DNA of 64,000 nucleotides from Opitutales bacterium (lineage in GTDB: Bacteria; Verrucomicrobiota; Verrucomicrobiia; Opitutales; Oceanipulchritudinaceae). Made by a program: the position numbers and the translations under genes. Positions within the stretch are counted from its first letter, which is position 1, and each line of letters opens with the position of its first letter. This document shows positions 1 to 64,000 of the stretch, one piece after another. Location: assembly GCA_016932335.1 (NCBI GenBank), contig JAFGCZ010000007.1:18844-82843 (forward strand). The letters run 5' to 3'. The notes beneath the pieces are model-generated. The model saw only the letters and a program-made list of their open reading frames with translations, was not told where the DNA came from and ran no database searches.

Positions 1-490
1 CCGCTACGCCCAGACCGTCGATACGTTGGGCAATAATGCCTTTGGCCTGTTCCAGCTCTTCCGTGCGGCGTGTTTCCTGTTGGGAAAGGTCGCCTTCATC
101 TACCTTAAAGGTAAAAGAAACACCACCCTTGAGGTCCAACCCCAGCTTTACCTTACCTTGAGATTTGTTCAGAAGGTATTTCAGCAAAATGTCGTTGCGC
201 TTGTCCAGATTCTTGACGTCGCTCAGGTCGATTTCCGGGTAGTAGCGGCTCAGGTCGATCTGGTCTTTTTCCACGATCTTTGAAAGCGCTACATAGTAAG
301 TCGGATATGCTCCGGCTTCTACCGCGGCATCCACTCGGGCGGATAATGCGTCAAACGCTTCCTTTTCCGCTTTTACCTGCGATGCGGCATAGACTTCAAA
401 AGGTGTATCCTTTACAGGGATGATATTGCTCACTGCCCAAATGCTCAAAAGCATTGAGAGGACGATTTTCCAAAACGTACTTCCGTTCAT
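1..490 (-). CDS. secD: Protein translocase subunit SecD, N-terminal part (cut by window edge)
   Basis: Reading the minus strand from the ATG at 490 gives an open frame of 163 codons that runs off the window. It was absent from the ORF track because no stop is present. The N-terminus has one hydrophobic segment (about residues 5-22), a helical stretch, then the SecD signature GLDLKGGVSFTFKV followed by IIAQRIDGLGV. SecD is the membrane component that, with SecF, pulls preproteins out of the SecYEG channel using the proton gradient. yajC lies 77 nt upstream in the same direction, the usual yajC-secD order. Whether SecF is fused behind it (SecDF) cannot be seen here. Confidence 0.92.
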   Translation of the reverse strand, partial: MNGSTFWKIVLSMLLSIWAVSNIIPVKDTPFEVYAASQVKAEKEAFDALSARVDAAVEAGAYPTYYVALSKIVEKDQIDLSRYYPEIDLSDVKNLDKRNDILLKYLLNKSQGKVKLGLDLKGGVSFTFKVDEGDLSQQETRRTEELEQAKGIIAQRIDGLGVA

Positions 491-567
491 GTTACGCGAG
501 GGGTTTGCCGGGAAAGCAAATGCTTAATAGGTTAAGTGGGGTAGAAATCTTCCGCTGATAAAAGAGA

Positions 568-891
568 TCAGTCTTTGCTGACTTTGCTTTGGATAAAGCT
601 CTTGTTCAGCTGCACGCGGGTGTCGTCGCTCAATCTTACTTCTACGCGCTGGTCGTCCTTGATCTTCACAATGGTGGCATACAATCCGCCGGCGGTCAGC
701 ACTTCATCTCCGTTCTTGAGCGAGTCCATCATCGTTTTGTGCTCCTTCTGGCGCTTGCGCTGGGAGGAGTTAAGAATGAACATCATTCCAATGAAGAGCA
801 GTGCCATGATCAGGAGGGAGAACATTCCGTCTCCTTTGGGGGCAGCAGCCTGGGCTAAGAAAGTTGAGTGCGAGAGCATATTTTCGTACAT
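568..891 (-). CDS. yajC: Preprotein translocase subunit YajC
   Basis: 107 aa. An N-terminal transmembrane helix (SLLIMALLFIGMMFIL, about residues 25-40) is followed by the conserved basic segment SSQRKRQKEHKTMMDSLKNG and GDEVLTAGGLYATIVKI, the hallmark of YajC. It is a small inner-membrane protein that associates with SecDF-SecYEG. The sequence before the helix is longer than in E. coli, so translation could also start at Met5. It sits directly upstream of secD on the same strand and is presumably co-transcribed with it. Confidence 0.93.
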   Translation of the reverse strand: MYENMLSHSTFLAQAAAPKGDGMFSLLIMALLFIGMMFILNSSQRKRQKEHKTMMDSLKNGDEVLTAGGLYATIVKIKDDQRVEVRLSDDTRVQLNKSFIQSKVSKD

Positions 892-1007
892 AATGATTTC
901 TGGCTGAGAAAAAGAACCAATCTGCCAGCGCAGAGCGAAAAAGCAAGCAGTTTTACCCCCTCTTACAGGGCTTTCCCTCTCTTTTCCTTCCGTGGCAGAT
1001 CCAAAAG

Positions 1008-1037
1008 AAAAGCCTCACCTTGCTTGGTGAGGCTTTT
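1008..1037 (-). terminator. Rho-independent terminator after gcvTH
   Basis: A 12-bp perfect stem, AAAAGCCTCACC / GGTGAGGCTTTT, with a 6-nt loop lies 10 nt beyond the gcvH stop codon on the minus strand. A/T runs on both sides make it potentially bidirectional. Confidence 0.85.
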
Positions 1038-1047
1038 GCTGAAAAAC

Positions 1048-1428
1048 TTAAACGAGTTCCTCGTAGGCCGCTGCGTCCAGCAGTTCGGATACTTCTTCAG
1101 GGTTGCTCAGCTTGACTTTTACAATCCAGGCGCCGGCGTAAGGATCGGTGTTGACGCTTTCCGGACTCTCTTCCAAGTCGCTGTTGATTTCCACGATTTC
1201 ACCTGCGACGGGCATATAGAGGTCACTGGCGGCTTTCACCGATTCTACGACACCGAAAGCATCTCCGGCTCCGTAAACGGCGCCCACTTCCGGCAGTTCC
1301 ACAAAGGTTACGTCTCCCAGGCTGCTTTGCGCATAATCGGTAATCCCGACGGTTGCGGTGCCGTCGCCTTCATCGCGCAGCCATTCGTGGTCTTTCGTGT
1401 ATTTCAGATCTGAGGGAATATTGCTCAT
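1048..1428 (-). CDS. gcvH: Glycine cleavage system H protein
   Basis: 126 aa from the ATG at 1428. The ORF track adds 20 unsupported residues upstream. The start [16 protein letters not shown] is typical of GcvH. The lipoyl-attachment lysine is K65 in ESVKAAS, exactly where the family has it. H protein carries the aminomethyl group between the P, T and L proteins during glycine breakdown to CO2, ammonia and methylene-THF. It lies 28 nt after gcvT in one transcript that ends at the hairpin at 1008-1037. gcvP is not in the window. Confidence 0.95.
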
Positions 1429-1456
1429 TATTAGAAAAATGGAATGTTGAGATACC

Positions 1457-2548
1457 TCACTTATGCAGTGGCGGTTTCTTGACATCAAGGTTTATTTTAT
1501 TTCCGCGTAAATCCACATACAAGCCGCCGCTCTTGGCCGCATTGCTCTCTACCAGCGCACTGCCGATGGGTTTTCCCAAGACCGGGCTTTGTGTCCCCGA
1601 AAGCACTGTGCCAATCACCGTGCCCTCGGCATACACTTCGGTTCCCTGGCGGGCAATGCGTTTGTCGTTCAGTGTAAAGAACACCACTGTCTTGGCGATG
1701 CCTGTGTCCTTTTCCTGTTGCAATGCCTCGCGGCCTATAAAATCGCAGCCTTTGTTCAGCTTGACTGCCCAGCCCAGTTTCGCTTGCAGCGGAGTAATCA
1801 CCTCGCTGATTTCATGCCCGTAAAGCGGATAGCCGGCCTCCAGCCGAAGAGAGTCGCGGGCACCCAGCCCTGCCGGTACCAACCCGTATGCAGCTCCCTT
1901 CTCCAGTAGATGTCGGGCAACTTTTTCTGTGACCCCGCTGCTGCAGTAAATTTCAAAACCGTCTTCTCCGGTATAGCCTGTGCGGCTCAGGAGCACTTCT
2001 GCTCCGTTGAGCACGGTTTCCCTGCAGCAGAAACGTCCAATGGTGGTCACATCCGTATCCACATCGCAGTGGCTTAGGATTTCCACGGCTTTGGGGCCCT
2101 GTAGTGCCAACTGCCCGTATTGCGCGGAAAGGTTGACCACGCTGCAGTCATGCCCTGCCGATTTTTCACTCACCCAGGCGGCATCTTTGTCCGCATTTCC
2201 TGCATTGATACAGATAAAGTATGTATCATCGCCTGTTTGATAAATGATGATGTCGTCTACGCAGCCTCCATCCGGTTGACAGAGAATTGTGTAGAGTGCT
2301 TTGCCCGGTTCCAGCTTTTCAACGTCATTGGTCACCAGCCCGTTGAGGAATCTGCGCGCTCCCGCCCCGCTGACCAGCAACTCACCCATGTGGCTCACAT
2401 CAAACAGTCCGGCACTTTCCCTTACGGCTTTGTGCTCGGCAATAATGCCTGAATATTGTACTGGCATATCCCATCCGCCAAATGGTACCATGCGTGCACC
2501 CAGTTCGCAGTGCAGGGCATACAGAGGAGTCTTTTTCAAATCGTTCAT
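1457..2548 (-). CDS. gcvT: Glycine cleavage system T protein (aminomethyltransferase)
   Basis: 363 aa, the normal GcvT length. It begins [29 protein letters not shown], then has the folate-site motifs FDVSHMGE and [10 protein letters not shown], and later [16 protein letters not shown]. It transfers the methylene group from aminomethyl-H protein to tetrahydrofolate. It is the first gene of a gcvT-gcvH pair. folD, which acts on the methylene-THF product, is 31 kb away on the same strand. I looked for a glycine riboswitch in the 5' region and did not recognise one. Confidence 0.95.
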
Positions 2549-2876
2549 GAATGTCTTTTGTTGCCCGCAACTATTTAATTATTTCTCCTCAAGTCAACCA
2601 ATCACAAAAACTCTTATATTTTGTTATTTTGGTCTTGCGAATCGCTTTTTTACCTTTAGCTTTACTTACCTGCGTTTTTCTATGAGAGATAGAGTATTTC
2701 TAGAGTCGACAAGATTTGATGATTCCTTTTTATCGCAAGACAGCGCAAAAGCAACCTTACGGATTGGTGGAGGCTGGCCGACTTGGTCGGGGTCCCTGCA
2801 GTCCATTCCTACAGACTCTCTATCTCGCGCTATGGGTAGATTGTCTTTTCCCGAATAGCGCATTTTTCGAAATCGA
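2549..2876. promoter_or_regulatory. Divergent intergenic region with a possible structured leader of the RRM gene
   Basis: This 328-nt gap separates gcvT (minus) from the RRM gene (plus). The left half is AT-rich and should hold both promoters. In the right half, GAGATAGAG near 2685 is complementary to CTCTATCTC near 2817, enclosing about 120 nt that contains the small hairpin CCGAC-TTG-GTCGG. This suggests a folded 5' leader for the RNA-binding protein gene. No known riboswitch or 6S signature was recognised. The 65-codon minus-strand ORF here looks spurious. Confidence 0.35.
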
Positions 2877-3260
2877 ATGAATATCTATATTGGTAATCTC
2901 TCTTATGATGCGAACGAAGCAGACATTCGCTCCGCATTTGAGGCATACGGTGCAGTTGACTCTGCTAAAATCGTTCGCGACCATGAAACCGGTCGCTCCA
3001 AGGGCTTCGCCTTTGTTGAAATGTCCGACGCTGACGAAGGAAATGCAGCTATCGAAGCCCTCAATGGTGCAGAAATCGCAGGTCGTGCTGTTAAGATCAA
3101 TGAAGCACGTCCCCGTGAAGAACGTCCCCGTACAGGTGGCGATCGCGGTGGTTTCCGTCCCGGCGGCGATCGTGGTGGTTTCCGTCCACGCGGCAATGAC
3201 CGTGGTGGCGATCGCGGTGGATTCCGTTCTCGCGGAAATGATCGTGGTGGTCGCTACTAG
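2877..3260 (+). CDS. RRM-type RNA-binding protein with RGG-like tail
   Basis: 127 aa. One RNA recognition motif occupies residues 1-80, with RNP2 (IYIGNL) at residues 3-8 and RNP1 (KGFAFVEM) at residues 42-49. A Gly/Arg/Asp-rich tail follows, built from GGDRGGFRP- and RGNDRGG-type repeats. Such small glycine-rich RRM proteins resemble cyanobacterial Rbp proteins and are often cold- or stress-induced RNA chaperones. That role is inferred here. The gene stands alone between an unusually long leader and a strong terminator, so it is probably monocistronic and may be controlled through its own mRNA. Confidence 0.9.
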   Translation: MNIYIGNLSYDANEADIRSAFEAYGAVDSAKIVRDHETGRSKGFAFVEMSDADEGNAAIEALNGAEIAGRAVKINEARPREERPRTGGDRGGFRPGGDRGGFRPRGNDRGGDRGGFRSRGNDRGGRY

Positions 3261-3273
3261 ATCTTTCCCTGCG

Positions 3274-3307
3274 AATGCCACCCTCATAAAGGGTGGCATT
3301 CTCTTTT
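3274..3307 (+). terminator. Terminator of the RRM gene
   Basis: Stem AATGCCACCC / GGGTGGCATT with a 7-nt loop, followed by CTCTTTTTC, 13 nt after the stop codon. Confidence 0.88.
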
Positions 3308-3406
3308 TCTGAACAATCGATAACGAATGAATATACTTGCCGAACCGGAAGATTCCGATCCTGGGAGTAGTCGCGCTGCCCGGCAGCTGCACATCCTTTA
3401 CCCTCT

Positions 3407-4471
3407 ATGATTACGCTCGTTCTCTCTGTTGCGTTTACGCTGGGAGTTTCGGGCTTTTGTTCTTTATTGGAGGCCTTTGTTCTCAGTCTTTCCACCGCCG
3501 AAATCGAAGATTTTCGGCAGCAGCACCCCCGCCTCGGAACACGTCTGGACCTCTATAAAAAGACGATCAACCAGACCAGCTCCGCCATCCTCACCCTCAA
3601 CACCATGGCCAATACCGCAGGGGCATCTTTAGTGGGGGCCATTGCCAGTGATCTCTTTCAGAGTATCCACATCGGCATCATCTCCGGTATCCTTACGCTG
3701 GCCATTCTCGTCTTTTCCGAGATTATTCCCAAAAACCTCGGCGTTGCCTACCGCAGAACACTGTGTTTCTATCTGGTTTGTCCGCTTACACTTGTGCGTG
3801 TGGTCATGTGGCCTTTTTCCTTTGTTGCTCATCTTGCGGTAAAACCTTTTCTGCCCCGTCGGCAGATCGTTGATGAGGACGAACGCGAAATTCTTCTCTT
3901 GGCAGAAAAAAGCGCCAAAGAGGGATCGCTCAGCACCGTCGAGCGCGATATGATTTCCAATACCCTCAGCCTTGATGATGTCCTCCTCACCGATATCCTG
4001 ACACCCCGTACCGTGGTTACTTTTTTGGATGGCTCATTGACTGTGGAAGAAGTTATGCGCGATTTTAAGCTCATTCCTTTTGCCCGTATTCCTGTCTACC
4101 GAGAAAGCATAGATGATATTATCGGTATGGTGAGACGCCGCGACATCATGCAGGCCTATTCCGAAAACAAACCCGAAACCACCATCGAATCCCTCATGGT
4201 GGAAATCGCTTACATTCCGGAAACGGCCTCGGGAGACGATGCCCTCCAACTCTTTCTGAAAAAACACACCCAGCTGGCCCTCGTCGTCGACGAGTTTGGC
4301 TCTACCGCCGGAGTTATTACCATGGAAGACGTTATGGAACATATCCTCGGGCGGGAAATCTATGATGAAACAGATGTGGCCATCGACATGCGCGATCTGG
4401 CCCGCCGCAAAGCACAACGGCTTTCCCGTTCACGTAAAAACATACCTTCGGATATTCCGCCCCCGCAATGA
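3407..4471 (+). CDS. CNNM/DUF21-CBS membrane protein (CorC/HlyC-like transporter)
   Basis: 354 aa. Residues 1 to about 175 form the DUF21/CNNM membrane domain with several hydrophobic helices and the pattern FCSLLEAFVLSLSTAEIE. A CBS pair follows (DILTPRTVVTFLDGS..., IDDIIGMVRRRDIM..., AGVITMEDVMEHILG). It ends soon after the second CBS and lacks the C-terminal CorC_HlyC domain of longer relatives. The family is linked to magnesium or cobalt efflux or homeostasis; the actual substrate cannot be read from the sequence. Its stop overlaps the lgt start (ATGATG), which implies translational coupling. Confidence 0.85.
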   Translation: MITLVLSVAFTLGVSGFCSLLEAFVLSLSTAEIEDFRQQHPRLGTRLDLYKKTINQTSSAILTLNTMANTAGASLVGAIASDLFQSIHIGIISGILTLAILVFSEIIPKNLGVAYRRTLCFYLVCPLTLVRVVMWPFSFVAHLAVKPFLPRRQIVDEDEREILLLAEKSAKEGSLSTVERDMISNTLSLDDVLLTDILTPRTVVTFLDGSLTVEEVMRDFKLIPFARIPVYRESIDDIIGMVRRRDIMQAYSENKPETTIESLMVEIAYIPETASGDDALQLFLKKHTQLALVVDEFGSTAGVITMEDVMEHILGREIYDETDVAIDMRDLARRKAQRLSRSRKNIPSDIPPPQ

Positions 4472-5322
4472 TGCTTCCACTGGCCTATTGGGTTCATGAC
4501 GTTAACCCTGTTATCCTACAGGTATGGGGACCGCTTGCTCTGCGTTGGTATGGCGTCGCCTATGTCAGTGGTTTCATTGCCTTTTGGCTGCTCTTTCGCT
4601 ATTACCAAAAAAAAGGCATCACTGCGCTAACGCCTGCCGATACCGAGTCGCTTTTTAACTGGGGAATTGTCGGAGTGCTGGTCGGTGGCCGCCTCGGATT
4701 TGTTCTCTTCTACGATTTGCCTTATTACCTTGATCACCCTCTTTCGGTCTTTAATGTCACCGCCGGTGGCATGTCTTTCCATGGGGGCTTGCTTGGGGTG
4801 ATCGCGGCCATGTTTTTTGTCACCCGAAAACGGGGGATTAGCCTCTTTGAGGTCAGCGATCTGGCCGCCACAGCGGTCATTCCCGGGCTCTTCTTTGGGC
4901 GTTTGGCCAACTTTATCAACGGAGAGCTTTGGGGGAAACCGGCAGAGGTTGCCTGGGCTGTTATTTTTCCCAAAGCCCCCTGGGATCCGCATGCCTTTTC
5001 TGTTTTTAGCGAATACTTGGGCAATTACGTGAATCCTCGCCATCCTTCTCAGCTCTATGAGGCCCTCTTGGAAGGGGTGCTTCTTTTCTCCTGGCTGCAG
5101 TTCCGCCTCTGGAAACAGGCCCGCCATCAAGTAAAAGCCGCACTTTCTGCAGAGTTCCTCATTGGTTATGCCCTTGCTCGTATCATTTCCGAGCAGTTTC
5201 GCGAGCCCGATGCCGCTCTCATTCTCGGCTTAAGCCGTGGCACCTTCTATTCCCTGGCTATGTTGCTGGCCGGCTTTGCTTTTCTCTGCTACACCCACCG
5301 AAAGACTAAACGCTTGCCTTGA
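4468..5322 (+). CDS. lgt: Phosphatidylglycerol-prolipoprotein diacylglyceryl transferase
   Basis: 284 aa, polytopic. Diagnostic motifs are VGGRLGFVLFYD, GGMSFHGGLLGV and the Lgt signature GRLANFINGELWGKP, followed by RHPSQLYEALLEG and ISEQFREPD. Lgt attaches diacylglycerol to the lipobox cysteine of prolipoproteins in the inner membrane, the first step of lipoprotein maturation. A candidate client, the lipobox cytochrome at 21.3 kb, is in this window. It overlaps the upstream CNNM gene by 4 nt; a second ATG at 4471 is an equally possible start. Confidence 0.95.
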   Translation: MMLPLAYWVHDVNPVILQVWGPLALRWYGVAYVSGFIAFWLLFRYYQKKGITALTPADTESLFNWGIVGVLVGGRLGFVLFYDLPYYLDHPLSVFNVTAGGMSFHGGLLGVIAAMFFVTRKRGISLFEVSDLAATAVIPGLFFGRLANFINGELWGKPAEVAWAVIFPKAPWDPHAFSVFSEYLGNYVNPRHPSQLYEALLEGVLLFSWLQFRLWKQARHQVKAALSAEFLIGYALARIISEQFREPDAALILGLSRGTFYSLAMLLAGFAFLCYTHRKTKRLP

Positions 5323-5416
5323 CTTTTGTTCCATTCATCAGCTACATTTTTGCTGTGATTGGTATTTATGGAATCAACCTGCAGAAGTTTCATGGCGAGC
5401 TTCTGTTTTTTTTCCA

Positions 5417-6952
5417 ATGAGGGTAACAGATTTCAATATTTTGCTGCCGTTTGTGGCAGGGATGCTGGTGGCCATTCTTTTCGTATGGCTGTTTTTTAGG
5501 CGTTGGTTAAAGCTCTCTCGCCAAGGTTTGGCCAAAGAAATGGAACTGGCTCGCCAAAAAGCCGATGTATCGGCAGCGCAGGTCATCGCCAATGCAGAGC
5601 ACAAAGCAGCTCAAATTCTTCAGAATGCCGAAAAAGAAGCCTCCCGCAAGCAGCTTGAAGTGGAAATGCTCCAGCGCGAGTTCTACCGCTCCGAAGCCAC
5701 CTTACAACAACAGCAGGAAACCCTCGCCAAAGAGCAGGCCGAACTTAAGGAGCGTTCCAAATCCCTCGATTCCGAACGCGATAAGCTGGAAGTGCTCACC
5801 CGTGATTACCTCAAGCGCATCGAGGATGTTTCCAAACTCTCCTGCGAGCAGGTCAAGCAATCCCTCCTCGAAGAGGTCAGCCGTGAGTGTGAAGATGAAA
5901 TCCGTGACTACCGCAGCCAAATGATCTGCAAGGGCGAATCAGAAGTTCAGGCAGAAGCCCGGAAAATCCTCATCGCTACCATGCAGCGCATTTCCACCTA
6001 TCCCCAGCACGATACCAATGCCACCATCGTGCAGCTGCCCGGCGAAGATATGAAAGGGCGCATTATCGGTAGGGAAGGGCGCAATATTAAAAGCTTTGAA
6101 TCCACTACAGGAACCACACTGCTCATCGATGAAACCCCCGATAGTGTACTCATCTCCTGTTTCGACCCGGTGCGCAGAGAAATCGCCAAAGTTGCCTTGG
6201 AATACCTTATTCGCGACGGGCGTATTCACCCCGCATCCATTGAAGAAGCAGTCGAGCGGGCCACCGGCGAGGTTAAAAGCAGTGTTACCGGGTTTGGCAG
6301 TGAGGCCCTCCGCCGTGTTCGCCTCAACCACGTGCACCCCGAGATCGTAGCCCTGCTCGGTAAGCTCCGCTACCGCCTTTCCAATAATCAGAACTCTCTC
6401 GACCACTCCATCGAAGTAGCCAACCTGTGTGCCCTCCTTGCTGCTGAACTTCGTCTGGAAATCGAGCCCGCCAAGCGAGCCGGCCTCTTCCACGATATCG
6501 GGAAGTCTCTGGAGGATGAATACGAGGGAAGCCACGCTGTGGCCGGGGCCAACGTCTTGAAACGCCTCGGGGAAAGTACCGTCGTTGTCAATGCCGTGGC
6601 CGCTCACCACGAGGAAATTCCCGAAGAGAGCCCCTATGCCGCTCTCGTGAAAATTGCCGATACCATCAGTGCCGTTCGCCCGGGAGCCCGTGCCGAAAGC
6701 ATCGATTCCTACATCCAGCGCGTCCGCAATCTGGAAGAACTCGCCTGCTCTATGGATGGGGTTCAGGAAGCTTACGCCATCCAGGCCGGTCGCGAAATCC
6801 GTGTCATTGTTAAGCCCGATGAACTGGACGATACCGGTACCCGCCAAATGGCCCGTGCCCTGCGCAGAAAAATCGAGGACGAACTTCAATACCCCGGCAC
6901 GATTAAAATTACCGTCATACGCGAATGCAGAGTCGTGGAACAAGCAAGATAA
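5417..6952 (+). CDS. rny: Ribonuclease Y
   Basis: 511 aa from the ATG at 5417. The ORF track start at 5237 lies inside lgt and adds 60 unrelated residues. Order of parts: an N-terminal membrane anchor (ILLPFVAGMLVAILFVWLFF), a long coiled coil rich in Ala/Glu/Gln, a KH domain with GRIIGREGRNIK, and an HD domain with LFHDIGK and AAHHEEIPEE. RNase Y is a membrane-bound endoribonuclease that starts mRNA decay in bacteria that often lack RNase E. It lies 94 nt downstream of lgt and may share its transcript. Confidence 0.95.
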   Translation: MRVTDFNILLPFVAGMLVAILFVWLFFRRWLKLSRQGLAKEMELARQKADVSAAQVIANAEHKAAQILQNAEKEASRKQLEVEMLQREFYRSEATLQQQQETLAKEQAELKERSKSLDSERDKLEVLTRDYLKRIEDVSKLSCEQVKQSLLEEVSRECEDEIRDYRSQMICKGESEVQAEARKILIATMQRISTYPQHDTNATIVQLPGEDMKGRIIGREGRNIKSFESTTGTTLLIDETPDSVLISCFDPVRREIAKVALEYLIRDGRIHPASIEEAVERATGEVKSSVTGFGSEALRRVRLNHVHPEIVALLGKLRYRLSNNQNSLDHSIEVANLCALLAAELRLEIEPAKRAGLFHDIGKSLEDEYEGSHAVAGANVLKRLGESTVVVNAVAAHHEEIPEESPYAALVKIADTISAVRPGARAESIDSYIQRVRNLEELACSMDGVQEAYAIQAGREIRVIVKPDELDDTGTRQMARALRRKIEDELQYPGTIKITVIRECRVVEQAR

Positions 6953-7016
6953 TCTATTGTCTTTTCCTAAAGAGTAGAGTAGTGGTATATAAAAATTTGT
7001 AAAAAAATCTAGACCC

Positions 7017-7694
7017 ATGAAAAGACTCCTCCAAATAGCTCTTTCAGTGCTGTCCTTCGGACTGCTGATCCATACGCTGACCGCCGCCTCCACTCTGGAG
7101 GATATGGAAATTAAACTGGATGAAGCTGCTGTCCGCCTGGATGCTGTGGCTGCCTCCCAACAGATTCCCCCGGAAATTCTCAGCCGTGCTGAAGGAATCC
7201 TTATCCTGCATCAGGTTAAAGCAGGCTTTCTCATTGGTGGGAAAGGTGGCGAAGGAGTCCTTCTTGTCCGCGATACACTTTCCCGCCGCTGGAGTGCTCC
7301 CGCATTCCTCAATGTCGGCGAAGGCAGTGCCGGATTGCAGATCGGGGTGGAAACATCTGATACCGTTCTCGTTTTTATGACTCGTGAGAGCCTCGGCATT
7401 ATTGACGGAAGCCGCTTTCAGGTTGGCGTCGATGCCGGTGCTGTTGCCGGTCCCCGCGTAGTCCGTACGGAAGACGATTTTAGCGAAACCCCAGTGTTTT
7501 ATTATCATAAAACAGGCGGCCTTTATGCCGGTGCTACATTCAAAGGTGGCTGGATTTTCCCCGACGATTCAGCCAACGAATTGCTCTATGGCATTGAGGA
7601 TATCACTGTGCGCGATATCGTCCTCAACAAGAGAGTCAAATTCCCCTCTGCAGGAAAGAAATTGCTGGATACCATTCAGGATCGTTCCATGTAA
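7017..7694 (+). CDS. Secreted SYLF-domain (Ysc84-like) lipid-binding protein
   Basis: 225 aa with an N-terminal signal peptide (MKRLLQIALSVLSFGLLIHTLTAAS). The remainder matches the SYLF/DUF500 pattern: ILIPxxVKAGF-type ILILHQVKAGFLIGGKGGEGVLLVRD, W-SAPAFLNVGEGSAGLQIGVETSD, and VGVDAGAVAGPR. SYLF domains bind phosphoinositides in eukaryotes. Bacterial secreted versions are poorly characterised envelope proteins. It stands alone and is followed by a strong terminator. Confidence 0.85.
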   Translation: MKRLLQIALSVLSFGLLIHTLTAASTLEDMEIKLDEAAVRLDAVAASQQIPPEILSRAEGILILHQVKAGFLIGGKGGEGVLLVRDTLSRRWSAPAFLNVGEGSAGLQIGVETSDTVLVFMTRESLGIIDGSRFQVGVDAGAVAGPRVVRTEDDFSETPVFYYHKTGGLYAGATFKGGWIFPDDSANELLYGIEDITVRDIVLNKRVKFPSAGKKLLDTIQDRSM

Positions 7695-7719
7695 TGCTTC
7701 TTCCCTAACTTTTTTTATC

Positions 7720-7750
7720 AGCCGCAGCTTTTGCTGTGGCTTTTTTTTTA
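7720..7750 (+). terminator. Terminator of the SYLF gene
   Basis: Stem AGCCGCAGC / GCTGTGGCT (one G-T pair), TTTT loop, then a run of nine T. Confidence 0.88.
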
Positions 7751-7808
7751 CAATAATCTAAATTCCGATTCCTGATACTCGCTTTCGCTTTTCGATTACC
7801 CTGTTCCA

Positions 7809-8513
7809 ATGGAATACGCCAATCTCGAGCAATTACATGCCACCGTTGAAAGCCTCAAAAACGGGGCTAAGGTACGCATCTTTGCCGTGCATGCTTCTGT
7901 GCTCAGGAAACCCCTGATTCCCTTGCATGCTCCCTGGCCTAGGCAATTGCAGGAGCGCTTGCAGCGAAGCTTTCCTCATGCCTCCATCGATTTACACCCG
8001 ATTCCTCTGGTCAAAGATTTCGAGGCCATTGCTTCGCTTTTGGAGAGTATGCCTGTCTCCTCGGCCTGCTCCGACCTCTGTATTCTCGGGCCGGGCTTTC
8101 ACGACCTCAGCAGCTTCTCCCCATACCAGTTGGAAGACCGTCTCCACCGACTGGTGCGGAAATTAAAACAGTTGCGCCGGGATGTCATTCTTTTGACCCC
8201 GCCTCCTGTTGTCCGAATGCCTACAAATGAATTTAGTTTTTCCTCTAGTAATTTATGGCAGGCGGAGCTCATTGCCGCCATTCGGGAAATTGCCCATGGC
8301 CATGCAGTCCCTTTTATCGATTTATATGCCCTCTGGCGGGACTCTATAGCGTTGGATAACCTGCGTCAGCGCCAGGTGATTGATCCTTGTAGTGGGCTCT
8401 CGCATTACGGGCATGCCATTGTCGCCGATCAAATTTGGGAAGCCTTTGCTTCTTTCAGAAACGCCCAAACAGTCTGGCTGCATTCTCAGAGCAGCGAGCT
8501 TCCAGTTGACTGA
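7809..8513 (+). CDS. SGNH/GDSL-hydrolase-like protein, degenerate motifs
   Basis: 234 aa, no signal peptide. The central part has a CILGPGFHDLSSF loop and KQLRRDVILLTPPPVV, which look like SGNH blocks II-III, and it ends with SGLSHYGHAIVADQIWEAF, similar to the block V His region. The usual GDS nucleophile block and the DxxH dyad are not clearly recognisable. It may be an inactive or divergent member, and assignment to the fold is tentative. Its last 59 nt overlap the 3' end of the convergent tatD gene. Confidence 0.5.
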   Translation: MEYANLEQLHATVESLKNGAKVRIFAVHASVLRKPLIPLHAPWPRQLQERLQRSFPHASIDLHPIPLVKDFEAIASLLESMPVSSACSDLCILGPGFHDLSSFSPYQLEDRLHRLVRKLKQLRRDVILLTPPPVVRMPTNEFSFSSSNLWQAELIAAIREIAHGHAVPFIDLYALWRDSIALDNLRQRQVIDPCSGLSHYGHAIVADQIWEAFASFRNAQTVWLHSQSSELPVD

Positions 8514-9225
8514 CCGTCACGTTTAGCAGCTCTGCCGCATAGCTATAGAGTCTACCCAAATTACCTTGCACTCCCCATATAGCCTCAGCCGTAGATTCGC
8601 TACCGGCCGGGGCATCCGTTTCCAGCAGCAGACGTTCCTGTGGCACCGCTTTCAAGGCCGTTCTCAGCTTTTCCCGGGGGCTGTGCATCACCGTAAACCC
8701 AAACGAAAAATAGCAGCCCAATGGTTCAAATCGGCGGATTTCTTCGGCGGATCCACTGTAGCCATGCAGTTGCAACGGCACCTTCGGACCATAGCTTTTA
8801 AGCAACTCGTAGAGCCGCCCCCAGGCGCGGATACAATGGATTACCGCTGGCCGCTTCAGCTCATGGGCCAAATCCAGTTGCTCCAGAAAAATGCCTTCCT
8901 GTTCGCTATCTTTTTTGTCCAGTTTCCAATGGTCTATCCCGATTTCCCCGACAGCCGCATTACTTTGTTCCAGCCATTTCTTCAGCTGTAGCTTCCAGGT
9001 GTCGCTTCGCCCGTGCAACTTCCAGGGGTGCAATCCCAATGCCGCTTGAATCCAAGATCGCCTTCCGGCAAGCTCCAATACGCGCGGCCAATCCTCCTCG
9101 CTGGTTCCGTTGACTGCCATCAGGGTTACGCCTGCTTCTTCGCAAACGCAGAGCAATGCTTCTACGTCAACACTGTGCGTCATCTCTTGCAAGTGGTTGT
9201 GCGCATCAATTGGCATAAAGCTCAT
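8455..9225 (-). CDS. TatD family metal-dependent hydrolase
   Basis: 256 aa. The metal-ligand motifs occur in order: DAHNHLQ near the N-terminus, GEIGIDHWKLD, PAVIHCIRAWG, LQLHGYSGSAEEIRRF and LLLETDAPAG. All expected His, Glu and Asp ligands are present. TatD proteins are 3'-5' DNA exonucleases or related phosphoesterases with a TIM-barrel fold. Its 3' end overlaps the convergent SGNH-like gene by 59 nt. Confidence 0.88.
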   Translation of the reverse strand: MSFMPIDAHNHLQEMTHSVDVEALLCVCEEAGVTLMAVNGTSEEDWPRVLELAGRRSWIQAALGLHPWKLHGRSDTWKLQLKKWLEQSNAAVGEIGIDHWKLDKKDSEQEGIFLEQLDLAHELKRPAVIHCIRAWGRLYELLKSYGPKVPLQLHGYSGSAEEIRRFEPLGCYFSFGFTVMHSPREKLRTALKAVPQERLLLETDAPAGSESTAEAIWGVQGNLGRLYSYAAELLNVTVSQLEARCSENAARLFGRF

Positions 9226-9312
9226 TTATACCAGTACCCTTATTCTGCGCAATCCCATCATGGTTTATATCAATGTTGCTTCTTCAGAAAGAAAGATTAG
9301 AGTAATAGAACA

Positions 9313-10455
9313 ATGCAGAATTCGCAACCCACGAAATTTGCTCCTGCTGAGCGCATCGAAAAAGAGCCTCTGTGCGAAGAAGCGGATGCTTTTTTAAAAG
9401 AGGCAGACTTTGCTGCTATGGTCAATGCCATACCGGATATGACGCTTGTCCTCAACACCGAGCGACAAATTGTCTACGCAAATTCCATCCTCCTCGAATA
9501 CCTCAACCTTAAGTCTCTTTATGACATCGTTGGCGCCAGACCCGGCGAAGCCTTTCGTTGTATGCATTCGCATGATGAGCAAGGGGGGTGCGGTACCAGC
9601 GAATTTTGCCGTGTTTGCGGTGCCGTTAACGGTATCCTGGAAAGTCGCCGCAAAGACGGCGTCATCATTAAAGAGTGCCGTATGACTCAAAAAGATGGCA
9701 ATTCCCTTGACCTCGAAGTTTACGCCAGTTCTTACGATTTTCAGGGGAAAACATACACCTTCTTTACCGTCAGAGACGTCTCCGATCAAAAACGCCGCCG
9801 CTACCTCGAACGCATCTTTTTCCACGATATCCTCAATACCGCAGGAGGTGTGCTCAACTACACAGAGCTTATCAATCATGTAAATGACGAGCGCCGGGAT
9901 CGCTTTATCCGGTCTCTCGGAGGCCTCAGCAATCAATTGGTCGAAGAAATTAAAAGCCAGCAAATGCTGCTGGCGGCAGAAAATAATGATCTGGGCGTGT
10001 TTCCCTCTCAACTGACTGCAGATGCCATTCTCAATGACCTTAGAGATGCTTATCTGGAATACAATGTTGCCAAAGGCAAATGGATTGTCGTGGCCGAGCC
10101 CTCTGAAGCCATTCCCTTTACGGCTGATCGCCTGTTGCTGTTGCGGGTTCTGGGCAATATGTTGAAAAATGCCTGCGAGGCGACTGCGGAAGGCGAAACC
10201 ATCACTCTGGGCGCTAAGCTGATGGATTCCGTTACCCTGCGCTTTTGGGTAAACAATCCGGGCTACATTCCCAGAGATATTCAGTTGCAGTTATTCAACC
10301 GGTCTTTTTCCACAAAGGGCGAATGCCGCGGTTTGGGCACTTACAGTATTCGTTTGCTCACCCGCCGTTATCTTGGCGGTCAGGAGGGGTTCTCTTCTAC
10401 CAAAGATGGCGGCACTACATTTTATGTGGATATTCCTCTCTCTGTGATCGCTTAA
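9313..10455 (+). CDS. PAS-domain sensor histidine kinase with Cys-rich insert
   Basis: 380 aa, soluble, no membrane segments. A PAS domain (about residues 33-155) contains a cysteine cluster, CMHSH...GCGTSEFCRVCGAV, suited to binding a metal or sensing redox state. The kinase core follows: H-box FFHDILNTAGGVLNY, N-box NMLKNACEA, and a shortened ATP lid ending RGLGTYSIRLLTRRYLGG. It should autophosphorylate in response to a cytoplasmic signal. No cognate response regulator is adjacent. The ammonium transporter follows 250 nt downstream on the same strand, but a functional link is not shown. Confidence 0.85.
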   Translation: MQNSQPTKFAPAERIEKEPLCEEADAFLKEADFAAMVNAIPDMTLVLNTERQIVYANSILLEYLNLKSLYDIVGARPGEAFRCMHSHDEQGGCGTSEFCRVCGAVNGILESRRKDGVIIKECRMTQKDGNSLDLEVYASSYDFQGKTYTFFTVRDVSDQKRRRYLERIFFHDILNTAGGVLNYTELINHVNDERRDRFIRSLGGLSNQLVEEIKSQQMLLAAENNDLGVFPSQLTADAILNDLRDAYLEYNVAKGKWIVVAEPSEAIPFTADRLLLLRVLGNMLKNACEATAEGETITLGAKLMDSVTLRFWVNNPGYIPRDIQLQLFNRSFSTKGECRGLGTYSIRLLTRRYLGGQEGFSSTKDGGTTFYVDIPLSVIA

Positions 10456-10500
10456 TGGTTTTTGCTTCTTTATAGGCAAAATGTTTTCATAGAAAGTCAA

Positions 10501-10516
10501 TGGCATCAAAGATGCT
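10501..10516 (+). promoter_or_regulatory. Candidate sigma-54 (-24/-12) promoter upstream of amt
   Basis: TGGCATCAAAGATGCT has GG and GC separated by exactly 10 nt and fits the TGGCAC-N5-TTGCW consensus at most fixed positions. It lies about 190 nt upstream of amt. Sigma-54 control of ammonium transporters is common. The match could be chance. Confidence 0.35.
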
Positions 10517-10707
10517 CTATCAAAAATGACCATCTAAGTGTGTGTGCTTAGCGGTGCTGTTGACTTTTGAACCTCTTCATGGAGAAGCAGGTCCCTCTGC
10601 TGTGTGTGCGCAGTGGGCTATTGCCTTTTCTTCGTGATCTGGAGGCTTTCTTTTGTTGCGCACGTGCAGGCACGGACTTCGTTTAACCCCTGTATTATCA
10701 CCGTGCA

Positions 10708-12021
10708 ATGAATCTCATTCGCTTCATTAGAAACATCTCGCTTGCCTCACTGGCGGTAGCTCCCCTTCTCCTGTCTGCACAGGAAGCGGAAGCCGTTGCC
10801 GTGGCCGATGCCGGCCATACCGCCTGGATGATTGTGGCCTGCGCCCTTGTCTTGATGATGACTCTCCCGGGCCTCTCCCTCTTTTACAGTGGCCTGGTTC
10901 GCGCCAAAAATGTGCTCTCCGTGCTCATGCACTGCTTTGTTTTGGCTTCTGTTATGTCGCTCATTTGGGTTGCCTTCGGCTATTCGCTGGCTTTTTCCGA
11001 AGGCGGATCACTCCATCGCTTCATTGGAGGCTTGGATTACAGCTTCCTCCTGCACATGGATGCCTCCTCTGTCAGCGGATCTATCCCCGAGTCTATCTTC
11101 GTCTTTTTTCAGATGACGTTCATCATCATTACACCGGCTTTGATCGTAGGTGCCTTTGCTGAGCGCATGAAGTTCAAGGCAATGTTCTGGTTTACCATTC
11201 TCTGGTCCATTTTCTCCTACCTTCCCATCTGCCATATGGCATGGGGTGGCGGGCTTTTTCACGAATGGGGGGTGCTCGATTTTGCCGGTGGCACCGTTGT
11301 CCACATCAATGCCGGTATCGCCGGTTTGGTTTCCTGTATTTTACTTGGTAAACGTATCGGCTATCCCAAGGAGCCGATTCGCCCCCACAACCTGCCCTTT
11401 ACCGTTATCGGTGGTTGTTTGCTCTGGGTTGGCTGGTTCGGCTTCAACGGGGGGAGCGAACTGGCTGCCGACGGCACGGCCGGTATGGCAATCTTGACAA
11501 CTCACATTGCCACGGCCACAGCCGCCTTTACCTGGTTTGCTATTGAATGGCTCCTTCATGGCAAGCCCAGCGTTCTCGGTATCGTTACCGGCGCGGTTGC
11601 CGGCCTCGTGGCCATCACACCGGCCTGTGGTACTGCCGGGCCTCTGGGAGCTATTCTTCTCGGTTTCCTTTCCGCAACAGTCTGCTTCTTTACAGCCACA
11701 ACACTCAAGCACAAGCTCGGCTACGACGACAGCCTCGATGTTTTCGGCGTGCACGGGGTGGGGGGAATGATCGGTGCTGTGTTGACCGGTTTGACGGCCG
11801 CTACCTCCATGGGAGGCTCAGGCTTGGCTAAAGATGTGACCATTCTCCAGCAGATGGGGGCACAGGCCCTTTCCGTTGTGGTCACCATTGTCTGGAGTGC
11901 TTTGGTCTCCATTGTGGTGCTCAAGCTGCTGGATATACTGATTGGTCTGCGCGTTTCCCGCGATGTCGAGCTTCAGGGCCTCGACCTCAACGAACACGAA
12001 GAACAGGCATACGAGATTTGA
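10708..12021 (+). CDS. amtB: Ammonium transporter (Amt family)
   Basis: 437 aa with a probable signal peptide (LASLAVAPLLLSAQEA) followed by about 11 transmembrane helices. Family landmarks are LFYSGLVRAKN, the twin pore histidines in GTVVHINAGIAGLV and FGVHGVGGMIGAVLTG, and the intervening WVGWFGFNGGSEL. It takes up ammonium under nitrogen limitation. No glnK is found beside it, although a PII protein normally gates these channels. It is transcribed alone, ending at a perfect bidirectional terminator. Confidence 0.95.
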   Translation: MNLIRFIRNISLASLAVAPLLLSAQEAEAVAVADAGHTAWMIVACALVLMMTLPGLSLFYSGLVRAKNVLSVLMHCFVLASVMSLIWVAFGYSLAFSEGGSLHRFIGGLDYSFLLHMDASSVSGSIPESIFVFFQMTFIIITPALIVGAFAERMKFKAMFWFTILWSIFSYLPICHMAWGGGLFHEWGVLDFAGGTVVHINAGIAGLVSCILLGKRIGYPKEPIRPHNLPFTVIGGCLLWVGWFGFNGGSELAADGTAGMAILTTHIATATAAFTWFAIEWLLHGKPSVLGIVTGAVAGLVAITPACGTAGPLGAILLGFLSATVCFFTATTLKHKLGYDDSLDVFGVHGVGGMIGAVLTGLTAATSMGGSGLAKDVTILQQMGAQALSVVVTIVWSALVSIVVLKLLDILIGLRVSRDVELQGLDLNEHEEQAYEI

Positions 12022-12068
12022 TCCCTTTCAGCGATGTTCAACGAGGCTGTGTCTTTGCCTCCAAGCAC

Positions 12069-12102
12069 AAAAAAGCCGATCCTCGAAAGGATCGGCTTTT
12101 TT
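12069..12102. terminator. Bidirectional terminator between amt and the DHOD-like gene
   Basis: A 15-bp perfect stem, AAAAAAGCCGATCCT / AGGATCGGCTTTTTT, with a CGAA tetraloop sits between two convergent genes. Confidence 0.92.
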
Positions 12103-12119
12103 CTTTTGGGTTTTGAAAA

Positions 12120-13109
12120 TTACTTCCAGCTCTGGATGATTTTCATGTAGTTGGCGCGGCCAACTACATCCGGGTTCGGTGAGTGTAGATAACTCATGGA
12201 TCCCTTCATCTGATCCAGGCTCTCGTATTCATGGGCTTCCATCCAGGCTGCTACCTTGTCGCGAATGGTTCCAATGTATCCCGGGCCGTTCTTCAGTAAG
12301 GCACTGACCATCTGCACGCAGTCGGCTCCGGCCATCAGGCTCTTCACTGCGTCTTCCGCGGTGTGCACACCTCCGGTTACCGCCAGATTCAGACGGAAAC
12401 GGGAATGCAGCACGGCCAGCCAGCGCAGGCGCAGCAACAACTCATCGCTGGTGGAAAGCTTCAGGCTGGCAACGGTTTCCAGCTCCTCAATGTCAATATC
12501 AGGCTGGAAGAAACGGTTAAAGATAACCAGCGCCTCTGCTCCGGCTTCTTCCATGCGATGAGCAAAATGAGGAATGCTGGTGAAATACGGGCTGATTTTT
12601 ACGGCCACGGGGATCGACGCAAACTGCTTTACCATGCGTACTACCTGAAAGGCGCGCTGCTCAATAATGCTGCTCGATTCGTCATCACTGCGCGGTAGAT
12701 AATACAAATTAAGCTCCAAAGCATCCGCTCCGGCCTGTTCGATCAGTTTGGCATACTCAACCCAGGTGCCTTCATTCAAACCGTTCAGGGAGGCGATTAC
12801 AGGCACACCTACGGTTTTCTTAATCGCCTGAATCTGTTCCAGATACTTTTCCGGCCCCAGTTGAAAGTTGGATGCCTGAGGAAAATAGCTGGAAGCTTCG
12901 GGGGAGCTGTCACCGTAACGTTCCAGGTGCTCTTCCATGCCTGACTGCTGCTGTAGTATCTGTTCTTCAAACAGAGAGTGCATAACGATGGCGGCGGCAC
13001 CGCCGTCTTCTAGCTTTTTCACCGTGTCCAGATTGTAGATCATCGGTGAGGCCCCTGCTATGAAGGGATGTGGGAGTTCAAAGCCTAGGTATTTTGTTTT
13101 CAGATCCAT
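12120..13109 (-). CDS. Dihydroorotate dehydrogenase-like flavoprotein
   Basis: 329 aa from the ATG at 13109, which has GAAG upstream. The track starts at an upstream TTG without a ribosome site. FMN-barrel motifs seen: GASPMIYN, VIASLNGLNEGTW, ALELNLYY, VAVKISPYFTSI and TGGVHTAEDAVKSLMAGADCVQM. It belongs to the DHOD-like group (COG0167) that is often encoded beside nifJ and is not thought to be the pyrimidine enzyme. Here nifJ is the next coding gene on the same strand, 555 nt upstream. Its own substrate is unknown. Confidence 0.8.
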   Translation of the reverse strand: MDLKTKYLGFELPHPFIAGASPMIYNLDTVKKLEDGGAAAIVMHSLFEEQILQQQSGMEEHLERYGDSSPEASSYFPQASNFQLGPEKYLEQIQAIKKTVGVPVIASLNGLNEGTWVEYAKLIEQAGADALELNLYYLPRSDDESSSIIEQRAFQVVRMVKQFASIPVAVKISPYFTSIPHFAHRMEEAGAEALVIFNRFFQPDIDIEELETVASLKLSTSDELLLRLRWLAVLHSRFRLNLAVTGGVHTAEDAVKSLMAGADCVQMVSALLKNGPGYIGTIRDKVAAWMEAHEYESLDQMKGSMSYLHSPNPDVVGRANYMKIIQSWK

Positions 13110-13436
13110 GGGTATTTTCTTCAAATGTGAACAGCGCTTTTCTCGAACGCGTAAAAAATACGCTTGCGCACCTATTATTTAACCTGATTTCCCTGCGATT
13201 TCAAACCCAAATCATCGAACATATGATTCTATTGTTTACTTAGTATCCATATGAAGGGCCTTCTTTTAAACATAGGTTTAACATAAAATTTATAAAAAAA
13301 CGAAAAAAGCAGTTGCAAAAAGGATAAAAGTATATCAGTCTTTAGATGCTGCAAAAAATCTGCTTTCTATCCCGAATGCATCTCTCCTTTATGTATCTCG
13401 AGTCTTGTCCACTTTTCCGTTTCTGAACGATTTGCT

Positions 13437-13585
13437 GTGTCTGCAGATCACACTTTTTGATGGGGAATACCCATTGAATGCAAGGACACAGGAACATACG
13501 CTAATAAATCCCTCTTGGGATTGAGCATACCGCAGACACGAGTAAGAGCCCTCCTGCCGAACACAGGAGGGCTCCATTTTTTATC
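13437..13585 (+). ncRNA. Candidate structured small RNA with its own terminator
   Basis: No convincing ORF occupies 13110-13664. On the plus strand, GTGTCTGC (13437-13444) pairs with GCAGACAC (13532-13539). Inside are the hairpins ATGGG-gaata-CCCAT (13460-13474) and AATCCC-tctt-GGGATT (13507-13522), and an ATGC/GCAT pairing that encloses the second. An 11-bp terminator with a T-run follows directly. No plus-strand gene lies downstream, so this looks like a stand-alone RNA, not a riboswitch. It matches no Rfam family I can recall. The promoter is not clear. Confidence 0.45.
13546..13582 (+). terminator. Terminator of the candidate small RNA
   Basis: Stem GAGCCCTCCTG / CAGGAGGGCTC (11 bp), loop CCGAACA, then CATTTTTTA. 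The T-run is only on the plus strand, which sets the direction. Confidence 0.85.
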
Positions 13586-13609
13586 CTAAGCAATCACTGT
13601 ATTTAGAGC

Positions 13610-13638
13610 AAAAAAACGGGAGCCTGAAAGGCTCCCGT
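13610..13638 (-). terminator. Terminator of nifJ
   Basis: Stem ACGGGAGCC / GGCTCCCGT with a 5-nt loop, followed on the minus strand by a T-run, 27 nt after the nifJ stop. Confidence 0.88.
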
Positions 13639-13664
13639 TCGAGAAGTAATCTGCTGGCAACTTC

Positions 13665-16600
13665 TTAGTTTTCTTCGGTGGCCGCATCCGGACCGTGCCC
13701 GGCAATGTGCTCGAAGAGTTTGAAGTGGCTGGAGACCTGTTTCTGGCTGATTTGAGCCAGCTCTTTGGCGCGCTCCGGATTGCTGATCTGCAACATGCGG
13801 AAGCGGGCTTCGTTCTGCATGTATTCTTCCAGCGGAACACTCGGCTGCTTGCTGTCCATTACCATACCGGCTTCTCCGGCAGCTACGCGGCGCGGGTCAA
13901 AACGATACAGTGGGAAGATACCGCTGTTCACGGCCAGCTTCTGTTGCTCCAGACCATACTGCAGGTTGAAGCCGTGGGCAATACAGTGCGAGTAGGCAAT
14001 GATCAAAGAAGGACCATCGTAGCTCTCCGCTTCCATAAAGGCCTTTACCGTCTGTGCATCGCTGGACCCCATGGCGATCTGAGCAACGTAAACATTGCCA
14101 TACATCATGGCCATCATGCCCAAGTCCTTCTTTGGAGAAGCCTTACCGGCAGCGGCAAACTTGGCTACGGCACCCATCGGCGTTGCCTTGGAGGACTGAC
14201 CACCTGTGTTGGAGTATACCCCGGTGTCCATAACCAGAACATTAACATTGCGTCCGGAGGCCAGCACGTGGTCGAGACCGCCGTAACCAATGTCATAGGC
14301 CCAGCCGTCACCGCCCAGAATCCAAACGCTCTTCTTTACGAGGTAGTCAGACAGATCCAGCAGGCGTTTGCTGCTTGGGCAATCGCATTCAGCCAGCTTT
14401 ACCTTAAGCTCGGCTACACGGGCACGCTGTGCGTCGATTTCTGCGTCACTTGTCTGGCTGGCGTTGAGGATGCTCTCAACAAAGTCGTCTCCCAGTTTGG
14501 AGGCAGCTCCCTTGAGCATCTGTGCGGCCATCTTGCTGTGCATGTCTACACCGAAGCGCATACCGAAACCAAATTCAGCATTGTCTTCGAACAAACTGTT
14601 GGACCATGCCGGGCCACGTCCGCAAGTATCAACCGCATAAGGAGTGGTGGGCAGGTTACCGCCGTAAATGGAGGAACAGCCGGTGGCGTTGGCAATCAGG
14701 GCACGGTCGCCGAAGAGTTGGGTCAGCAGCTTTACATAAGCTGTTTCACCACAACCGGCACAGGCCCCGGAGAATTCAAACAACGGGCGGCGGAACTGGG
14801 TTCCCTTAACGTTGCCTTCCAGCTCGTTCTTGTCCGGGTCGGGAATGCTCAGGAAGTGCTCGAACTTGGCGCGCTCACGCTCGCGGATCGGCTCCTGCAT
14901 CACCATATTAATGGCCTTCTTGTTCGGCTCAGCCTTGTTCTTGGCCGGGCAAACCTGCACACACAGACCACAACCGGTGCAATCCTCAGGTGCAACCTGA
15001 ATGGTGAAGAGCTTGCCGGGAACTGCGCGGCTGCGGAATTCCTTGCTCTGCCAGCCTTCCGGTGCGCTTTCCGCATACTGCGGATCATAGTATTTGGCGC
15101 GGATGGCGGCGTGCGGGCAAACAAAAGCGCACTTGTTACACTGAATACAGGTGCCTTCGTCCCATTCCGGGATTTCCATACCAATGTTGCGCTTTTCCCA
15201 CTGAGTCGTGGCGGTCGGCCAGGTTCCGTCTACCGGGAATGCGGAAACGGGCAAATCGTCGCCCTTGTTCAGCATCATCTGGCTCATTACATTGCGCACA
15301 AAATCGGGAGCCTTGTCCGAAACAATCGGCGGACGCTTGGCGTCTGCCGTTACTTCGGCAGGAACACTGACTTCAAAGAGGTTGGCTACAGAGGCGTCAA
15401 CCGCAGCAAAGTTCTTCTGTACAACTGCCTCGCCCTTCTTGCCATAGGTCTTTTTGATGGCAGCCTTGATCTTGGCAATGGCCTCGTCGCGGGGCAATAC
15501 ACCGGAAATGGCAAAATAGCAGGTCTGCATCACTGTGTTGATGCGGCCGCCCATCCCATTTTCGCGGGCTACCTTATAGGCGTCGATTACATAGAACTTC
15601 AGCTTTTTGCTGATGATCTGTTCCTGCATTTCCACCGGCAGGTGGTCCCAGACTTTGTCCTGGTCGAAAATCGAATTCAGCAGGAATACGCCACCTTCAG
15701 CGGCACAATCCAGCACATCGTATTTCTCTACGAAGGAGAACTGGTGGCAGGCCACAAACTGGGCGTTCTGAATCAGATACGGTGCACGGATCGGTTCAGG
15801 GCCAAAACGCAGGTGGCTGGTGGTGATACCGCCCGACTTCTTGGAGTCGTATACAAAGTAAGCCTGTGCGTAGTTGTCCGTTTCGTTACCGATGATCTTT
15901 ACCGAGTTCTTGTTGGCTCCAACAGTACCGTCGGCTCCCAAACCCCAGAAAATGGCACGCTTTACATTGCTGTGCTCTACGTCGAAAGAGTCATCAACAT
16001 CCAGGCTCAGGTGGGTTACGTCGTCGATAATACCAACAGTGAAGCGCTTCTTCGGCTTGTCCTGTTTCAGCTCGTCGTAAACGGCTTTGGCCATGGCCGG
16101 TGTAAACTCCTTGGAGCCCAGACCATAACGGCCACCGCTGACTACCGGCAGGAAGTCTTCGGCGACCAGGCCTTCTTCGCGGGCGTCGGCCAGTGCGGTG
16201 CGCACATCCTGCAGCAAAGGTTCACCGGTGGCGCCCAATTCCTTGGTGCGGTCCAATACGGCAATCTTCTTTACTGTCTTCGGCAATACGCTGACAAAAT
16301 CCTTGATGGAGAAGGGGCGGAACAGGTGAATCTTTACCAGACCTACCTTTTCGCCGTTGGCGTTCAGGTAATCCTGTGCCTGCTTCAGTGTTTCACAGGC
16401 AGAGCCCATGCAGATTACTACGCGGTCGGCATCGGCCGGACCTTCGTAAGAATACAGCTTGTACTGGCGGCCTGTCAGCCCGGCAAACTTGTCCATCATC
16501 TTCTGGACGATTCCGGGGGTGGCGTCGTAGTAACTGTTGCGGGCCTCGTTGCACTGGAAGAACACGTCCGGGTTCTGGGCTGTTCCACGAATGATCGGTC

Positions 16601-17237
16601 TGTCCGGGGTCAGCGCACGCTTGCGGTGTTCGCTGATCATCTCCTCGTTGACCATGTCTCCCAAAATCTCATCGCTGATAACTTCCAACGTGTTGATTTC
16701 GTGGGAGGTGCGGAACCCTTCAAAGAAGTGCAGGAAGGATACGCGGCTTTCCAGCGCTGCGGCATGGCCAATACAGGCCATATCATGGGCTTCCTGCACG
16801 CTGTTCGAGGCCAGCATGGCAAATCCGGTTTGGCGGCAGGCCATTACGTCGGCATGGTCACCGAAAATGGACAATGCATGGGTGGCCAATGCTCGGGCAC
16901 TCACATGCATACACATCGGGGTTAACTCACCGGCGATCTTGTACATGTTCGGAATCATCAGGAGCAAGCCCTGCGATGCCGTAAAAGTCGTCGTGAGCGA
17001 ACCCGCTTGAAGGGCGCCGTGCACTGCGGCACTGGCTCCACCTTCGGACTGCATCTCCACGATTTCCGGAACACTGCCCCAAATGTTTTTCTGGCCTTTG
17101 GCGGCCCATTCGTCAGCAAATTCTGCCATCGTGGAAGACGGGGTAATCGGATAGATAGCAATCGTTTCGCTTAAGCGAAAGGCTACAGAACTTGTAGCCT
17201 CGTTACCATCCATGATAGCTTGGGTCTTCTCTTTCAT
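13665..17237 (-). CDS. nifJ: Pyruvate:ferredoxin (flavodoxin) oxidoreductase
   Basis: 1190 aa from the ATG at 17237, preceded by GGAAG at good spacing. It is a homodimer-type single-chain PFOR: N-terminal domain I (DGNEATSSVAFRLSETIAIYPITPSSTMAE), domain III around GRYGLGSKEFTPAM, two 4Fe-4S ferredoxin motifs (CIQCNKCAFVCPHAAI and CTGCGLCVQVCPAKNK), and a TPP domain with CAGCGET, GCSSIYGGNLPTTPY and GGDGWAYDIGYGGLDHVLASG. It splits pyruvate plus CoA to acetyl-CoA, CO2 and reduced ferredoxin, pointing to anaerobic or fermentative metabolism. A good sigma-70 promoter lies just upstream. Confidence 0.97.
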   Translation of the reverse strand: MKEKTQAIMDGNEATSSVAFRLSETIAIYPITPSSTMAEFADEWAAKGQKNIWGSVPEIVEMQSEGGASAAVHGALQAGSLTTTFTASQGLLLMIPNMYKIAGELTPMCMHVSARALATHALSIFGDHADVMACRQTGFAMLASNSVQEAHDMACIGHAAALESRVSFLHFFEGFRTSHEINTLEVISDEILGDMVNEEMISEHRKRALTPDRPIIRGTAQNPDVFFQCNEARNSYYDATPGIVQKMMDKFAGLTGRQYKLYSYEGPADADRVVICMGSACETLKQAQDYLNANGEKVGLVKIHLFRPFSIKDFVSVLPKTVKKIAVLDRTKELGATGEPLLQDVRTALADAREEGLVAEDFLPVVSGGRYGLGSKEFTPAMAKAVYDELKQDKPKKRFTVGIIDDVTHLSLDVDDSFDVEHSNVKRAIFWGLGADGTVGANKNSVKIIGNETDNYAQAYFVYDSKKSGGITTSHLRFGPEPIRAPYLIQNAQFVACHQFSFVEKYDVLDCAAEGGVFLLNSIFDQDKVWDHLPVEMQEQIISKKLKFYVIDAYKVARENGMGGRINTVMQTCYFAISGVLPRDEAIAKIKAAIKKTYGKKGEAVVQKNFAAVDASVANLFEVSVPAEVTADAKRPPIVSDKAPDFVRNVMSQMMLNKGDDLPVSAFPVDGTWPTATTQWEKRNIGMEIPEWDEGTCIQCNKCAFVCPHAAIRAKYYDPQYAESAPEGWQSKEFRSRAVPGKLFTIQVAPEDCTGCGLCVQVCPAKNKAEPNKKAINMVMQEPIRERERAKFEHFLSIPDPDKNELEGNVKGTQFRRPLFEFSGACAGCGETAYVKLLTQLFGDRALIANATGCSSIYGGNLPTTPYAVDTCGRGPAWSNSLFEDNAEFGFGMRFGVDMHSKMAAQMLKGAASKLGDDFVESILNASQTSDAEIDAQRARVAELKVKLAECDCPSSKRLLDLSDYLVKKSVWILGGDGWAYDIGYGGLDHVLASGRNVNVLVMDTGVYSNTGGQSSKATPMGAVAKFAAAGKASPKKDLGMMAMMYGNVYVAQIAMGSSDAQTVKAFMEAESYDGPSLIIAYSHCIAHGFNLQYGLEQQKLAVNSGIFPLYRFDPRRVAAGEAGMVMDSKQPSVPLEEYMQNEARFRMLQISNPERAKELAQISQKQVSSHFKLFEHIAGHGPDAATEEN

Positions 17238-17257
17238 ATGCAAATACTTCCAAGCTG

Positions 17258-17286
17258 ATTGTCTAAACTGACTCCTCAGTCGTCAA
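17258..17286 (-). promoter_or_regulatory. Sigma-70-type promoter of nifJ
   Basis: On the minus strand TTGACG (-35), 17 nt, then GACAAT (-10). The predicted start leaves a leader of only about 14 nt that still contains GGAAG before the ATG at 17237. Confidence 0.6.
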
Positions 17287-17442
17287 GCATTGCTTATGAA
17301 AAAGTTAATGCGTATTATCTTTACTAATGAACAATAGATGTGCCTGCTTATGGCTCCCCGTGCTTCTTGCGAGCCATCGCCTTGGTTCTTCTTTTTGCCA
17401 GTCAACGAGTTTGCTACGCGCCCCAGCGGGAGCGGTTTCTCG

Positions 17443-18384
17443 TTAGGAGCCGCTCTGGTGGATGCGTTTATACTCTTCCGCCAGTTCTGCCCAAAGTCTT
17501 CGAGCGCGAAAAGAGGTTGGCGGATCTATCTCTATCTTAAAATTGATCCATAAATCACCCCGTTTACCCTGTGCGTTGTAGATTCCGTGCCCCTGTAGTC
17601 GTTTCATTTGCGGAGGGCACAGAATGGGGGGCGCCGTTACTTTCAGAGGGCCTTCCAGGGTGTGGATGGTCAGGTCATGCCCCAGTGCGGCATGCCAGGG
17701 AGAGAGCGTTACATCGTAGAAAATGGAATCACCGCAAACGCGCAGCACGGGGTGTTTGGCTAGGTTTACTTCAATGATCAAATCGCCTATACCACCGGCA
17801 GTGTTGTAGCCAAGGCCTTTGACTCTCAGAAAAGCTCCTTCATACAGCTTGCCTGGGATCTGCACCTTGTACTTTCGGGTCGCCTCCGGGTTCTGGCTAT
17901 TGTGGGCCAGCGTTACTGTGTAAATGGAGGTCTTTAACGTGTCCTCCAGAGAGATCTCCAAAAGCCCCGGTATATCGATAGGGCGGCAAGCCGATTCCTC
18001 TGCGGCAATCAATTGCGCTTCATAATGCTGGCGAATTGGTTGCTGGGTGAACTTCGGTGAAAACTGGTGCGCAGTGGTCGCTTTCTTCTTGGAGAAAACC
18101 TTGTGTTGATCCGAAGGCGAGGACGTTCCGCTTCGCTTGCTGAAGGGGCTGCGTTCCACCCGTTGCGACATATTTGCCCGCGCATCAAGTTCTACATCGT
18201 AGGCCTGTCTGCGCAAATCATCCATCAGCACCTCATACGCTTCACGCGCCTGTATAAACGCCTCCGTGTGGCTTTCATCCGCCACATCTGGATGCAATAC
18301 CAACGCCAGCTCGCGGAATGCTCTCCGAATATCGTTTTTTTCTGCCGTTCTCGGGATATTCAGGATGTGGTAGTAATTCTTCAT
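17443..18384 (-). CDS. DnaJ-family co-chaperone, type B (CbpA-like)
   Basis: 313 aa. The J-domain (residues 1-66) carries the HPD triad at 31-33 and FRELALVLHPDVADE. A linker of about 70 residues follows, then a DnaJ C-terminal domain (IPGLLEISLEDTLKTSIYTVTL..., GDLIIEVNLAKHPVLRVCGDSIFYDVTLSPWHAALG...). The zinc-finger CxxCxGxG repeats of true DnaJ are absent, so it is a CbpA-like type II J protein that would stimulate DnaK ATPase. It lies downstream of the HDOD/cheD pair on the same strand. Confidence 0.88.
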   Translation of the reverse strand: MKNYYHILNIPRTAEKNDIRRAFRELALVLHPDVADESHTEAFIQAREAYEVLMDDLRRQAYDVELDARANMSQRVERSPFSKRSGTSSPSDQHKVFSKKKATTAHQFSPKFTQQPIRQHYEAQLIAAEESACRPIDIPGLLEISLEDTLKTSIYTVTLAHNSQNPEATRKYKVQIPGKLYEGAFLRVKGLGYNTAGGIGDLIIEVNLAKHPVLRVCGDSIFYDVTLSPWHAALGHDLTIHTLEGPLKVTAPPILCPPQMKRLQGHGIYNAQGKRGDLWINFKIEIDPPTSFRARRLWAELAEEYKRIHQSGS

Positions 18385-18428
18385 GTCCCGTTACCGGAAA
18401 GCAGAGTAACCTCTGTCCGTCTGTTTGT

Positions 18429-19280
18429 TTAAACAGGCTGTTTTTGATCCAGCAAATCTTTGATTTCTTCGAGCTTTTCGTGCGCTTCGATGATGAACTT
18501 CTGCAGGCGCACGTCGTCGATACCGATCGCTTCCACAGTGCTTTCCGAAACTTCAAATGCCCAGGAATCTTTTCCGTGGTTGTGCCCCAGACTCGAAACC
18601 GTCCAGATGGAAAGGTTCAACATGCAGGCCATTTTGCGGAATTCCTCGTTGGCTCCCATGGGATTGCTCTGGTATTCAATGGGCACCGTTACTTCGTCGT
18701 CAAACTTCCACTTGCGCAGCAGGGTCGAGGCTACCTGTGCATTGGTTACTCCGTAAATGGCGCGTTCTGCCTGAGCCAGCGGCAAATGGCGGTTTTCGAC
18801 CAAGTCCATTACCCGGGTATAGTCAAATTCGCGGTAGGTGCTCAGTACTACTTTACCCAGAGAGTGGAGGATCCCCACGGTGTAGGCGGCAGAAATGTCT
18901 GTGCCAATATGCCCGGCCAGCAACTCCATCACATAACCGGTAGCCAGTGAATATTCCCAGAGCTGACCTTCTTCAATGCACAGGTCGGGCAACTTGTCGC
19001 CCAGCATTTCGCGCCCGCAGACCATCGCTACCAGCTTGTAGACCTCGCGGTAACCGATCCGGCCCACGGCGTCGTCCAAATCATAGACATGGCTGCCGCC
19101 AAAATAAGCACTGTTGGCCAGTTTCAACACCTGGGCCATCAGAGACGGATCCACTTTTATGTAGCCGACAATTTCTCCCGGATCGGAATCCGTGTCCGAA
19201 AGAAGACGCAAAAGCATTGGAAGGACGGCCGGAGCTGGGGGTAGTTTTTCGACCTTTTCTAAAACTGTTTGTACATTCAT
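18429..19280 (-). CDS. HDOD-domain signalling protein
   Basis: 283 aa. The N-terminal HDOD domain begins LPPAPAVLPMLLRLLSDTDSDPGEIVGYIKVDPSLMAQVLKLANSAYF and continues with the DDAVGRIGYREVYKLV helix and LLAGHIGTDISAAYTVGILHSLGK. HDOD proteins are HD-like domains without clear enzymatic activity that act in signalling. The ATG of this gene overlaps the cheD stop by 4 nt, so the two are translationally coupled. A chemotaxis-associated role is therefore inferred. Confidence 0.88.
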   Translation of the reverse strand: MNVQTVLEKVEKLPPAPAVLPMLLRLLSDTDSDPGEIVGYIKVDPSLMAQVLKLANSAYFGGSHVYDLDDAVGRIGYREVYKLVAMVCGREMLGDKLPDLCIEEGQLWEYSLATGYVMELLAGHIGTDISAAYTVGILHSLGKVVLSTYREFDYTRVMDLVENRHLPLAQAERAIYGVTNAQVASTLLRKWKFDDEVTVPIEYQSNPMGANEEFRKMACMLNLSIWTVSSLGHNHGKDSWAFEVSESTVEAIGIDDVRLQKFIIEAHEKLEEIKDLLDQKQPV

Positions 19281-19798
19281 ACCAGTGTAAAGCGCTTGGT
19301 TTCGCTTGGAAGTTTGATGTCGACAACACCTGTGTTGATCTTGAAATGCAGGGTTCTGTTGTTTAGCCCGGCAAGGTCTTCACCCATTATGTTGAGGCGT
19401 TCGCGCTGCAGTATTTTCTTTACCGCAATAATATTGCGTTCACCGATCTTGAAAAAGTCGCTTCCCGACAGCACATTTGCCCCGCCGGCTAGGAATATCT
19501 TCAATCTGCGGGGATTGGCATTCAGCCCGTAAAGCCCCTTTAGAAAAGCCCGCAAACCCGTGTCTGCAAACATTGCCGGTTGCCGTTGGGCCTTTTCCGG
19601 AGTAAGCGTAGAGTCGGGGAGCATTATATGCAGCATCCCGCCTACTTTCGCTGCGGAATCCAGTGCGACAATGCCGACACAGGACCCCAGAGCATATGTG
19701 CTAATCACTACATTTGCATTATTGGATACGGCCATATCGCCGACGCCGACGACTACTCGTTCTGCAAATATACTTCCGATTGTTGGTGCTCCGCCCAT
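19277..19798 (-). CDS. cheD: Chemoreceptor glutamine deamidase CheD
   Basis: 173 aa. Catalytic motifs: GDMAVSNN, then the nucleophile Cys in TYALGSCVGIVALD, the His in GGMLHIMLPDS, and later FLAGGANVLSG and IGERNI. CheD deamidates receptor glutamines and can act with CheC in adaptation. It heads a minus-strand run (cheD, HDOD, dnaJ-like) and overlaps the HDOD gene by 4 nt. cheW is about 0.8 kb upstream on the same strand, and an MCP sits at the far end of the window. Confidence 0.93.
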   Translation of the reverse strand: MGGAPTIGSIFAERVVVGVGDMAVSNNANVVISTYALGSCVGIVALDSAAKVGGMLHIMLPDSTLTPEKAQRQPAMFADTGLRAFLKGLYGLNANPRRLKIFLAGGANVLSGSDFFKIGERNIIAVKKILQRERLNIMGEDLAGLNNRTLHFKINTGVVDIKLPSETKRFTLV

Positions 19799-19950
19799 GC
19801 TTAAGAATAATATAGTAAGGGGATAAAGTAGCGAGTGTTAGAGCAGGTTACTGCTCAGTAACTCTGCCCCTATAAATAACCTAGAAGACCCCTTTTTGGC
19901 AAGCCGAATTAAGTATTTAAAATCAGCGGAGCATTTTCTTTGGGCATTGC

Positions 19951-20394
19951 TTAGCCTGCCATCATCAGCGGCACCCGCCGCTCGCCTGTGCTTGGCAACG
20001 TAAGTTCTTTCTTCAATGCTTCCTTTTCCTGGGCCATATGGTCTATCTGCATGGCTAACTGCTCACTCATGCTTCCACTTTCCAGATCCAGCTCGGCACC
20101 GTCGCTGCGCACCAGCTTATAGCTGCCCTCATCGCTGCACACCAGTTCCGTGTTCGCCGCAGCCGGAGCATCGGCCAAAAATGCCTGCACTTCGGGCAGA
20201 TTGTTCAGGCTTTGTTTTAAGGCCTGCATTTCCTGTTGCAGTTGCTTCAGGCGGATTTTCCCGTCTTCGCTGCTCAAGAGAGTGCCAAAATCGGAACTGT
20301 TTGCCGTTGCGCTGGTGTTGGACGAGGAAGAAAATACCCCGTTTACAACACTGCGTCCCAGAGATAGTAAGCCGGATGCAATCAATGGATTCAT
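19951..20394 (-). CDS. Hypothetical protein between cheW and cheD
   Basis: 147 aa, no recognised family. The N-terminus (NPLIASGLLSLGRSVVNGVFSSSS) is mildly hydrophobic and Ser-rich. The middle is a helical, Gln/Leu-rich stretch (LKQLQQEMQALKQSLNNLPEV) likely to form a coiled coil, followed by a short beta-like segment and another charged helix. Size, composition and its place between chemotaxis genes recall small flagellar or motility accessory proteins, but this is only suggestive. Start and frame are supported by codon-like composition and by a gap on both sides. Confidence 0.65.
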   Translation of the reverse strand: MNPLIASGLLSLGRSVVNGVFSSSSNTSATANSSDFGTLLSSEDGKIRLKQLQQEMQALKQSLNNLPEVQAFLADAPAAANTELVCSDEGSYKLVRSDGAELDLESGSMSEQLAMQIDHMAQEKEALKKELTLPSTGERRVPLMMAG

Positions 20395-20541
20395 TTAATG
20401 CTTTGAATAGGAATGGTTTCGATGCTTTTTTTTGGGCTTTGCCTCTTTCCGGCGGCGCTTCTGCGGGCCTTCGTCTACCTATGTTCAGCACGCCCCGTGC
20501 CATTCCTTGTTAGATTCCCTGATTGAACGTTCGTACAAGAG

Positions 20542-20572
20542 TAGCGCGTGTCACTTGCCCTGACACGCGCTA
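20542..20572. other. Strong hairpin downstream of cheW
   Basis: A 12-bp perfect inverted repeat, TAGCGCGTGTCA / TGACACGCGCTA, with a 7-nt loop and no T-run on either strand. It could end the cheW transcript Rho-independently at low efficiency or be a protein-binding site. Confidence 0.5.
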
Positions 20573-20626
20573 ATTGTGCATTGGTATATGCGTCTCTCTG
20601 AATGGATATACCCTAGAAAAGTCTAT

Positions 20627-21121
20627 CTAAAAACGCTTGATTTCCTCAAGGATTACGCGGTCGATGTCAAGCAAGGTCTTCACTTCTCCCTTAATTTTTG
20701 CAATTCCAAGGATGTACTCGTTTTCAAACTGGTTGCCGATTTCCGGTGGATCTTCCACCTCATCTTCGCTGATATTAACGACTTCCTCAACTGCGTCGAC
20801 AATCAAGCCAACCGATGTCTGCATTCCTTCCACATTGTTGATTTGTACCACTACAATGCAGGTGCGTTCGGTTACTTTGTCTTCTCCCACCTCAAACTTC
20901 AGCCGCATATCTATCACCGGGATTACCTTGCCGCGCAGGTTGATCACTCCTTTGACGTATTTCGGCATTTGCGGAACCGGGGTAATCTTCTGCATGCGGA
21001 TAATTTCACGGATTTTCAACACGGCAACCCCGTAGGATTCTTCTCCCAATGCGAAAGTTAGAAATTTGCCCGCTGCAAAAGCATGCTTCTCTTTTTTGGA
21101 TACTTCTTTTACTTCTGCCAT
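20627..21121 (-). CDS. cheW: Chemotaxis coupling protein CheW
   Basis: 164 aa. CheW motifs in order: FLTFALGEESYGVAVLKIREII, VPQMPKYVKGVINLRGKVIPVIDMRLKF, GLIVDAVEEVVNISEDEVEDPPE and YILGIAKIKGEVKTLLDIDRVI. It bridges chemoreceptors to the CheA kinase at the membrane arrays. It is separated from the downstream hypothetical/cheD run by a hairpin. cheA and cheY are not in the window. Confidence 0.95.
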   Translation of the reverse strand: MAEVKEVSKKEKHAFAAGKFLTFALGEESYGVAVLKIREIIRMQKITPVPQMPKYVKGVINLRGKVIPVIDMRLKFEVGEDKVTERTCIVVVQINNVEGMQTSVGLIVDAVEEVVNISEDEVEDPPEIGNQFENEYILGIAKIKGEVKTLLDIDRVILEEIKRF

Positions 21122-21301
21122 ATCGTGTGCCTTGGTTTGAGGTCTTTCCTAATCAATACCTTACTTCTATCGTTTTCAACTCATGTGACAATATTTATTT
21201 GGGCAACCCCCTTCCCCGCATCCTTTTTTACGTATCTTTAAAGAATCCCGTTCTGCGCAGAAATACTTGCTCCATACTCCTCTTTCAGCCATTATTGCTT
21301 C

Positions 21302-21715
21302 ATGCGCTGGCGTTTAGCTATTCTTCTTTTTGCTCTAACTGTAGTGGCCTCCCTCTTTTCCGGATGCGACGATGCTCCAACGGTCTCTCTCGTCCCTGTC
21401 GATAAAGATGGCAATACCCGCGTCTACGACAGCGCCGATAAAATCTACTCGGATCATTGTCAGCGTTGTCATGGCCCGTTGTTGGAATCTTCTCTGGTCG
21501 ATTCCGCCATTATGCGGCAGGGTGGGGCCGCGCTTCTGGATTACCTCATGCCCCCGCTCGATCCCGATGCCGGCTCTGCCGCTAAAAAAATGCATTCGCC
21601 GTCTCTGCGCTATGTCGGCAATGCTCGCCTCGCCAAGCTGCTCAATTACTGCAATGAGGAGTTTTACGGAAAACCGCCCCAGTATTCAGAGTCACAATTG
21701 AGGGCACATCAGTAG
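21302..21715 (+). CDS. Small c-type cytochrome lipoprotein
   Basis: 137 aa. The N-terminus MRWRLAILLFALTVVASLFSGC is a lipoprotein signal with a lipobox-like LFSGC, so the mature protein should be membrane-anchored by Lgt/Lsp. One haem c site, CQRCH, lies about residue 53, with a downstream Met (YLMPPLDPDA) as possible axial ligand. It probably carries electrons in the periplasm. It precedes apbE by about 45 nt on the same strand, which suggests co-transcription and a shared redox role. Confidence 0.8.
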   Translation: MRWRLAILLFALTVVASLFSGCDDAPTVSLVPVDKDGNTRVYDSADKIYSDHCQRCHGPLLESSLVDSAIMRQGGAALLDYLMPPLDPDAGSAAKKMHSPSLRYVGNARLAKLLNYCNEEFYGKPPQYSESQLRAHQ

Positions 21716-21759
21716 TCTTTTCCGTTGCCTTGCGCGTGTTCGCGGAGAAAATACGGCCC

Positions 21760-22803
21760 ATGCCCAAACGCAACCAATCTCTTTTTGCTGTTGTCCTCCT
21801 GCTCGCCTTTGCCGTTTTTTATGCCCGCCACCAGACTCGTGCTCTGGAGGCACGCACACCGGCTCTGACACCCTTTCAACTGCAACCCGAACGCATCATG
21901 GGCACCTCCTGTCAGCTGGTTGTTTTGGCTGCAGACCCTCAGGCCTGCGACGCGGCTCCTCAGATGCTTCAGGAGGCCGAAGCTAACCTCAGGCACCTGG
22001 AAACCCTTTTCTCTACCTATATAAATGTTTCGGAGGTCTCGCGCATCAATCAGGCCGGTGCCGGAGAGGTTGTTCCACTTTCACCGGAGGTCCTGGAGGT
22101 CTTGCATTCGGCCAGAACTGCCTGGGAGCAGTCGGCCGGAGCTTTTGATGTTACCTGCTATCCCCTGATTCAACTTTGGCGCAACGCCGGTAAAGAGGGG
22201 AGGATTCCTTCTGCGGAAGATATTCGTCTGGCCCGGGAGGCTTCCTCCTGGAGCGACTTCGAGCTGCTTTCCGATGGCATCCGCAAGCTCAAGGCCACGG
22301 CCCGAATCGATCTCGGAGGCATTGCCAAGGGCTATTCCATCGACTCCACCTTCCTTATGCTCCAGGCACAACCGGTTACGTCCGTGCTCGTCGATGTCGG
22401 AGGCGATCTCCGTGTGAGTGGTCCATATACCGACACCCTCCTTTGGCCCGTGGAACTGAAAAATCCTACCGCAAACGGCAGTATTACCCACCTCCACCTG
22501 ACAGATATGGCTGTTTGCACCAGTGGGGACTACGAGCGCTACACCACTATTCAGGATCAGCGTTTCAGCCACATTATGGATCCCCGCAGTGGTATCCCCG
22601 CCCATGTTGCCAAAAGCGTTACCGTGGCCGGCCCTTCCGCTATGGTGGCCGATACCTGGGCGACAGCGCTTTCCGTTCTTGGTGAGGAAGGCTTGGCCTT
22701 GCTTCCCGAGGGGTATCAGGCGACTATTCTTTTTCAGGAAAACGGTGTTTTGCGGGAGATTTCCTCCGCGGGTTGGGCGCAACTTGCCAATCCCTCTGAA
22801 TAA
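21760..22803 (+). CDS. apbE: FAD:protein FMN transferase (ApbE)
   Basis: 347 aa from the ATG at 21760; the track begins at an upstream TTG. An N-terminal signal anchor (SLFAVVLLLAFAVFYA) is followed by MGTSCQLVV, FSTYINVSEVSRIN, SAGAFDVTCYPL, the FAD-site motif IDLGGIAKGYSID, DVGGDLRVSG, TSGDYERY, FSHIMDPRSGIP and the metal-site region ADTWATALSVLG. ApbE links FMN to threonine in periplasmic redox subunits such as NQR and RNF. No such target is in the window. The cytochrome gene upstream is its likely operon partner. Confidence 0.92.
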   Translation: MPKRNQSLFAVVLLLAFAVFYARHQTRALEARTPALTPFQLQPERIMGTSCQLVVLAADPQACDAAPQMLQEAEANLRHLETLFSTYINVSEVSRINQAGAGEVVPLSPEVLEVLHSARTAWEQSAGAFDVTCYPLIQLWRNAGKEGRIPSAEDIRLAREASSWSDFELLSDGIRKLKATARIDLGGIAKGYSIDSTFLMLQAQPVTSVLVDVGGDLRVSGPYTDTLLWPVELKNPTANGSITHLHLTDMAVCTSGDYERYTTIQDQRFSHIMDPRSGIPAHVAKSVTVAGPSAMVADTWATALSVLGEEGLALLPEGYQATILFQENGVLREISSAGWAQLANPSE

Positions 22804-22947
22804 GCCGTTTTAGCTTCGACTAACGCTTTTTAAATAGGCTGATTTCCTAATGTTCAGTATTAGAACCGTTAATCGTTAACATTCGCTAAACAACTGATTT
22901 TCAGCAACCTGAATGGGCTCCGTATTTTTTCTCTCAAATGGAGTTGA

Positions 22948-22963
22948 CCACCATATATTGTGG
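22948..22963 (+). promoter_or_regulatory. NrdR box 1 upstream of nrdJ
   Basis: CCACCATATATTGTGG closely matches the NrdR palindrome ACACWATATATWGTGT, with differences only at the outer positions and one W. It overlaps a possible promoter, TTGACC (22944) with a TACCTT -10 seventeen nt later. Confidence 0.7.
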
Positions 22964-22978
22964 GTTTACCTTCCTCGA

Positions 22979-22994
22979 TCACAAGATGTAGTGT
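22979..22994 (+). promoter_or_regulatory. NrdR box 2 upstream of nrdJ
   Basis: TCACAAGATGTAGTGT matches 13 of 16 positions of the NrdR consensus. It begins 31 bp after box 1, three helical turns, the tandem phasing typical for NrdR operators. Confidence 0.65.
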
Positions 22995-23085
22995 TTTTAT
23001 TCAAGTCATTATCCTTGAACTACTTTTTGTGCTGTACCTTGTATTAACTGCATTATAGACCACGTTCATCAGGAATATTTTTGTC

Positions 23086-26001
23086 ATGGAAGATCAGATT
23101 GCCCAAAAAAAGAACTCTAAAACAGAGTCACCGCGCTCGCTGCCCATCACCCGTACTTTCAGCCGTTCCGACGTTAAACCATTCGACGATATCGAGTGGG
23201 AGTTGCGCTCTGCGGAGATTATGGACGATAAGGGAAATGCCATCTTCAAACAGACTAATATTGAAGTACCCAAAGCCTTCTCCGACCTTGCCACCAAGAT
23301 TCTGGCTTCCAAATATTTTTACGGCGACATCGACCTCGGGGCAGACCCTAAAAACGGCGGTCGCGAGCACTCCTTCCGTCAGGTAGTCACCCGTATTGCC
23401 AAAACCCTCGCCACTTGGGGGCTCAAGGATAATTACTTCCGCAGCGAAGAAGAAAGTGCCATTTTCGAAGACGAGCTCACTTGGTTGCTCGTGAACCAAT
23501 ACGGTGCCTTCAATTCTCCCGTATGGTTCAACCTCGGCCTTTTTGCTGAATACGAAACTGGCAAAAACAGCGATCTTGGCAACTATTTCTGGAATCCTCT
23601 TTCCGAAGCCGTAGAGCGTGCCCGTACCCAATACGAGTATCCTCAATGCTCTGCCTGCTTTATTCAGAGTGTGGACGACAATATGGAGTCCATCATGCAG
23701 TTGGCCAACTCCGAAGCCATGCTCTTCAAGTTTGGCAGCGGCAGCGGTACCGACCTCAGCTCTCTGCGCTCCTCCCGCGAAAAGCTTTCCGGTGGTGGCA
23801 AACCCTCTGGCCCGCTCAGTTTCCTCGCTGTGTATGACTCCATTGCCGGAGTGGTTAAGAGTGGCGGCAAAACCCGCCGCGCTGCCAAAATGAATGTGCT
23901 CAAGGATTTCCATCCCGACATCGAGGAATTCATCATGGCCAAGACTACCGAGGAGAAAAAAGCCTGGGCCTTGATTGAGCAGGGATACAACCCTTCCTTT
24001 AATGGAGACGCTTACGGTTCCATCAAATTCCAAAACGAAAACCTCTCCATCCGTGCTTCCGACGACTTTATGCAGGCAGCAATCGAGGGTCGCGAGTGGT
24101 GGACGCGTAGCGTTGTCAGCAACGAACCCTGTGAAAAGAAGAACGCCGGTAAGCTGCTTACTCTGATCGCCGAAGGCACCCACCTCTGTGGCGACCCTGG
24201 CATGCAGTTCGACGATAACATCCACAAGTGGCACACCTGTAAGGGTTCCGGCCGCCAGAACTGCACCAACCCCTGCTCGGAATACCTCTTCCTCGACAAT
24301 TCCGCATGTAATTTGGCCTCCATCAACCTGATGAAGTTCCGCAACCCCAAAGGGTTCGATTACAAACGCTTTGCCGAAGCCTGCCGCACCTTCATCATTG
24401 CTCAGGAGATTATTGTCGACCGCTCTTCCTATCCCACGGAAGGCATTACCTACAATTCGCACATTTTCCGCACCCTTGGCCTTGGCTATGCCAACCTTGG
24501 CTCCTTGCTCATGAGCTATGGACTCAGCTACGACTCCGATGCAGGCCGCGCTTTATCCGCCGGAATCACCGCTGTCATGACTGGTGCCGCCTACAAGGCT
24601 TCCGCCGAAATTGCTTCTGTTATGGGGCCCTTCCCCGCATACCGCGATGCCCGCTGGTTCGGCCACGAGCAGACCCCTGCGGCCGACAATGTGGAGAGCA
24701 TGCGCGAGGTCATCAACCTGCACGTCGACAGTGTCCGCAAGATCAATTCCCTCTGCCCGAGGGACCTCAGCGACTACGCCCTGCAGACATGGCGCGAAGC
24801 CGCCACCCTTGGGGAAAAGCATGGCTACCGCAATGCCCAGGTCACCGTTCTTGCCCCCACCGGCACCATCGGTTTCCTCATGGACTGCGATACCACCGGT
24901 ATCGAGCCGGCCATCGGTCTGGTTGCCTACAAGCAGCTTGCCGGCGGCGGTTTCCTCACCCTGCCCATGAACACCGTTCCCCTGTCGCTGCAATACCTCG
25001 GCTATTCTTCCGGCCAGATTCAGCAGATCTGCAAACACCTGCAGGACCACGGAACCCTTGAGGATATCACCGTCAAGGGCCAGCTTGTGGCCTCCGGTCT
25101 CAAGCCCGAGCACCTGCCAGTTTTCGATACCGCCTTCAATTCCGGCGCCGGTAAGCGCGTGCTTTCTTACCATGCTCATATCGACATGATGGCCGCCGTG
25201 CAGCCCTTCCTTTCCGGTGGGATTTCCAAGACCATCAACATGCCTCACGAGGCTACGGTTGAGGACATCAAGCAGGCATACATCAAGTCCTGGAGATCTG
25301 GTATTAAAGGTGTTGCCATCTACCGCGACGGCTCCAAACGCTCCGCCCCCGTTTCCACCAAGAAGGACGAAGGCAAGGAAGGCAAACCGGCCGAGAAAGA
25401 GGTTCAGATTGTTTACGAACCTATTCGCCGTAAGATGCCCGATACCCGTGAATCTATCACCCACAAATTCTCTATCGGTGGCAGCGAAGGTTACCTCACC
25501 GTCGGTAAATACGAAGACGGCGGCGCAGGCGAAGTCTTTATCCAGATGGCCAAGGCCGGTAGCACGATCAATGGCCTTATGGACACCATCGGCACGCTCC
25601 TCAGCCTCTGCCTCCAGTATGGGGTGCCTCTGGATACCCTCGTCAAAAAGTTCTCTCACGTGCGCTTCGAGCCGGAAGGCCTTACCCGCAACCGTGATAT
25701 TCCCATGGCCAAGAGCGTCATGGACTACCTTGCCCGCTGGCTCGGTATGGAATTCATCAATGGCTACCGTGAGCAGATGAGCCCCGCTGCCAAGATGGAA
25801 TCCGAAAGCATCGAGGACAACGCACCTACCTCCGTCGTTATCGACCGCGAGGACAAAGAGACCTACACCCAGGCACAGTTGGAAATGCTCGTCGAGTCCG
25901 AAGGCAACCTGACTTGCCCGGAATGCGGCAGCAGCAAGGTAAAAGTCACTGGCACCTGTGCCTGCTGCCTCAACTGCGGCACCTCTCTCGGTTGCAGTTA
26001 G
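23086..26001 (+). CDS. nrdJ: Adenosylcobalamin-dependent (class II) ribonucleoside-diphosphate reductase
   Basis: 971 aa. The N-terminus has the class II pattern YFYGDIDLG, then NQYGAFNSPVWFNLG, SCFIQSV-type ACFIQSVDDNMESIM and KFGSGSGTDLSSLRS. The active-site loop NPCSEYLFLDNSACNLASINL carries the catalytic Asn-Cys-Glu. LAPTGTIGFLMDCDTTGIEPA and the C-terminal zinc-ribbon-like CPECGSSK...CLNCGTSLGC follow. It makes deoxynucleotides without oxygen, consistent with nifJ. I see no cobalamin riboswitch upstream; control is more likely through the two NrdR-like boxes. No intein is evident. Confidence 0.96.
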   Translation: MEDQIAQKKNSKTESPRSLPITRTFSRSDVKPFDDIEWELRSAEIMDDKGNAIFKQTNIEVPKAFSDLATKILASKYFYGDIDLGADPKNGGREHSFRQVVTRIAKTLATWGLKDNYFRSEEESAIFEDELTWLLVNQYGAFNSPVWFNLGLFAEYETGKNSDLGNYFWNPLSEAVERARTQYEYPQCSACFIQSVDDNMESIMQLANSEAMLFKFGSGSGTDLSSLRSSREKLSGGGKPSGPLSFLAVYDSIAGVVKSGGKTRRAAKMNVLKDFHPDIEEFIMAKTTEEKKAWALIEQGYNPSFNGDAYGSIKFQNENLSIRASDDFMQAAIEGREWWTRSVVSNEPCEKKNAGKLLTLIAEGTHLCGDPGMQFDDNIHKWHTCKGSGRQNCTNPCSEYLFLDNSACNLASINLMKFRNPKGFDYKRFAEACRTFIIAQEIIVDRSSYPTEGITYNSHIFRTLGLGYANLGSLLMSYGLSYDSDAGRALSAGITAVMTGAAYKASAEIASVMGPFPAYRDARWFGHEQTPAADNVESMREVINLHVDSVRKINSLCPRDLSDYALQTWREAATLGEKHGYRNAQVTVLAPTGTIGFLMDCDTTGIEPAIGLVAYKQLAGGGFLTLPMNTVPLSLQYLGYSSGQIQQICKHLQDHGTLEDITVKGQLVASGLKPEHLPVFDTAFNSGAGKRVLSYHAHIDMMAAVQPFLSGGISKTINMPHEATVEDIKQAYIKSWRSGIKGVAIYRDGSKRSAPVSTKKDEGKEGKPAEKEVQIVYEPIRRKMPDTRESITHKFSIGGSEGYLTVGKYEDGGAGEVFIQMAKAGSTINGLMDTIGTLLSLCLQYGVPLDTLVKKFSHVRFEPEGLTRNRDIPMAKSVMDYLARWLGMEFINGYREQMSPAAKMESESIEDNAPTSVVIDREDKETYTQAQLEMLVESEGNLTCPECGSSKVKVTGTCACCLNCGTSLGCS

Positions 26002-26022
26002 TTACTTTTACATACTTATACG

Positions 26023-26051
26023 AGGCGCATGTTGCAAGACATGCGCCTTTG
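26023..26051 (+). terminator. Terminator-like hairpin after nrdJ
   Basis: Stem AGGCGCATG / CATGCGCCT with an 8-nt loop, then only TTTG. It marks the end of the core genome before the accessory island. Confidence 0.65.
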
Positions 26052-26053
26052 CG

Positions 26054-26581
26054 AACAGGTGATCCTCAAGTGGATGCGGAGATCGAGATGCTTGAGGTAT
26101 CGTTGCGGATTATCAAAAAGAGTTTCAACAACTAAAAAGTGCTATTGAGAACGCTGGGGAATATGAACTGAAAAAATCAATGGATTGCGGTCATCTTGTC
26201 TTATCCAAAAGTAATGCCCCAGACAATACACCGATTTATCACGAGGCCTTACAAACGATTGAGCGCATTCTTGATCTAGGCAATCTTGAGGATTTCGGTT
26301 TTGAGGTAGTCAAAGGTCGGGTGGTTTCTCCCGAACGTAACAATAAGGTCTTTATAACAAAGGTGGACCTGAGCCGCATTGCTAAAGCAATTGATGTTAG
26401 TCATGGAAGGCTGACGGGATTGCCGGGGGGATGTAGCACCAGTTGTATTGCATGCAGGGCGCCTCACTGCCGATGGCATTGAACAACTGGCGTATGAAAG
26501 CAAAAGGCGTGGAAAAGGCTATATAATTAGCATTCCTCAAGGATGTCTCCTCGCCCCCCTCTATACTATACATTTCCCCAT
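26054..26581 (+). pseudogene. Frameshifted gene remnant at the left edge of the island
   Basis: Three coding-like segments lie in successive frames: GDPQVDAEIEMLEVSLR, then DYQKEFQQLKSAIENAGEYE running on through the 26180 ORF to SHGRLTGLPGG, then DVAPVVLHAGRLTADGIEQL to the end. One base change near 26105 and another at the G6 run (26425-26430) would join them into one protein of roughly 170 residues. The 5' end abuts the nrdJ terminator with no start codon, so it is truncated as well. No family was recognised. A sequencing error at G6 is possible for the second break. Confidence 0.5.
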
Positions 26582-26970
26582 CAAGGGTACGATTTCTGAA
26601 AGGAGTCTATTCTGTGCGGAAATACATGAGTGGTCATTCGTTCGGTAAGGTGTTGTCTCGCATTAAGTAATGTCGCTTCAGCTGCGGGGCGAGCTATAGT
26701 CTTGCACTTCCTAGAGACCCTCCCTCTCTTTCATTTGACCGAAATGACCCCTTTATGCCGCATCAAGGGTAAGCAATCTGAAAAGAGTCCTTCCCTGTAG
26801 AGAATTCCTGAAAATCGAACCTTGTTTTCAAAATACCTTGATATCCAGATAGATGTGATATTTTGTTTCGGGGGGTGGGGATAATAAAACAGACGGATAA
26901 GTAAGTGGTTTGCCTAATTTTATTCCAGCCAGAGGGGTACGATTTTTGAAAGCCATGCTCTGTTTCCGCT
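26579..26970 (+). repeat. Three degenerate copies of an approximately 38-nt motif
   Basis: Copies begin at 26579 (CATCAAGGGTACGATTTC), 26761 (CATCAAGGGTAAGCAATC) and about 26929 (CCAGAGGGGTACGATTTT). Each continues with TGAAA(G/A) and later a CTGT/TGT. Spacing is about 182 and 168 nt. Apart from these the stretch 26650-26905 holds no credible gene. Confidence 0.4.
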
Positions 26971-27087
26971 CAGGCTATGCTTTAATTCAATATCTGAATA
27001 CTCACGCACTCTATGCTTCGGATGTCGTAAGTATGTATAAAGGTACTGCCGGGCACAAGGTATCACAGGAGGAGTTCTTTGCCTTCC

Positions 27088-27411
27088 ATGTCAAAAGCTA
27101 CGGGAATGCCCGTTTCCTCAATCACCAAGAAGTATAATAAGATGGTTGGTCTCTGTGAATACGTGTCGCGTCATCAATGCTCCTCGGCTGGAACTCCGCT
27201 CGGTTCAAATCCTTTCAAAAGACTCTCCCCCAAAAAAAAAGACGATATAAGGAATGCGACGCTCAAGGCGCAGAAGATGTCTGAAGAGATGGGGAAGGTC
27301 GATGAATTCACGAAGGCTCATCGCCTTGATTCGCTTAAGAAGTATCTAAAGAAAAACTTCACGCAAGAGGATGTTAAACAGGCAATAAAAGAGGCTTTCG
27401 AAGCTGAATAG
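27088..27411 (+). CDS. Hypothetical basic protein in the island
   Basis: 107 aa from the ATG at 27088, with AGGAGGAG upstream (a TTG at 27079 is closer to that site). The first 40 residues are unremarkable. The C-terminal 65 residues (from FKRLSPKKKDDIRNATLKAQK) are Lys/Glu-rich and predicted helical. No family recognised. Base composition is more A-rich than the flanking chromosome. It could be an intact accessory gene or another remnant, and the competing frame 26910-27137 overlaps its start. Confidence 0.45.
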   Translation: MSKATGMPVSSITKKYNKMVGLCEYVSRHQCSSAGTPLGSNPFKRLSPKKKDDIRNATLKAQKMSEEMGKVDEFTKAHRLDSLKKYLKKNFTQEDVKQAIKEAFEAE

Positions 27412-27653
27412 ACCGCTAATCGAATATCCCTCTCATATGTTACTTGGCATCCTGAGTCTCAGGGATTCTCACTAGGGCATGCCCTAGTGAGAGTGGCAAC
27501 AAACCTGAAACACCTCCACTGAATCCCGCCCTGGAATAACCTAGTATAACGGTGGAGTAAGAACTTTTTTTAGAACGTCGAGGACAGGTGCGGCGTTAGT
27601 CGTTGCCTGCTCCGCCTTGTTCGCCCTGTTTTTTATGAGTTGACATGAGGTGA
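27412..27653. other. Non-coding stretch before the methyltransferase gene
   Basis: No ORF. It contains the 26-bp palindrome described separately and a second inverted pair, CTCCAC / GTGGAG (about 27514-27555), followed by a T7 run near 27565, which may be a weak terminator. The methyltransferase promoter must lie in this stretch. Confidence 0.4.
27467..27492. repeat. 26-bp perfect palindrome
   Basis: TCTCACTAGGGCA followed immediately by its exact reverse complement, with no spacer. Lacking a loop and a T-run it is a poor terminator. It looks like an operator for a dimeric DNA-binding protein or a recombination or cruciform site. It lies 160 bp upstream of the methyltransferase gene. Confidence 0.85.
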
Positions 27654-28658
27654 ATGGATGCTACTTATAGTCATCAGATGAATTTTATTCCTCACAATAC
27701 TATACAGGAAGGTGATACACGCGCAATCATGAAGCGGATTGCGGACTCATCTGTTGCTCTGTCTTTCTGGTCTCCGCCTTATTTTCTGGGAAAAGAATAC
27801 GAAGCAGGCGAAAGCTATGAGTCATGGCAGAATCTCCTCGAGGAAACTATTACTCTCCACATGAAAGTCCTTAAACCGGGCGGCTTTCTAGTAGTAAATA
27901 TCGCTGACATCTTATGCTTTGCAGATCCTCAGATGCCTAAAATCCAAGCTCTCAACATTAGCAAACAGAAATGTAAGGTAACGAGAGAGATGGTGATTGA
28001 GGCAAAGAAGGAAAATCCATCATACAACCGAAATCAACTGGCTGAACTGTTGGGATGCTCTGAGCAGACAATCGACAGGCGACTTAACGGGAATAACATA
28101 AGAGGGGGAAAATACCAAACGCAAACCCGCGTTAAGTTGGTAGGTGGGAACCTAGAAAAATATGCGCTGAACGCAGGTCTATATCTATATGACAAACGTA
28201 TTTGGATTAAAGATCCGGCATGGGCAAACTCTAGATGGGTATCTAATACCCTAAAAGCAGTATCAGAAACCGAGGATCTCTACATATTTTGGAAGCCCGG
28301 TGAATATACTATAGATAGACGAAAACTCTCGGATTCTGAGTGGAAAGAATGGGGCAGTCGGCAGACTTGGTTTATCGACTCGGTGAGGAAAAATGATGAT
28401 CACGAAGCGAAGTTTCCTATAGATCTAGCTAGAAGAGTAATCAGGTTATACTCAGACAAGGGAGATCTAATACTCGATCCATTTGTTGGTTCAGGGACAA
28501 CAGCCATAGCTGCGACGGAACTGCAACGGAATTACATTGGTATAGATAAAGAGAAAAAATACGTGTCCTTGGCTAGGAGAAACATAGAAATAGCTACACA
28601 ACAGATGGCATTTGATCTAAAGTCTGAACACGCCACTGATCTATCTGCTGTAAAATAG
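27654..28658 (+). CDS. Type II DNA methyltransferase (beta class, N4-cytosine type), BglI-like system
   Basis: 334 aa. Catalytic motif IV is SPPY (in SFWSPPYF) near residue 40, and the AdoMet motif I FVGSGTT lies near residue 280. This is the beta-class order. SPPY is typical of N4-cytosine enzymes. LKPGGFLVVNIADI is motif V-like. Residues of about 125-150 (NRNQLAELLGCSEQTIDRRL) read as a helix-turn-helix inside the enzyme, which could be the target-recognition part or a regulatory insert. Its 3' end overlaps the convergent endonuclease gene by 65 nt. A C-box-like site lies just inside its start, so the controller protein probably represses it. Confidence 0.85.
   Translation: MDATYSHQMNFIPHNTIQEGDTRAIMKRIADSSVALSFWSPPYFLGKEYEAGESYESWQNLLEETITLHMKVLKPGGFLVVNIADILCFADPQMPKIQALNISKQKCKVTREMVIEAKKENPSYNRNQLAELLGCSEQTIDRRLNGNNIRGGKYQTQTRVKLVGGNLEKYALNAGLYLYDKRIWIKDPAWANSRWVSNTLKAVSETEDLYIFWKPGEYTIDRRKLSDSEWKEWGSRQTWFIDSVRKNDDHEAKFPIDLARRVIRLYSDKGDLILDPFVGSGTTAIAATELQRNYIGIDKEKKYVSLARRNIEIATQQMAFDLKSEHATDLSAVK
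27659..27676 (+). promoter_or_regulatory. Single C-box-like site in the first codons of the methyltransferase
   Basis: TGCTACTTATAGTCATCA. The first 14 nt are identical to the first half of the C-gene operator (29747-29760, minus strand), and TATAGTCATCA repeats the end of its second half. Confidence 0.65.
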
Positions 28659-29493
28659 GAAATGAGATTCTAGCTCGAACTTTTAATGGGTTCTTTCCTT
28701 TGTCGTCCTTTCCTGGATAAAGCAATTCAGGAAAACTTTCTAAATAGTTGGGGTTCTCGGTAAGAAGAAGGCCATTCGGTATTGCTGCCACGGTAATTTT
28801 ATTTAGGGGCTGGCCTCGTAATTCATGATCGTCCAAACTCAACATCTTGTAGACTGGTTTTGCGATAAGCATAACCACGGGAAGGATACTCCCGTCACTT
28901 AGAATGTAAATTGGTGGAACAGAGCAGTGGAATGGATGAGAAGTTCTCTTCCCTGTTGCTGTGAGAATCTTATTCCTCAAACCGATAAACTCATTGTCCC
29001 ATACTCCATCACCTGAAATTTGATTATGACTCATAACCGCGTGATCAAAGTCATCTCTTGGGCCAACTGATTTAATATCTATAAAAACCCAAGCAGAGTT
29101 GGTCAGCCCGTGTGTAATATCTCGGATAAAGTCTGATTTGATTACAAATCTTTGATCCGCCCCAGTTGGCAAACCTACATCCTTAGCATTAAATTTTTGG
29201 AAGTAGTGATAGAGCCGAGTTCCTAATGCGTGCTCTCCAACCTCAATCCACGGAAATTGATCGCCCCTCGGTGATCTACCTCTTTCATCAGGAGGGTAAT
29301 TTTTCCAAAATGGATACAGGAAACTCGCTTCGTTATAGTTTCTGGTTATCTCCTCCAGATCACTGCTTATACTTCTAAACAAGAAAGTTGTAATCTTCTT
29401 CTCTAGCTCAATTAGGAGATTGGGCTGCTCTATAAATGAATCTCTAGCTTTGTTGTAGAGTTCAAACTGAGTTTTAGAATGTTCCTCAAACAT
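28594..29493 (-). CDS. Type II restriction endonuclease, R.BglI homologue
   Basis: 299 aa from the ATG at 29493, which overlaps the C-gene stop by 8 nt. The track start lies inside the C gene. The sequence matches R.BglI as I remember it: YNEASFLYPFWKNYPP, PRGDQFPWIEVGEHALG, GLPTGADQRF, FIDIKSVGPRDDFDHAVMSHNQISG, PPIYILSDGS and PNGLLL. R.BglI is also 299 aa and cuts GCCNNNNNGGC. The catalytic pattern D...D-x-K is present (Asp in GADQR, DIK in FIDIKS). It should therefore be active and likely shares that target, subject to a REBASE comparison. Confidence 0.85.
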   Translation of the reverse strand: MFEEHSKTQFELYNKARDSFIEQPNLLIELEKKITTFLFRSISSDLEEITRNYNEASFLYPFWKNYPPDERGRSPRGDQFPWIEVGEHALGTRLYHYFQKFNAKDVGLPTGADQRFVIKSDFIRDITHGLTNSAWVFIDIKSVGPRDDFDHAVMSHNQISGDGVWDNEFIGLRNKILTATGKRTSHPFHCSVPPIYILSDGSILPVVMLIAKPVYKMLSLDDHELRGQPLNKITVAAIPNGLLLTENPNYLESFPELLYPGKDDKGKNPLKVRARISFPILQQIDQWRVQTLDQMPSVV

Positions 29494-29707
29494 CTTGAAG
29501 TAGCTCAGTAGGTTCCACTTCAAGGGCACTTGAAATTGCCTCAAGCGATTGTAGAGTTATGTTTCGTTCTCCTCTTTCGATTGCGCCAATGTATGTTCTG
29601 TGCAGATCACAAAGCTCAGCGAAAGCTTCTTGCGAGTAGCCTTTCTTTTTTCTGAGATCGCGAACCCGTGATCCGACGATTTTGAGGAGATTTGATTCCT
29701 GATTCAC
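29486..29707 (-). CDS. Controller (C) protein of the restriction-modification system
   Basis: 73 aa from a GTG at 29707. It is almost entirely an Xre-type HTH: VRDLRKKKGYSQEAFAELCDLHRTYIGAIERGERNITLQSLEAISSAL, with the helix 2-3 region typical of C.AhdI/C.Esp1396I-type proteins. C proteins bind as dimers upstream of their own gene, first activating and then repressing C and R transcription, which delays endonuclease until DNA is methylated. The gene overlaps the endonuclease gene by 8 nt (C then R), and its operator is 25 bp upstream. The ribosome site is weak, as is common for C genes. Confidence 0.88.
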   Translation of the reverse strand: MNQESNLLKIVGSRVRDLRKKKGYSQEAFAELCDLHRTYIGAIERGERNITLQSLEAISSALEVEPTELLQDV

Positions 29708-29731
29708 TCATTTCAGGATACCACAAATGAT

Positions 29732-29760
29732 GACTATATATCTACAGACTATAAGTAGCA
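29732..29760 (-). promoter_or_regulatory. Tandem C-box operator of the C-R operon
   Basis: On the minus strand TGCTACTTATAGTC, TGTA, then GATATATAGTCATCA. Two half-operators with ACT-TAT-AGTC and GAT-ATAT-AGTC cores stand about 15 bp apart, the layout of C.Esp1396I-type operators as I recall them. Confidence 0.75.
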
Positions 29761-29768
29761 TTATTTTA

Positions 29769-29812
29769 TTGGCGAACAGTGTTATTATGCGTAACTCAGT
29801 AGCGCATAACAT
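29769..29812. repeat. attC- or res-like inverted repeat, copy 1
   Basis: TTGGCGAACAGTGTTAT-T-ATGCG followed after 12 nt by CGCATAACAT. TTATGCG and CGCATAA are exact inverse complements. The left arm is a near-copy of the element at 30196-30220 and the right arm (AGTAGCGCATAACAT) of that at 30016-30030. Confidence 0.55.
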
Positions 29813-29834
29813 GTGGGGGTTAAGTTGAGGGTGC

Positions 29835-30020
29835 ATGGACAGAATGGATACTAGAAGCGGCCTAAGGGGTATCAAGGCAATTCATAAGACTATGACCTAT
29901 AAAAGGAAGAAAAAGCAAAGAAACAGTAAGGGTTATGCCATGCGGATCAAAGAAGCTGTCGAAGCAGGATCTACGATTTCTGAAAAAGCGAAAGTTGTTG
30001 AGTTTATTTTATACGAGTAG
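29835..30020 (+). CDS. Small basic protein in a cassette-like unit
   Basis: 61 aa, rich in Lys/Arg (TYKRKKKQRNSKGYAMRIKEAV), no family recognised. Its stop codon TAG is part of the 15-nt repeat AGTAGCGCATAACAT. That is how genes in integron cassettes end against the attC inverse core site. A ribosome site is not evident (GAGGGTG lies 5 nt before the ATG at 29835). It may be a real cassette ORF or only a spacer between repeats. Confidence 0.4.
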   Translation: MDRMDTRSGLRGIKAIHKTMTYKRKKKQRNSKGYAMRIKEAVEAGSTISEKAKVVEFILYE

Positions 30021-30220
30021 CGCATAACATCGGAAAAAACTGGAGCAAAGGAGGCGATTCAGGGCCTTTGAGTGACGCTTTTTTCTTGAATGAGGAGAGG
30101 ACTGGATTCCTGTTTGTTTGAGTGATGCTGTTTTAACCATCTGAAGAATAACATAATAGACAGGAAGAGGATAGATTTCCACCGTCGTCTCATGTTTGGC
30201 GATTACAGTGTTATGCGTAG
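30016..30220. repeat. attC- or res-like inverted repeat pair, copy 2
   Basis: The left arm AGTAGCGCATAACATCGG (30016) and right arm TTGGCGATTACAGTGTTATGCG (30196) carry the inverse complements CGCATAACA / TGTTATGCG plus ATCG / CGAT with unpaired bases between, an attC-like layout about 200 nt long. Between the arms no ORF is credible. Confidence 0.5.
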
Positions 30221-30377
30221 ATTTCCTTCCCGTGGATAATAATGGGAAAAGCGAAAGTCAGATCCCATTTAGCAACAGATTGGAAGCCTTTCAGGTATTC
30301 TCTTTAGGCCATCCCCTAGAGATAGATTTCAACCCGTCTCCAAAACCTATCAATATGTATGCGTTGACACACCCTAA

Positions 30378-30390
30378 TGATAGACTATCA
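30378..30390 (+). promoter_or_regulatory. Palindrome in the promoter region of the recombinase gene
   Basis: TGATAGACTATCA, an odd-length perfect palindrome, lies 22 bp before the recombinase ATG and just after a TTGACA -35 candidate (30364-30369). It could be an autoregulatory or recombination site. Confidence 0.35.
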
Positions 30391-30412
30391 CTAAGTCTTA
30401 AATCCCAGTGAT

Positions 30413-31306
30413 ATGAAATACATATACGCCCGAGTCAGCACCGAGGAGCAGAACGTAAAGCAACAGGTACAGTACTTGGCTGATAAGTACGAACATGATG
30501 CTGTTGTGTCCGAAACCTTCACCGGAACGACCACCGAGCGCCCGAAGTTCCGAAAGCTACTCAAGGAGGTAAAACGCGGTGACACCATTATCGTGTATCA
30601 TGTGTCGCGGTTAGGCCGAAAAACGAGCGAAGTCCTGGAGACGGTAGAATTATTACTTTCCAAGAGTGTATCCGTGGTTGTGGACCAGCTTGAGGGGGTC
30701 GATATAACCAGCGGCGTGGGCAAGCTGCTCTTTACCATGCTTTCGGGATTAGCCGAACTCGAACGCGAAATGATGCTTGAGCGCCAGAGGGTGGGAATAT
30801 CCAGGGCCAAAGCAGAAGGAAAGTACCAAGGTCGGAAGAGGATAGACCCCGAGATTGTTCAATCAGCCAAAACGCTACTCGCCAGCGGAATGACTCGGCA
30901 AAAGGTAGCGGACCAATTGGGCATTGGGGTGGCAACGCTCTATCGCTACTGTCATGAGTCCATGTATGGCGATCATAGCGAAGCAATTGCTTTGTTATCG
31001 GATGAAACGCAGTTAAGCTTATTTACGAAATTTCTCCTCTCAAATTTTGAGAATATGCGCTCAGAAAGGTATGACATACTCACACAAATAGCTAAAAATC
31101 AGCTGCTAACACACACAAGTATGTTTTTACTATCTATATTCAAGGTTGCAGCTAAACTGATTTATCAGACATCGGCCATATGGCCTGTTCAAAAAAGCCC
31201 CGAACCAGAAGGTTCGGGGCTTTCTCTTATTTCAAATAAAGTTGTATCCACTCAATCGGGTGCAAAAGAAACCCCTGCATCTTTCGACGCAGGGTTTTTC
31301 GCTTAA
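30413..31306 (+). CDS. Serine recombinase (resolvase/invertase family) with abnormal C-terminus
   Basis: Residues 1-185 are a complete small serine recombinase: YARVSTEEQN with nucleophile Ser9, FTGTTTERPKFRKLL, VYHVSRLGRKTSEVL, LSGLAELEREMMLERQRVGISRAK, and a C-terminal HTH, GMTRQKVADQLGIGVATLYRY. Normal members end there. Here the frame continues about 110 residues, and its last part is encoded by two intrinsic terminators (SPEPEGSGLS and TPASFDAGFF are the hairpins). The native stop was evidently lost, probably by deletion or insertion at the island edge. The catalytic core looks intact. The repeats just upstream may be its sites. Confidence 0.85.
   Translation: MKYIYARVSTEEQNVKQQVQYLADKYEHDAVVSETFTGTTTERPKFRKLLKEVKRGDTIIVYHVSRLGRKTSEVLETVELLLSKSVSVVVDQLEGVDITSGVGKLLFTMLSGLAELEREMMLERQRVGISRAKAEGKYQGRKRIDPEIVQSAKTLLASGMTRQKVADQLGIGVATLYRYCHESMYGDHSEAIALLSDETQLSLFTKFLLSNFENMRSERYDILTQIAKNQLLTHTSMFLLSIFKVAAKLIYQTSAIWPVQKSPEPEGSGLSLISNKVVSTQSGAKETPASFDAGFFA
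31194..31223 (+). terminator. Terminator inside the recombinase ORF extension
   Basis: A 13-bp perfect stem, AAAGCCCCGAACC / GGTTCGGGGCTTT, AGAA loop, then CTCTTATTTC. Confidence 0.85.
31269..31300. terminator. Bidirectional terminator between the island and proC
   Basis: AAACCCCTGC / GCAGGGTTT with one bulged C; T-runs on both strands. It lies 22 nt beyond the proC stop (minus strand). Confidence 0.75.
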
Positions 31307-31321
31307 AAAAGGAACGCAGGT

Positions 31322-32134
31322 TCAACCTTTGCCTAGCTCTACCGAGCGATCAGCGGCAGCCTTTACGGCCTTGGCTACCAGCGGGCGGAATCCGTCGGCC
31401 TCCATGCTCTCCAGGGCGGCTTGAGTCGTGCCGTTGGGGCTGGTCACTTTAATGCGCAGTGCCACGGGATCTTCTCCGGTTTGTTCAACCAGTTTGGCCG
31501 AGCCTAATACCGTTTGCAGAGCCAGCGCGCGGGCCAGATCTTTTTCCAAACCCACCTTTTCAGCGGCTTCTTCCAAAGCGGCAATAAATTCAAAAACATA
31601 GGCGGGGCCGCTGCCGGAAACGGCTGTTACGGCGTCCAGCTTGTCTTCGCTTACGGCAAACACGCAGCCCAGTGCTCCAAGAATGGCTTCCACCTGAGCT
31701 CCTACGGCTTCCGGTAGAGTCGTGTTCCCGGCATAGCAGCTGACTCCTGCCCCGATTTGCCCGGGAGTGTTGGGCATTACACGCACCACATAGGGCGACT
31801 TATTGAACACCCCGCACAATTTGCTCAGCGGTGTTCCTGCGAGGATGGAAATCACTGTTTTTCCGGCTGCCCAGTCGGCGACTTCTGCCGGCATCTGGGC
31901 CAGTTGCTGTGGTTTGATGGCCAGCACAATATAGCCGCCGGTTTCCACTGCGGGAATCAGTTCGGCCAGATTTCCGGTGTAGGTAATGCCCGTTTTACCT
32001 GCCAACCGTTCTCCCGATCCGTCGGGGGCACTGGTGCAGGCAATCTCTGCCGGTGCAAAAACGCTGCTCTTGATGATTCCTTCGACAATGGCAGAGGCCA
32101 TGTTTCCGGCACCGATAAATGCAATTTTAGACAT
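31322..32134 (-). CDS. proC: Pyrroline-5-carboxylate reductase
   Basis: 270 aa. The N-terminal Rossmann motif is IAFIGAGNMASAIVEGI, followed by VLAIKPQQL, VVRVMPNTPGQIGAGVSCY and the ProC signature around AVSGSGPAYVFEFIAALEEAAEKVGL, then VTSPNGTTQAALESME. It performs the last step of proline synthesis with NAD(P)H. It is the last gene of a minus-strand run with the response regulator-kinase and folD, separated by 7 nt from the former. Confidence 0.95.
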   Translation of the reverse strand: MSKIAFIGAGNMASAIVEGIIKSSVFAPAEIACTSAPDGSGERLAGKTGITYTGNLAELIPAVETGGYIVLAIKPQQLAQMPAEVADWAAGKTVISILAGTPLSKLCGVFNKSPYVVRVMPNTPGQIGAGVSCYAGNTTLPEAVGAQVEAILGALGCVFAVSEDKLDAVTAVSGSGPAYVFEFIAALEEAAEKVGLEKDLARALALQTVLGSAKLVEQTGEDPVALRIKVTSPNGTTQAALESMEADGFRPLVAKAVKAAADRSVELGKG

Positions 32135-32141
32135 AAAGGGT

Positions 32142-33266
32142 TTACAGGGAGAACTGTCCCATTTTCAGCGGATGGGTAAACGTGGCTTCCACGCCCTGGC
32201 CTTCCCGTGGCTTCAACACCAGATCGCCGCCCAGTGCGCGCGCTCCGTGGCGGGCTACTGTCAACCCCATGCCGCGGCCAACGCCGGAATGCCCCGAAAT
32301 AAAGGGCTCGAACATGTGGTCTCCGACTTCTTCGTTGATGCCCTTGCCGGCATCGCGGATGCGGATGCGGATGGCTTCATCTTCCTCGCTGTAACTGCAC
32401 TCCAGTTCCACCGTCCGGGGAACTTCCACTGCTTCATTTTCCAGCGCATAACTCTCCCAGGCATTGATGAGCACTCGTCCCACCATGTCTTCGAAAGTTT
32501 CAATATTGGTCTCAAACTCAACGGGCGGAATCTCTCCCACGATCACTACCGTATTTTCCTTACTGTAGTCTCTCAGATAGCGCTGAATGGTGTCCTCAAT
32601 GATTTCCGGGAGCTTCACTATGCTCCGCCCCAGATGTTCTTCTATGGCCAGCTGAGTCAGTTGGCGCACTATAGTAACCATGCGCTTGACGGCTTTGTCG
32701 ATATGGTCACCGGCACGGCTCACCATGGCGGCATTGTCGGGCGCTGCTTTGAGCAGGTCCAGATAACCGACCACAACTCCCAGCAGATTGTTCAGGTTGT
32801 GGGCAATCCCCTGGGTAATGGCGCCGACCGCAGCCCCGTGGCGCATATCCGCCAGGCGGTCCCGCAAATCAATGTTTTCCTGATGGTTTTCCTGAATCCG
32901 CAGCTGCGTGTTTACGCGGGCCATGGTTTCATCCAAATCAATCGGCTTGGTGATGTAGTCGGCGGCTCCGGCCTTGAGGCCTTCGATCTTTTCCCCGCGG
33001 CCTGTTTTCGCCGTAATAAAGAGCACCGGTATATCTTTCGTATCCGGATTTGCTTTCAGGTGCTGGCAGGCCTCCAATCCGTCCATCTCCGGCATCATTA
33101 CGTCCATCAAAATAACGTCCGGGCGGTTGGCTTTTACACAATCCAGACATTCCCTGCCGCTGTAAGCTGTCGTTACAAGCATTTCTTCTTTTTCCAGCTT
33201 GCGCTGCAACAGCTTTACGTTGATGGGCTGGTCATCGACAACGAGAATGTGGGGTTGTTTTTTCAA
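32142..33266 (-). CDS. Hybrid response regulator-histidine kinase
   Basis: 374 aa. An N-terminal receiver domain (residues 6-122) has the acidic pair DD at 11-12, phospho-acceptor D55 in LMDVMMPEMDG, and the TAK and YITKP residues. A short helix leads to a histidine kinase core with H-box GAITQGIAHNLNNLLGVVVGYL, N-box-like VLINAWESY, DAGKGI and GVGRGMGLTVARHGARALGG. A receiver placed before the kinase suggests that phosphorylation from another kinase tunes its activity. It is cytoplasmic. It is flanked tightly by folD (13 nt) and proC (7 nt) on the same strand, an unusual partnership with biosynthetic genes. Confidence 0.9.
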   Translation of the reverse strand: MKKQPHILVVDDQPINVKLLQRKLEKEEMLVTTAYSGRECLDCVKANRPDVILMDVMMPEMDGLEACQHLKANPDTKDIPVLFITAKTGRGEKIEGLKAGAADYITKPIDLDETMARVNTQLRIQENHQENIDLRDRLADMRHGAAVGAITQGIAHNLNNLLGVVVGYLDLLKAAPDNAAMVSRAGDHIDKAVKRMVTIVRQLTQLAIEEHLGRSIVKLPEIIEDTIQRYLRDYSKENTVVIVGEIPPVEFETNIETFEDMVGRVLINAWESYALENEAVEVPRTVELECSYSEEDEAIRIRIRDAGKGINEEVGDHMFEPFISGHSGVGRGMGLTVARHGARALGGDLVLKPREGQGVEATFTHPLKMGQFSL

Positions 33267-33278
33267 TTGGAGAAATCC

Positions 33279-34157
33279 TTATGAGGGGTTGTTGAGCTGT
33301 CGATAAGCTTTCAGGGTGTTCTTCATGAGCATAGCAACGGTCATCGGGCCAACACCTCCGGGAACGGGGGTAATGTGGCTGCTGATTTCGGCTACACTGC
33401 TGAATTCCACGTCACCGACCAGGCGATAGCCGTTTTTGGCTGTGGCATCGTCCACTCGGTTGATTCCAACGTCCAGAACCACGGCTCCGGGCTTTACCAT
33501 ATCCTTCGTCACAAAATTGGGTTTTCCGATAGCGGCTACCAGGATATCTGCCTGCCGGGTAATTGAAGGCAGGTCCTTCGTTCGTGAGTGGCAGACGGTT
33601 ACCGTGGCATTGCCTTCTTTGCCTTTGCGCAGGAACAGCAATGCGGCCGACTTGCCTACCAACAGGCTGCGGCCGACGATCACCACATGCTTGCCGCCGA
33701 TCTCAACCCCGCTGCGGGTAATCAGCTCAATCACTCCAGAGGGTGTGCAGGCGGCAAATCCGGCGGGATCTTCCTGTACCAGTTTGCCCATGTTGACGAC
33801 ACCAAGCCCGTCCACATCTTTTTCGGGAGCTACTCGATTGAAGGCTTCCACCTCGTCCAGATCTCCGGGCAGGGGTGCCTGAACCAGAATGCCATGTACC
33901 TCGGGGTCGGCATTCAATTGGTCGATCACGGCAAAGAGCTCGTCCCGGGTGGTTCCCTCGGGAATTACGTGCAGCCTGCTGCGCATACCGATCTTTTCCG
34001 CTGTTTTTACCTTCTTGCGCACATAGGAAACCGATGCGGGATCTTCTCCCACCCGGATTACGGCAATACAGGGAAGGCTGCCGTTCAACTGGCTTACAGC
34101 TTCTCCGAGTTCTTCGATAATAGCTTTCGCAATGGCGTTTCCGTCAATTAATTCCAT
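33279..34157 (-). CDS. folD: Methylene-THF dehydrogenase/cyclohydrolase FolD
   Basis: 292 aa. Motifs: [23 protein letters not shown] (catalytic Tyr and Lys), [46 protein letters not shown] for the dinucleotide, and DVGINRV and [20 protein letters not shown]. It interconverts methylene-, methenyl- and formyl-THF in the cytoplasm, linking to the glycine cleavage pathway at the window start. It precedes the receiver-kinase gene by 13 nt. Confidence 0.96.
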
Positions 34158-34169
34158 AAATTCGTTTAC

Positions 34170-34853
34170 TTACTGGAGTGTTCTGGCTTGGATCACAAGC
34201 TCTTTGCCCAGGGGGGTGCAGACTCCGTAAATGCGCACGTGCTGCTTGAGCTTTTGCTCCAGCGGATAGTGCAGCACCAGTGCCGATACGTCAAGATAAG
34301 CTATACGGTTGCCCCGGTGGTCGCGTAGCTCATACTCGTAGGGTGGTGCAGAGAAAAAACCGGTGGACTTCACAATCCAGCCTTCGTAATAGCGGGCAAT
34401 GTCCACTGCGGGTGGCGGAGGAGGGGCGGTTTCTCTAAGCCAAGAGGCTTGAAAATACAACGGCAGTGGCTTGCGGATGGTGATTTCCGTCCAATCCGAA
34501 AGTTCTGTAAAGCTCACTTCATCTACCGCCTCAATCGTGGTCAATACGGCAGATTCGGTGTTGGGCTCCATATACACGGGCGTACCTTCCTCAGGCTTGT
34601 TCCCGAAGCCAACTGTGCTGCCTTCTATATACCCGGTATAATCCTTGGTATACTCCAGTCGGTAAAAAAGAGGGTTGGCTTCATCCGGCGCTGCGGTTTT
34701 CAGCATCGGATCGTCTTTGTATACAGACATGATTACGGGAGTTGCCGAGTCGGCAGTCAGAAAAAGAGGTACTTTATCCTGTTCCTGCGCAACAACTCCG
34801 AGAGATCCCCCCAACAACCCACAAATCACTAGGAATCGGTTCACTGCTTTCAT
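34170..34853 (-). CDS. Hypothetical secreted protein, possible SH3-like domain
   Basis: 227 aa with a signal peptide (MKAVNRFLVICGLLGGSLGVVAQE). The body is beta-rich; the segment GTPVYMEPNTESAVLTTIEAVDEVSFTELSDWTEITIRKPLPLYFQASWL resembles a bacterial SH3 repeat. A PPPPP linker separates it from a second domain (YYEGWIVKSTGFFSAPPYEYELRD...). It is presumably periplasmic. It lies 12 nt upstream of folD on the same strand and is likely the first gene of the folD-kinase-proC operon. Function unknown. Confidence 0.7.
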   Translation of the reverse strand: MKAVNRFLVICGLLGGSLGVVAQEQDKVPLFLTADSATPVIMSVYKDDPMLKTAAPDEANPLFYRLEYTKDYTGYIEGSTVGFGNKPEEGTPVYMEPNTESAVLTTIEAVDEVSFTELSDWTEITIRKPLPLYFQASWLRETAPPPPPAVDIARYYEGWIVKSTGFFSAPPYEYELRDHRGNRIAYLDVSALVLHYPLEQKLKQHVRIYGVCTPLGKELVIQARTLQ

Positions 34854-34888
34854 GAAGTATACTATCTATAGGATTTAATTCGTAAGAC

Positions 34889-35623
34889 TCAACTGAATAA
34901 TAACTCAACTTCCTTCTTGCTCAACTCTCTCACGCGACCGCTGGAAATGCCCCGCATCCTCAGATCTCCAATCTGGAAACGCTGCAGGCGCTTCACATAG
35001 TAACCCAACGCTTCCACCATGCGGCGGATTTCACGCTTTTTTCCATGCCCCAAATGGATTTCCAGAGTTCGATCGCCCAACGGGCCTTTTTTGATTTGCA
35101 CAATCTTTTCTGCTTTCAGGCGTTCCCCATCCACCATTACTCCGTTCAGCATGATTTTTATGTGAGCTTCCTGAAAGGGTTTGGTCAGCGTTACTTTATA
35201 GCGCTTGATGATCTCATTCGAAGGATGTTGCAGGCGCTGGGCCAGCTCTCCGTCATTGGTCAAAATCAAAAGGCCGTCACTGTCCTTGTCCAGGCGGCCG
35301 GCGCAGAACAGGCGTTCACGGTTCCACGGCGGGGGCACCAGATCAAAGACTGTGCGGTCATGGTGGGGATCGCTGTTCGATGATATATACCCCTTGGGTT
35401 TGTTCATGGCCAGGACCACTGTTCGCTGTGGTGATGTCCCCAGATTGCGTCCACGCACATGCACCCGGTCTTCTCCGGGGAGGATTTTTTGTCCCAGATG
35501 AGCCAGTTGGCCGTTTACCTGTACACGTCCTTCTTCGATGAGTGCCTCTGCCTGACGGCGGGAGCACACACCTTGATCTGCGATATATTTTTGCAGCCGA
35601 ATTGATTCTTTGAGATCTTTCAT
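34889..35623 (-). CDS. Pseudouridine synthase, RluB/RsuA family
   Basis: 244 aa from the ATG at 35623. The N-terminal S4 domain (RLQKYIADQGVCSRRQAEALIEEGRVQVNG) is followed by the RsuA/RluB catalytic motif AGRLDKDSDGLLILTNDGELAQRL with catalytic Asp, and HGKKREIRRMVEALGY. It converts a specific uridine in rRNA to pseudouridine. The similarity is closest to RluB-type 23S enzymes. It is divergently transcribed from the reductase gene, 82 bp away. Confidence 0.88.
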   Translation of the reverse strand: MKDLKESIRLQKYIADQGVCSRRQAEALIEEGRVQVNGQLAHLGQKILPGEDRVHVRGRNLGTSPQRTVVLAMNKPKGYISSNSDPHHDRTVFDLVPPPWNRERLFCAGRLDKDSDGLLILTNDGELAQRLQHPSNEIIKRYKVTLTKPFQEAHIKIMLNGVMVDGERLKAEKIVQIKKGPLGDRTLEIHLGHGKKREIRRMVEALGYYVKRLQRFQIGDLRMRGISSGRVRELSKKEVELLFS

Positions 35624-35705
35624 TAGTATATTGCCTGAAATAGGAAGCAATAGGTCAAACCACACAACCTACACCTTTAATCGTAAAGTTAAAGCTAAAA
35701 TCACC

Positions 35706-36872
35706 ATGTCTGCAACGTCCCCGTCTCTTTATAGTCGTCAAAATCCTTTTTTGGCACGGATTATAGAAAACCGCCGCCTCAACGCGCCCGACTCCTCTAA
35801 GGAAACCCACCATTTGGTCATTGATATCAGAGGAAGTGGTCTGAGCTATTCCTGTGGTGATTCGCTTGGAATCTTTCCTCACAATCGACCGGAGGACGTC
35901 GAGTCAATGCTTTCCGCTCTAAAACTTTCTCCGGAGGCACTTTTGCAGCTGCCCAATGAGGCGGAGCCGGTCAGTTTACACGAGGCTCTCCGCTCTCGCT
36001 TCTATTACCTTTCCGGGGTTACCCGCGGTTTTCTCGCCAAAGTGCGCGAGAAAGTTTCCGATCCTTCCGAACAGGCCCGCCTCGACCACCTGCTCGACAC
36101 AGCCAATGCTCTGGAACTCTCCGATTACATCGAAAACCACCACCACGACGATGTCCTCCGCGACTTTTCCTCTGCAGCCTTTACTCCCGAGGAGGTGCCC
36201 GGTCTCTTCCGTCGCCTTTCCCCGCGTCTCTATTCCATTGCCTCCGGTCCGGCGGCCTACCCGGACGAGATACACCTGACCATCGGGGTGGTCCGCTACG
36301 AAACCCTCAATCGTCAGCGGGTAGGGGTTGCCTCCACTTACGCAGTGGACCGCGTCCCCCTCAATGAACCTGTTCTCCCGGTCTTTGTCGCCAAATCACA
36401 CTTTGGGCTGCCCTCATCGGAAACCGATATGATTATGATCGGACCGGGTACCGGAATCGCTCCTTTCCGCGGATTTCTTCAGGAGCGTCAGGCGCTCAAG
36501 GCTCCGGGGCGCAACTGGCTCTTTTTTGGAGATCGCCATGTCGCCACCGACTTTATCTATAAAGATGAACTCCTTCGCTGGCAGGAAGACGGCACGCTTT
36601 CCGAATTAAGCCTCGCTTGGAGTCGCGACTCAGACAAACGTGTCTATGTGCAACACTTGCTCTGGCAGCAGAGAGATCGCTTTTGGGAATGGTTCTCCAA
36701 CGGAGCATCCCTCTATCTCTGTGGCGACAAATCCGGCATGGCCCGCGATGTGGAAGAAACCTTTGTCCGCATCGCCGTTTCTAAAGGTGCTGTAGCGGAT
36801 GATCCCGATGCCACCAATGCCTGGATTCGCGACCTTAAAAAGTCACGTCGCTATCAACTGGATGTCTATTGA
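35706..36872 (+). CDS. CysJ/FNR-like NADPH-dependent flavin reductase (no flavodoxin domain)
   Basis: 388 aa from the ATG at 35706; the track adds upstream sequence that overlaps the divergent gene. The sequence starts at the connecting/FAD domain: ETHHLVIDIRGSGLSYSCGDSLGIFPHN, RLYSIASGPAAYPDEIHLTIGVV (FAD site RxYS), then GPGTGIAPFRGFLQERQAL and FFGDRHVATDFIYKDEL (NADPH domain), ending YQLDVY with a terminal aromatic. This is sulfite reductase alpha-subunit architecture without the N-terminal FMN domain, so it must pass electrons to a separate partner. Sulfite reductase beta is not in the window. Confidence 0.85.
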   Translation: MSATSPSLYSRQNPFLARIIENRRLNAPDSSKETHHLVIDIRGSGLSYSCGDSLGIFPHNRPEDVESMLSALKLSPEALLQLPNEAEPVSLHEALRSRFYYLSGVTRGFLAKVREKVSDPSEQARLDHLLDTANALELSDYIENHHHDDVLRDFSSAAFTPEEVPGLFRRLSPRLYSIASGPAAYPDEIHLTIGVVRYETLNRQRVGVASTYAVDRVPLNEPVLPVFVAKSHFGLPSSETDMIMIGPGTGIAPFRGFLQERQALKAPGRNWLFFGDRHVATDFIYKDELLRWQEDGTLSELSLAWSRDSDKRVYVQHLLWQQRDRFWEWFSNGASLYLCGDKSGMARDVEETFVRIAVSKGAVADDPDATNAWIRDLKKSRRYQLDVY

Positions 36873-37229
36873 TCCAGCGTCGTTTGATTTCTCCACGTCA
36901 TAACTGAACGCATTTTAAGGTCTTTTACATACCCATTCCCGCCACCTTGTACTTCAATTGAAAACAAGAAAATGCCTCGATAGGGTGGCTTTTTAGGCTC
37001 TTTTATGCACGGCTATTCAGATTTAATTATCTTTCATGTTTATGCATAGCAGCCACTTGCTTTTATAAGTGATTCATACCTGCAGTGATATGCGTATTTA
37101 TTCGTTTTCCTGTAAAAATAGTATAAAACAGGTTTATTTTTTCCTTGCATAGATGTCAGCGTTTTACGACTATTTAACTAGAATTTCCCATCCAAACCAC
37201 CCTCATCACACCCGCACCTATACAGGTAG
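36873..37229. other. AT-rich intergenic region, nothing certain
   Basis: No ORF of interest in about 360 nt. A weak hairpin, CCTGT / ACAGG followed by a T-rich run, occurs near 37110-37140. Confidence 0.4.
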
Positions 37230-37256
37230 CCCCGGCTTTCCCAAGCCGGGGTTTTC
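37230..37256 (+). terminator. Plus-strand terminator
   Basis: Stem CCCCGGCTT / AAGCCGGGG, TCCC loop, then TTTT. It is oriented for plus-strand transcripts and lies 360 nt after the reductase gene, so a long 3' UTR or an unseen small RNA precedes it. Confidence 0.75.
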
Positions 37257-37274
37257 TGTAAGTAAAGGTCCGGT

Positions 37275-38768
37275 TTAACGATAAAGAGGCAGGTAGCGCT
37301 CTTTCAAATAGCGGATCAGGTAACGGTGGGTAAACGCTTCGCCTGTGGCTATTTCGCAGAGCTGTTCCGTCTGATAGCGTTTTCCGTGACAATGCACGTG
37401 CGTCCGCATCCATTTTAAAACAGTGCTAAAATCGCCCTTGGCAAAGAGTGCTTCAATATTGGGATGATCTTTCAACAAGGCATACCAGAGTTGTGCCGAC
37501 AACAGATTGCCCAGGCAGTAACTTGGAAAATAGCCGAACATACCTTCGGACCAGTGCACGTCCTGCAAGACGCCTTCGCTATCATCTTTGGGGCGGTAGC
37601 CGAAGCTTTCCTCAAAGAGCACATTCCAGCGTTCCGGCAAGTCCTTAACCTTCAGATCCCCGGAGAATAGCTCTTTCTCCAGCTGATAGCGCAGCATAAT
37701 GTGCAGGTTGTAGGTTACTTCGTCGGCGTCCACGCGAATGGGAGTCAGCGCCACCCGGTTTATCGCCAGGTAGAGTTGCTCGCTGCTTACACCCGTTAAC
37801 TGTTCTCCAAAAAGTTTCCGGTATTTCGGCTCCCAATACTCCCAGAATCCGCGGGAGCGGCTGATTTGGTTCTCCCAGGTGCGGCTCTGCGACTCATGGG
37901 CAGCCATGCCTGCAGGCTCTCCCAGTGCGGTTCCGGTCAAGTCTTCGGGAAGTCCCTGTTGGTAGAGTGCATGCCCGGACTCGTGAATAACGCTGGAAAG
38001 GGAATCCAGAGGATTGTTTTCATCGTAGCGCGTGGTCAGCCGAGTATCGCAGGTGTGCCCGCCGCAGAAGGGGTGGATCGAACGGTCGATCTTGGCCCGA
38101 CTCATATCCAGCCCCAAAGCCAGCACCACTTCGTTCAGAAAGACTTCCTGTTTGTCCTCGGGAAATCCTTTCAGGAACGTCATATCTGGCTTTACCGGGC
38201 TGTTCACGATGCTTTCCACCAGGGGCACCAGCTCCGCTTTCAGTGGAGTAAACAGTTTGTCGATTTTTTCACAGTTCATTCCGGGATCATAAAGATCCAC
38301 TAAAAAGTCATAGGCATCCGCTTCTCGGCCCATATATCCAGCCATTTCGCGGCACAGTGCGATGTGGTTTTCCAGATGCGGAGCATATGCCGCAAAATCA
38401 TTTTGCGCACGGGCGTCAACCCAGGCATGGTAGCCCTTGTTCTGTGCTATGCTCTGTCGGTTGATAAAGTCTGCCGGTAGCTTGGTTTTCAGCGCGTAGT
38501 CTTTGGCCGCATCGGCAACCACGCAGCGTTCATCGTCACTCAGATCTTTGGCTTCGGCCAATTCGGCCAGCCACTCACCGATTTCCGGACGGCTGCTTTC
38601 CCGGTGTACCAACTCGGAATACACGGCGCTTGTTTCCGCTCGAAATTCAACACTCCCTCGGGGAAGATTTACCTGGTGATCCCAGCCCAGGATTCCCTCG
38701 ATGGCGGCCAGTTTATCCTGACGGCGCAGTTCTTGAAATAGTTTTTGATAGGTTGGATGATTGGACAT
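37275..38768 (-). CDS. M32 family metallocarboxypeptidase (Taq-type)
   Basis: 497 aa, normal for the family. M32 motifs in order: HPFCGGHTCDTRLTTRY (HPF and DTRxT), the zinc site HESGH in SSVIHESGHALYQQGLP, HESQSRTWENQISRSRGFWEYW (HESQS), and YNLHIMLRYQLEKELFSGDL followed by GVLQDVHWSEGMFGYFPSY. It is a cytoplasmic zinc carboxypeptidase removing C-terminal residues. It is transcribed alone between the Bat operon and the reductase. Confidence 0.95.
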   Translation of the reverse strand: MSNHPTYQKLFQELRRQDKLAAIEGILGWDHQVNLPRGSVEFRAETSAVYSELVHRESSRPEIGEWLAELAEAKDLSDDERCVVADAAKDYALKTKLPADFINRQSIAQNKGYHAWVDARAQNDFAAYAPHLENHIALCREMAGYMGREADAYDFLVDLYDPGMNCEKIDKLFTPLKAELVPLVESIVNSPVKPDMTFLKGFPEDKQEVFLNEVVLALGLDMSRAKIDRSIHPFCGGHTCDTRLTTRYDENNPLDSLSSVIHESGHALYQQGLPEDLTGTALGEPAGMAAHESQSRTWENQISRSRGFWEYWEPKYRKLFGEQLTGVSSEQLYLAINRVALTPIRVDADEVTYNLHIMLRYQLEKELFSGDLKVKDLPERWNVLFEESFGYRPKDDSEGVLQDVHWSEGMFGYFPSYCLGNLLSAQLWYALLKDHPNIEALFAKGDFSTVLKWMRTHVHCHGKRYQTEQLCEIATGEAFTHRYLIRYLKERYLPLYR

Positions 38769-38817
38769 GTTTGATGGATGAATCTATATATTTACGTTGA
38801 GTAATATATATAGTAAA

Positions 38818-39549
38818 TCAATCCCAGATTTTTTCAAAACATTCCTGATGTATCCAACCGCTTTTCCCGTTTTCAGTCCGCACAAAGTAATAATCGCCGT
38901 TTTGTTTAATAACGCGGGCACTTTCTCCGGCGTTCAGATAACCGCCTGCCGGGCTCTCTGGAGCCGGGGCAATGCTTAGGGGTGCTTCTACTTTCAGGGT
39001 AATGCCTCGTTTGGCCAGCAGGTGGTAACCACCCAAACCGGTCAGGCAAACCAGCAGCAATATCCCGAGGCAACCCCGCATCAGCACTAGAATAATCGCC
39101 GGGCTTTTGAAGTAACGGGGAAGCACCACGGCAAAAACCAGCATCCAGAACAACACACAACCACCGATTGCCCAGTAGTTGATGGGCAGTTGCATGGCAA
39201 AACGCTGTAGAAAACCGGATACCTCTGGATCCAGTTCCGCCTGCTTGCGGACAAAAATAAGGTTTGCCTGAGCGTCGTGATTGTAGGGATTCAGGGCCAG
39301 CGCTTTTTCCAGATGCAGCACGGCCTTGCCTGTATCGCTCAACTGATAGTAGCAGCAGCCCAGATTGTAGTGCAGCGCCGAGGACTCCTGCCCTTGGCCC
39401 AATACTTGTTCGTAAAGCGTTGCCGCGTTGGCAAAGTCTCCCTGCGCATATGCCTTGTTGGCCTCTCCGAAAAGGGATTCGGCGGTTTCCTCGGCATTTA
39501 CTCCGATGCTCAGAAAGCAAAAGAAAAGCAATGTGATAAAGCGTCTCAT
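38818..39549 (-). CDS. batE: BatE-like TPR/SH3 protein
   Basis: 243 aa from the ATG at 39549, 2 nt after batD. The track start lies inside batD. Signal peptide (FITLLFFCFLSIGVNAEE), then TPR repeats (ANKAYAQGDFANAATLYEQVLGQ and ALHYNLGCCYYQLSDTGKAVLHLEKALALNP), two transmembrane helices, and a C-terminal SH3-like segment (NAGESARVIKQNGDYYFVRTENGKSGWIHQECF). BatE is the usual last member of Bacteroides-type aerotolerance operons. The biochemical role of Bat proteins is still unclear. Confidence 0.8.
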   Translation of the reverse strand: MRRFITLLFFCFLSIGVNAEETAESLFGEANKAYAQGDFANAATLYEQVLGQGQESSALHYNLGCCYYQLSDTGKAVLHLEKALALNPYNHDAQANLIFVRKQAELDPEVSGFLQRFAMQLPINYWAIGGCVLFWMLVFAVVLPRYFKSPAIILVLMRGCLGILLLVCLTGLGGYHLLAKRGITLKVEAPLSIAPAPESPAGGYLNAGESARVIKQNGDYYFVRTENGKSGWIHQECFEKIWD

Positions 39550-39551
39550 GA

Positions 39552-41354
39552 TTATATCTGATGAATCAGGGTTTCGATTCGCTTGCGCCACTGCGGCAGA
39601 TCTTCCGTGCCCTGTAGGTTTCCGGCAAAGTGCAGGGCGTCGCACTGTTCAAATATGGCTCTGATTTCTGCCGTTACCGATGCTTCGGTTCCGCTGCTCT
39701 CCAGCACGCTGCAGATCTCTTCGCAAGTCAGACTCTCTGCCTTGACTCCGCGCTTGAAATGCTTGGTGGAGGCCTCCTGAACCATTCTCCGGGCGGCGGC
39801 AAAAAACGCTTGCGTATCGCCCTTGCCCTGCGCCTGTGCCAGTTCCTTGCTGCTGTTCTTCAAGTTGCGGTTGGCGCTGACCATGCGGGCGTAACCGGCG
39901 TCTTCGCGCAACTTCAACTGGCGTTTGCGCACCAGGGCAATTCCCAGCAGGGCAATGGCCGGAATACCTTGCAGCAGGAGGAAGTTGCGGTTGTAAAAAA
40001 TCGGAGCAATTCCATTTGTCCAGCCGTCTGAAAGCAGTTGAATGGGGAAGAGTTCTTTGCGTTCCCTGATTTGCGGCCTGTTGCTTTGTTGGTTGTCTGT
40101 CGGTTGTGTTTCCGCGATAACCGATTTCGAAGCCACTGCCGGAGTCACTTCAATCTCTGTGGCATCGTGGTTCAGTGTATAGTACTTTTCGGTAATCGGA
40201 TCAAAATAACTGAAGGGAATGGAGGGTAGAGTGCGTATGCTCTCGTCGATGGGAATAAAGATATATTCAAAAATCTTCTTTCCGCTGATTTGCATCGGAT
40301 CACTTTTGTCTGCTTCAAAGGTAGCCTTAGGCGGGTATGCTTTCCAACCTTCTCCAAGATCAATCTTCGGTGCGGTGATGCGCTCAAAATTACCCGTTCC
40401 GCTGACCGTTAGCGTAACTTCAATAGGCTCTCCCGCAGCCACTTTGGTTTTCTTGACCGTGTCTTCCACCGTAAATTTGCCGATCGCTCCACTGAAGCCT
40501 TCCGGTTTGCCTTCCTCCGGCAGGGCTTTCACATCAAAGGTATAAGGCTCTGTTCCCAACTTTACTTTTCGGTAGTCGGGCTGATTATCCATCATGAAGG
40601 AGCTCATCATACGGTCAAAGGGATCATTCGAAAGCATCGGGCGCGGCTTTTGCGAGGCTATCGCAATCATCATGTTGCTGCTCCAGGAAATTTCCTGAGA
40701 TCCTGTGCTGATGGCCGTCAGGATGATATCCCAGCTTGCTACCCGATAGAACTGATTGTTCAGTCGAATGCGGGACATTTTGGGCTCTTCTGTCGATATT
40801 TGTTCCAGAAAACCGTCCCCGGTGGTTTGAAATGGTTCTATATTACCTATATCGGTATCGTTGCGAATATAAAGGTTCAACTGACCGCGGCGCACTTCAC
40901 CCACATAAAAGGGGCCATCCAGTCCCTCCAGTTTCAGCATCAGGGCATCCTTCATTTCCTCTCCGGCAGGAACCACTTTCAGCGTGGTCGCTGCTACGGT
41001 ATAGATCTTTCCATCTATTTCTGCTTTCCACTCGGGAACAGTGTATTCGCCGACACTGCTGTAATTAACCGGGTAGGCCAGCGATGCGGTATAACGGTAG
41101 TCACCGTTGATTATTTTGGTTTCTCTTTGCTGCCGTGGATTTCCCGCCAGTTCAATTCCCTGAGGGAGTCTCAAGGTGCTCTTTTCCAGCGGTTTTCCCG
41201 TGTTCACCGTTTCCACCACAAAAAAAGTATGTCCGCCTTCGGCTATAACCGCAGGTTCAAAGCGTGCGTTAACAGAGATTTCCTCGGCTGCATTCAGGCT
41301 GATGGCCAGAAATGCCCAGAAAAGTGTCAGATACTGTGTAAGTCGCCGGTGCAT
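39552..41354 (-). CDS. batD: BatD protein
   Basis: 600 aa. N-terminal signal peptide (YLTLFWAFLAISLNAAEE), then a long beta-rich periplasmic region with AEGGHTFFVVETVNTGKPLEKSTLRLPQGIEL and AGEPIEVTLTVSGTGNFERITAPKIDL (the BatD/oxygen tolerance repeat), a single late transmembrane helix (LLLQGIPAIALLGIALV), and a cytoplasmic helical tail. It is anchored in the inner membrane with a large periplasmic portion. It lies 2 nt after the BatB/C fusion and 2 nt before batE, in a tightly packed operon. Confidence 0.88.
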   Translation of the reverse strand: MHRRLTQYLTLFWAFLAISLNAAEEISVNARFEPAVIAEGGHTFFVVETVNTGKPLEKSTLRLPQGIELAGNPRQQRETKIINGDYRYTASLAYPVNYSSVGEYTVPEWKAEIDGKIYTVAATTLKVVPAGEEMKDALMLKLEGLDGPFYVGEVRRGQLNLYIRNDTDIGNIEPFQTTGDGFLEQISTEEPKMSRIRLNNQFYRVASWDIILTAISTGSQEISWSSNMMIAIASQKPRPMLSNDPFDRMMSSFMMDNQPDYRKVKLGTEPYTFDVKALPEEGKPEGFSGAIGKFTVEDTVKKTKVAAGEPIEVTLTVSGTGNFERITAPKIDLGEGWKAYPPKATFEADKSDPMQISGKKIFEYIFIPIDESIRTLPSIPFSYFDPITEKYYTLNHDATEIEVTPAVASKSVIAETQPTDNQQSNRPQIRERKELFPIQLLSDGWTNGIAPIFYNRNFLLLQGIPAIALLGIALVRKRQLKLREDAGYARMVSANRNLKNSSKELAQAQGKGDTQAFFAAARRMVQEASTKHFKRGVKAESLTCEEICSVLESSGTEASVTAEIRAIFEQCDALHFAGNLQGTEDLPQWRKRIETLIHQI

Positions 41355-41356
41355 GG

Positions 41357-44335
41357 TTACCAGTCTCTTCCTTTGGTGTTCTCTTTCTTTTCTACTCCCA
41401 TGAGGATGGATATGGGAAGCTTCTTTTCGTCGTCTTTCATCGATTCCAGCAACTGTCCGGCCTCGGTTGGCGTCATTGCTCCCGGAGTCATTTCCATAGG
41501 GCTGCCTTCGCCTTCCTGACCCTCGCTGCCACCTTGTGGCTCTTCCGGTGCTCCCTGCCCCGGCTGTTCATTGGCGGGCGATGATTCGGGCTGGTTAGGC
41601 TGTTCCTGTTCCTGGCCATCCTGACCCTGCTGCTCCTCTGCCTGCTGCGGCTCTTCGCCGGGTTGCTGGTCCTGAGGCTGCTGTTGGTCACTGCCCTGGT
41701 CCTGCCCTCCGCTTTGTTCCTTGGAGTCAGATTTGTCCTGTTGCTCCTGATTTTGATCCTGAGGTTGCTCCTGCTGGTCCTGATTGTCGGAGTTGTTTTC
41801 CTGTTGCTCGTTATTTTTCGACGAATTATCCTGCTGGTTTTGATCGCTGCTCTGGTTCTGATTGTTGTTTTGCTGCTTGTCGTTCTGGTCCTGGTTGTTA
41901 TCCTGATTCTGATCGTTGTTCTGATTTTGATTCTGGTTGTTCTGATCGTCGTTTTCCGACTCAAAATGAGCAAACAGATCAGCTTCTCCATTCACCAGAT
42001 AGCGCGTTTTCAGCTCGGTGGGATCTTCTACGCCCGCACCTTCCCAGCCGGTAAATTTATACCCCTGTTCCGGTATGGCTTCGATGTCCACATAGGTTCC
42101 GTCGTCGGCATTGCAGCTGCCCAATACCGTTCCTCCCTGATCGGGAGTGGCATACAAAATTACTTTTTTCACGCGTTTGGCCACCACTGTCACCGTTTTG
42201 TCGGCATCCATCAGCACGCTGCTCTGCGGGCTTTCCTTGTCGCTGATGCCGGTGCCTTCCCAGTGATCGAGTTCCCAGCCGTCATGCGCCATATACTCGA
42301 TCGGGGTGTTGCTTCCCTGGGCATACCAGCCTTCTGTGCGGGCCATGCCGGCCAGTTCCGGGGTAACTTTCAGCTTCAGCTCATATGCCGGCACAAAAAC
42401 TGCCGTCACCGTTTTGTCGGCATCCATGTGCACGGTGCTCTCCGCTTTGGAGGCATCGGCAATCCCGTCGCCTTCCCAATGGTCAAACGTGTAGTGGTCG
42501 TTGCTGGTTGCCTTGATGGGGGTATCTGTTCCGTCATCGTAGCGCCCGCTCTTTTCCGCGCTGCCCGCCTGAGGATCGTTTACCTGCACCGTCAGTTGCC
42601 AGGTTTTGATAAAAACTGCGCCCACACTCATGTTATCGCTGACTTTGACGATCGATGTGGCCTTTTCCGGTGTGCTCAGGCCTTCCCCGCGCCATCCGTC
42701 AAAACGCCACCCATCCTTTTCATTGGGTTTTGCCTTTACTACGGTGGTTTCGCCAACGGCAAAGCGGCCGCTGCCTTCCACACTGCCGCCCTGTTCCGGC
42801 AGAGCCTCAACCGTCAGATCCCGCAGAATGCTTTCCAGCAGAGCCGAGAGCTTTTCCAGATTGTAGTCAGCATCTTCGTGCTTTTCGTCTAGTAGTGTGG
42901 CATTTTTAAAGTATTGAATTCCCTTGCCCCAGAGCAGGCGGGTATCTTTGGGCGATTCTTTAAACCGGGCCTCTCCCAGCTTGTGGTAAGTATTGCCCAG
43001 GTTGTAAAAGGTGTCGGCCTGAAGCTCCAAGTTTTCAGATTTCAATGCTTCCATATAGGATTTTACCGCTTCGTCGTAGCGACCGTCACGGTAGAGGGCA
43101 TCGCCCTCATTAAACCAAAGCCTTGAATCTTCAGGATCGTTTGACGCCAGTTGTCCATACTGTGTGGCCGATTGCTGGTAGGCTTCGTCCTTGTAACTGC
43201 GGTAAGCCTTATGTGGAGTCGGCTGTTCCACGGTGGCTTCCACAACGGGCGTGCTCTCCGTTATTTCAGCATTTACCGGTGTTTCACCGGCACCAAACAG
43301 TCCAAGACAGAGCAGCCCCATCGTCAGCACTCTGATTACTCTGTTTCGCCTGCGCACTCCGATTAGTCCTTCTAAAAACAAAATGAGCAAGCCGGTGCCC
43401 AGAGGCCATTGGAAACGTTCAATGGGGATCTTTCGCAGTTGTTCCTCACGTTCTTCCGGGGGAATCGTTTCCAACGCTTTCTGGTAGACTTCATCCAGAC
43501 CGGTGGCCCCCAGCCGGGTATACATACCCTGCGTTAGGCGGGAGATGGTGGTCAGCGTCATTTCATCAATCGCTGTCTTCACGTAGTCGCCATTGGCATC
43601 TTTCAAATAACCGCGGTTCCCGTTGGCATCGCTAATGGGGATCAACTCCCCGTTGGCCGAGCCCACTCCCACGGTGTAAATAATAATTCCCTTTTTCTCG
43701 GCATCTCTGGCCGCCTGAATTCCCGCGGCTTCCAGGTCTTCCCCGTCGGTTATGATGACGAGAAATTTGTGGTTACGGTTTTCTCCGAAGGTCAGTTCGG
43801 CATCCTCAATGGCGGCGGCTATATCGGTGCCGCCTACCGGCACACTGTTGGTGTCCACTGTCAGCAGAGTCTGCCGGATGGCATCATAATCCAGGGTCAG
43901 CGGGCACTGCAGAAAGGACTGTCCGGCAAAGGTAATCAGACCCACACGGTTGCCTTCTACCTGCGGGAGCAGATCCTGAATGGCCAGTTTGGCACGTTCC
44001 AGACGATTCGGAGCCATGTCCTCGGCCAGCATGGACTTAGAGGTATCCAGGGCAATCAACACATCAATACCCTTGACCTTTACTTCCTCCCAGGTGTTGC
44101 CCCATTGAGGTCGGGCCAGTGCAAGTACAAAGCAGACGACCGCCAGCGTGGCCAACACGCCCTTGATGATCTGCCGGCGCAGCGAATAGCTGTGCATCAG
44201 GTGCCCCATCAGTTTGCCCGATATAAAACGGGTCAGTTTGCTTTGCATGCGGCGCTCTCCACCCCAGTAAATAAGGGCAAACAGGAGGATTACTCCGGGA
44301 ATGGCAAATAAATAGTTGGGTTCGGCAAATGACAT
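41357..44335 (-). CDS. BatB-BatC fusion with four InlB-type B-repeats and Gln/Asn-rich tail
   Basis: 992 aa. Residues 1-340 are BatB: two N-terminal transmembrane helices, a VWA domain with MIDAS DTSKS at 97-101 and ITDGED, then another helix. A second membrane segment leads to a TPR region (about 390-500) as in BatC. About residues 505-792 hold four copies of a roughly 72-residue unit with the (F/L)xxWEGxG motif (Divergent InlB B-repeat/Bacterial repeat family). Residues 793-945 are almost only Q, N, D, E, S, followed by a conserved BatC-like end (TEAGQLLESMKDDEKKLPI). Fusion of B and C with the inserted repeats is unusual. The gene lies 4 nt after batA. Confidence 0.85.
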   Translation of the reverse strand: MSFAEPNYLFAIPGVILLFALIYWGGERRMQSKLTRFISGKLMGHLMHSYSLRRQIIKGVLATLAVVCFVLALARPQWGNTWEEVKVKGIDVLIALDTSKSMLAEDMAPNRLERAKLAIQDLLPQVEGNRVGLITFAGQSFLQCPLTLDYDAIRQTLLTVDTNSVPVGGTDIAAAIEDAELTFGENRNHKFLVIITDGEDLEAAGIQAARDAEKKGIIIYTVGVGSANGELIPISDANGNRGYLKDANGDYVKTAIDEMTLTTISRLTQGMYTRLGATGLDEVYQKALETIPPEEREEQLRKIPIERFQWPLGTGLLILFLEGLIGVRRRNRVIRVLTMGLLCLGLFGAGETPVNAEITESTPVVEATVEQPTPHKAYRSYKDEAYQQSATQYGQLASNDPEDSRLWFNEGDALYRDGRYDEAVKSYMEALKSENLELQADTFYNLGNTYHKLGEARFKESPKDTRLLWGKGIQYFKNATLLDEKHEDADYNLEKLSALLESILRDLTVEALPEQGGSVEGSGRFAVGETTVVKAKPNEKDGWRFDGWRGEGLSTPEKATSIVKVSDNMSVGAVFIKTWQLTVQVNDPQAGSAEKSGRYDDGTDTPIKATSNDHYTFDHWEGDGIADASKAESTVHMDADKTVTAVFVPAYELKLKVTPELAGMARTEGWYAQGSNTPIEYMAHDGWELDHWEGTGISDKESPQSSVLMDADKTVTVVAKRVKKVILYATPDQGGTVLGSCNADDGTYVDIEAIPEQGYKFTGWEGAGVEDPTELKTRYLVNGEADLFAHFESENDDQNNQNQNQNNDQNQDNNQDQNDKQQNNNQNQSSDQNQQDNSSKNNEQQENNSDNQDQQEQPQDQNQEQQDKSDSKEQSGGQDQGSDQQQPQDQQPGEEPQQAEEQQGQDGQEQEQPNQPESSPANEQPGQGAPEEPQGGSEGQEGEGSPMEMTPGAMTPTEAGQLLESMKDDEKKLPISILMGVEKKENTKGRDW
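41510..41959 (-). repeat. Low-complexity CAA/CAG/AAC/GAC codon tract
   Basis: Encodes the Gln/Asn/Asp-rich tail of the BatB-C fusion. Imperfect short tandem units such as QNQNN and DQNQ make it prone to length change. The skewed codons also create the long shadow ORFs on both strands. Confidence 0.85.
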
Positions 44336-44339
44336 GGTC

Positions 44340-45365
44340 TTAAGGCAGTCTGCGGTGAATCAGCGTCACGATGAGTTGCTCCAACAAAAGAATTCCCAGC
44401 CCGATCAACAGCGGGATGTAAAACAAATCCTTCCATAGAGCATTGTATTTCAGCTTGATTTCCGTCTTTTCCAGACGGTCGATGTCCTCGTAAATTTTCT
44501 CCAGCTCTTTAGTGCTCGTGGCCCGGTAACTTTTGCCCCCGGTTACTTTGGATACCTTTTCCAGTGTCTCCATGTCCAGATCGGAGGGGCGTGACACCCA
44601 GCGCTGGCGCCCGAAGCTGTCCTTAACTAGATTACCGTAGCGGTCTCTGGCCGGGTAGGGGGCTTCTCCTTTGACCGCCGCCCCGATGGTGTAAATCTTG
44701 ATGCCGTAGGCCTTGGCCGCTTCCGCAGCCTGTTCCGGGCTCAGTTTTCCGGCGTTGCTGGCACCGTCGGTCAACAGCACCACAATCCGGCTTTTAGCCT
44801 TTTGTTGACGCAGGCGGTTGGCCGACATGGCCAGCGCGTCCCCGATAGCCGTCTGGGAGCCGTCGATCAGCCCGAGGTCGAGCCGCTTCAAGTTACGGTT
44901 CAACCACTCATGATTCAACGTCAACGGCGAAATCAGGTAGGAATCTTTGGCAAAGGCAATCATACCGATGCGGTCGTTGGGGCGTTTTTCGATAAACTCC
45001 GCAATCACCGTTTTAGCCACTTCCAGTCGGTTGGTGCGCTTGCCTTTCAGCTCAAAATCATGGGCGTCCATGGAGCCCGAAAGGTCCACCGCCAGAACGA
45101 TATCAATGCCGCTGGTCTCGATCTCTGTTGTCTGGTTTCCTCGTTGCGGGCGGGCCAGAGCCAGCACCAGAAAAGCCAGCACCAACAGGCGCCAGCTCAC
45201 GCGGAAACGGCCCGGGCGGCTCCTGACAAACGCCGCCACTTGTTTGGCCAACCCCACGGCCGGAAAACTGATGGAGGGGCGCTTTCCTTTGCGCCCGCGC
45301 ATCAGCGCAAACAGCGGAATCAGCAACAGAAGCCAGAGTAATTCAGGTTGTTCAAAGCGATACAT
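44340..45365 (-). CDS. batA: BatA, VWA-domain membrane protein
   Basis: 341 aa. N-terminal hydrophobic helix and the Bat motif LVLALARPQRGNQTTEIETSGIDIVLAVDLSGSMDAHDF (MIDAS DLSGS), a complete VWA domain with LLTDGASNAG, and a C-terminal transmembrane helix (LLIGLGILLLEQLIV). It faces the periplasm and probably binds a metal-dependent ligand. It lies between the DUF4381-like gene (10 nt) and the BatB-C fusion (4 nt). Confidence 0.92.
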   Translation of the reverse strand: MYRFEQPELLWLLLLIPLFALMRGRKGKRPSISFPAVGLAKQVAAFVRSRPGRFRVSWRLLVLAFLVLALARPQRGNQTTEIETSGIDIVLAVDLSGSMDAHDFELKGKRTNRLEVAKTVIAEFIEKRPNDRIGMIAFAKDSYLISPLTLNHEWLNRNLKRLDLGLIDGSQTAIGDALAMSANRLRQQKAKSRIVVLLTDGASNAGKLSPEQAAEAAKAYGIKIYTIGAAVKGEAPYPARDRYGNLVKDSFGRQRWVSRPSDLDMETLEKVSKVTGGKSYRATSTKELEKIYEDIDRLEKTEIKLKYNALWKDLFYIPLLIGLGILLLEQLIVTLIHRRLP

Positions 45366-45374
45366 CGGTAAATG

Positions 45375-45953
45375 CTATTCCTTGGTCCCTTCCTCCGTCA
45401 GGAAGGACTTTGTGTAACTCTCGCGAATGAAGCGTTCTGCAGAAAGAAACAGCTCATTCATGGAGGCTTCGTCTAAATTGTGTTGGGCAAACTTTACCAG
45501 GTCCACATGCCCCAGGAAATCCGTCAACAAGGTGGACAGCTCTCCGGAAAAAGCGTTGTGGCCGGTGGCAATGGGGAGGAATTCTTCCGTGGTCATCTCG
45601 TTGGCCCGAATCTCGAACTGTCGCTCAATATAGCGGCGTAATACCAGAGATACCGCCACGGAGAAGGCTTCATCGTTATGGGCGGCCATCAGCGGTTTCA
45701 CCGCACTGAGTTGTTGCATGGCTTCCTCATAAGGCGGAATAATTTTGGCCGCCTCTTCCCGCGCTTTGCGAGGATGCCATACCAGTTTGCGGATCAGTCG
45801 GTCGGCCAATACCACTGCCAGAAAGGCGGCGATGGCAATTCCCGCAACATACCACCAGTTGATGATATAGATTGGTTCGGCAATATCCCGCAAACCTCCG
45901 TCGGGCAGTTCAAAGTCAGCGGAAGCTATCAGGCATGGAATCAGTGCATTCAT
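45375..45953 (-). CDS. DUF4381-like membrane protein of the Bat operon
   Basis: 192 aa. One transmembrane helix (WWYVAGIAIAAFLAVVLAD) near residue 40, preceded by a short periplasmic segment with LPDGGLRDIAEP, then a cytoplasmic helical domain (PPYEEAMQQLSAVKPLMAAHNDEAFSVAVSLVLRRYIERQFEIRANEMTTEEFL). This layout matches the DUF4381-type genes found between the DUF58 and BatA genes in other Bat operons. It overlaps the DUF58 gene by 4 nt. Confidence 0.75.
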   Translation of the reverse strand: MNALIPCLIASADFELPDGGLRDIAEPIYIINWWYVAGIAIAAFLAVVLADRLIRKLVWHPRKAREEAAKIIPPYEEAMQQLSAVKPLMAAHNDEAFSVAVSLVLRRYIERQFEIRANEMTTEEFLPIATGHNAFSGELSTLLTDFLGHVDLVKFAQHNLDEASMNELFLSAERFIRESYTKSFLTEEGTKE

Positions 45954-46888
45954 CGGCGATGCTCCCGTTTTTGGAAGAAACTCCTCAGGGAGTTGATGTA
46001 GGGCTGATCGGTGGTGATGGCGATGCGGTCGACTCCTGCCTGGCGGAAGCCGTGGATAATGCGTTCCACCCGCTTCTGGTTCTGGTAGGTGTAGAGCTGG
46101 CGCAGCTTGCGGTTTCCCGTATCGATTTCCACCAGTTCTCCGGTTTCCGCATCTTCCAACGTCACTACGCCCACATTGGGCAGTTCCGTTTCACGCGGGT
46201 CACTGATGTCTACGCAGATCAAATCGTGTCGCTGATTGGTCAACGTCAGCGATTTCATCAGGTCTCCCTTGGTGCTGGTCGAAGGGCGAATCCAGGCCAA
46301 TGACTCTTCCGTAATAAAGTCCGAAAGCAGAAACACCACCGCCTTACGCTTTTGCAGGCGGTTCAGGTAGCCTAGGGCTCCAACAATATCAGTCCCGCGC
46401 TGTTTCGGTTCATAGAAAAGAATGTCGCGGATTACCCGCAGCACATGCTGCCGACCTTTGTTCGGCGGCACATACTTTTCCACCGTATCGGTAAACAGCA
46501 GCAAGCCTACTTTGTCATTGTTGCGCGTGGCCGAAAATGCCAGTACCGCGGCCAGTTCTGCCGACAGCTCGCGCTTGCTCTGATCGGTGGATCCGAAACT
46601 GTTCGAGGCCGATAAGTCCACCGCCAGCACGATCGAGAGCTCTCGCTCTTCCCGATAGCGCTTGATAAACGGTTTATCCATCTTGGCCGTTACGTTCCAG
46701 TCGATGGAACGCACGTCGTCGCCGGGCATGTACTCGCGCACTTCCTCAAAATCGATCCCCTGGCCTTTGAACGCCGAGTGATACGCGCCCAGCATCGTCT
46801 CAGAGATCAGACGCCGGGTCTTGATCTCGATCGTGCGGACTTTTTTGAGGATATCCCGAGTCCCGTGAGATGAAGTGAGTGCACTCAT
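45950..46888 (-). CDS. DUF58 protein
   Basis: 312 aa, soluble. DUF58 signature YMPGDDVRSIDWNVTAKMDKPFIKRYREERELSIVLAVDLSASNSFGS, which contains the VWA-like DxSxS, followed by GLLLFTDTVEKYVPP and FLLSDFI. It is the usual partner of MoxR ATPases in Bat operons, thought to help assemble or activate the VWA proteins. It follows moxR and is coupled to the next gene by a 4-nt overlap. Confidence 0.9.
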   Translation of the reverse strand: MSALTSSHGTRDILKKVRTIEIKTRRLISETMLGAYHSAFKGQGIDFEEVREYMPGDDVRSIDWNVTAKMDKPFIKRYREERELSIVLAVDLSASNSFGSTDQSKRELSAELAAVLAFSATRNNDKVGLLLFTDTVEKYVPPNKGRQHVLRVIRDILFYEPKQRGTDIVGALGYLNRLQKRKAVVFLLSDFITEESLAWIRPSTSTKGDLMKSLTLTNQRHDLICVDISDPRETELPNVGVVTLEDAETGELVEIDTGNRKLRQLYTYQNQKRVERIIHGFRQAGVDRIAITTDQPYINSLRSFFQKREHRR

Positions 46889-46937
46889 CAGATGCTCAGA
46901 TTTCCGGAGTTACCTTCGGTTGCTGCAGTGGCCTGCA

Positions 46938-47936
46938 TCAGGGTACCGGAACGGTCTCAAAGATTTTCGTAATGATGGACTCCGAAGTCAGCTCTTCTGC
47001 TTCAGCCTCGTAAGTTACGATCACGCGGTGGCGCAGCACATCCATGCCGATGCTCTTGACGTCCTGCGGGGTTACATAACCACGCCCCTGCAGAAATGCC
47101 CAGGCTTTGGCGGCCAGGGTCAGCGCAATGGTGGCACGCGGGCTGCCCCCGAACTGGATAAAGTCTTTCAATTCTCCCAAGCCGTGCTTTTCCGGATAAC
47201 GCGTGGCAAATACAATGTCCACAATGTAGTCCTTCACCTTGTCATCCACATAAATTTCGTTGATGACTTCGCGGGCCTTGAGAATGTCGTCCGGCGTAAT
47301 CACCGGGTTGACTTCCAGGTTCGGCGCCGTGGAGGCCATGGCATCCAGAATATGGCGCTCTTCTTCCTTGCTTGGATACCCTACGTTTACCTTAAGCATG
47401 AAACGGTCCACCTGTGCTTCTGGAAGGGTATAGGTTCCCTCCTGGTCGATGGGATTCTCCGTGGCCAATACCAGAAAGGGCTTGGGCAGCTTAAAGGTTT
47501 CGTCCCCAATGGTTACCTGGTGCTCCTGCATGGCTTCGAGCAGCGCGCTCTGTACCTTGGCTGGGGCGCGGTTGATTTCGTCGGCCAATACCAGATTGGC
47601 AAACACCGGGCCCTTTTTAATCAGAAAGTTGGCTTCTTTGGGGTTATAAATGAGGGTTCCGACGATATCTGCCGGTAACAGATCGGGGGTAAATTGAATG
47701 CGTTGGAAGTCTGCTTTAATGGTCTTGGCCAGCGTGCTTACAGAAAGCGTCTTGGCGATGCCGGGTACCCCTTCCAAAAGGATGTGCCCGTTCCCCAGGA
47801 GCCCTATAATCAGGCGGTCTATCAGGTATTTCTGACCGACAATTACTTTGCCGATCTCGTTTTGCAGCGCCGGTACCCAAGCCGAAGCTTCCTTTACCTT
47901 TGCATTCACAGCCGTGAGATTGAATGTTTCTCCCAT
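46938..47936 (-). CDS. MoxR-type AAA+ ATPase
   Basis: 332 aa from the ATG at 47936; the track uses a TTG three codons earlier. Walker A GVPGIAKT, Walker B LVLADEINRAPAKVQSALLEAMQEHQVTIGD, sensor 1 region ATENPIDQEGTYTLPEAQVDRFMLK, and the C-terminal lid GGSPRATIALTLAAKAWAFLQGR. MoxR ATPases act with VWA proteins as chaperones for protein complexes. It is the first gene of the seven-gene Bat operon. Confidence 0.94.
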   Translation of the reverse strand: MGETFNLTAVNAKVKEASAWVPALQNEIGKVIVGQKYLIDRLIIGLLGNGHILLEGVPGIAKTLSVSTLAKTIKADFQRIQFTPDLLPADIVGTLIYNPKEANFLIKKGPVFANLVLADEINRAPAKVQSALLEAMQEHQVTIGDETFKLPKPFLVLATENPIDQEGTYTLPEAQVDRFMLKVNVGYPSKEEERHILDAMASTAPNLEVNPVITPDDILKAREVINEIYVDDKVKDYIVDIVFATRYPEKHGLGELKDFIQFGGSPRATIALTLAAKAWAFLQGRGYVTPQDVKSIGMDVLRHRVIVTYEAEAEELTSESIITKIFETVPVP

Positions 47937-48087
47937 TTGAAACAATGAATTTGAATAAATAGAGGGTTATTGCAAAGGAAAAAGCCGCAGAACTGACTGC
48001 GATTTCTGACTTTGCGGACAGAACACGTATGTATTACTGACGATTAAATTCCCGTAAGGTTCAAAAAAAATACCTTAACGGTAAAAT

Positions 48088-49215
48088 TTACTGCAACAAA
48101 GCAGTTAAATCGTCTACGTAAGTGTCCGTTACTTTTTCCCAGGAGATATCCAAAGTGCTGGCTCTGGAGGCCTCTTTCAGGCGTTTTTGCAAGGCCGTAT
48201 CAGTGATCAGAAGCTCTGCCTGGCGCAAATAGGCGTTGGAGTCTTTGTAAGGGACTGCCAACCCGTTTTCTCCGTTGTGTATGTATTTCAACGCCGCGGC
48301 ATAATTGTAGGTCAGCACTGCCAGACCACTGGCCATGGCTTCTGTCACCACATTTCCGAAGGTCTCCGTTTCGCTGGCAAAAAGGAATAAATCCGCACTG
48401 GCATAATGCTCGGCCAGATCTTCCCCACGCCGCATGCCCGCAAAAATAATCTCAGGATGCCTGGCCTCTAATTCCTTGCGCACCGGTCCGTCTCCTACCA
48501 GTACGAGTTTCAGTTTGGGCTGAATCACCTTCATCCGCTCATAGGCCTCTATGGTCAGCGGGAGGTTCTTCTCATTGGCCAGCCGTCCTACAAAAAGGGC
48601 CACAGGAGTCTCCTCATCGACTCCCCATTGTGCTCTCAATGCTTTGTTCCGCCGTTCCGGGCTGAACAGTTGTGTGTCGACTCCGCGCCCCAGTATTTTC
48701 AGGTTCTGGAATTTGGCCTCATTGAGCATTTTCAGCACATCGTCCGATGGAACAAACGTGGCTCTGGTTTTGTTGTGCACATAGCGAAGCCATTTCAGCG
48801 CTGTTTGCATCAGTTTTCCGTAACCGTAGTGTTTTCCATAGCTGTGAAAATTAGTGTGGTAGCTGGAGACGACCGGAAGTTTCAGGCGTCGGGCCACTTC
48901 TACGGCGTTCCAGCCCAGTGGTCCTTCAGTGGCAACGTGTACCAGATCCGGGCGGTCGCGTTTCCACAGTTGCCGCAGGCGTATGGGGCAGGGGAGGCCG
49001 AAATGCAGTCCGTCATACCCCGGCATCGGCAAACCCCGCACAGGCACCTCCAGACGCCCGTTTACAGCCACGGTTTGGTCCTTTCGGTGTTGCCTCGGGC
49101 GGATGATCTGCACTTTGTGCCCCCGGGAGGTCAGGCCGTCTGCTAAACGGCTTAAAGTCATAGCCACGCCGTTTACCTCTGGAGGAAAAGTTTCTGTGAT
49201 GATGCAGATTTTCAT
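48088..49215 (-). CDS. GT4-family glycosyltransferase (mannosyltransferase-like)
   Basis: 375 aa. N-terminal acceptor domain MKICIITETFPPEVNGVAMTLSRLADGL with HVATEGPLGWNAVEVARRLKLPVVSSYHTNFHSY; C-terminal donor domain with ALFVGRLANEKNLPLTIEAYERM and the GT4 EX7E motif ASETETFGNVVTEAMASGLAVL. It resembles MgtA/SqdX/PimB-type enzymes that glycosylate lipids with a nucleotide sugar. The exact acceptor is unknown. It is monocistronic between the Bat operon and miaA (divergent). Confidence 0.87.
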   Translation of the reverse strand: MKICIITETFPPEVNGVAMTLSRLADGLTSRGHKVQIIRPRQHRKDQTVAVNGRLEVPVRGLPMPGYDGLHFGLPCPIRLRQLWKRDRPDLVHVATEGPLGWNAVEVARRLKLPVVSSYHTNFHSYGKHYGYGKLMQTALKWLRYVHNKTRATFVPSDDVLKMLNEAKFQNLKILGRGVDTQLFSPERRNKALRAQWGVDEETPVALFVGRLANEKNLPLTIEAYERMKVIQPKLKLVLVGDGPVRKELEARHPEIIFAGMRRGEDLAEHYASADLFLFASETETFGNVVTEAMASGLAVLTYNYAAALKYIHNGENGLAVPYKDSNAYLRQAELLITDTALQKRLKEASRASTLDISWEKVTDTYVDDLTALLQ

Positions 49216-49287
49216 TTTGCCCTTGGGTTAGCCTGTCCTCATCCTAACAAACAATTATTTAGACCGTATTAATAAATAAAAGTTTTT

Positions 49288-50217
49288 ATGGATAACACGC
49301 TTTATTGTTTGGCCGGCCCTACTGCCGTGGGGAAGACGGAGCTTTCCCTGCGCTGGGCGGAGCTCTACCGCGCTGAGATTCTCTATTGCGATGCGGTCAG
49401 TATGTATCGTGGAATGGATATCGGCGCCGCCAAACCCACCGCGGAAGAGCAGGCCCGTGTTCCCCACCATGGGCTGGACCTTTCCCCGGCCTCCGAACCC
49501 TTTACCGTGGCCGATTATATGGCCTATGCCGCAGATACCATCCGAGCTATTCATGCCCGGGGAAACCGCGTGCTCATCAGCGGTGGCAGCGGATTTTATC
49601 TGAAAAGCTTTTTTGCTCCCGTGGTCGACAATGTTTCCGTCCCCCCGGAGATTCGCCAAACGGTTCGCGATCTGGAAACCGCAGAAGGACTTTCCGGTAT
49701 GGTGCACGCGTTGCGGGCCTGTAGTCCGCAGGGCATGGGCAATGTCGATCTGCTCAATCCCCGGCGCGTATCCCGGGCCTTGGAGCGTTGTCTGGCTTCC
49801 GGGCTCTCTGTCGCGCAATTGGAAGCCCGTTTTGCGACTATGCCCACCCCTTTTGATGCCTATCCGCGCCGGCTCTGCGTGCTCATGCGCAACCGCGATG
49901 AACTCCGCGCACGCGCCGCGGTGCGTGCCCGTAAAATGCTTGCCGACGGTCTCATTGAGGAAGTCCGGCAACTCCGTGCGGAAGGGCTGGAGCAAAACGT
50001 ATCTGCGGCATCTGCCATAGGCTACCGCGAGGTGCTTGCCTGGCTGGATCATCCCGATGCCGATATGGATTCCCTTGCCGCGGAAATTGCCCTCAATACC
50101 AACAAGCTCATTAAAAAACAAATTTCCTGGTTCCGCAATCAATTGACTGCCGACTGGCTCTATGAGATGGCCGAGGGCGAATGTGGCCAACCGGAAGAGC
50201 TCTTTCCTCAGCCATAA
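49288..50217 (+). CDS. miaA: tRNA dimethylallyltransferase
   Basis: 309 aa. P-loop GPTAVGKTELS at the N-terminus, SMYRGMDIGAAKPT, HHGLDLSP, ISGGSGFYLKSFF, NPRRVSRALE and the later SAIGYREVLAWL, all in MiaA order. It adds a dimethylallyl group to A37 of tRNAs reading codons that start with U. The gene is alone and ends at a strong hairpin. Confidence 0.95.
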   Translation: MDNTLYCLAGPTAVGKTELSLRWAELYRAEILYCDAVSMYRGMDIGAAKPTAEEQARVPHHGLDLSPASEPFTVADYMAYAADTIRAIHARGNRVLISGGSGFYLKSFFAPVVDNVSVPPEIRQTVRDLETAEGLSGMVHALRACSPQGMGNVDLLNPRRVSRALERCLASGLSVAQLEARFATMPTPFDAYPRRLCVLMRNRDELRARAAVRARKMLADGLIEEVRQLRAEGLEQNVSAASAIGYREVLAWLDHPDADMDSLAAEIALNTNKLIKKQISWFRNQLTADWLYEMAEGECGQPEELFPQP

Positions 50218-50249
50218 AAAAAGATGAACACCGGAGTGTTCATCTTTTT
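50218..50249. terminator. Bidirectional terminator between miaA and the foldase gene
   Basis: A 14-bp perfect stem, AAAAAGATGAACAC / GTGTTCATCTTTTT, with a CGGA loop. Confidence 0.92.
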
Positions 50250-50273
50250 AAAGTGGATTCGATCTGATGGTGC

Positions 50274-51806
50274 TTATTCAGCATCCCCCTGGTTTTCGTT
50301 ATACTGAGCCAGTGCTTTATTGCTGACTTCTTCGATGAGCAGCCAGGCACCGGCTTCTTTCAAGCTCTTGCTGTAGTCCTTGGTGTAAGCGGCAATTTCG
50401 GCATCCTTGCCGGCCAGCGTTGGCTGTTGCTTGCTCTTCACGTAGACTAAAATTCCGGCATTGCCGCGGAAAGTCATCTCGGAAACATCTCCGGCACTCG
50501 TGTTGTTCAGCACGTCATACAGGGTGTAGAGAATTACCGGCGGCATATCCTTCTGGGTAAAGGCGGGATAATCTTCGGCCTTCATTCCCAGCGATTCAGC
50601 GGCGGTCTTGAACTCCTTGCCGCTCATTACAGCAGCCTGCAGTTCTTCCTGCAACTGGTTGCCTTTTTCAAGGAAGAGACGATGTTTTTCCTGTGCGCTG
50701 TAGCGGGCCAATACGGCATCACGAACAGCTTCAAACGGAGGAATGTTGGCTTCGATCATGCCTTCACGAATGAGCACGGCGGCTCCGTCGGCATAAACAC
50801 CCAAGTCAGAATAGTAACGGGTTTCATCCATTACACTCCAGGCATTGGCAAAAAGGGTAGCCGGCAGCACGGTTCCTGCGGGAGCGGCGCTGGCACTGAA
50901 GGCAGGCACGTTTACGATTTCGCCGCCGAATTCAGCAACCGCCTTGTTAAAGGCTTCGGAGTCCTTCTCAATGTTGCGGCGCCACAGGGCTACGGTAAAG
51001 TCGTCGGCGTGAGCCGTGGCTGCTTCTTTGGCGGCTGCCAGTGCGGCTTCATCTGCTTCAGCACCTACCTCAATGAAGGATGCTGTCTTAAAGAGAACAG
51101 CCTTGGCCTGCATCTTCTGCGGTTCCTGGTAAACTGAGGGAGCGTTGTCGTAGAAGGCTTTCAGGGTGGCTTCGTCTACGGTAATTTCCGGGTTAAAATC
51201 TTCGGCGGAGAAAGCAGCAGTGGAGATCGTCCATTCCGTTTCTGTTTCCAGATACTGCTGCTTGGCTTCATAAGGAAGCACGTAGCCGGCACCCCCCAGC
51301 AGATCCAGCACCTTGTCAATGCGGTAATCATCCTTCAGTGTCTGTACCACCATGTTTTTGCTGTAGCGCGCATTGCGGTCCAGGCTGGCAATAAAAGAGC
51401 TGTAACCGTCGGCATCGAACTTGCCGTTTTCATCCTGAAAAACGGACAGGCTCTTGATGTAGGCTTCCACTTCCTGCTCTCCCGGCTCTTGAATGCCCAA
51501 CTGGCGGGCGGTGGACAGGGCGGCAATGCGGTCGTAACCGTAATTGTTCAGGCGCTGACGGCTCACCTGGCGCTCCGGGTGCAGAATGCTGCTTACCTCG
51601 GCTGTTAACTGTATGTAGTTGACTTCACCGCTGTTCTTCAGATTGAACCCGAAAAAGTCCATCCGGCGATACTGTTGCGGTGTGCCTGAGCCAAAAAAGC
51701 TTTGGTTACCAATGGTCAGCACGAAGGTAACGGTTACAATAATCAGCAGCGCTGAGAACAATACCTTATTGTGCTTTTGCAGAACGGTCTGAATCCACGT
51801 AATCAT
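50274..51806 (-). CDS. SurA-N/PpiD-like membrane-anchored foldase, no clear PPIase domain
   Basis: 510 aa. One N-terminal transmembrane helix (VLFSALLIIVTVTFVLTIGNQSFF) anchors a large periplasmic part, like PpiD. The segment ALSTARQLGIQEPGEQEVEAYIKSLSVFQDENGKFDADGYSSFI matches the SurA_N_3 chaperone domain. The central part (VDEATLKAFYDNAPSVYQEPQKMQAKAVLF) resembles a linker into a parvulin domain, but a complete parvulin PPIase motif is not recognised. It likely assists folding of outer-membrane proteins. Confidence 0.75.
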   Translation of the reverse strand: MITWIQTVLQKHNKVLFSALLIIVTVTFVLTIGNQSFFGSGTPQQYRRMDFFGFNLKNSGEVNYIQLTAEVSSILHPERQVSRQRLNNYGYDRIAALSTARQLGIQEPGEQEVEAYIKSLSVFQDENGKFDADGYSSFIASLDRNARYSKNMVVQTLKDDYRIDKVLDLLGGAGYVLPYEAKQQYLETETEWTISTAAFSAEDFNPEITVDEATLKAFYDNAPSVYQEPQKMQAKAVLFKTASFIEVGAEADEAALAAAKEAATAHADDFTVALWRRNIEKDSEAFNKAVAEFGGEIVNVPAFSASAAPAGTVLPATLFANAWSVMDETRYYSDLGVYADGAAVLIREGMIEANIPPFEAVRDAVLARYSAQEKHRLFLEKGNQLQEELQAAVMSGKEFKTAAESLGMKAEDYPAFTQKDMPPVILYTLYDVLNNTSAGDVSEMTFRGNAGILVYVKSKQQPTLAGKDAEIAAYTKDYSKSLKEAGAWLLIEEVSNKALAQYNENQGDAE

Positions 51807-51882
51807 TGAGTAGAATTAAGGGGGGTTAAATAGCGGAGCAAAACAACAGCAGCCTTGCCTGTCAACAGGCTTCTCGTTTGCT

Positions 51883-53346
51883 TTAGCGATCTTCTTCCGT
51901 TTCTTCCAGCAGTGTTTCCAGACTTTCTTTGGCGGCCCTTTCCGCATTCGGGGCATCGAGCAATTCCCGAAACCGATTAATCAGGGGATCCACCTTGCGC
52001 AGGATTTCTGTTCCCTCGCTGTTTCCGTGTTCTGCGTAAGCTACCATGAGACTGTTTAAGTTCATCTTGCCCAACGGTTTTCCGGGAGCATATGAAAGGT
52101 CGTCGGCATTGTCGCCTTCCCTCACCGGTATGCTCTGTATCAGATGCATGTCTTCCAGTCGGCTCAGCGATTCGTTCAACACGTTGCCCGGAACGCGCAG
52201 TTTGGAGCCTAGGGCAGTCGCCGTAATGGGTGGTTGGCACCGGGCAAAATTGCGGCAGATCAGCAATAAAGTGGAAAGCGTTAAGGTTTCTCTGGTTTTC
52301 AGGCTGATATTGTTCCACATCTGCTGGTGCACCAGGAAATTGGCATTCTGCAGCGCAAACGTAATCTGTCCGCCGAGCAGTATGAATACCCAGAAAAAGT
52401 AAAGCCCGACCATCAATACAGGCACAATGGCCACCGATCCGTAAATACTCTGCGTGCGAATTACGATGTTGATGTAGAGGATCGACGCCAAATTGTTGAT
52501 TACCAGACAAGCCGCCACCAGTAACGCTCCCGTAAAAGCCACCCCGATACGCACTTTCACGTTGGGGAAAAACTGGTAGAACACCGTCAGGAGAATGGCC
52601 AGCATCAGGAACGAAAGCACCGGGCTGCCCACAACAAAAAGATGGGTCAGCGACTCTCCGAAGGGCAGAAAATTAAAGTAGCCGACAATGGTCGTTGCCG
52701 AAAACAACGTAAATGCACCCAATCCCAGCAGGGTTCCCAGGCTCATAAACGTCCAGTAGAGCACAATTCTCAACCACCAGCTGCGGCCCCGGTTGGCTCC
52801 CCAGATTTGGTTGAACGTGGTCTCAATCGACGTAATCAGCTGGATCCCGATAAAAATAATCGTTGCCAAGCCGACGATCCCGGCGATGCCGCCACCGCTC
52901 CGGTTGATAGATCCCGCCATTTTCTGCGCCCCTTCTGTGATCTGGCTGATCAGATCGTCCACCGCATCCGACATGGCTTCCTCTTCTGCGGAGATATCGT
53001 CCGGCGGAGGCGTTCCTTCCACTGCCTGATACTGTTCCAGCGTAGGGGCAATAAACAGAAGCACTCGCTTGATGTATTCCTCCTGATCGTCTTTGAAAAA
53101 GGCTCCGGAGACTAATACCGCAACCACCAGTAAAGGCCCCAGGGCCAGCAGAGAAGAATAACTGAGGGACGCCGCCTTGCTGAACAGATTGTTTTTCACC
53201 ATCCCGTTGTAAGTAATCGAGGCTACGCGCAAAATGGCATACAGATGCCCCTTGAGCGAACGATCCTGCAACAGGTAATGATCCCAGATATCATACGATA
53301 TCAGGCGTATAGACTTACGGTAAAGGCCCCTCAGGTTCGAAATCAC
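51883..53346 (-). CDS. YihY/BrkB family membrane protein
   Basis: 487 aa with about six transmembrane helices. Family landmarks: ITYNGMVKNNLFSKAASLSYSSLLALGPLLVVAVLV, IGIQLITSIETTFNQIWGANRGRSW, a charged insert (PPPDDISAEEEAMSD) between helices 1 and 2 and FFPNVKVRIGVAFTGALLVAACLV. A cytoplasmic C-terminal tail of about 130 residues resembles a winged helix (ITATALGSKLRVPGNVLNESLSRLEDMHLI). BrkB proteins were once misnamed RNase BN and have no established transport substrate. It overlaps the GYF_2 gene by 4 nt. Confidence 0.87.
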   Translation of the reverse strand: MISNLRGLYRKSIRLISYDIWDHYLLQDRSLKGHLYAILRVASITYNGMVKNNLFSKAASLSYSSLLALGPLLVVAVLVSGAFFKDDQEEYIKRVLLFIAPTLEQYQAVEGTPPPDDISAEEEAMSDAVDDLISQITEGAQKMAGSINRSGGGIAGIVGLATIIFIGIQLITSIETTFNQIWGANRGRSWWLRIVLYWTFMSLGTLLGLGAFTLFSATTIVGYFNFLPFGESLTHLFVVGSPVLSFLMLAILLTVFYQFFPNVKVRIGVAFTGALLVAACLVINNLASILYINIVIRTQSIYGSVAIVPVLMVGLYFFWVFILLGGQITFALQNANFLVHQQMWNNISLKTRETLTLSTLLLICRNFARCQPPITATALGSKLRVPGNVLNESLSRLEDMHLIQSIPVREGDNADDLSYAPGKPLGKMNLNSLMVAYAEHGNSEGTEILRKVDPLINRFRELLDAPNAERAAKESLETLLEETEEDR

Positions 53347-54158
53347 TGGTTACTCAAAAAAGTCTGTGCGATGATGGGCCACAAAAGTGCCAGACCACCG
53401 CAGATGGAAAGCGCGGAAGCCAGTAGCACGGCACCCAGTTTCAAGGTCATGGTATTGAGCAGAATTCCCACATGCAGGCAGATCATGGCCACCAGTGTAA
53501 TCATTCCATACAGCGGGCTGAACTCCAGCATGGCAAAGCCTACATAGCCAAAGTAACCTAGGCCTACCAATGCACGCACGCGCACAATCGGGAACAGGGA
53601 GGTGGCATGCAACAGCATGGCCAGGGCCAGCATCAGGTCCACAAATGCCATGATCAGACTGGGGAATTCCAGAATGCTGGCGTAGGTGAATTTGTGCCCT
53701 TTCATCAGGTCAGCAATTTCCGGATAGTGCGGCAAGACAAAGGCTACACTGCTCAGAATGAAAGAAAGTGAAAGGGCCGGCAGCAGGATGCTGGCGGAGG
53801 TTTCCCGCTTGTCGATCTGCTTTTTCAGGTGCTTGGTGTCGGCCGATTTGCCTTCCGCGGCCGCCAGCATGTCCTCAATCTTCAACTCCTGCCCGGGATC
53901 GTCTTCTTCGTTATCAGTTGGACCGTCCAGCAGTGGATCTTCCGGCTTGCGCAGGCTCAGGCTCTTCTTTTGCGGAAATACCTGCAAGTTTAGCTCCATG
54001 TTGGCCTTGATCGAAATCCACACTTCTTTCTCGTGGTCAAAATAAAGTGTCTTGGGGCTGATTTGGCCGGCTTCAGCCAACGACTGTACTTGCTCCAGGG
54101 AATAAGGCCCGATAGCCTTTTCCGATTCGATTTCGCGCAGATAATATTCCTTTGACAT
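53343..54158 (-). CDS. Membrane protein with N-terminal GYF_2 domain
   Basis: 271 aa. The first 50 residues form a GYF_2/DUF4339 domain (YYLREIESEKAIGPYSLEQVQSLAEAGQISPKTLYFDHEKEVWISI), a putative peptide-binding module. An acidic, unstructured linker follows, then about five transmembrane helices (LLPALSLSFILSSVAFVLPH onwards). Function unknown. It is translationally coupled to the downstream brkB-like gene (ATGA overlap), so the two may form a complex. Confidence 0.75.
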   Translation of the reverse strand: MSKEYYLREIESEKAIGPYSLEQVQSLAEAGQISPKTLYFDHEKEVWISIKANMELNLQVFPQKKSLSLRKPEDPLLDGPTDNEEDDPGQELKIEDMLAAAEGKSADTKHLKKQIDKRETSASILLPALSLSFILSSVAFVLPHYPEIADLMKGHKFTYASILEFPSLIMAFVDLMLALAMLLHATSLFPIVRVRALVGLGYFGYVGFAMLEFSPLYGMITLVAMICLHVGILLNTMTLKLGAVLLASALSICGGLALLWPIIAQTFLSNQ

Positions 54159-54207
54159 GGTAAATGATGCTTAAGTGTAATGAATGGGCATTCAGTGGTT
54201 ATGCAAG

Positions 54208-55032
54208 TCAATTCTCCTTGCCCCAGCCGAGCTTTTCGTGCACCAGGCGGAAGTGAGAGTACTTGGGATTTACGATCAGGTTGAAACGCGCTTTTTCCGC
54301 GATACGAATTTCCAGAGGAAAGACCTCCGCCGAGGTGAAGCAGATTCCACCGTCTCCTGAAACAATAAGGTCTTTATCCACATCACAGCATTCGATGTTC
54401 AGCTCTGTGCATTCCGAAAAGATCAGGCTGCGGTTGCTTAGTGTATGAGGGCAAATCGGTGTCATTGCCATCACCGGTGCAGAGGGGTGGATGATCGGAC
54501 CGCCTGCCGAAAGATTGTAGGCAGTCGATCCTGTGGGTGTCGCAAAGATAAGCCCATCCGAATAATATTCATTCACCGGTTTTCCGTTTGCGTTCACCCT
54601 TAGGCGGGTCAACCGGGTTGAGAGTTTCTTAATAACAAAATCATTCAATGCCAGGCGAGATTCGCCGTTGGTGCAACGGCATTCCAGCAGCCTGCGCTCC
54701 GAAACGCAGCAATTTCCGCTCAACACATCCGGCAGCAGTTCTTCGGCCTCGCGGGCCTCCGAAGCCATAAAGCCAAGCTTGCCCAGATTGATGCCCCACA
54801 CAGGGGTTCTGCTCCTTACAGCCGCAGTGACCACCGAGAGTAGGGTCCCGTCTCCGCCAACCACGCAGCACAGATCGCAACCCAAAAGCCTGTCTTCTGC
54901 CAGTGGATACTCTGTGCAAATGTCTACCGTGCAACCTTGCTTAAGGCATTCTTTTTTCAAATGCTCCGCCAGCTCCAACGCTCCGGGCTTGGTCTTGTTG
55001 ACTGCAAAAATGATATGCTTCACTGGGTTCAC
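54208..55032 (-). CDS. nadK: NAD kinase
   Basis: 274 aa. CVVGGDGTLLSVV (the GGDGT catalytic loop), WGINLGKLGFMA, ALNDFVIKK and the second signature YYSDGLIFATPTGSTAYNLSAGGPIIHP, then MTPICPHTLSNRSLI. It phosphorylates NAD to NADP in the cytoplasm. It begins a minus-strand series with the GYF_2 and BrkB genes; 49 nt separate it from the former. Confidence 0.94.
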   Translation of the reverse strand: MNPVKHIIFAVNKTKPGALELAEHLKKECLKQGCTVDICTEYPLAEDRLLGCDLCCVVGGDGTLLSVVTAAVRSRTPVWGINLGKLGFMASEAREAEELLPDVLSGNCCVSERRLLECRCTNGESRLALNDFVIKKLSTRLTRLRVNANGKPVNEYYSDGLIFATPTGSTAYNLSAGGPIIHPSAPVMAMTPICPHTLSNRSLIFSECTELNIECCDVDKDLIVSGDGGICFTSAEVFPLEIRIAEKARFNLIVNPKYSHFRLVHEKLGWGKEN

Positions 55033-55076
55033 GCGTAATTTATGACACTTATTTTACATATCTCTTTGCGCAAAGG

Positions 55077-57008
55077 TCAATGTTTGTCTGCATCCGGCTC
55101 TGCTATCGTTTCGCTTTCCAGTTCTGTTGCTCCGGAAATATGCTGTACATCGGTGGATAACAGGTAGGTAATGGCATCGAAAAGAAGCTTCTGGTCAGGT
55201 GTGGCATCGCCAATGCGTCCGTGGATGGCGGCATCCAGTAGTTTGTTGCCCGACATCTGTTGCACATTCAGGGCAAAGGGCAGAGCGTTGAGCGGATCTT
55301 TTTCCAGCACCAGCAGGAAGGCCAGAGAGGTGGCTCCTTCGCTTTGGTTTACCGCCAGGCTCTTATTCCAGAGCACCAGCGCATCCCCTTGTTTGCCCGA
55401 ATTCCAGAGAATTAACCCCTGTGCGGACATCACCGCGGAGTCTTTGTCCGAAAGTGGATACAGGTAGGTGAGCAGTTTGCTCCAGGGCAGCAGCGGCTCC
55501 TTTTTCAAGGCGTGGAGCATCTGCAGGTTATAAAAACTGATGGTGGCCACCCGGCGCGCATCCATGCGCTCCGGTCGAGGTTCCAGAGCTTTCAGCGACC
55601 ATTCCAGGGCTTCTGCGTCGTTGCCCAGTTTGGCATAGGCATTGGCCACCAGATAAATATCCTGAGCTTCTGTTTTACGGTCTTGGGCTTCCGCCCAGTT
55701 CGGCGCCGAAACAAACCAAGTCAGGCCGATGCCCAGCACCCCCAGGCCGATATTTGTCCAAAGTTTTTCCACTTCCACCAGTAATACGCCACCACTGAAA
55801 ACACAAAGCATGGGCACCAGGGGCAGCCGGAATCGGGCACTGGCATAGTACAAGAGCATTCCACCGGAATAGGCACAGATCATCAAAATCAGCGCAGCAT
55901 GCTTTCGGGAAAACTGTTCTCGGCCCACCGCCAGCCCGCAGACGGCAAATCCCAGAATCAGAGACCAACACAGCACGTTCGGTTTCAACAGAGGACTCAT
56001 GGCCTTGTGGAAACTGTAGGTTTTGTTGTTGTACTGCTCAAAGTTGTTGAACAAATATACCGTCTTTTTGCTCATTAAACGGATGAAATGGGCCGGGTCG
56101 CCTTTGACTTCGTTGCGCCCCTTACGCTTAAAGTAATCGGTAATCTGCTCCACGGAGTAGGGGGGCTTTTTCCCTGTTTCTTCCTCGTATTGCAGTTCCG
56201 ATGCTTTTCGTGCCGGGTTTTCTCCGGGGTTCAGTTGTGTGATAAAGTAATCCTGCTTGTAGTACTTTCCGTTCGATCCGTGTTTATTGGCCGCGTAGAA
56301 ATTAAAATCCCCCTGCCAGGGTAGCACCTTAAAGCTTCCACTGTAGAGATAATTGACCATTCCGTAACTGCCCAGAATCATTAGAGCCCCCAGACACAGC
56401 AGGGAGGCATGCACAACTCCCTTGTGGAAGTGCTCGGCGGTAAAGAGCAGAGCAATGGGCGCTACCACCAGTACCGTAAGAAAATGCGGGCGCGCGCAGA
56501 TGGCCAACCCCAGGAAGATCCCTCCCAGCAAATAATTGTAAGCTTTTTCTTTGGCCATCAGCCGGTCTATCCCCAGTAGACACAGCGTAATTGAGAACGT
56601 CGTGTCCAGCGGATCTGCCATAAAATAGATGCTTACCGGATAGAGTGCATAGAGCAGAGAAGCCAGCACCGCAGCTCCCTCGTTGTCCCAAAGCCGCTTG
56701 GCAATGTTGCCTACCAGAAAAGCAGACAGAGCGTGGCATAGCAATCCGAACAATCCGGCCACGTGAGCCAGCTCGCTTTGGGGTACTCCCGCCACTCGAA
56801 ACCCGGCCAGCACCCCTTGATAGAGCATCGCCCGGTAGAAGGGTTCATTGCTGAATCCTCCATCTACAATTTGTCCGGCCAACACCAGTGTTTCCTCCCC
56901 GTCTAGATGGGGCGACTGTCCAAGGGCCGTGCCCCAATACCAGTCCAGATAGGCAAACCCATAGAACAGAGCTCCGGCAACAACCAGTAAGCGAAGTATT
57001 TTATACAT
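55077..57008 (-). CDS. GT39/ArnT-like membrane glycosyltransferase with C-terminal TPR region
   Basis: 643 aa. The N-terminal half is polytopic. After the first helix comes a periplasmic loop with an acidic PHLDGEETLVLAGQI, the place of the catalytic Asp in GT-C enzymes, then many helices (LLGGIFLGLAICARPHFLTVLVVAPIALLF). The last 200 residues are soluble and TPR-like (VANAYAKLGNDAEALEWSLKALEPRPE). It would use a polyprenyl-phosphate sugar to glycosylate proteins or lipids on the outer face. The polyprenol-sugar synthase-like GT2 gene lies 3 nt upstream, a matched donor-maker and donor-user pair. Confidence 0.78.
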   Translation of the reverse strand: MYKILRLLVVAGALFYGFAYLDWYWGTALGQSPHLDGEETLVLAGQIVDGGFSNEPFYRAMLYQGVLAGFRVAGVPQSELAHVAGLFGLLCHALSAFLVGNIAKRLWDNEGAAVLASLLYALYPVSIYFMADPLDTTFSITLCLLGIDRLMAKEKAYNYLLGGIFLGLAICARPHFLTVLVVAPIALLFTAEHFHKGVVHASLLCLGALMILGSYGMVNYLYSGSFKVLPWQGDFNFYAANKHGSNGKYYKQDYFITQLNPGENPARKASELQYEEETGKKPPYSVEQITDYFKRKGRNEVKGDPAHFIRLMSKKTVYLFNNFEQYNNKTYSFHKAMSPLLKPNVLCWSLILGFAVCGLAVGREQFSRKHAALILMICAYSGGMLLYYASARFRLPLVPMLCVFSGGVLLVEVEKLWTNIGLGVLGIGLTWFVSAPNWAEAQDRKTEAQDIYLVANAYAKLGNDAEALEWSLKALEPRPERMDARRVATISFYNLQMLHALKKEPLLPWSKLLTYLYPLSDKDSAVMSAQGLILWNSGKQGDALVLWNKSLAVNQSEGATSLAFLLVLEKDPLNALPFALNVQQMSGNKLLDAAIHGRIGDATPDQKLLFDAITYLLSTDVQHISGATELESETIAEPDADKH

Positions 57009-57011
57009 GGA

Positions 57012-57701
57012 TCAGCGGCGAAAGAGGTTATACTTGAGGATGGCATAGATGGCACGGACCCCATCCTTCCACGTAATCTTTTTCCCCTCGGCATAGGTTC
57101 TTCCGTAGTAGCTGACACTGCCCTCAAAAATGCAGCAGTTCAACCGGGCTACCTTCGCCGTCAGCTCCGGTTCTATACCGAAACGGTTCTCTTCCAGTTG
57201 GATCTTGTCCAGTATTTCCTTTTTGAAAATCTTATAGCAGCATTCCATGTCTGTTAGATTCAGATTGGTCAGCATGTTGGAGAGCATGGTCAGGAATTGG
57301 TTTCCCAGCATATGCCAGTAGTAGACCACACGGTGCAATTCGCTCCCGATAAAGCGCGAGCCGAAGACGACATCGGCGTGCCCTTCCAGTATGGGTTGAA
57401 TCAGCTTGGGCAACTCTGCCGGATTGTACTCCAAGTCGGCATCTTGAATTGCCACAATATCTCCCGTGGCTTGGGCAAAACCGGTTCTCAACGCAGCACC
57501 CTTGCCCTGGTTGACTTCGTGGTAGAAAACCTTGATCAGAGGGCTATCCAGCTTTTTCAGGATGTCCGGGGTTCCATCCTGCGAGCAGTCGTCCACCAGA
57601 ATAATCTCTTTCAGGGGAATTTGGGCAGCCTGCACGCGTTCGAGCACAGTCATTACGGTGTCTACTTCGTTGTAGACAGGGATAATAACAGAAACATTCA
57701 T
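57012..57701 (-). CDS. GT2 glycosyltransferase, polyprenyl-phosphate sugar synthase-like
   Basis: 229 aa from the ATG at 57701; the track extends into the DUF721 gene. Motifs: [63 protein letters not shown] (DxD), FGSRFIG and [18 protein letters not shown]. This is the DPM1/dolichol-phosphate-mannose synthase-like subgroup without transmembrane helices. It probably loads a sugar onto polyprenyl phosphate for the GT39-like enzyme encoded next. Confidence 0.88.
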
Positions 57702-57732
57702 ATCAGAGTGGGGGAGGGTTACAGAGAGAGGA

Positions 57733-58098
57733 TCAACCGGCAATAAAGCGAATCTCCTGGATATGTCCACACCCTTCTAGGGCGCGAATTGCTTCCAGAT
57801 ACCGCTTCTGCTGAAATAAGAGTTCACGTTTTACAATTGGGTTTCCCACCGACACCACGAGCACCCCGTTGTTGTCTATCCTGATCGGACTGCAACGGTG
57901 CGCATTATCCCCTAAAATGTTTTTCCAGTTACTCATCAGTGTTTCCTCCGGGGTCAGTTTCCCTATCTGATACCGTTCGGTCAGCACTTCAATCAGGCTG
58001 TCCAAGGGCACTGAAGCACGGTCTATCGATCTCGAATAGTTCAGAGGCAGGCCCCGGAACTCCGCTATCAGATTTTCTGTGCGACGTGGTAATTTCAT
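57733..58098 (-). CDS. DUF721 (DciA-like) protein
   Basis: 121 aa. The region [71 protein letters not shown] fits DUF721: a KH-like fold with the conserved W in the first helix and the VxVxNPxxxxELxxxxxxL pattern. Some DUF721 proteins (DciA) load the replicative helicase DnaB. Whether this one does is unknown. It precedes the two glycosyltransferase genes on the minus strand. Confidence 0.78.
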
Positions 58099-58246
58099 TT
58101 ATAACCGCCCAGAATAGATTATTTTTGCCTTCTGGCAATCCGTAAGACTGATTCGTCGCTTTCTTTATCCGGAAAATCGCGCTTGCTCCCTTTTCTCAGG
58201 TCTATATAGGGGAGGCAGTTCCACCCTCATTTTCATACCCGTTGTT

Positions 58247-59233
58247 ATGCTGTATTTGCTTATCGTATCCATTGCCTGGGGCTTTTCTTTTGGGCTTTTT
58301 TCAGGTCAGCTGAAAACGCTGGACCCCACTCTGGTGGCTTTTCTACGCCTGTTTTTGGCTGTTCCTTTTTTTGCTCCGTTTTTCCGTCCCAAAGGCATTT
58401 CCTATAAGCACCTGCTCTATTTGGGCTGTATAGGGGGAATTCAATTCGGGGCTATGTATGTCTTCCTCAACCTTTCCTATCAGTTTCTGGAAAGTTGGCA
58501 AATTGCTCTCTTTACGATCTTTACCCCGCTCTACCTCAGTGTCATCGACGGTATTTGGGAGGACCGTTTTCACCCCTTCGGCTTGCTCATGGCCCTGGTC
58601 GCCATCATCGGTGCTGCCGTTATTCACTACGATGAGAAAATCACCGAGTCCATCCTTACCGGTGTGCTCTACATGCAGATGAGTAATGTCTGTTTTGCCT
58701 TTGGCCAAGTGGCCTACCGCCACGTTCGCAGACAGATTCCCAAAGAACACAGCGACTTTTCCCTGCAATGTATCCTCTTCATCGGCGCCTCCATTGTAAC
58801 CGCGGTGGCTACATCCTATCAGGGTACCTGGGGCGATCTGGCAAAGGTCGAATGGGATCAGGTGCTGACCCTCCTTTATATGGGCGTTATTGCCTCCGGG
58901 CTCTGCTTCTTTTTCTGGAACAAGGGCGCCACTATGGTCAGTATCGGAACACTGGCGGTTTTCAACAACCTCAAGATTCCCATTGCCATGCTCATTTCGC
59001 TCACCGTTTTCGGCGAGAGCACCAATTACTATCGCCTTTTCTGTGGCTCCATTATTCTCAGCGTGGCCATGTTCCTTTCTGAGCTTAACGAGCGATACCA
59101 GACCAATACCAAGTTTTCCGACAGGGTGGACGCCTGGGTTCTCGGCCTGCTCGATAATATCCGCATTGCCTACCTCGCCAAAGTAGAGGAAATCAAAGAG
59201 CGCGCAGCAAAAGAGCGGGATCAGGATAACTGA
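58247..59233 (+). CDS. EamA-family (DMT superfamily) transporter
   Basis: 328 aa with about ten transmembrane helices in two EamA repeats: LLIVSIAWGFSFGLFSGQLKTLDPTLVAFLRLFLAVPFFAPFF opens the first and VLYMQMSNVCFAFGQVAYRHV the second. The C-terminal tail of 45 residues is charged and cytoplasmic (KVEEIKERAAKERDQDN). DMT carriers export metabolites or amino acids, and the substrate cannot be read here. Its stop codon is part of the terminator stem of the convergent TonB receptor gene. Confidence 0.87.
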   Translation: MLYLLIVSIAWGFSFGLFSGQLKTLDPTLVAFLRLFLAVPFFAPFFRPKGISYKHLLYLGCIGGIQFGAMYVFLNLSYQFLESWQIALFTIFTPLYLSVIDGIWEDRFHPFGLLMALVAIIGAAVIHYDEKITESILTGVLYMQMSNVCFAFGQVAYRHVRRQIPKEHSDFSLQCILFIGASIVTAVATSYQGTWGDLAKVEWDQVLTLLYMGVIASGLCFFFWNKGATMVSIGTLAVFNNLKIPIAMLISLTVFGESTNYYRLFCGSIILSVAMFLSELNERYQTNTKFSDRVDAWVLGLLDNIRIAYLAKVEEIKERAAKERDQDN

Positions 59234-59242
59234 CCCCGCTCT
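59212..59242 (-). terminator. Terminator of the TonB-receptor gene, overlapping the EamA stop
   Basis: Stem AGAGCGGGGTCAG / CTGATCCCGCTCT (minus strand, one mismatch) with a 5-nt loop and a TTTT tail on the minus strand only. Confidence 0.7.
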
Positions 59243-59272
59243 GCGGTATAAATAAACTTGCGCTTGGGTGCC

Positions 59273-61093
59273 TTACCAGTGGTAGGTAAAGCCTGCGCTG
59301 TACTGACGCGGGGAGGCCGGTGTTCCGGGCACTTCCTCGAAGTCGTCATCCCAAAGATTATCCATTACGGCATTCAGCTCCAGGCCTTCCATGTAAGGTA
59401 CTTCCCACGTGATTCCCAGGCTGGAGATAAAGGCATCGTCGTCGCTCTGGCGTAGACGGTTCGGTTCCTGATCGCGGTATTCATTGTCGCTGCGGATGAA
59501 GACTCCCTTGATCGGTTCCCAGACCAATGCCAGCGTTACCCGGTTGCGGGCATAGTTCAACGCATAGAAACTGGCGTCCACGGTTGCGTCGCGGTAGTCT
59601 TCAGACTTGTCCAGGTAGGTATAGCCGAGCAGGGCTTCAAAATGCTTCCATTTACGGCTCACAGAGGCCTCGAACCCGCGGGTGTCGATGTCCACTGCAT
59701 TGGCAAAACGGGCATAGTAGGAGCTGCTGTATGTCCAGTCCACCAGATCTCTGTCCTCACGGTAGAAGACCACGGCATTCACTATCCAGCCCTGAATATC
59801 CCAGTTGATGCCCAGCTCGTAATTATCGCTGGTTTCGCGTCCCAGATTCGGATTTCCGCGGAAAAGACCACTGGTCATGCTGGAGCTCAGCGCTGTGTAC
59901 CCGGGCAGCTGTGTGGTCTGCGAATATCCGGCGTAAACGCTCAGAGGCAGGTCCTTGCTGTCGTAGGTGATTTTTGCCACCGGAGAGCCTTTGCTGCTGT
60001 CGCGGTCGCTGGTGGTAACTGTGGCTCCGGCGGCAACCGTCCATTCGCGGCTCAGGTAGTATTCCGGCAGTACGGTTACCGTGGCATAGGCGCGGGAGTC
60101 GAAATCACCGTGGATCAGGCTCGTGGATTCGATTTCATCGGTCAAAACCTGAGCAGAGAAACTGACCCCATACTGATCGTTGCTCAAATGCCCGTCGCCG
60201 CCCAGCGAATAAACGTTGGTCTCATGCACATAGGCATTGTTGGGCGCATAGCGATTGTAAATGTAATGGTCGTTGTTTTTGCGGTAGTAGCTGCTCACCT
60301 GCAGATAATCCTTTTCACTCAGCACTAAACGGTGGTTTAGCATGAAAAGGCTGGTCTGGATGTCTTCGGTTTCAAAGCTACCAAACGGTGTATACATGTT
60401 TGGCCAACCGAAAAACTTATCCTGATAACCGGCAAAGAAGTCGGTTTGCCCGTAGGCTGATATTAGTTGCGCGCGGGCGGCGTAGCGCTCCATATTGTGG
60501 TCGCCGCCGATAATGGCACCGTCGCTCTCGGAGTGGGCTGCACTCACCTGAACGCCCAGCGTTCCGGCTCCCACCTGAGTGGTCTCTCCGGCAAAAACAC
60601 TTCCGTAAAGATAATCATCATCACCCATTCCAAAGGAAACGCTGCCCGCATTGGTGATCGGCATCCAGTTGTAGTAAATGGTGCCCACCGAAGCATTGAA
60701 TCCCTTCAGGCTGTTTTCGGTTCCCGTGGCTACACGCGCATTGGAAAGCATGGCCGGCGGTATCGGCAGCTCGGCAGAGTAGTGGCCAGTCTGTGGATCG
60801 TAAACCGTTACGGAACCCACGCTGAAAGCCGTGTTCTCAAAAATACCACCACGGATGCTTACATCCCCCTGGCCCTCGGCCATGTTGCGGGTCTGTAAAT
60901 CTACTGACGGTTCATACCTTAAACCGGTTACCGGTTGGGTGAAGGCTGCCGCGGATTGAGTGTTGGCTACCCGGGTCTCGGAGACCAGGTAAGGATCCAG
61001 CAAAACCACATCACCACTGGCAACGGTTTCTTGTCCCTGAGCCGCAATAGACAGTAACGGCGAAAGACATGCAAAGCAGATTATATTACGCAT
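59273..61093 (-). CDS. TonB-dependent outer-membrane receptor
   Basis: 606 aa. Signal peptide (MRNIICFACLSPLLSIAAQGQ), a plug domain with LDPYLVSETRVANTQSAAAFTQPVTG, QGDVSIRGGIFENTAFSVGSV, PAMLSNARVATG and SVGTIYYNW, then a beta barrel with repeated aromatic strands, ending AGFTYHW with a terminal aromatic. It imports a chelate or cofactor across the outer membrane using TonB. The short barrel resembles BtuB-size receptors, and the B12-dependent NrdJ makes cobalamin an attractive but unproven substrate. No cobalamin riboswitch was seen upstream. No TonB/ExbBD is adjacent. Confidence 0.88.
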   Translation of the reverse strand: MRNIICFACLSPLLSIAAQGQETVASGDVVLLDPYLVSETRVANTQSAAAFTQPVTGLRYEPSVDLQTRNMAEGQGDVSIRGGIFENTAFSVGSVTVYDPQTGHYSAELPIPPAMLSNARVATGTENSLKGFNASVGTIYYNWMPITNAGSVSFGMGDDDYLYGSVFAGETTQVGAGTLGVQVSAAHSESDGAIIGGDHNMERYAARAQLISAYGQTDFFAGYQDKFFGWPNMYTPFGSFETEDIQTSLFMLNHRLVLSEKDYLQVSSYYRKNNDHYIYNRYAPNNAYVHETNVYSLGGDGHLSNDQYGVSFSAQVLTDEIESTSLIHGDFDSRAYATVTVLPEYYLSREWTVAAGATVTTSDRDSSKGSPVAKITYDSKDLPLSVYAGYSQTTQLPGYTALSSSMTSGLFRGNPNLGRETSDNYELGINWDIQGWIVNAVVFYREDRDLVDWTYSSSYYARFANAVDIDTRGFEASVSRKWKHFEALLGYTYLDKSEDYRDATVDASFYALNYARNRVTLALVWEPIKGVFIRSDNEYRDQEPNRLRQSDDDAFISSLGITWEVPYMEGLELNAVMDNLWDDDFEEVPGTPASPRQYSAGFTYHW

Positions 61094-61228
61094 GGATTAA
61101 TTACATGTGAATTTTTGGAGAAAAATCAAATGTTAAAAAGAAAAAATATTCCATTTAACAAGAATACGCAAAGTGCTCATCCTCAAGCCTCGTCCCTGTG
61201 CATTCCGGGCCAGCCCTCACCCGCTTCC

Positions 61229-61258
61229 ATTTGTGTGAATTCGTGTCCATTCGTGGTC
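61229..61258 (+). repeat. Three tandem 10-nt units (ATTYGTGKNN)
   Basis: ATTTGTGTGA, ATTCGTGTCC and ATTCGTGGTC stand head to tail in the gap between the TonB receptor gene and the ABC-F gene. They look like part of a dispersed intergenic repeat family. The surrounding 240-nt gap has no ORF. Confidence 0.6.
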
Positions 61259-61337
61259 GCTTGAGTCATATAGAGGCACTACGCGCTATTGACACCCCTT
61301 CTCCTTATCCATCAAGTGTCGTCAGGTAATTTTTTCC

Positions 61338-63284
<1,947 letters not shown>

Positions 63285-63324
63285 TTTCTTGATCTTCTGA
63301 TATCTGTGTCTTAAAACAGGTGGT

Positions 63325-63414
63325 ATGTTTGAACTCACTCCTCGGGAGCGTCAGGCGCTGGCCGCAGTGTGCCTGTTCCTTGCCCTTTGCCTGCTTGGGT
63401 CTTTTATGTTTTAA
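63325..63414 (+). CDS. 29-residue membrane micro-ORF
   Basis: ATG at 63325 opens a 29-codon frame ending TAA at 63414: MFELTPRERQALAAVC, then a hydrophobic helix LFLALCLLGSFMF. CAGGTGG lies just before the ATG as a weak ribosome site. It lies between the ABC-F gene and a terminator 6 nt after its stop, so it is transcribed. The sequence resembles the N-terminal anchor of ComEA/helix-hairpin-helix proteins (LTPRERxAL followed by a helix), so it could also be a truncated remnant of one. Too short for the ORF track. Confidence 0.45.
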   Translation: MFELTPRERQALAAVCLFLALCLLGSFMF

Positions 63415-63419
63415 CACAA

Positions 63420-63446
63420 AAAAGCTACCCTAGAAGGGTAGCTTTT
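63420..63446. terminator. Bidirectional terminator between the ABC-F and chemoreceptor genes
   Basis: A 12-bp perfect stem, AAAAGCTACCCT / AGGGTAGCTTTT, with an AGA loop, 5 nt from the chemoreceptor stop. Confidence 0.9.
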
Positions 63447-63450
63447 GTCT

Positions 63451-64000
63451 TTAGTCACTCAAAAATCCAGAAAGTGGTTCGTCATCATTGTCATGTGCCT
63501 TGGGTTTGTGGACTACATAGCGCCCGCCACTGCCTCCGCCTACGCTCACATTACTCTCGCCTTTGCGCTTGGTGGTTTGTTCATCCGCCTTTCGTCCATA
63601 GACAATGTGGCCCAATTCTCTCACGATACCGTTTAAACTCTCTGCCTGGCTGTTTAATTCCTGGCTGGCACTGGCCGATTCTTCAGCTCCTGCGGCATTT
63701 TGTTGCGTTACTTGTTCCATTTGCGATACCGCAATGGTTACCTGGCGAATACCTTCTGCCTGCTGTTGGCTGGCCATATTGATCTCGTTGATGATATCGC
63801 TCACTTCCGTTGTCAGCCGCACGTTTTCCTGCATAGACTCGTTCACTTTACTGGTAATATTGGTCCCGTGCTCCGCCTTGGCCTGGGCCTGTGTCAACAG
63901 AGCTGAAGTATTGCGGGCAGCTTCGGCGGAACGCTGGGCCAGTGCGCGCACTTCTTCGGCCACCACGGCAAAACCGGCTCCGGCCTCACCGGCACGGGCG
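63451..64000 (-). CDS. Methyl-accepting chemotaxis protein, C-terminal part (cut by window edge)
   Basis: The visible 183 codons begin at the window edge inside the highly conserved hairpin tip: ARAGEAGAGFAVVAEEVRALAQRSAEAARNTSALL. A descending coiled coil follows with NEINMASQQQAEGIRQVTIAVSQMEQVTQQNAAGAEESASASQELNSQAESL, containing QQN/EES-type methylation regions. The last 45 residues are a flexible Gly/Lys-rich tail ending EPLSGFLSD. Receptor glutamines here would be CheD substrates. The ligand-binding domain lies outside the window. Confidence 0.93.
   Translation of the reverse strand, partial: ARAGEAGAGFAVVAEEVRALAQRSAEAARNTSALLTQAQAKAEHGTNITSKVNESMQENVRLTTEVSDIINEINMASQQQAEGIRQVTIAVSQMEQVTQQNAAGAEESASASQELNSQAESLNGIVRELGHIVYGRKADEQTTKRKGESNVSVGGGSGGRYVVHKPKAHDNDDEPLSGFLSD

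Follow-up and report, generated by a model that had tools for sequence, protein, structure and literature searches.

In the Esp1396I restriction-modification (R-M) system, the controller protein (C) binds at OM, the transcription start of the methyltransferase gene (M), and represses M; at the C-R operon, binding at OL activates and binding at OR represses (PMC4041747). Repression of M by C through an operator of its own was called unusual when it was described for Esp1396I (PMC4041747). Leaderless C transcripts have been reported for systems of the AhdI/PvuII type (PMC4824078, PMC2997769, PMC5333194). Our search of open-access papers turned up none on regulation of BglI- or SfiI-type systems by a C protein.

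The window, as we call the whole 64,000-nt stretch of DNA that was analyzed, carries a complete BglI-family type II R-M system with a controller protein, in the convergent order M-> <-R <-C. The methyltransferase (27678–28658, + strand; 326 amino acids from ATG 27678, the start preferred by comparison) belongs to the N6_N4_Mtase family (Pfam PF01555, E = 3e-43). A conserved segment between its catalytic motifs, NRNQLAELLGCSEQTIDRRLNGNNIRGGK (about 28034–28115), is also found in three relatives (L008–L010) and looks like an inserted helix-turn-helix. The endonuclease R (28594–29493, − strand; 299 amino acids) starts at ATG 29493, in agreement with its homologs, and matches PF14562 (E = 1.5e-114) and BglI (1dmu, E = 3e-72) over nearly its whole length, which makes it a BglI homolog; recognition of GCCNNNNNGGC is a trait of the BglI restriction endonuclease family. 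Searching plasmids and viral contigs with the R protein returned zero relatives. The C gene (29486–29707, − strand) has a GTG start and encodes a 73-amino-acid protein similar to C.AhdI (3e-14), C.BclI (3e-12), and C.Esp1396I (2e-10), as well as to the PADLOC Control_protein model (4e-24). This small Xre/HTH_3 gene lies directly upstream of R, overlaps the R start by 8 nt at its end, and is likely cotranscribed with it, as is characteristic of C-controlled type II systems. The DNA-contacting residues T36, Y37, R46, and S52 of C.Esp1396I are all kept in the window protein (T38, Y39, R48, and S54, respectively). A serine recombinase (Resolvase domain; 30413–31306) adjoins the R-M system and is a possible vehicle for its transfer.

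Two adjacent dyad sites for C are predicted upstream of the C gene (29728–29760), the arrangement that marks C-controlled R-M systems: a distal site, OL (TGCTACTTATAGTCTGTA; 29743–29760, − strand), and a proximal site, OR (GTAGATATATAGTCATCA; 29728–29745, − strand), with a spacing of 15 bp between their AGTC elements. A first-pass annotation of this DNA had noted that a 14-nt word from this operator, TGCTACTTATAGTC, recurs at the beginning of M. The word is indeed exact in both places (27659–27672, + strand; 29747–29760, − strand), and neither the window nor the 2.1-Mb assembly contains another exact copy. Identity between the copies runs to 15 nt (ATGCTACTTATAGTC) and, imperfectly, to a 22-nt inverted pair (86%). 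Beyond the two copies, a scan of the 64 kb gave no site with fewer than three mismatches, and a pattern search of the 2.1-Mb assembly gave one extra similar site at one mismatch or less, on contig C2. The neighboring TATAGTCATCA had been taken for a copy of the other operator half, and it does repeat the outer half of OR (29728–29738, − strand). Because TGCTACTTATAGTC and TATAGTCATCA each match one outer half, the 18-bp site at 27659–27676 unites the outer half-sites of OL and OR. We refer to this single predicted C-protein site (TGCTACTTATAGTCATCA; 27659–27676, + strand) as OM. The full 18-bp word is unique, and a pattern search placed five other locations within three mismatches of it, the C operator among them.

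Other repeats are present in the surrounding DNA. AGTAGCGCATAACAT occurs exactly twice, at 29798 and 30016 (regions 29771–29812 and 30014–30222), and ends of the form TTGGCGA..ACAGTGTTATGCG are also seen twice, near 29770–29790 and 30197–30217. Region 30014–30222 folds into a structure in which GCGCATAACA pairs with TGTTATGCGT (z = −2.1). It resembles integron attC-like recombination sites around the small ORF at 29835–30020, but it is long for such a site. Within 26576–26957, a 32-nt word, CCCCATCAAGGGTACGATTTCTGAAAGGAGTC, occurs three times, with copies 66–100% alike and spacings of 182 and 168 nt.

A genome scan with four M sequences yielded 80 loci, and a viral scan added 9 more. The C gene is next to M in 19 loci, 18 of which also contain R in the convergent arrangement of the window; the remaining locus (L012) has a C gene and no R match. 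Many relatives of the window M have no C gene, and one locus (L013, Celeribacter) contains R and M with no small regulator in front of R. The C-positive hosts span several phyla (Treponema and other spirochaetes, cyanobacteria, Bacteroidota, Chloroflexota, Acidobacteriota, Nitrosomonas, Vibrio, and others), although several are metagenome bins, and single host names are uncertain. In 10 of the 19 C-positive relatives, this 18-bp box also precedes M, in most cases following TTGACA. The majority of the remaining loci have a variant box that changes jointly with their own C operator; for instance, L085 has TGCTATCTTTAGAGT in both the C operator and the M upstream region, and L056 has TGCTAATCATAGTATG versus TGCTAATTATAGTATG at the two places. 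In two C-positive loci (L039 and L058), the M region had no clear site. Four relatives (L069, L077, L085, and L056) have lysine at the position equivalent to R46 of C.Esp1396I, a residue that contacts the G of GTC (PMC4041747).

An 18-bp matrix was built from the M-upstream boxes of the ten relatives only, with the window excluded. Applied to the 64-kb window, it ranked 27659–27676 first (27.7 bits), OL second (16.2 bits), and OR third (12.2 bits), and the next match scored 11.4. Leave-one-out scores upstream of M were higher in the 19 C-positive loci than in 68 C-negative loci, some of which, including L017, are truncated at a contig end (Mann-Whitney p = 5e-10), and probing each M-upstream region with the C operator of the same locus gave a Fisher-combined p of about 1e-12 (window included); both values are optimistic because the loci are related and not phylogenetically independent. 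The window was among the strongest loci in the own-operator probing, with a score of 15 compared with a maximum of 10 in 300 dinucleotide shuffles, which upholds the earlier judgment that the 14-nt match is improbable by chance. Pairs of C operator and M-upstream region from the same locus reached a total of 212.5 versus 166.7 for permuted pairs (sd 7.9), and none of 20,000 permutations attained 212.5; therefore, the M site and the C operator change together. A chance repeat, or a functionless leftover of a duplicated operator, would accord with a window M promoter that is imperfect by consensus, but the box, its placement, and its joint change with the C operator are conserved across relatives, and we regard this explanation as extremely improbable. 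The chance repeat was rejected on the shuffles, the relatives' matrix, and the permuted pairs, all of which are against it. Judging from its sequence and conservation, the repeated 14-letter word is thus very probably a genuine site of binding by the small controller protein.

The position of this site relative to M depends on which start codon is used. Counting from the SPPY motif, ATG 27678 is 31 codons upstream, and most C-positive relatives start 29–32 codons upstream; ATG 27654 is 39 codons upstream, has no consistent counterpart among relatives, and is absent in nearly all. Three relatives served in the start-codon comparison only and have no C gene and no box: two from the phylum of the window genome (L009 and L010) and one on a Geoalkalibacter plasmid (L008). 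The plasmid (NZ_CP010312.1) encodes a 56% identical M, and no recognizable R or C was seen nearby. In three relatives (L011, L012, and L018), in-frame stops fall inside or just after the box, so the box region cannot be coding in these loci. GAGG at 27647–27650 leaves only 3 nt to ATG 27654, less than a normal ribosome-binding site requires. ATG 27678 has no ribosome-binding site, as expected for a leaderless mRNA. M is probably translated from ATG 27678, from a leaderless mRNA, and the upstream in-frame ATG with its 8-codon extension (27654–27677, + strand) is probably untranslated. This corrected start is likely, and longest-ORF annotation would miss it.

Since M would be read from ATG 27678 and the site ends at 27676, OM appears to be a promoter operator rather than an operator within the gene. 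The first-pass annotation had placed the site at codons 2–7 of the methyltransferase, which needs a start at ATG 27654, and had proposed repression by binding over the translation start with the site inside the ORF; the starts of homologs speak against the former, and the comparison of relatives does not support the latter. If M did start at ATG 27654, the C site would occupy codons 2–8, and bound C would stop elongation or translation inside the ORF. That ATG is in frame and the 8 extra codons are open, and in Kpn2I a C site within an ORF, there that of the C gene, serves as a roadblock to elongation (PMC6237814). We nevertheless consider such a mechanism quite unlikely given the evidence above on homologous starts, stops, and GAGG, and because the relatives' box sits at a fixed distance downstream of TTGACA, like a promoter element. 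It is decidedly improbable that both ATGs are used, such that a read-through transcript would give a longer M and C bound in the first codons would be an elongation roadblock. If true, an M roadblock from an in-ORF C site would have its only described precedent in the Kpn2I C gene.

The promoter layout is clearest in the closest relatives, where TTGACA-N4-TGATGACTTTAAGTA[GTC]CAT immediately precedes the M start codon. From the first base of TTGACA to the start codon, the distance is 35 nt in L011, L014, and L026; L016 and L018 show 38 nt to the aligned residue, but their ATG is one codon earlier, which again gives 35. The 17 bp between TTGACA and TA[GTC]CAT in the relatives suggest that the A of the start codon is at about +1, a leaderless-like arrangement. 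In the window, TTGACA at 27640–27645 (+ strand) begins 38 nt before ATG 27678 and, by comparison with the relatives' boxes, is a candidate −35 element. TATAGT at 27666–27671 (+ strand), inside OM, is a candidate −10 element; with the A of ATG 27678 taken as +1, it would span −12 to −7. This is not a textbook promoter: the two hexamers are 20 bp apart, the hexamer at 17-bp spacing (ACTTAT) is poor, and a promoter scan of the window did not have the M promoter among its predicted sites. Either the window M promoter is weaker than those of its relatives, or another −35 element is used. The window box read on the other strand, TGATGACTATAAGTAGCA, is the reverse complement of the relatives' motif with one central base different. 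The box is therefore flipped and, compared with the closest relatives, shifted 6 bp toward the start codon (−19 to −2 rather than −25 to −8), so RNA polymerase contact must differ from that in the relatives. The box occupies the expected −10/transcription-start region of M. On the C-R side, TATCCT at 29715–29720 (− strand), 7 nt before the C GTG, is a candidate −10 element, and the C mRNA is likely leaderless.

The arrangement that we regard as very likely is an Esp1396I-like switch in a BglI-type system, with OM in the M promoter, OL and OR at C-R, and M read from ATG 27678. C would bind three sites, OL and OR before C-R and the single OM (27659–27676) in the M promoter. Before C builds up, the M promoter would drive M synthesis. 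Binding of one C dimer to OL would then activate the C-R operon, and a second dimer at OR would later repress it. One dimer at OM would cover the −10/transcription-start region, block RNA polymerase, and lower M once restriction is established. We infer C binding, the transcription start, and the direction of regulation from sequence and from analogy, and repression rather than activation of M from the position of the site and from Esp1396I. Esp1396I logic, with one dimer at M versus two at C-R, had been suggested from the outset; the comparison of relatives supports that part, and it argues against the variant with the site within the ORF. In favor of activation of M from OM, OL serves as an activating site for C at C-R in the systems that have been studied (PMC4041747), and the sequence of a site does not by itself give the direction of control. 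However, activators of the C family work from upstream, beside −35, whereas this box covers the −10/start region; M is needed before C exists; and identical placement represses in Esp1396I. Activation is highly unlikely, and repression of M by C at OM is the reading that we retain.

The third operator known from Esp1396I would thus be present in an enzyme lineage unrelated to Esp1396I, the BglI type, and in several phyla, suggesting that C control of both enzymes is commoner than one model system implies. The naturally co-varying pairs of C protein and operator at these loci could also be used for working out C-protein specificity.

Compared with described systems, the window C protein and its operators are close to the AhdI/PvuII type, with C.AhdI as the best PDB match and operators of the GACT-tat-AGTC type; in AhdI, however, M rather than C governs the M promoter (PMC5333194, PMC11736437). 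Kpn2I is like the switch proposed here in that C represses the M promoter, and an in-ORF C site is known there, but that site falls within the C gene, the Kpn2I C protein represents a different class, and the M and C genes are divergent (PMC6237814); at the window locus, the preferred ATG 27678 follows the site, and the C site is thus outside the ORF presumed to be translated. The closest likeness is to Esp1396I, which also has convergent C-R and M units, two dimer sites at C-R, and one at the M promoter/start (PMC4041747, PMC3758141). Window OR agrees with the printed Esp1396I 19OR (TGTGTGATTATAGTCAACA) at 13 of 19 positions; the outer half-site is TGCTAC in the window versus TGTGAC in Esp1396I, and the endonuclease and methyltransferase of Esp1396I belong to other families than the BglI-type enzymes of the window. 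With its convergent units, conserved C contacts, and a single C site at the predicted M promoter, the window system is, on sequence and by analogy, a new example of the Esp1396I switch in a BglI-type lineage.
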